Positions 1 to 20,265 of a stretch of DNA of 20,265 bases are shown here, in pieces. The translations under genes and the position numbers were made by a program. The first letter of the stretch is position 1. The number at the start of each line of letters is the position of its first letter. The stretch is from a virus, in IMG/VR virus record IMGVR_UViG_3300037189_026315, positions 1 through 20,265 of that record; one strand, 5' to 3'. The notes under the pieces are model-generated. The model was given only the letters and a program-made list of their open reading frames with translations, ran no database searches and was not told the DNA's origin.

Positions 1-3000
1 CTCACTGAAGAAAGTGGTACCAGCGCCGTCAAAATCTGTAGTGTCATTGTCAAACAACGAAATAAGATACTGATTACCACGACTGGCTCCCACCACCAAG
101 TTATTGGCAGTGTCGTCAATATTGAGTGCGCCGCCAAACTCAGCAAATTCAGTGGGTCGTGGACTTTGAATATTTTGTGTCCAAACAAATGTGTTGAATT
201 CAAGATCTTGCCACAATGTAGCAGTTGACCCTGGCAGTACTGTGAGTAAATTGTTCAATTCTGCGGCTTGACGATTCAACACACTGAGCGTGAGCACATT
301 GTTGATAACAGTAGCTGTGACATTGGGCACGGTGTTGTTGATCACCGCAGCCAATCCAGTCAAAGTGTTGTTGGGAGACAACGGCACAGACACCAATTGG
401 TCATTGATTCTAATGTCAGAACCAGCAGTGAGCGTGGTAGCGGATCTCTGTGCTGTGGTTATACCGTATACACGACTTTGGTTGACCCAACGTTCAACTT
501 GACCGCCTTTGTAAATCTGCGCACTGCTCTGTGGTTCGCCCACATACAAACTACAATTGTTGAGACAAATATCAACTGCTTGGCCAAAATTACAGAATTC
601 AGCCAGTTCATATTGTCCAACAGTTTGCAGAGTTGATATTTGATTGGTTTCTATTTCAATAATGTCACCAACATTGAAATCACGATCAATAGTGATGTTG
701 TTGCCTGCCACAGAGAAGGTATTGTTGGCACCAACCACAGCATTGTTTTCATTGATTAAAAATTGACCGTTGACTGTTACCGACACTGGTTCAGTCACTG
801 ATCCCTGCACAGTGTAAGTTGTAGTAGCAGCATTGCTCACAATGAATTTTTGCACCATGCGATCATAAACATAAACTATACCGGCCTGTGTTTGACTGCT
901 CACAGTGGCATAGGGAGCACCTATTAGGAACTGTCGACCATCTGTGGTAATGCTGACACTGGCACCAAATCTTGCATCGCTGTTGATCGAAACCGGTGGA
1001 GTCAGTGTTGCCACATACTCAAAATAGCCCTGAGCCGTGACTGTTATCACTGCACCACTGGCAGGCACAGTGACAAACGTCAATACTCCAGTACCACCGT
1101 TGAATGTATAATCAATGTTGGGACGTTGGATTACGTCATTTACCCGCACAGTAAATGCATAGATGTTGTCAGCGGTAAACAACAATGAGCCTATGTCAAA
1201 CGTCGAAGCCAGTGCTGGAGGAGTATATGCAATAGTAAAATCCAGCAGGGTGCCACCAGCACCCACACTGGTCACTGTGAGAGTGATGTTGTTGGCTGGC
1301 GAAGTGCCGCCACCAAAACTGGCAGCAGCAATGGTAATGGTGTTGCCTACGTTGTAGCCTGATCCCAGCGAAGTTGCGCCCACTGTGCCACGATCGGGAG
1401 AAAGTTGCCCAACTTCGCCGCGGACTCTGGTAATGGTAAATTCAGCACCGACCCCTGATCCCGAAGTGGCGGACTGTGTAACATCATAGTAGGTTTCACT
1501 GTCAAGCGGTGTAAGATTGCGTCGTTGGATACTGACCAAACTGCCAGCTGCTGGCGCTGTGGACAATGTCACCGTGTCAAAAGCACCATTGATGGTCCAC
1601 TGTGATCCTAGAGTTTGAACTTGTCCGTCCACAGACACTGTCAACTGTGTGGCTGCATCAATTTGTATTGCATCGCCAATGTCAAACTGTGTTTGAGTTC
1701 CTGATGCAATCACACGCACAAATTGGTCTTGCCAATCCACACGCCCATAGACATGTGCTTGATTGAGGCCCGGGGCGCCAACACACAGCCAACGTTCGTC
1801 CAAACTCATGGCCACGCTGGCACCAAACTCGCCTGTGCCTGCGCTGGCACTGGGTGTGGTGCCTGGTTGTGTCAACAGTTGCCACACAGTATAGGGGTTG
1901 ACACCGGGTAAACCCAGAGCTGGATCTCGATAGATCACTGCTGCATAACCAGTGTTGGCAACACTGGTGCTGCCGTTGCTGCCTGGTGCACCAGCAGCAG
2001 CCCAAGTTTGATTGCCAAAATCAACACTGGTACCAAATCCCCGTGTGCCAGTGACTTCTATAGTCAACAGTGCATCACCGTCGGGTAGTGGACTGATGGG
2101 AGTGTATTGATCACTGTAATTTTTTACATAGGTATACACTGCACCATTGGCCACACTTCCGCCACTGCTGAATGCTGGACTACCTACCAATGCTGCCAGT
2201 CTATTCTGTGCTTGTGTTACCGAAGTACCGTATTGTTCGCTGATGGTAAACTGCTCAGGCTGCAAGGTAGTGACGTCAGAAAATACTTCTTGCTTTTCCA
2301 ACACTGTCCAACGATCATTGCCGTTGTTGTCTACCCATACTTTGGCACCAGGATTTATGTTCAGTGTGTACGGCAAGTTGAGCACATCACTGGCCTGGGC
2401 CACACGCATGGTCTGCAACGTAAATCCAATGCCTGAACCATCGGCTTGTGTTTGTTGGCCACTAAAAGTATACGCAATATTCACAGTGTTGATGTTGGCC
2501 ACTGACAACACATCATATACACCGTTGATGTAGTCTGTGAAGAATCTAATGATCAGTTTGTCGCCAGCCACAAGGTCATGTGGCTGGCTGAATATCACTC
2601 GACTAGTGCCGTCAAGATTATCACAAACGTGCTGTATTTGCCCTGGCACCGATTGTGCTCGGAAGATCCCCCAGTCATAATCGTTGACCTTGGCGACCCA
2701 AATTGCTGTTCCCACAGCTATCTGATCGAAGTTGGCTGCCAAGCTGTCATTGTTGTCAAGGCTGAACACTGTGATGTCGGCGTCTTCAAGATTCACATAA
2801 CCAGCTGTGGGCAATCCAATGTCAGTGGGCAGCGTTGTGGTTGTGGGAAGAATATCAGGCGAGGTTATGGGATAGCTCTTGCGCCAGATTTCAGTCAACA
2901 AAACAGTTTGGTCGGCCTGACTGGGTTCTTGTGGATCAACCACTTGTACTGTACTGGGATTGGCGTCCAAGAGAGCACGATTCAATCTCATCTCAAAGAA

Positions 3001-6000
3001 GCTGCGATTGGCGTTGGCGCCATAGGTGGCACGCTGGACTGCCCAGTTGTCGTAGATGTCATAGTCAGCGGCTTCTTTGCCAAGGTTGGCTTGGCTAAAC
3101 AACTCGGCTGCCAACACTGTGCCTTTGCTGCCCAAGAATTGACGATACACGTTGACTTGACTGACGTCATTGAGGTTGAGCGCTGCTAGATACTGTCGTG
3201 GGCGGAAGCCAATTAGTCCATAGCTCAAGAGATCGTTGTCAACTTCAATATTGGCTGTGTTGATGTTGTAGCTATTGATCAACTGATTGGCCTTGTTGGC
3301 CAAGTTGGGCAGCAAGCCTAGTTCAATTTGACTGTAATCACTCTGTGTCCAGTCGTTGAAATTGAATGTGGTGCTGGGCTGTACAATCTTGAGTGCTGAC
3401 CAGAACACGTTCTTGTAGCGAACAATTTCACCTTTGCTGTAAGTGCGCAGACCAGTCCACTCTTCAACGTTGTCTTGATTGAGAATAAATCCTGGTGCGT
3501 TGACACTGCCATCCCAGTCGGTGCTGGTGACAGCCACAAGATTTAGTCGGCTTTGGCGAACTCCAGTCACGGGTTGATAAATCAAGTCACCAAACACACT
3601 TTGATTGTCAAGCACAATCATGTGTTCGTAAGTGGTGAATTTGAGATCAACATAGTTCAAGGTCTGGCCGCTGAGTGGTTGTGCTTGGAATTCGTAACCG
3701 TTGCGCACAATGTTGAGGTTGCGTGTGTTGAGTTCACGACGGTTTTGATCCAGCACAAGGTTTTCTATGGTCTGTGCTTGAATGCTGTCAACTTGTCCTT
3801 GAGTGCTGATCAATTTCAACCCATCAGATGTGGGGTTGAGGTTGATTAGCGCATTGTCATCCCAGCCTTGAATACTCCAATACAAAAACTCTGTGGCCAT
3901 ACGGTTCCAGTCCATGACGTAACCATTGGCTATGTTTTCAAACTTCATGCCTTGGCGGGTCAAAAGTTGTCCGTAGCTCAACAAGAAATCGCACACTGCT
4001 GCACGATCTGAGAAGATAAAACCATAGGGCACTTGTACCACTGTGTTGGTATAGACTGTGGGCACTTGAACTGACGCACCAGGTATGGCAATGGTTTGTA
4101 GCACGCCAGTGGTGCGGCTTTGCAAGATACTGAAATAAGGTTTGATGGTGCTGTAGCCATACACAGCATAGCCACCTGGAACTTGTTGCACCACTACACT
4201 GCTGTAGTTTACACTGCCGTAGGGTTGATTTTTGTACAGCAACAGTGCATAGCTTTCGTCGGGAATCAGCAGTGCACTGTTGGTAGAATTTGGACTGGAT
4301 TTTTCAGTGTAGATCTTGATGTATTGCTTGTCAGAAAACGACGCCATGCGGTAGACAAGACGCACGTCAAGATTCTGCAATGCCACGGTGAGATCTTCAG
4401 TGCTGTCTAGACCACTCTGGCGATTAAAATCTACAATCCAGTCAATGTAACTGGCTTTGCTGACTCCGTTGCCATAAACTTCAACTCCGTTGGCATCCAA
4501 ACGGTAGCGATTATTGTAGAGATATTGCTGGTATTCTAAGTTATAGCGATAGAGATCACGGTCAGCAAACAATGCGTAAAATTTGGCCGGGCGTGTCAAC
4601 GCCAGCAGTCGCATCACAGCAAATGGGTAGCTTGAGCTGTTCCACCAAGCAGCTTCAGTGGGACTGCCATCACCAAGGCTCCAACTCTTGCGGAAAGTAG
4701 TGGAGTCAAAATTGCCCATGACCGAGAGATACGGGCTCAGCAGCGCACCTTCGCTGCCAGTGGGAATAACTTTGGTTAGGCCAGGTCGGGCAAATTGTGG
4801 TAGGAAATATGCACCAGCAGGATCGTCAACTTTGCCTAGCTCTAGGTCATCCCACAACACAAGGTTGTCAGCAGTGTATGGTGCTGTGCCATAGCGTGTT
4901 TCCCACCAAGTGGGCTTTTCACTGAATCCCAGCATCTCCCAAGGTGTGATTTGGGGCTGTTCAGTGTCGTAGAAAAAGCGATTGATGCCACGCCAGGCGC
5001 CCAGCAACGGGCCATTGTCTAACTTGTTGCGACTGCTGCTGTAGTTAAATGTAAACTCGTTGTTGGCGTTGTACACTTGGTCACGGTACTGTAACTTGTT
5101 CCAGTTAACCCAGCTGAGAAAGTCCACGCTGAGAATGTTGGTGACTTCTTGATAGTCGTAGCCCGTGTCACGGAACTGACCAGGCATGACATCATATACT
5201 GTGAGTGGTACTGGGTTGCCATCTAGTTTGAGGTTGTTGTAGATACGGCGCTCAAATTCCAACAGCACCTCGTCTCGAATGTCACCAAACGCCTTGGTAA
5301 AGCTGCCGTCATGTCCTATAATGCCCAGTTCAGTGCCATTAGTGGTTTTGCGTTCAACTATTTCAGGCAGCCATGCCGGATACAGACCCAATTTGGTAGG
5401 AGTGTTGGGCACAAAGCTACCATAAGTGGCTGCATATTCTTGCAGTGTGAGCACATCGCCTAGAGACAAATTCACCAAAACAGTGATGCGTGGGCCGTCA
5501 GTTGCCACCACATAGTCACGTCCACGAATCAGCAACACATTGTTGAGATACACATTCATGCCAAGATAGTTGGCTGACTCATAGTCATACACTTGCACTG
5601 TGTCAAAAGTGTCTGTGGTAATAAAACTCACAGTGTAAGTGGTATTGGAGTACACAGCACCAGCCGGAATCATGTCACTCCAGTAGAAAGGCTGACTGTC
5701 TATTTTGCCTTCCACTAGGTTCTGGATGGCTGTGTCTAGAATCTGCGACGGAGTTTCAAAATAAATGGTTTGCTGGGTAACTGAGTCCAGCACTTGTGCT
5801 TTGAACTTTTCATACTCACGACTGTTGAAACTCAAAGCACCAAAAATGTTGTACTGCTCGCTGCGCATGAAATAGCCAGCCAGGGTCAGTGGGGAGCTTT
5901 GCTGCAAGATCAACTGTCCGTAGGGCACAATATTGCCTAGATCTCGAGAGTTGTTGGGGCCGTTGATTTTTCCACTCAACCCATTTAAGTTTTGGCAAAT

Positions 6001-9000
6001 AGTTTCGTAGTGCTGACGTACTGTGCCCAACGTAAAGTTGGGACTGTTGCCATTGAGTGGGTTACTTTGCAAATTAACTGGTACTTGATAGAATGCCACA
6101 TTGCTGGTTTGATCACTCAGCACAGCCACTTCAATCACAGTGCCAGGAACATAGTCTTGACTCAAGGTAATGGTTGTGGTGTTGTCACCGCGCTCAATAC
6201 TGTATTGAGTAGGATCAACAAACTGAGTACCCACAAATAGTCTTACCGGGGGCACCACAGTGCCTTCGCTTACTCTCACATCTAGTTTGAGAATACGAGA
6301 TGAGAATTCAAATTTAAATTGTTGGCGTTCCAGTGTGGGGGTGGCCGCAGTCTGCCAACCCAACTGTCGTCGATACACTGTGCGTGTGCTGTATTCACGA
6401 ACTGATCCTGAACTGATGTCCTTGGTCACGCTGACGTTGTTGTCAACATAGAGAAATGTGTCAACATAGAGATTGTTGTCAAACACAATGTCGCCAACGT
6501 TGTCAATGTTGAGATACTCTAGGGGAATTTGCAAAATTGGATCTAGAATTCCTGTTTCTGCTTGAGCATAAGAAAACAACTTGCTGCCAGCAAATGTTGT
6601 GCTTTGATACACTGATTCGTCGCCAAAACTTACACCGTTGGGATCATACACATTGTACAGCGGAGCTTGTTGAACATTGGTTTTTTGCTGTGCCTGTTCC
6701 CACTCGCCGTTGTTGAACCAAAATGTCACACCTTTGAGAGTATCGCCATCAAGGCACACTGTACTTTGATCCGGCAATACTTCGCCATCAGATGCCAGCG
6801 TTAAATTGATAATGGGCTGTGCAATGAGTGGGGGTACAGTGTCAGGTGTGACAAAATTCACTGTCCAAATTTTGTTGCGCACGCTGGCATCTTCGTCAGC
6901 GGCAAAAATCACTCGCGATCCATCAACAAAGGTGTAGCCGTCCACAGCATAGCTGGTGCTGCCTTCAATGTTGCTGAAGGCGTCAGTTTCTTCAAAGTCA
7001 ATGATGTCAACTGGTTGCTTGCCTTGGGTGCCCATGTTCCATAGGCGCAGACCTGGGCGGAATTCAATGATGGGACGCTTGGCTCGTTTGAGATTGTCGT
7101 AAACCACAGGTACATTGTTGTAGCTGGCTGTGGCTTGAATCACATCAATGTGAAACCAACGATTGCTGCGAGCCCAGGCATTGAGGTCTGGGCTGGCGCG
7201 GTCAACTGTGAGGTAATCTAATTCTTCAGGTACAGGCAGACTGCTGTCATTTTGTTCTTGAACGTATGTTTCAGGCGTGACAAAATTTGTGACTGGCAAC
7301 AATTCAATCGCAGTGCCTACTCCGCTCACGTAGTATTGCTTGTCTTTGTATGATGCTGGCTCAATATCGCCACGAAACACTACCTTGAGTCCGTTGGTAA
7401 ATGTTACTCCATTGGTAGAGGTATAGTTTTTCTTGCCAATGACTTCTTCAATAAACAGTGTAGTTTCTTGGGTTTGTTCAATCAGTCTGATGCGGCCAAA
7501 AATTTCTGGGTCAATGGCATCTTGATACCACAAAGTATCAAGAATAGCTGTGAGTGGAGGAATCTGTTCAAAGCGTCCTTCAGCTGTTTTGTACCATTGA
7601 GTGTTGCTGTACTGATCTCCGTAGGCAATAGAAAACTTGTTCAAAGCCGGGATATCAGCTACTTTGTTCAGCACTATGTACTCTACGCCAGCAAAGTTTT
7701 GATATTGGATTTGATAAACTTGATAGCGATCTCCCACAGGAATATCTGTGACTTGACTGAATGGCAAACTATCAAAACTGCCAGGCAAGCCGTTGTTGGC
7801 TAAACTCTGTACCAAAGGATCAAACAGTGTGGTCACTTGCCAGCCGCCAGTTTCGGCGTCAACGTTAGGATCCGTGAACACAATGGTTCGACCGTTGAGA
7901 TTGGTGGTTCCGTCAATGCCATTGTATTCTAGCAAGAACTGCGCCACAGGCTGGTTGTTGACTTGATCAAACTTCAGTGTAGACAAAATATCCACAGAAC
8001 CAAAATTGTTCAAGGTATAGTAAAAATTCTGTGCAGTCTTGGATGGCACATTGAACGTGACTGTGCCTAGATCCTCACCGTTGTTGATCACACCAAACAC
8101 ATCTCGACTGCTGATGTTGGGGGTTGAAGGTATGACTCCTGACACGCCTGGATTGGTCTGAATCCAAAAACCTGGACCTGTGCCCGGTGTACCATCAACA
8201 ATCTCAATCACGCCCTGTTGCCCGCTCTGTGTTTCACTCACATAGTACAGAGTGTCTGGCGCATCTTGTGGCACCACAAAGGTAATCTGGCCAGTGTTGC
8301 TACCGTTGCGAGTAACACCGTTGTTGTAGGCATTGCCACGACCAGTCACAGGCTGAGTCTTGATCCAAAATGGATAAATGCCAGTGAGATTGAGGTTAAA
8401 AATGTAGGTATTGCCACGTTGCAAAGTCAACGTGGGATTGATTACGCCGTCAATGGTGTAGTTAAATGTGCCATTGTTGCGTACTCGATAGTTCACAGTG
8501 GTCTTGGTATTCTGTGCCACCTGGAATGTGTAGTTGCCGCCTCGCAAGAGATCAATAGTGGGATTCTCGCCTGGCACACCCGAGAATGTGTAAACTCCGT
8601 TTTCGCGTGTGACTTCAAAGTTGGCCTGGGACGGTATTGTGGTGGCCATGACTTCCACAACATCAGGGCCGTTGGGCATCCAGAAGTATTGATTGAAGTT
8701 TACAAAGGTGTCGTAATTGACAAACGGATCCCAACTGTAGAACTCGCTGACATACAGTCGGTCTGGTCTGTTGCCTTCACCGCCTTGATAACTCACAGCA
8801 TCGTTCATGCCTGGATAGGTCATGACGTCTCTCACTGTGTCAGTGTCGGGCTTGATAATGGCCACAGCGGGTTCAAGCTGATAATCAGCGCGAGTCTTGT
8901 CAATCTCTACCACATAACGATCATTGGGGTTGACGCCAGGACCTACTTGGCGGCCAATGTAGCCTTGAGTCTGCTTGAATCTTGGCTCTTGTACCAGCTG

Positions 9001-9084
9001 ATCTAGCGTGGCTGCCAAAAATTGACGGTTAGCATCGGTTTGAAAGATCTCGGGTAAAAAATCAACGGAACGTACTTGAGCCAT
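1..9084 (-). CDS. Giant multi-domain baseplate/adhesin-like structural protein (3' end beyond window)
   Basis: The frame stays open for 3028 codons from ATG at 9084 to the left edge, so the C-terminus is missing. The start lies 2 nt after the gp6 stop, with a GGAG 10 nt upstream. Visible in order (residues): an N-terminal block with the motif WDPFVNYDTFVNF (118-140); three related cupredoxin-like beta-sandwiches (about 165-365); small VNG-type beta modules (about 948-986, 1178-1216, 2480-2510, 2645-2685, 2768-2812); a Trp-rich core (1362-1399, PWEMLGFSEKPTWW); a carbohydrate-binding-like motif (1882-1912); a GSGYNVGNTITI glycine-rich motif (about 2574); and five FG-GAP-like repeats (2349-3001). 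No signal peptide, membrane segment or enzyme motif was seen. The position after gp6 is that of T4 gp7 (1032 residues), but I see no convincing gp7 similarity. Inference: outer baseplate or receptor-binding appendage, injected-enzyme role unlikely. The coding call is firm; the function is not. Confidence 0.9.
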   Translation of the reverse strand, partial: MAQVRSVDFLPEIFQTDANRQFLAATLDQLVQEPRFKQTQGYIGRQVGPGVNPNDRYVVEIDKTRADYQLEPAVAIIKPDTDTVRDVMTYPGMNDAVSYQGGEGNRPDRLYVSEFYSWDPFVNYDTFVNFNQYFWMPNGPDVVEVMATTIPSQANFEVTRENGVYTFSGVPGENPTIDLLRGGNYTFQVAQNTKTTVNYRVRNNGTFNYTIDGVINPTLTLQRGNTYIFNLNLTGIYPFWIKTQPVTGRGNAYNNGVTRNGSNTGQITFVVPQDAPDTLYYVSETQSGQQGVIEIVDGTPGTGPGFWIQTNPGVSGVIPSTPNISSRDVFGVINNGEDLGTVTFNVPSKTAQNFYYTLNNFGSVDILSTLKFDQVNNQPVAQFLLEYNGIDGTTNLNGRTIVFTDPNVDAETGGWQVTTLFDPLVQSLANNGLPGSFDSLPFSQVTDIPVGDRYQVYQIQYQNFAGVEYIVLNKVADIPALNKFSIAYGDQYSNTQWYKTAEGRFEQIPPLTAILDTLWYQDAIDPEIFGRIRLIEQTQETTLFIEEVIGKKNYTSTNGVTFTNGLKVVFRGDIEPASYKDKQYYVSGVGTAIELLPVTNFVTPETYVQEQNDSSLPVPEELDYLTVDRASPDLNAWARSNRWFHIDVIQATASYNNVPVVYDNLKRAKRPIIEFRPGLRLWNMGTQGKQPVDIIDFEETDAFSNIEGSTSYAVDGYTFVDGSRVIFAADEDASVRNKIWTVNFVTPDTVPPLIAQPIINLTLASDGEVLPDQSTVCLDGDTLKGVTFWFNNGEWEQAQQKTNVQQAPLYNVYDPNGVSFGDESVYQSTTFAGSKLFSYAQAETGILDPILQIPLEYLNIDNVGDIVFDNNLYVDTFLYVDNNVSVTKDISSGSVREYSTRTVYRRQLGWQTAATPTLERQQFKFEFSSRILKLDVRVSEGTVVPPVRLFVGTQFVDPTQYSIERGDNTTTITLSQDYVPGTVIEVAVLSDQTSNVAFYQVPVNLQSNPLNGNSPNFTLGTVRQHYETICQNLNGLSGKINGPNNSRDLGNIVPYGQLILQQSSPLTLAGYFMRSEQYNIFGALSFNSREYEKFKAQVLDSVTQQTIYFETPSQILDTAIQNLVEGKIDSQPFYWSDMIPAGAVYSNTTYTVSFITTDTFDTVQVYDYESANYLGMNVYLNNVLLIRGRDYVVATDGPRITVLVNLSLGDVLTLQEYAATYGSFVPNTPTKLGLYPAWLPEIVERKTTNGTELGIIGHDGSFTKAFGDIRDEVLLEFERRIYNNLKLDGNPVPLTVYDVMPGQFRDTGYDYQEVTNILSVDFLSWVNWNKLQYRDQVYNANNEFTFNYSSSRNKLDNGPLLGAWRGINRFFYDTEQPQITPWEMLGFSEKPTWWETRYGTAPYTADNLVLWDDLELGKVDDPAGAYFLPQFARPGLTKVIPTGSEGALLSPYLSVMGNFDSTTFRKSWSLGDGSPTEAAWWNSSSYPFAVMRLLALTRPAKFYALFADRDLYRYNLEYQQYLYNNRYRLDANGVEVYGNGVSKASYIDWIVDFNRQSGLDSTEDLTVALQNLDVRLVYRMASFSDKQYIKIYTEKSSPNSTNSALLIPDESYALLLYKNQPYGSVNYSSVVVQQVPGGYAVYGYSTIKPYFSILQSRTTGVLQTIAIPGASVQVPTVYTNTVVQVPYGFIFSDRAAVCDFLLSYGQLLTRQGMKFENIANGYVMDWNRMATEFLYWSIQGWDDNALINLNPTSDGLKLISTQGQVDSIQAQTIENLVLDQNRRELNTRNLNIVRNGYEFQAQPLSGQTLNYVDLKFTTYEHMIVLDNQSVFGDLIYQPVTGVRQSRLNLVAVTSTDWDGSVNAPGFILNQDNVEEWTGLRTYSKGEIVRYKNVFWSALKIVQPSTTFNFNDWTQSDYSQIELGLLPNLANKANQLINSYNINTANIEVDNDLLSYGLIGFRPRQYLAALNLNDVSQVNVYRQFLGSKGTVLAAELFSQANLGKEAADYDIYDNWAVQRATYGANANRSFFEMRLNRALLDANPSTVQVVDPQEPSQADQTVLLTEIWRKSYPITSPDILPTTTTLPTDIGLPTAGYVNLEDADITVFSLDNNDSLAANFDQIAVGTAIWVAKVNDYDWGIFRAQSVPGQIQHVCDNLDGTSRVIFSQPHDLVAGDKLIIRFFTDYINGVYDVLSVANINTVNIAYTFSGQQTQADGSGIGFTLQTMRVAQASDVLNLPYTLNINPGAKVWVDNNGNDRWTVLEKQEVFSDVTTLQPEQFTISEQYGTSVTQAQNRLAALVGSPAFSSGGSVANGAVYTYVKNYSDQYTPISPLPDGDALLTIEVTGTRGFGTSVDFGNQTWAAAGAPGSNGSTSVANTGYAAVIYRDPALGLPGVNPYTVWQLLTQPGTTPSASAGTGEFGASVAMSLDERWLCVGAPGLNQAHVYGRVDWQDQFVRVIASGTQTQFDIGDAIQIDAATQLTVSVDGQVQTLGSQWTINGAFDTVTLSTAPAAGSLVSIQRRNLTPLDSETYYDVTQSATSGSGVGAEFTITRVRGEVGQLSPDRGTVGATSLGSGYNVGNTITIAAASFGGGTSPANNITLTVTSVGAGGTLLDFTIAYTPPALASTFDIGSLLFTADNIYAFTVRVNDVIQRPNIDYTFNGGTGVLTFVTVPASGAVITVTAQGYFEYVATLTPPVSINSDARFGASVSITTDGRQFLIGAPYATVSSQTQAGIVYVYDRMVQKFIVSNAATTTYTVQGSVTEPVSVTVNGQFLINENNAVVGANNTFSVAGNNITIDRDFNVGDIIEIETNQISTLQTVGQYELAEFCNFGQAVDICLNNCSLYVGEPQSSAQIYKGGQVERWVNQSRVYGITTAQRSATTLTAGSDIRINDQLVSVPLSPNNTLTGLAAVINNTVPNVTATVINNVLTLSVLNRQAAELNNLLTVLPGSTATLWQDLEFNTFVWTQNIQSPRPTEFAEFGGALNIDDTANNLVVGASRGNQYLISLFDNDTTDFDGAGTTFFSE
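82..2040 (-). repeat. FG-GAP-like repeat region in giant protein
   Basis: Five FG-GAP-like units within residues 2349-3001: GFGTSV...AAAGAPG (1981-2040), EFGASV...LCVGAPG (1768-1830), RFGASV...FLIGAP (913-972), a degenerate NFGQAV...LYVGEP (532-600) and EFGGAL...LVVGAS (82-141). FG-GAP repeats form blades of integrin-type beta-propellers. Spacing is uneven (about 70, 286, 124 and 153 residues), with beta modules inserted between units. More units may lie beyond the left edge. Confidence 0.7.
3349..3441 (-). other. Carbohydrate-binding-like motif (CBM5/12 type) in giant protein
   Basis: Residues 1882-1912 follow the short pattern Y-x-x-G-E-x-V-x-Y-x-x-x-x-W-x-A ... D-W-T: YSKGEIVRYKNVFWSAL and later NFNDWT. 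This is the usual layout of CBM5/12-type modules found in chitinases and phage tail proteins. It is short, so the call is tentative. Confidence 0.4.
6441..6472 (-). repeat. 14-bp direct repeat inside giant gene
   Basis: TGTCAACATAGAGA (plus strand) occurs at 6441-6454 and 6459-6472, an 18-nt period, so the protein reads LYVDTF-LYVDNN. It is probably a small in-frame slippage duplication. Confidence 0.7.
8194..8442 (-). other. Cupredoxin-like domain in giant protein, copper ligands absent
   Basis: Residues 215-297. The pattern NPTLTLQRGNTYIFNLN, PFWIKT, GQITFVVPQDAPDTLYYV is that of cupredoxin-like modules frequent in structural proteins of aquatic phages. Positions that carry His, Cys, His and Met in copper-binding versions read Tyr237, Ser283, Gln286 and Gln289. 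Shorter relatives flank it (about 165-214 and 303-365). Confidence 0.6.
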
Positions 9085-9086
9085 GT

Positions 9087-12000
9087 TTAGATTACTCCAC
9101 TACCAGGGGCAGTGCGAAGATTGGTGCTAGTCAATGCTTCAATCACTTCAATGTTGTCAATAGTGGCAGCATTGGCAAAAATTTCACTGGGTTCTGAGCG
9201 TATCTCGTAGAGGTCGCCAAAACTCTTTTGCGGATCTAGAGGTACCAACACTACGGAACTGATAATGGTACCTAGAGTGCGGTGCAGATATGCTGCTAGT
9301 TCGCTGAAGTAGAATGTGTCGCCAAAGTTCCACTTGTCAATAGAAAAATAATCATTCATGGCTGCAATTACCGAGCTCTTAATTTCACTGGTGCTGGCTG
9401 TGGATCCTTGCGCACGAATCACTTTGATTGTGGCACGAAGTTCTGTGGCGGCCTTGGCACCAAACAGTGGCTTAAAAAATACTGAGTTCAATACAATATT
9501 GTCAGAAATCATTTTGTAATTTTGCAAACCTTGATAGGCTGTGTTGAGTTCATCAATGGTGGGCATGGCAGGTTCTGGCACTGTGCCTGTGGTATCTCTA
9601 ATCCAATTTTGATAAGCAGTGTAATATTCCTGTGTGACCACATAGAGATCAATGATGTTGGTGGTGCCTGGGTCAATTCTATTGGTAAGTGGCGCATTGT
9701 GACGATATTGGTAGTACAGCGCCTGACGTCCAGTACGGGCAATCCACTCAGTGGTCAGAACCAAGGTGCGAACTCCAGTTGCATCAATCAAAAGCTCGTA
9801 GAATGCGCCAGGGTTATTGACCTGACTGGGGTTTTGATTGTAGGCATAAAAGATCTGTCCAGGAGTATACTCAGTTTTGACCACTTCAATAGCATTTAAA
9901 GTAGCATACTCGCTGTTGACACGATCAGGTTCAACCAAGAGATATCGCTGCAAATTGTCAAAGTCCACAGTGCGTTGCAAGAAAATCAGCTTTTCGTTAG
10001 GGTTGGTATCTGGGTCCACGATCTCGTTAAAGAAGTCAGGGTTGTCTGGTATACCATCATTGTCGCTGTCTCGATAGCTCACCAATACTTGGAAATCATC
10101 TACATAACCGTCGCTTTCCACAGGCTGACCAATGATAGTGGTGTAGATGTCTGTGCCCAAGCTGGCAGCACTGTCAGGTTGTGAATTCATGGCCAACACA
10201 TTCACAAAGTCTTTGATCACTGTACCTGTGCGGCTATCGTACACTTGCTGATCATCATAGAAGAAGAATCGTGTCTGCAACACTGAACCAAAATAGTAGG
10301 CCAATCCACGGAAGGTCACAGTGTAGTTTTGATTCTGTACCACAAATTGTGCCATCCAGCTGGCATCAAGATTGGCGCCTGATGTATTGCCAGCGTACTG
10401 CTGACTCCAGGTGGCGTTGGCTGCAAGATTTTGCTGTGTAATGATGTACCAAGTATAGGGTGTACCAGTCACGCTGCCATCGTTGTCGTAGCCCAGTCCA
10501 AAGTTGCGGAACAGCACAATTTGTTCAGCAATTTGTTGTTCAATGCTCAATGGCAAATCTGTCACAAACAACGGAATAACAGTGTCAACAATGGCACCAG
10601 TGGGCACAAAATTGTTGATTGTGACTGGACCTTGACCGTTGGCTAGATTACCCAATCCGTTGTTGTAACCGGTATCAATCACTCGCAATGGCGATGCCCA
10701 AATTTCCAGTTTTTCATTGGCTCGTGTGGGCGTACCTTGTTGCAAACGATTGTTGCTGTCAAAATAATAGCCAGTGGGAGCCACAAACTTGATCAAGCTG
10801 TTGACCACAGCATAGTAGAAAGGATTTGTGGTGCTGAGTGTGGGGCCAATAGGAATGGGTGTTCCAGCAGCATTGCGGAAATAGCCCGTGGTTTCATTGG
10901 CCAGCGTGGTGCTTTGGTACCAGGTACTACCAGCTGTGATACCAGTGTTCACTGATTTGCGCGGAAAGTTTTCATAGTAAAACTGCAACATAGTGGGCAA
11001 CAACAATTGAGGTTGTACTTGATTGGTGATGAAGTCAGCAATCTCGTTGCGGTTGGTCCATGAGAACAACAGTGTGGGCAACACGTTGTTGCGCCAGATA
11101 GCACCATCGCTGCCAAAAGTGTTGGTTGAACTGTATTTGCCAGTATTGTCCACTAGATCAAGATAACGACTGGTGCCAATTGACGCACGGTTCAAGGCCT
11201 TGCTCTTGAGTATGGAATTGTAAGTGGTGTATGGGAAAAGGTTGTAGTCTTCGCCGTTGACCATGCGATTCTGTGTGTAGTAGCGAGCCGGAGCACGCTG
11301 TTTGATATGAGCAATGGGTTCGCGAGCCTGACTGTTGCTCACAGGCTGCGTAATGCCACACACAAAAGTAATGGTTTCTAGGTTGCCTGAGCGACTGATG
11401 TAGCTGATGGGCAGAGTCACAGCCTGCATTTCTTCAGGGTTAATGATGTACTGCAAACCGTTGGAGGCACGAACATAGGCACGATAAGTGCCCACAGGAA
11501 TTTCACTAAACACACCGTCACCAAACACCATGGTGATTTGATCATTGGCTCGACTGGTCACAGTATAGATAGGGCGCAGAGTGGTGCCCAATTGTTCAGC
11601 TGCTGCTGAGTAAATGTTTTCTTGGTACAACCACTCACGTGCAACATTGCCCACGTTGTCTAGCTGAAACAACCAACGATCTTCGTTGTTGATCCCTTCA
11701 ATGTTGATATCCACAGTGCGGTTGGCAATGCGTTCAGCCAAGTTGAAATCTTGATTCTGCAATACACCTTGTTTGAACATAAAAAAGTAGCCAGTGTTGG
11801 CACTTTGGAAGCCCAACTGATCATTGCGGTACAGAATGTTGAAGGGTTGGTTGGGTTGTGGGGCTGGCTCGTACAAATAATCACGTCCCACTGCGGTTGA
11901 AGTCATGGCCTCAAACGGCATTGAGATTCCGTCCACTGTGGCGTTGTAGGGAATCACTGGCAGATAACCTGGCACAAGATTGACAGCATACTCATCAGTG

Positions 12001-12548
12001 CGCACACCAAGAATGTTTTGACGATTACCTGGACGACCCACACGCTGTGAGTTTACTAGCGCGGCGTTGAGTACGGCTGTGAATTGTTCTTGCCAGTCTG
12101 GATTGGTGGGGTCAGCCCAGTTCACTGTGACGTTGCTGAGATTCACGCCCTGGTAATCTTGAACTTGTTCAGTAGTGGTAACACTGAACACCTTGAGTAG
12201 GCCTTGTGCTGCGGTGTTGCGCTTGGCAGTGTAGCTCACAAGATTGGCCAAGCGAACCACTGAGTCACGTCGCTCGGCTGTGTCAATATAGTTTTCTCGA
12301 GTGTTGAGGTCAGTACGGAAGGCCAGGGCCTGTCCCATGAACGCAATTACATCCAGCAAAGCAATGAATTCTGACGACTCAATGTAGTCGTTGAATGTTT
12401 CAGGGTAGTACAAACGCAAATAATCAATAAAACTCTTGCGCAGAGTTTCAAAATCATAGCTTTGGAAATCGGCTTCGCGATAGGTTTGATAGATCTGTTT
12501 CCAGTCTTCAACTCCAAAGATTGCTGTTTGACGTGTGGTTTGTGCCAT
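9087..12548 (-). CDS. 6: Baseplate wedge protein gp6-like (baseplate J family), enlarged
   Basis: 1153 residues; T4 gp6 is 660. The N-terminus has the gp6 pattern: YDFETLRKSFIDYL (about 31-44), ALLDVIAFMGQALAF (about 63-77) and a run of charged helices (about 85-110). This matches the T4 gp6 segment around its DYDFEG and LLAYN motifs. The C-terminal part (about 1034-1153) reads as a baseplate-J-type end, with ATELRATIKVIRAQG followed by an alternating helix/strand region. The middle is expanded and carries an Asp-rich calcium-loop-like motif, DSDNDGIPDNPD (827-838). In T4, gp6 dimers join wedges into a ring around the hub. The gene follows a 50-nt leader with a hairpin and is followed after 2 nt by the giant gene. 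A candidate AAGG lies 12 nt before the ATG. Family call is confident from N-terminal motifs and context; the role of the extra roughly 500 residues is unknown. Confidence 0.85.
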   Translation of the reverse strand: MAQTTRQTAIFGVEDWKQIYQTYREADFQSYDFETLRKSFIDYLRLYYPETFNDYIESSEFIALLDVIAFMGQALAFRTDLNTRENYIDTAERRDSVVRLANLVSYTAKRNTAAQGLLKVFSVTTTEQVQDYQGVNLSNVTVNWADPTNPDWQEQFTAVLNAALVNSQRVGRPGNRQNILGVRTDEYAVNLVPGYLPVIPYNATVDGISMPFEAMTSTAVGRDYLYEPAPQPNQPFNILYRNDQLGFQSANTGYFFMFKQGVLQNQDFNLAERIANRTVDINIEGINNEDRWLFQLDNVGNVAREWLYQENIYSAAAEQLGTTLRPIYTVTSRANDQITMVFGDGVFSEIPVGTYRAYVRASNGLQYIINPEEMQAVTLPISYISRSGNLETITFVCGITQPVSNSQAREPIAHIKQRAPARYYTQNRMVNGEDYNLFPYTTYNSILKSKALNRASIGTSRYLDLVDNTGKYSSTNTFGSDGAIWRNNVLPTLLFSWTNRNEIADFITNQVQPQLLLPTMLQFYYENFPRKSVNTGITAGSTWYQSTTLANETTGYFRNAAGTPIPIGPTLSTTNPFYYAVVNSLIKFVAPTGYYFDSNNRLQQGTPTRANEKLEIWASPLRVIDTGYNNGLGNLANGQGPVTINNFVPTGAIVDTVIPLFVTDLPLSIEQQIAEQIVLFRNFGLGYDNDGSVTGTPYTWYIITQQNLAANATWSQQYAGNTSGANLDASWMAQFVVQNQNYTVTFRGLAYYFGSVLQTRFFFYDDQQVYDSRTGTVIKDFVNVLAMNSQPDSAASLGTDIYTTIIGQPVESDGYVDDFQVLVSYRDSDNDGIPDNPDFFNEIVDPDTNPNEKLIFLQRTVDFDNLQRYLLVEPDRVNSEYATLNAIEVVKTEYTPGQIFYAYNQNPSQVNNPGAFYELLIDATGVRTLVLTTEWIARTGRQALYYQYRHNAPLTNRIDPGTTNIIDLYVVTQEYYTAYQNWIRDTTGTVPEPAMPTIDELNTAYQGLQNYKMISDNIVLNSVFFKPLFGAKAATELRATIKVIRAQGSTASTSEIKSSVIAAMNDYFSIDKWNFGDTFYFSELAAYLHRTLGTIISSVVLVPLDPQKSFGDLYEIRSEPSEIFANAATIDNIEVIEALTSTNLRTAPGSGVI

Positions 12549-12561
12549 TTTGGTCTAATGC

Positions 12562-12584
12562 CTTGTCGTTTATTTACCGACAAG
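12562..12584 (-). promoter_or_regulatory. Hairpin in the gp6 leader
   Basis: A perfect 7-bp inverted repeat (CTTGTCG / CGACAAG; arms 12578-12584 and 12562-12568) encloses a 9-nt A/T-rich loop. It lies in the only sizeable intergenic gap (12549-12598). No T-run follows the stem on either strand, so it does not look like an intrinsic terminator. The 3' arm overlaps the only candidate Shine-Dalgarno (AAGG, 12561-12564) for gp6, so it could modulate gp6 translation or protect processed mRNA. Part of the loop reads GGTAAATA, a 6/8 match to the T4 late promoter box TATAAATA, too weak to call. Confidence 0.5.
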
Positions 12585-12598
12585 CAAAAACGGCGTAG

Positions 12599-12976
12599 TT
12601 ATACGTAGCTGGCTCTACGTTGTTCAAGATCAAAGAACAATGCCAAACGTTCAGCGTCGGTGCTGGGCAACACTTCTAGTTCTAACTCAATCAAGATACC
12701 ATTGAGCTGCGGATATATCTGTACGTCTGTGATCTGTATGCGTGGGTCTCCGCCGGCCACACGCTGCACTTCGTTTACAATGTTGGTACTGACTTGCTCC
12801 ACTTGGTTTTCAAACAAGAAGTCCCACAGCACTGTGCCATAGGCTGGTCGTCCTGGTAACTGCCCTTGACGAATGTTAAAGGCATTGAGTAAGTCTCGTT
12901 TGATCAATTCAAACCCGGTAAGGGTAAACTTTTTGAACTGCCCTTGAGTGTTGAAACCAATGAATGTTTGCGCCAT
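12599..12976 (-). CDS. 25: Baseplate wedge/sheath initiator gp25-like
   Basis: 125 residues; T4 gp25 is 132. The GPW/gp25 family pattern is clear: an N-terminal helix region (LIKRDLLNAFNIRQGQLPGR), then PAYGTVLWDFLFEN, a helix, GGDPRIQITDV, and two beta strands (about 90-105). The family's core Glu-Pro-Arg triad appears as Asp-Pro-Arg. In T4, gp25 forms the wedge core with gp6 and gp53 and starts sheath polymerisation. I chose the ATG at 12976 (MAQTFIGF) over an in-frame ATG at 13033, because the longer form would overlap the preceding gene by 47 nt and add a hydrophobic extension not typical of the family. With this start the gap to the upstream stop is 10 nt. No strong Shine-Dalgarno is visible. 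Confidence 0.9.
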   Translation of the reverse strand: MAQTFIGFNTQGQFKKFTLTGFELIKRDLLNAFNIRQGQLPGRPAYGTVLWDFLFENQVEQVSTNIVNEVQRVAGGDPRIQITDVQIYPQLNGILIELELEVLPSTDAERLALFFDLEQRRASYV

Positions 12977-12986
12977 ACAGTATTTA

Positions 12987-14309
12987 TTAGCCCAATAAAC
13001 GGCCAGCAGCACCAGTTGCTGCACCAATGGCACCGGTTACTGCGCCAAGGGCTCCTTTGGCCGCTGCTGTGGCGTTGTCTACTGCTGCTGTGGCCAATGC
13101 AGCAGGATTTGGTACTCCGCTCAATGACGACAGTGCGCCACTCAAGGCTGGTATAGAACTCAGTGTGGGCAAAGACCCCAATGAGCCGCTGAGACTGCTC
13201 ACCGCTGAACTCACCGCAGCAGCCACAGACGACGGTGACGGTGCAAAACTTGGTACTGGTATCTTGGCACTGCCCAGCACACGAGTGGTGGCTGCATTGA
13301 TACCCAGTCGATTCACAGAATCCACAACGGCTGTGGGAATTTCTTCAGCTTTGAAACTATCAGGTATCTTGGCATTGGCAAGGTTTACACCAAATTGGGC
13401 ATTTTTCAATTGTGACAACACTTTGCTGGGATCCGGCAGTGAACTCAATGCGCCCTTGGCCAAGTCGCTGAGGGCTCCAGCTTGTCCAGCCAAACTGGCT
13501 GATGCTAGCCCCAATCCAGCAGTGAGTGAAGAGGGCAATCCTCCCAAGCTGCCTGACAGCTTGGTTACTTGTTGCAAACCGTTGTTCATCAAGGTTTGTT
13601 GAATGTTGTTTTGTGCACCAGCATTGTTCAGCAAACTTCCTATGTTTGTGATTCCATCTTTGCCAGTAAATGCTGCTGGACTTTTGAGCACTGAACTCAA
13701 GCTACTGCCACTGTCTACCAGTGCACTCATGCCTGGTTTTAGTATACCAGCAGATTCTAGCTGCGATGCATTTAGAGCAAAACTGCCAGCACCAACATTG
13801 CTCAATACTGAAGACGCTTGGCCAGCTAGATTTTTTGCTGTGGCCAAGGCCGAAGTCACTTCTGATGTGGCCATGTTGGCAATGGGGCCCACTGCTGGTA
13901 TGCTCTTGGCAAAGTTGGCAATGTTGATTTCGCCTGCAAGAGGCGTACTGCCTGCTGCTGTGGCCACTGAACTTGCTAGACCTTTTACTGTGGCTGTGGC
14001 TGAAGCCAGCGCACCTGATGCCAATGCTCCCACTTGTCCCACAGCGCCAGTGATGCCAGCACCCAAGGCGCCCACACGACCACTCAAGGCCTGGCCCACT
14101 TGCGAAGTGGCTGCTGACAGTCCTTGCGCGGCTTGGGTAGCAGCACTGATCACTGCACCAGGTTTGATGCCAGCAAAAGCACCAACATCCAATTGTTTTT
14201 CAAAAATTTGCCGAGCTTGTTCTTGAGTAAGGCCGGCTGGACCTTTGACTTCAATAGTGCCAGCTGTGCCTGGCGGTGCACCAGGAATGGTAAAAGTAAA
14301 TGTAGACAT
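12987..14309 (-). CDS. Ala/Gly/Ser-rich baseplate-locus protein of unknown function
   Basis: 440 residues. I find no Cys, His, Trp or Tyr anywhere in the protein. The N-terminus (1-45) looks like a small beta domain plus helix, with GTIEVKGPAGLTQEQARQIF, a pattern I associate with short N-terminal modules of phage structural proteins. Residues about 46-125 and 330-440 are Ala/Gly/Ser-rich and helix-prone with GxxxG spacing, ending in GALGAVTGAIGAATGAAG. A more ordinary segment (about 178-245) contains ASQLESAGILKPG, FTGKDGI and NNAGAQNNIQQTL and may be a conserved small phage-tail domain. It starts in a TAATG overlap with the spike gene and ends 10 nt before gp25. Its place suggests a role at the spike/hub, perhaps inside the tube or in membrane contact, but this is inference. 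No T4 counterpart or PAAR tip motif was recognised. Confidence 0.85.
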   Translation of the reverse strand: MSTFTFTIPGAPPGTAGTIEVKGPAGLTQEQARQIFEKQLDVGAFAGIKPGAVISAATQAAQGLSAATSQVGQALSGRVGALGAGITGAVGQVGALASGALASATATVKGLASSVATAAGSTPLAGEINIANFAKSIPAVGPIANMATSEVTSALATAKNLAGQASSVLSNVGAGSFALNASQLESAGILKPGMSALVDSGSSLSSVLKSPAAFTGKDGITNIGSLLNNAGAQNNIQQTLMNNGLQQVTKLSGSLGGLPSSLTAGLGLASASLAGQAGALSDLAKGALSSLPDPSKVLSQLKNAQFGVNLANAKIPDSFKAEEIPTAVVDSVNRLGINAATTRVLGSAKIPVPSFAPSPSSVAAAVSSAVSSLSGSLGSLPTLSSIPALSGALSSLSGVPNPAALATAAVDNATAAAKGALGAVTGAIGAATGAAGRLLG

Positions 14310-15817
14310 TATCTTGCTACCAATTCTACTCCAGCCGGAACTGGGTCAGATCCTGGCGGGGGCGAAGAATCTCCTGATTCAAAACTGATTTCCACATCCA
14401 CACCAAGATTGTGATAAGGATAAGGTTCATGCGTGGGGGCTCGACTCACTATGCTTTCCAGTGCACCAACATCTTTGATCCAACCTTCGCTGTTGGTAAA
14501 CTTGGTATCGTCCAATTTGGTCTTGGTTATGGGGTTGGGTGCTTTCACTGTGCCGGCTGCTGGACCGTTGAGATCAATGCCACCGGCCTTGAACACCAGG
14601 CTGTCGCCACCGCCCCAGCTGCCACCAGCACTGTTGAGAGTCAATGTGCCGTCGGCTTTGACGCCTATAGTGCTTTTGCTGTACATAGTCATGGCTTGCT
14701 GACTGGTCATGGTCAAGGTAGTCACTGCTTCAATGTGTGTGGCAGCATTGCTTTTGATGCTGACATCACGTCCAGCAAACATGTTGATGTCGCGGTCTGC
14801 ATGCAAGTTGATATCGCCCTTGGTACGCAAGTTGATGCTGTTGGTAGCATACACATCCAAGGTGCCTTCTTGTCCCAGTTCAATCCAGGCTTGACCGTTA
14901 GCATGAATGATGTAGAGAAAGTTTCCAGTGTCGTTCAGTGTGATTTGATGTCCTTTGCTGCTGCGCAATCTCAATAGAGCATTGTTGCCTTCAAGGTCTC
15001 CATCATCCATGACCAGACTATGGCCGCCTACCCGACCAATCACTCGCACTTCGTCTGGTCGCACTGAACCACTTTGAATTTTCTGCCTAATGTCGTCGGG
15101 CTTGAGGCCACCTTCATAGATGGCTGTGCCCGGCGTAGAAACACCAAACACAGCACTGGGGGTTTCTCGTTGACTGCTACTCTGTATAGGACCGCGTTCA
15201 GGATCTTTGATCAGGCCTTGCTGGAACATGGCTCCAGCCACATAGCTTTGCACTGGTTTAGTTTTGTTATAGAACTGCGGGTCGTTGAAGTCTTTGATGT
15301 TGTTGATGTTGAGCTCGGTCACAGGCAGTCGTTCGGCCGAACCCATGTAGGCTTCTTGATTGGCGTTGGTGATTTTGTATTGGTCCGTTGCACCGATGGC
15401 TGGCACCATGTGTCCTTGTCCTGAATCAGGAATGACACCCACATAATATCCCAGTCTACGATCACCGTTGACAAAAAAGCACATCACAGTGATGCCAAGA
15501 TCAGGGGGAGTAAACCACATGCCATAACTGCACTGATTGCCTGGATACTTGCCCACATCTGAGTTGCTGCCTGAGGCTGTTGGAGGCGGTGTTGAGCCAA
15601 AAAACGGGCTGAGATAGCTCACTGTGACCCAGCGGCTGCTGTCACTCATGTCGCCGTCACTGAATGCTTCAATGTACACTTGCAGACGCCCTGACCGTGT
15701 GGGATCCACATTGTTCATGACAACGCCCGAAAACGGTCCTGGTTCAGTGGGTACACCACCTCGGTCCAATCGATAATTTTCTGGTAAACCGCGACTGCGG
15801 CTAATATTCTCTGGCAT
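14309..15817 (-). CDS. 5: Central baseplate spike gp5-like, lacking lysozyme domain
   Basis: 502 residues. Residues about 28-132 form an OB-fold-type domain (FSGVVMNNVDPTRSGRLQVY, then WFTPPDLGITVMCFFVNGD). Residues about 135-255 are a linker with no lysozyme-like sequence. Then GGHSLVMDDGD (265-274) leads into a spike beta-helix (about 285-420) with repeating short strands such as INLRTKGDINLHADRDINMF, as in gp5/VgrG C-termini. A conserved-looking THEPYPYHNL follows at about 462-471. In T4, the gp5 trimer pierces the outer membrane and its lysozyme domain cuts peptidoglycan; here only the OB fold and needle are seen. The start has an AGGA 6 nt upstream and lies 11 nt after the hub gene stop. 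The stop overlaps the next gene as TAATG. Annotations of similar phages often say 'tail lysozyme', which this sequence does not support. Confidence 0.9.
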   Translation of the reverse strand: MPENISRSRGLPENYRLDRGGVPTEPGPFSGVVMNNVDPTRSGRLQVYIEAFSDGDMSDSSRWVTVSYLSPFFGSTPPPTASGSNSDVGKYPGNQCSYGMWFTPPDLGITVMCFFVNGDRRLGYYVGVIPDSGQGHMVPAIGATDQYKITNANQEAYMGSAERLPVTELNINNIKDFNDPQFYNKTKPVQSYVAGAMFQQGLIKDPERGPIQSSSQRETPSAVFGVSTPGTAIYEGGLKPDDIRQKIQSGSVRPDEVRVIGRVGGHSLVMDDGDLEGNNALLRLRSSKGHQITLNDTGNFLYIIHANGQAWIELGQEGTLDVYATNSINLRTKGDINLHADRDINMFAGRDVSIKSNAATHIEAVTTLTMTSQQAMTMYSKSTIGVKADGTLTLNSAGGSWGGGDSLVFKAGGIDLNGPAAGTVKAPNPITKTKLDDTKFTNSEGWIKDVGALESIVSRAPTHEPYPYHNLGVDVEISFESGDSSPPPGSDPVPAGVELVAR

Positions 15818-15823
15818 TGATTA

Positions 15824-15827
15824 TCCT
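15824..15827 (-). promoter_or_regulatory. Ribosome binding site for spike gene
   Basis: AGGA on the minus strand, 6 nt before the ATG at 15817, inside the 11-nt gap after the hub-like gene. It supports the chosen spike start. Confidence 0.6.
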
Positions 15828-15828
15828 A

Positions 15829-18800
15829 TCAAGGGTCTGGTGGTGCGGGCTGATCTTGTGCTACTACCGGTGCTCCGGTTTGTCCCAGCTTGAGTGGGGC
15901 TCTAAAATTTATGCCGCCCAGCGTCAGGCCATTGCTGTTTGGCAGTTGTGGCGTGGTTTGTGGCAGCAAATCATAAGTGATACTGCCCAGTGTTCCTGGC
16001 ACAGTTGATGGCTGTGATACTGGTGACAGTGCGGGCAAGCGCAGTCCAATCTGGCCTGACAATTGCGGTTGAGCAAAACCTGTGCCAGACCCCACACGCT
16101 GATTACCAGCAGCCAGAGCACTGTTGGCAAATAATTCTGTGGCATCTTCGTCGTCGCCAAAACCCACGCCTGATTTGGGTACACCAGGCGATGATGGTGC
16201 TTTGTTGTTGGTGACATTGGGTTTGGGGAAAATGTACAAAGCCCCGTGCAGCACTTGTTCAAACTTGCCGCCACGAAACTCGCTCACACATCTAGTGGCT
16301 TGATAGATATAGCTTTGAGTGGGCTGGCGATCGCCAGCAGGCTTGGTAGCCTTGCTGTAGGGATCAGCCACACCAGTGGCCATGTTGTAGTCTTCAGGAC
16401 GTTGCCAGGCAATCTCAAACATGACCTGACGACTGTCAAAATTTATAGTTCCGTCTGGAAGAAACGGGCTGTAGCTCCAGGTCTTGGGATCAAGACCAAA
16501 CGCCTGACTGCCTTGTTGTATCCAGGCTGGATCACCAATGATGCGTACTTGACATTCACCCAAGCTGGAAGGATCATACAGATACTCTGCTGCCGACGCT
16601 TGAATTTCTTGGCCACTGCCGCCAGGTGCTTGTGGCGCTCCTGCACTGTTTTCTCGACTGCGCGGTGCATAGTTAAAGTAGGGTATGTGCAACATGCTGC
16701 TGGTAAACAGTTTGCGAATGTTGGCAGCATCGTTTTGTTTGGGATTGTCTCCACTCACTGTGATATGATAGAGATAGTTGAAGTTGGCAGTGTAGTCAAC
16801 TACTGACGTATTTTCGCCTGTGAACCAATACTTGTAGCTTTTGTGAAGGCCTTTGAATTTGGGGCGAGGGAAAAATCTTGAGAAGAAATTTGTAACTGAC
16901 ATCTTGCTCACAATGTACTTGATATTGTAGGCATAGTCGTTGCGCAGTTCGTCATATTGGCCTTGGCGCACTTCCATGGTGATCTGATACCAATTCATTT
17001 CTCCCACCAGGCGGTCCACATCACCGGGGTCGCTGAGGCCAGTGGTCACATCGTTTTTGCTCAAGGCCTGATTGTAGATATAGCTGCTGTTGCGTATGGC
17101 CAACTCAATGGTTTGGCTGATCTGTTGTCCAGCAGTGATGGCAAACAAGCGAGTGTCGTAGTCTGTATAGAGTTTTTCTTGTAGTTTTGAATCAGGATCT
17201 TGTGCCAAGGCCATGGGCACTTGTGTCTTGTCTTTGATCTGACCAGGAAGAATCAACTGTGCTGCGGCAATGTCCTCAGCACCAGCAGCAAATTCTATGT
17301 CATATGCATCAGCCACGCCATATACACCTTGCTTGACCAAATTTTGCATGTGTTCGTTGATGGCAGCCATAAGACCTTGTGGCACAGCACGTTTGTTGGG
17401 TGCTGTGTTGGCCTTGGCCGGCGCTGGACTGCCTGCTGGAGTAGCGCCAGAGGCAGTGCTACTCTGCCCCGGAGCAGCCGCGGCTGCTGTGGCTGCTTTG
17501 GCATCACCAGCCAACAGTTTGCCCACAGTGGTACTGGCCAGTTCAACATCAAATGGCACAGTGCCACGACGACTATTGAGTCCCACAATTTGCCCCACAG
17601 GGGCGCCCACAAAGTCATATGTGACCAGTTTGCTGCTGACACCAAAATTGATGTCTTGAATTAGGAATGGAATGTATTTTTCAATCACGGCGCCGCCGGG
17701 GCCACCAGCACGCACTGGTGACACTAGACTGCCCCCTGAATCATACCCATAGAATCTAATGGCCATGAGATACACACAACTCACATAGTTGACTTCGCCT
17801 GCAGAATTTTTTGGTGCAAAATCTTGCACAGCTTGATGCAGTCGATCAATCAAGGTAATTCCATTGGGCTCAATCACTGTGAATTTGATTTCGCTGACCA
17901 TGTGTGCGGCTGTGGTAACTTTGCCTGGCAAAGCGTTGTCTATTGTGACGCTGTCAATGTAGAAGTCTAGATCAAATGCAGGATTGCGACCAGCGTTGGG
18001 GCCGCTAGCGTTGGCTTTGTTGTAGGCTGATCCTTGAAATCCGCCTTGGTTTACTGGAGCGCCACCGCTCTGGAACAATAATTGGTAACCATTGATGTTG
18101 GCTCGTCTTGACGCTACCATTTGGTTGTACTGCTCATTGGTCACCAGGTAAACTGACGCAGACCACGTGTAACTGGCATAGAGATCCAAGGCGTTGGGCT
18201 GTGGTGTGACTTGATCGTCATTGCCCGCAGCATTGACCGTGGCCTGAGCTGTGGTGGTGCTGGAGTTGGCTGCATCGTCATTGGTGGGCGTGCCTGGATT
18301 GGTGGGTGCAGTAGTGGGACCAAATCTAGTAGGACCAAACGCTTCAGCATCGCTTCTAGCTGCTTCTTCCGCGGCTATAGCAGCATCCTCGGCTGCCAAA
18401 ACTCCAGTAGGATCCTGTGGCCCACGAGACAATCTATCAAACACTGACACGTCGTCATCACCAAAGCCTGGCGCTGGCCTTGGGCCTGTGCTGACTTGAT
18501 CTTGTCCGCCAGTAGCCTGCGTATTTGTGGTTGTTCGAACAGGATCATCAGTGCCACGGTCAACATCGCCTGTGGCTGATGTGGACGTTGGAGTAGCAGT
18601 GGTGGGTGTAGTGGTAGCTGGCGGAGTGACAATGCGTCCATCAGACGTAATCTTTTGAGTGGATGGGCCATCTTCATTGACCACTTGCTGACCAGCTGAC
18701 TTGACTGGCTCAGGCGGTGTAGGACCAAATGTGGTGGGGCCAAATGCTTCAGCATCGCTCTGTGCTGCTGCTTCTGCAGCTGAAACGCCTGCAGGCGGCA

Positions 18801-19083
18801 GTGTTAGCGGCGCAGTTGAGCTGGTCTCACTGGCTGTGACTGTGGCTGTAGCGGCGTAGCTGAAACGCTCTGGTACATTACGTCTGTTGAATCCAGGCTG
18901 TCCTGGTTCTTTGTTGCTAATGATTTTAACATTTACTGTCAAAGGACCAAACGTTGTTTTGCTCCCCCCGCCAAAGTAGGCTAGAGCCTGAGCACGACCC
19001 TGTGCAACTGCCGCAGCTTCAGCAGCTTCGGCTGTGGCGGCAGTAACAGTATTGACAAATTTTTCAACTGGACTAACGGCCAT
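15829..19083 (-). CDS. Large baseplate hub-like protein with disordered N-terminal region
   Basis: 1084 residues. Residues 1-295 are Ala/Pro/Thr/Asp-rich low complexity. They include a duplicated SDAEAFGPTxFGPT motif (109-122 and 244-257), each preceded by an Ala/Glu-rich helix-like stretch, and a Thr/Pro run (about 153-172). An ordered part begins at about 298 (LDLYASYTWSASVYLV) and runs to about 510. A second Ala/Pro linker (about 525-565) precedes further ordered sequence (about 566-815), a 20-residue Gly/Ala/Pro linker and a domain with GECQVRIIGDPAWI (about 842-855), EIAWQRPEDYN and FRGGKFEQVLHGALYIFP (about 936-953). The C-terminus is Pro-rich. That last domain and the position directly before the spike gene suggest the role of gp27 (391 residues in T4), the hub that carries gp5. 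This is contextual, not a clear family match. The start lies 3 nt after the gp53 stop with only a weak GGGA upstream. Confidence 0.85.
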   Translation of the reverse strand: MAVSPVEKFVNTVTAATAEAAEAAAVAQGRAQALAYFGGGSKTTFGPLTVNVKIISNKEPGQPGFNRRNVPERFSYAATATVTASETSSTAPLTLPPAGVSAAEAAAQSDAEAFGPTTFGPTPPEPVKSAGQQVVNEDGPSTQKITSDGRIVTPPATTTPTTATPTSTSATGDVDRGTDDPVRTTTNTQATGGQDQVSTGPRPAPGFGDDDVSVFDRLSRGPQDPTGVLAAEDAAIAAEEAARSDAEAFGPTRFGPTTAPTNPGTPTNDDAANSSTTTAQATVNAAGNDDQVTPQPNALDLYASYTWSASVYLVTNEQYNQMVASRRANINGYQLLFQSGGAPVNQGGFQGSAYNKANASGPNAGRNPAFDLDFYIDSVTIDNALPGKVTTAAHMVSEIKFTVIEPNGITLIDRLHQAVQDFAPKNSAGEVNYVSCVYLMAIRFYGYDSGGSLVSPVRAGGPGGAVIEKYIPFLIQDINFGVSSKLVTYDFVGAPVGQIVGLNSRRGTVPFDVELASTTVGKLLAGDAKAATAAAAAPGQSSTASGATPAGSPAPAKANTAPNKRAVPQGLMAAINEHMQNLVKQGVYGVADAYDIEFAAGAEDIAAAQLILPGQIKDKTQVPMALAQDPDSKLQEKLYTDYDTRLFAITAGQQISQTIELAIRNSSYIYNQALSKNDVTTGLSDPGDVDRLVGEMNWYQITMEVRQGQYDELRNDYAYNIKYIVSKMSVTNFFSRFFPRPKFKGLHKSYKYWFTGENTSVVDYTANFNYLYHITVSGDNPKQNDAANIRKLFTSSMLHIPYFNYAPRSRENSAGAPQAPGGSGQEIQASAAEYLYDPSSLGECQVRIIGDPAWIQQGSQAFGLDPKTWSYSPFLPDGTINFDSRQVMFEIAWQRPEDYNMATGVADPYSKATKPAGDRQPTQSYIYQATRCVSEFRGGKFEQVLHGALYIFPKPNVTNNKAPSSPGVPKSGVGFGDDEDATELFANSALAAGNQRVGSGTGFAQPQLSGQIGLRLPALSPVSQPSTVPGTLGSITYDLLPQTTPQLPNSNGLTLGGINFRAPLKLGQTGAPVVAQDQPAPPDP
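18313..18354 (-). repeat. Coding repeat, copy 2: SDAEAFGPTRFGPT in hub-like protein
   Basis: Residues 244-257 of the hub-like protein, one substitution from copy 1 and preceded by the related AEEAAR. A looser third relative (TTFGPL) lies near residues 43-48. Confidence 0.8.
18718..18759 (-). repeat. Coding repeat, copy 1: SDAEAFGPTTFGPT in hub-like protein
   Basis: Residues 109-122 of the hub-like protein. The preceding Ala/Glu-rich stretch (AEAAAQ) is also shared with copy 2. Codons differ between the copies, so the duplication is not recent or has been diversified. Confidence 0.8.
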
Positions 19084-19086
19084 GGT

Positions 19087-19386
19087 TTAGAATCCCAGTG
19101 TGCTGCGCAAGGTAGACAACTTGGGCAAGAATATGGTTCGTCCCACAGCAAAGTCCAAGGGCGGTGCTGTGAGTGTGTTGGGGTTGCGCTGATAGAACAC
19201 CCACCACAGTGTGGGCGTGCCGTAGAGGTCATAGGCCAACATGTCGGGCCTGTACTGGTAAGTGAGATTGATCTCAAACGACAAGTCATCATCCTCTTTG
19301 GGAATGACACGGTTTTCCATCACATCAAGATAGAACTGTGTGACCGGAGTGTTGTAATAAGGACTGGTGGTATCGTACGTGGCCAT
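19087..19386 (-). CDS. 53: Short baseplate wedge protein gp53-like
   Basis: 99 residues; T4 gp53 is 196. The segment RPDMLAYDLYGTPTLWWVF (about 46-64) matches the T4 gp53 core around PEELANAIYGNPQLYWVL: a helix, then YG-x-P-x-L-x-W. It is followed by PPLDFAVGRTIFLPKLSTL, which resembles the LysM-like end of small baseplate proteins. In T4, gp53 clamps gp6, gp7 and gp25 in the wedge. Here it would be the minimal version of that fold. Translation starts in a TAATG overlap with the preceding gene and has a GGGAGG 9 nt upstream, the best ribosome binding site in the window. It ends 3 nt before the hub-like gene. Confidence 0.8.
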   Translation of the reverse strand: MATYDTTSPYYNTPVTQFYLDVMENRVIPKEDDDLSFEINLTYQYRPDMLAYDLYGTPTLWWVFYQRNPNTLTAPPLDFAVGRTIFLPKLSTLRSTLGF

Positions 19387-20265
19387 TACCAGTAACCTCC
19401 CTTGAGCAAGTTGCCATTGGCAAAATTCTTGAGTGAAAATTCACGACTCATCTGTGCACGACTCTGTACTGGTTTCAGCACCAGTTGAATTTCCATCTTG
19501 GTGGGCACATAGGTACTGCGCACAGTGTTGTTGACGCCACCAGTGACTGGTCCAGGTGCAGGTCTTGTGGGTTCAGCGCCAGGGAATCCCAGCAGCTTGC
19601 TGGCAAGTAATCTGGCAGTGGTTCCCAGCAAGCTGCTGCCAGGAAAACTTTGCGAAGCTTGAGCTCGACGATTCAGCAAGTTTACGCCATAGTTGTTGAA
19701 ACCTGTGGCACGAATGTAGTCTACATCAGCTGGCAAGTTGTAGCTGAACTGGCTGAGCAAGCAGGCATGACCGTTGAACTGATATTCACCTAGACCAATC
19801 AGGTACACCAAAGGCGGCGGTGTGCCACGCTGTGCGTCCTGGCCATAAAACATCTTGGTGACTGAACGGAAGAAATGTATCACAGCCAAAAGATACTGAG
19901 CTTCGCGTGTGTCCTGTGCTGTGAATGTGGCGGTAATGTTGATGTCGCCCACAAAACTACCCTTGTAGAAATAGCCGCGATAGTTGCTGTGTGTGAGCTG
20001 TGTTTCATCATAGCCAGCATTGTAACTGGTGCTGATTTGTGGTGTGTAAGGAAAGATTACGCCATTGGCATCTTGCAGGGGTTTGAGTATGGCATTGTTG
20101 TCATCTTCGTAAAGATAGTTGGCACCACCGGCCAGCACCAAGCGCACACGCCAGTCTTGACTGCTGGGTTCTACATAGCGAGCCCGCAGCGTGGCCTGTT
20201 GTTGGGCAGCCAATTTAAAGCCATCGCGTTGGCTGATGTCTTCGTCAACTTCGGCTGCACGATAC
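19386..20265 (-). CDS. Tail-tube cap/initiator protein, gp48/gp54-like (5' end beyond window)
   Basis: The frame is open to the right edge. A TTG at 20213 would give 275 residues, but the codons upstream to 20265 (reading YRAAEVDEDISQRDGFK) show no stop and look coding, so the true start is probably outside the window. The order of features follows T4 gp48: a helix in TAQDTREAQYLLAVIHFF leading to MFYG; a beta-rich stretch with YLIGLGEYQFNGHACLLSQF; and a final strand KMEIQLVLKPVQSRAQMSRE. T4 gp48 and gp54 share a tube-like fold and start tube assembly on the hub. Similarity is at the level of pattern, so gp48 and gp54 cannot be told apart. A Pro/Gly-rich insert (about 208-232 of the TTG form) lies before the last strand. 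The stop shares one base with the gp53 start. Confidence 0.7.
   Translation of the reverse strand, partial: YRAAEVDEDISQRDGFKLAAQQQATLRARYVEPSSQDWRVRLVLAGGANYLYEDDNNAILKPLQDANGVIFPYTPQISTSYNAGYDETQLTHSNYRGYFYKGSFVGDINITATFTAQDTREAQYLLAVIHFFRSVTKMFYGQDAQRGTPPPLVYLIGLGEYQFNGHACLLSQFSYNLPADVDYIRATGFNNYGVNLLNRRAQASQSFPGSSLLGTTARLLASKLLGFPGAEPTRPAPGPVTGGVNNTVRSTYVPTKMEIQLVLKPVQSRAQMSREFSLKNFANGNLLKGGYW
19396..19401 (-). promoter_or_regulatory. Ribosome binding site for gp53-like gene
   Basis: GGGAGG on the minus strand, 9 nt before the ATG at 19386. It lies inside the 3' end of the upstream gene and supports the TAATG coupled start. Confidence 0.7.

Follow-up and report, generated by a model that had tools for sequence, protein, structure and literature searches.

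A giant reading frame directly after gp6 in a metagenomic viral contig: a probable wedge protein at the gp7 position of a jumbo myovirus baseplate

In T4 and in cyanophages, the slot after gp6 is held by gp7. In the virus record considered here, the same place in the gp25-gp6-gp7 order is occupied by a frame of 3028 codons, which raises the question of whether so large a protein is the equivalent of gp7, a substitute for several wedge and fibre proteins, or a product that merely adjoins gp6. The window, that is, the whole stretch of 20,265 bp that was analysed, is the complete virus record, and therefore the true end of the giant frame lies off the contig. Its genes follow the order gp53-(1084 aa)-gp5-(440 aa)-gp25-gp6-giant (Table 1). 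We consider the giant, with a probability of roughly 0.75, to be the wedge protein at the gp7 position in the baseplate of a jumbo myovirus akin to RaK2, PA5oct and Atu_ph07, cut by the contig edge.

Table 1. Positions of the giant, its predicted modules and the neighbouring baseplate genes in the window.
Feature	Residues or size	Coordinates	Strand	Basis
Probable giant gp7-slot wedge protein	1-3028	1..9084	-	ORF; phrog_10938; 3' part off contig
Conserved N-terminal block, LPEIFQTDANRQFLAATLDQLVQ helix	1-150	8635..9084	-	common to Atu_ph07, Phosso, PA5oct, RaK2 and CBB
Cupredoxin-like domain	~175-300	8185..8562	-	phrog_677 C-terminal domain, E=6e-15; Foldseek, rusticyanin
Conserved core, first half	540-1190	5515..7467	-	common to distant jumbo phages; AF2
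Conserved core, second half	1205-1690	4015..5472	-	AF2; alignment of 90 sequences
CBM5/12-like module	1872-1930	3295..3471	-	Pfam CBM_5_12, E=2.8e-4, under curated cut-off
Putative gp7-type core signature (RQYLAAL...VNVYRQFLGSKGTVLAAELF)	1927-2012	3049..3306	-	hhalign against gp7 family
FG-GAP beta-propeller-like region with inserted beta modules	2270-3028	1..2277	-	Pfam FG-GAP_2; repeats
gp6 baseplate wedge protein	1153 aa	9087..12548	-	phrog_10646, E=1e-286; phrog_219, E=7e-25
gp25 baseplate wedge protein		12599..12976	-	Pfam GPW_gp25; phrog_43
gp5-like hub/spike protein	502 aa	14309..15817	-	phrog_13211, E=3e-41
gp53 wedge protein		19087..19386	-	phrog_7145, E=8e-23

The initial annotation had described an open frame of at least 3028 aa directly after gp6, and the ORF listing, the junction and the alignments of relatives all bear this out. 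The frame starts with ATG, is stop-free up to the contig edge and begins two bases after the gp6 stop (junction sequence ATCTAAACATGGCT); as a chance event, 3,028 uninterrupted codons, at about (61/64)^3028, are impossible. The closest relatives align with it from residue 1 to about residue 3027 at 45-70% identity and without frame breaks. The giant lies wholly within the contig in 50 of 80 near relatives from IMG/VR; the frame is intact in 48 of these, at 4,733-5,340 aa, most of them ending in '..LQ[ED][TS].T..ARFL..', whereas in the other two (L011 and L064) one frameshift interrupts it, probably owing to assembly or read errors. Since the intact relatives have this length, the window lacks about the last third of the protein, or some 1,700-2,300 residues, and the full product, as judged from related sequences, is about 5,000 residues long, with its first ~3,000 in the window. 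The initial annotation put the protein at three times the length of gp7 or more; the intact relatives are about five times as long as T4 gp7 (1032 aa).

The giant falls in phrog_10938, annotated as a virion structural protein (E=5e-214, more exactly 5.2e-214; the PHROGs profile has 3324 positions), and shares blastp blocks with its counterparts in RaK2, CBB, PA5oct, Atu_ph07 and Phosso. The same gp6-giant order is found in Agrobacterium phage Atu_ph07 (gp180, 4449 aa), Sinorhizobium phage Phosso (XYS97451, 4555 aa), Pseudomonas phage PA5oct (gp355, 3857 aa), Klebsiella phage RaK2 (F403_gp465, 3326 aa) and Pectobacterium phage CBB (CBB_236, 3340 aa). Orthologues are known to be present in virions: mass spectrometry of CBB virions gave 21 peptides of CBB_236 (PMC5259590), that of phAPEC6 gave 17 peptides of gp245, with a predicted mass of 381.88 kDa (PMC7247149), where its location directly behind gp6 (gp244) and its mass identify it as the giant, and PA5oct gp355 is annotated as a virion protein by mass spectrometry. 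PHROGs also places phrog_10938 under 'head and packaging', a label for which no experimental support was found. Scanning IMG/VR viral contigs with the cores of PA5oct, Atu_ph07 or RaK2 singly returned almost nothing, whereas a mixed alignment detected at least 589 stretches encoding relatives of the giant. Six further relatives (L198-L203) come from contigs assigned to bacterial metagenome bins (Neomarinimicrobiota, Endomicrobia, Puniceicoccaceae and Gammaproteobacteria), which may be phages binned together with bacteria and do not prove a host. The novelty is thus lower than the initial annotation implied: the family is already known and has members identified in virions, and the window giant adds a longer, new member to this abundant family.

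The gp6 protein is nearly twice as long as T4 gp6 (660 aa), an enlargement common to its relatives (phrog_10646, 1142 positions). Between gp25 and the gp5-like gene lies a 440-aa Ala/Ser/Gly-rich protein without a family match (12987-14309, minus strand). The gp5-like hub protein has OB-fold and DUF2345-type matches and no lysozyme domain match, and the gp5 genes of RaK2 and CBB are longer and annotated as lysozymes. The 1084-aa protein (15829-19083, minus strand; phrog_11190) has a Pro/Thr/Ala-rich N-terminal third with 'SDAEAFGPTxFGPT'-type repeats, compared with about 660-790 aa for its counterparts in isolated phages. Beyond the stop of the giant, relatives (L089, positions 40001-60000 of contig G001) carry genes of 201 aa (phrog_11259) and 595 aa, which resemble PA5oct gp357 and gp358 in size and order and precede radical-SAM genes; in Atu_ph07 and Phosso, too, radical-SAM genes lie a few kb past the giant.

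A block map was built from the coverage of one relative, the L007 protein, by 83 distant relatives. Residues ~1-250, 550-2250 and 2900-3700 of L007 are widely conserved, and 300-500, 2300-2900 and 3900-4790 are clade-specific. The window protein, which carries an additional ~100 residues (2528-2627) relative to L007, contains the first two conserved blocks and ends where the third begins. Leu10 and Pro11 of the N-terminal block are invariant in alignment A3. The cupredoxin-like domain, which matches rusticyanin in Foldseek (E=2.5e-4, TMt to 0.50) and by eye lacks the usual copper-ligand motif, is an accessory module of the first arm. Residues 1-1190, including the first half of the core, were modelled with AF2 at a mean pLDDT of 79.1 (m7fbd1a910937), and residues 1205-2080 at 82.6 (m4ab29424b80f), so that both models are of fair confidence. 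The centre of the second half of the core is covered in all 83 distant relatives, with a mean column identity of 33% over 90 sequences; it has no PDB match in Foldseek at E<=0.001, and its matches in BFVD are uncharacterised phage proteins and the Atu_ph07 structural protein. For the CBM5/12-like module, a weak match in Pfam, small-domain hits in Foldseek were to chitin-binding domains and to phage baseplate and fibre proteins. In the C-terminal part of the window, the clade-specific FG-GAP region is supported by a Pfam FG-GAP_2 match over the cut-off (E=9e-10) and by six FG-like repeat starts (2285, 2350, 2420, 2706, 2833 and 2983) between which beta modules are inserted. No direct match of the giant sequence to a solved structure was obtained. 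The proposal of a beta-rich mosaic is thus well founded in the cupredoxin-like, FG-GAP and CBM5/12-like modules and in the mostly-beta stretches of the AlphaFold models.

Whether such a mosaic is a gp7 equivalent depends on its core. In phages with a T4-type gp7 core, a helix is followed by an 'FY..KGT..S' motif. Profiles of this core, made from phage phiM19 and IMG/VR relatives with and without cyanophages, matched T4 gp7 at P=4e-13 to 4e-15, and matched giant residues 1927-2012 ('..RQYLAALNLNDVSQVNVYRQFLGSKGTVLAAELF..') at P=2.5e-5 to 5.9e-5, in an alignment that brings the KGT motifs into register. The next best value among sliding windows over giant residues 1-2080 was P=0.0082, and all 62 reversed controls gave P of 0.077 or higher, so that the KGT match is about 300-fold better than other giant windows and the reversed controls; with correction for the windows tried, P is about 0.002. 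The likeness is distant, and the evidence good but not decisive. The match extends over some 50-75 columns at an hhalign probability of 51-75%, and its K and G do not vary across 90 aligned family members. Against T4 gp7 alone, the match is not recovered (P 0.11-0.15). No T4 gp7, gpI or TssG was recognised among the PDB hits listed by Foldseek for both AF2 models; in the isolated model, confidence over the KGT region is moderate to low (about 36-77), possibly because partner chains were missing. Pfam Gp7_5th and Gp7_6th (domains V and VI of T4 gp7) have no match in the giant, and in six members of the family, the KGT region gave neither a Pfam gp7 nor a Tail_P2_I hit. Cyanophage gp7 likewise has no Gp7_5th or Gp7_6th match, and these lineage-specific domains therefore do not define the wider gp7 class. 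The N-terminal helix was also compared with that of gp7; its position is consistent, and its likeness was not used as evidence because the profile comparison (P 0.1-0.3) is not significant. A separate T4-type gp7 was found in none of Atu_ph07, PA5oct, RaK2, Phosso, CBB and two large IMG/VR contigs. On the grounds of the KGT core match, the operon position and the lack of another gp7 in these genomes, the giant is taken as the gp7 equivalent, a reasonable assignment; the gp7 slot proposed earlier is thus upheld by the position after gp6, and profile comparison adds support for a gp7-type core.

Other explanations of the frame have different merits. The giant could be a tail-fibre, whisker or adhesin protein that happens to adjoin gp6 and has no gp7 equivalence, since its carbohydrate-binding-like, cupredoxin-like and FG-GAP modules would suit fibres or adhesins, and elaborate fibres and whiskers occur in RaK2 (PMC3622015) and CBB (PMC5259590); however, the gp6-giant order is kept across very divergent phages, and together with the KGT match and the failure to detect any other gp7, this makes such a reading improbable. 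Still less credence is given to a polyprotein whose cleavage at assembly would yield several wedge and fibre proteins. Virion protein processing occurs in some jumbo phages, and the size and modular build of the giant would agree with it, but published peptide tables give the giant as one product. An assembly or sequencing artefact, in the form of a missed stop or fused genes, might be suspected in a metagenomic contig when single frameshifts affect the same gene of L011 and L064, yet it is refuted by the uninterrupted frames of 48 of the 50 complete relatives and of five isolate genomes, and can be practically dismissed.

The initial annotation also proposed that one polypeptide replaces gp7, gp8, gp10 and gp11 of T4. 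The giant is large enough for this and has several conserved blocks, and, besides gp7, T4-type gp8 (phrog_977) and gp11 (phrog_963) genes went undetected in the five complete relatives and two large IMG/VR contigs. The same models detect the genes of T4 and V09, and those for gp7 and gp8 also pick up the divergent P-SSM2 genes, so that these searches are moderately sensitive; nevertheless, diverged genes escape sequence searches. Against replacement, hhalign found no T4-type gp8, gp9, gp10, gp11 or gp12 domains inside the giant (probabilities <1%), and a cyanophage gp8 profile reached a probability of at most 5%. PA5oct retains a separate virion protein with the gp10 C-terminal domain, a few genes downstream of its giant. 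A separate gp8 persists in cyanophages whose gp7 is just as large, and hence the size of gp7 does not imply loss of gp8. The part of the proposal that stands is the gp7-type core; gp8, gp10 and gp11 domains were not found inside the giant, and among the separate genes looked for in relatives, T4-type gp7, gp8 and gp11 were missing while a gp10 C-terminal domain was present in PA5oct. Replacement of all four proteins is thus unlikely; for the functions of gp8 and gp11 it is possible, and for gp10, at least in PA5oct, less likely. The gp10 N-terminal motif was also seen in other ORFs of four related contigs, three of these ORFs being over 1000 aa; those of contigs G001, G003 and G004 (e.g. G003:138046-138150) are about 1050-2600 aa long, match phrog_958 positions 2-36 and possibly represent fibres docking in the gp10 manner. 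Matches to the gp8-family profile phrog_438 inside giants were rejected as gp8 domains, as they cover an accessory repeat at profile positions 186-301, outside the part shared with T4 gp8 (3-86).

If the giant is the gp7-position wedge protein, a role in the baseplate can be proposed. The (TssF)2-TssG complex of the T6SS is homologous to (gp6)2-gp7 (PMC6300606). By inference from T4 gp7, P2 gpI and T6SS TssG, the KGT core would be the third chain of a heterotrimer with two copies of gp6, the expected partner of the giant, and six copies per virion, one for each of six wedges, would dock on gp6 via this core. The arm before the core (residues 1-1900) would project outwards and strengthen the wedge rim, as would the arm after it, of about 2,700 residues in relatives, and the beta modules of the arms (cupredoxin-like, CBM5/12-like and FG-GAP propeller) could serve in fibre docking and host glycan contact; a carbohydrate-binding role, drawn from the sub-threshold CBM5/12 match, is speculative. 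It is a rather doubtful further step that the ~5,000-residue protein makes up most of each wedge, with a gp7-type core, two arms doing the jobs of gp7, gp8 and gp11, and a core of unseen fold; if true, a giant of ~0.5 MDa at six copies would contribute ~3 MDa per virion.

Hundreds of environmental phages share the conserved jumbo-phage core (about residues 540-2055), and its best-modelled half has no solved-structure match; it is therefore a clear target for structural studies of the differences between jumbo-phage baseplates and that of T4. In huge phages, proteins of up to 7,694 aa, some of them tentatively annotated as structural, have been described (PMC7162821), and proteins of such size, including giant gp7-slot proteins, are already known in phages. 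The gp7 position appears to be a recurrent growth point, from 503 aa in Mendera and 1032 in T4 through 3300-4600 in jumbo isolates and 4700-5300 in the clade of the window up to ~7100 in cyanophages, and to have expanded repeatedly and independently, with accessory modules joined to one side of the core, the other, or both sides.

Compared with its relatives in phrog_10938 (RaK2, CBB, phAPEC6, PA5oct, Atu_ph07 and Phosso), the window giant is likewise of giant size and has the same place directly after gp6 and the same N-terminal, core and second conserved blocks, but differs in sequence (~22-38% identity in shared blocks); its clade is also distinguished by additional residues 300-500, by a propeller region peculiar to it and by an extended C-terminus. 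With the T4 gp7/gpI/TssG class it shares the operon position after gp6 and, by profile comparison, the 'FY..KGT' core signature; unlike T4 gp7, it is about five times longer, is similar only in 50-75 columns and has neither Gp7_5th nor Gp7_6th. Cyanophage relatives of the jumbo-family conserved core were not found by tblastn. The giant gp7 proteins of cyanophages (P-SSM2, 5195 aa; SynMITS9220M01, 4067 aa; the P-SSM7 slot protein is ~7124 aa from annotated coordinates) are alike in their slot, size and modular build, and a small 'IdgErImY..LsGLlRGtaGTa' module is common to the giant and cyanophage gp7 (P=1.5e-6). In cyanophage gp7, however, the KGT core lies at the N-terminus and is followed by one long C-terminal arm, whereas the jumbo family has two arms.
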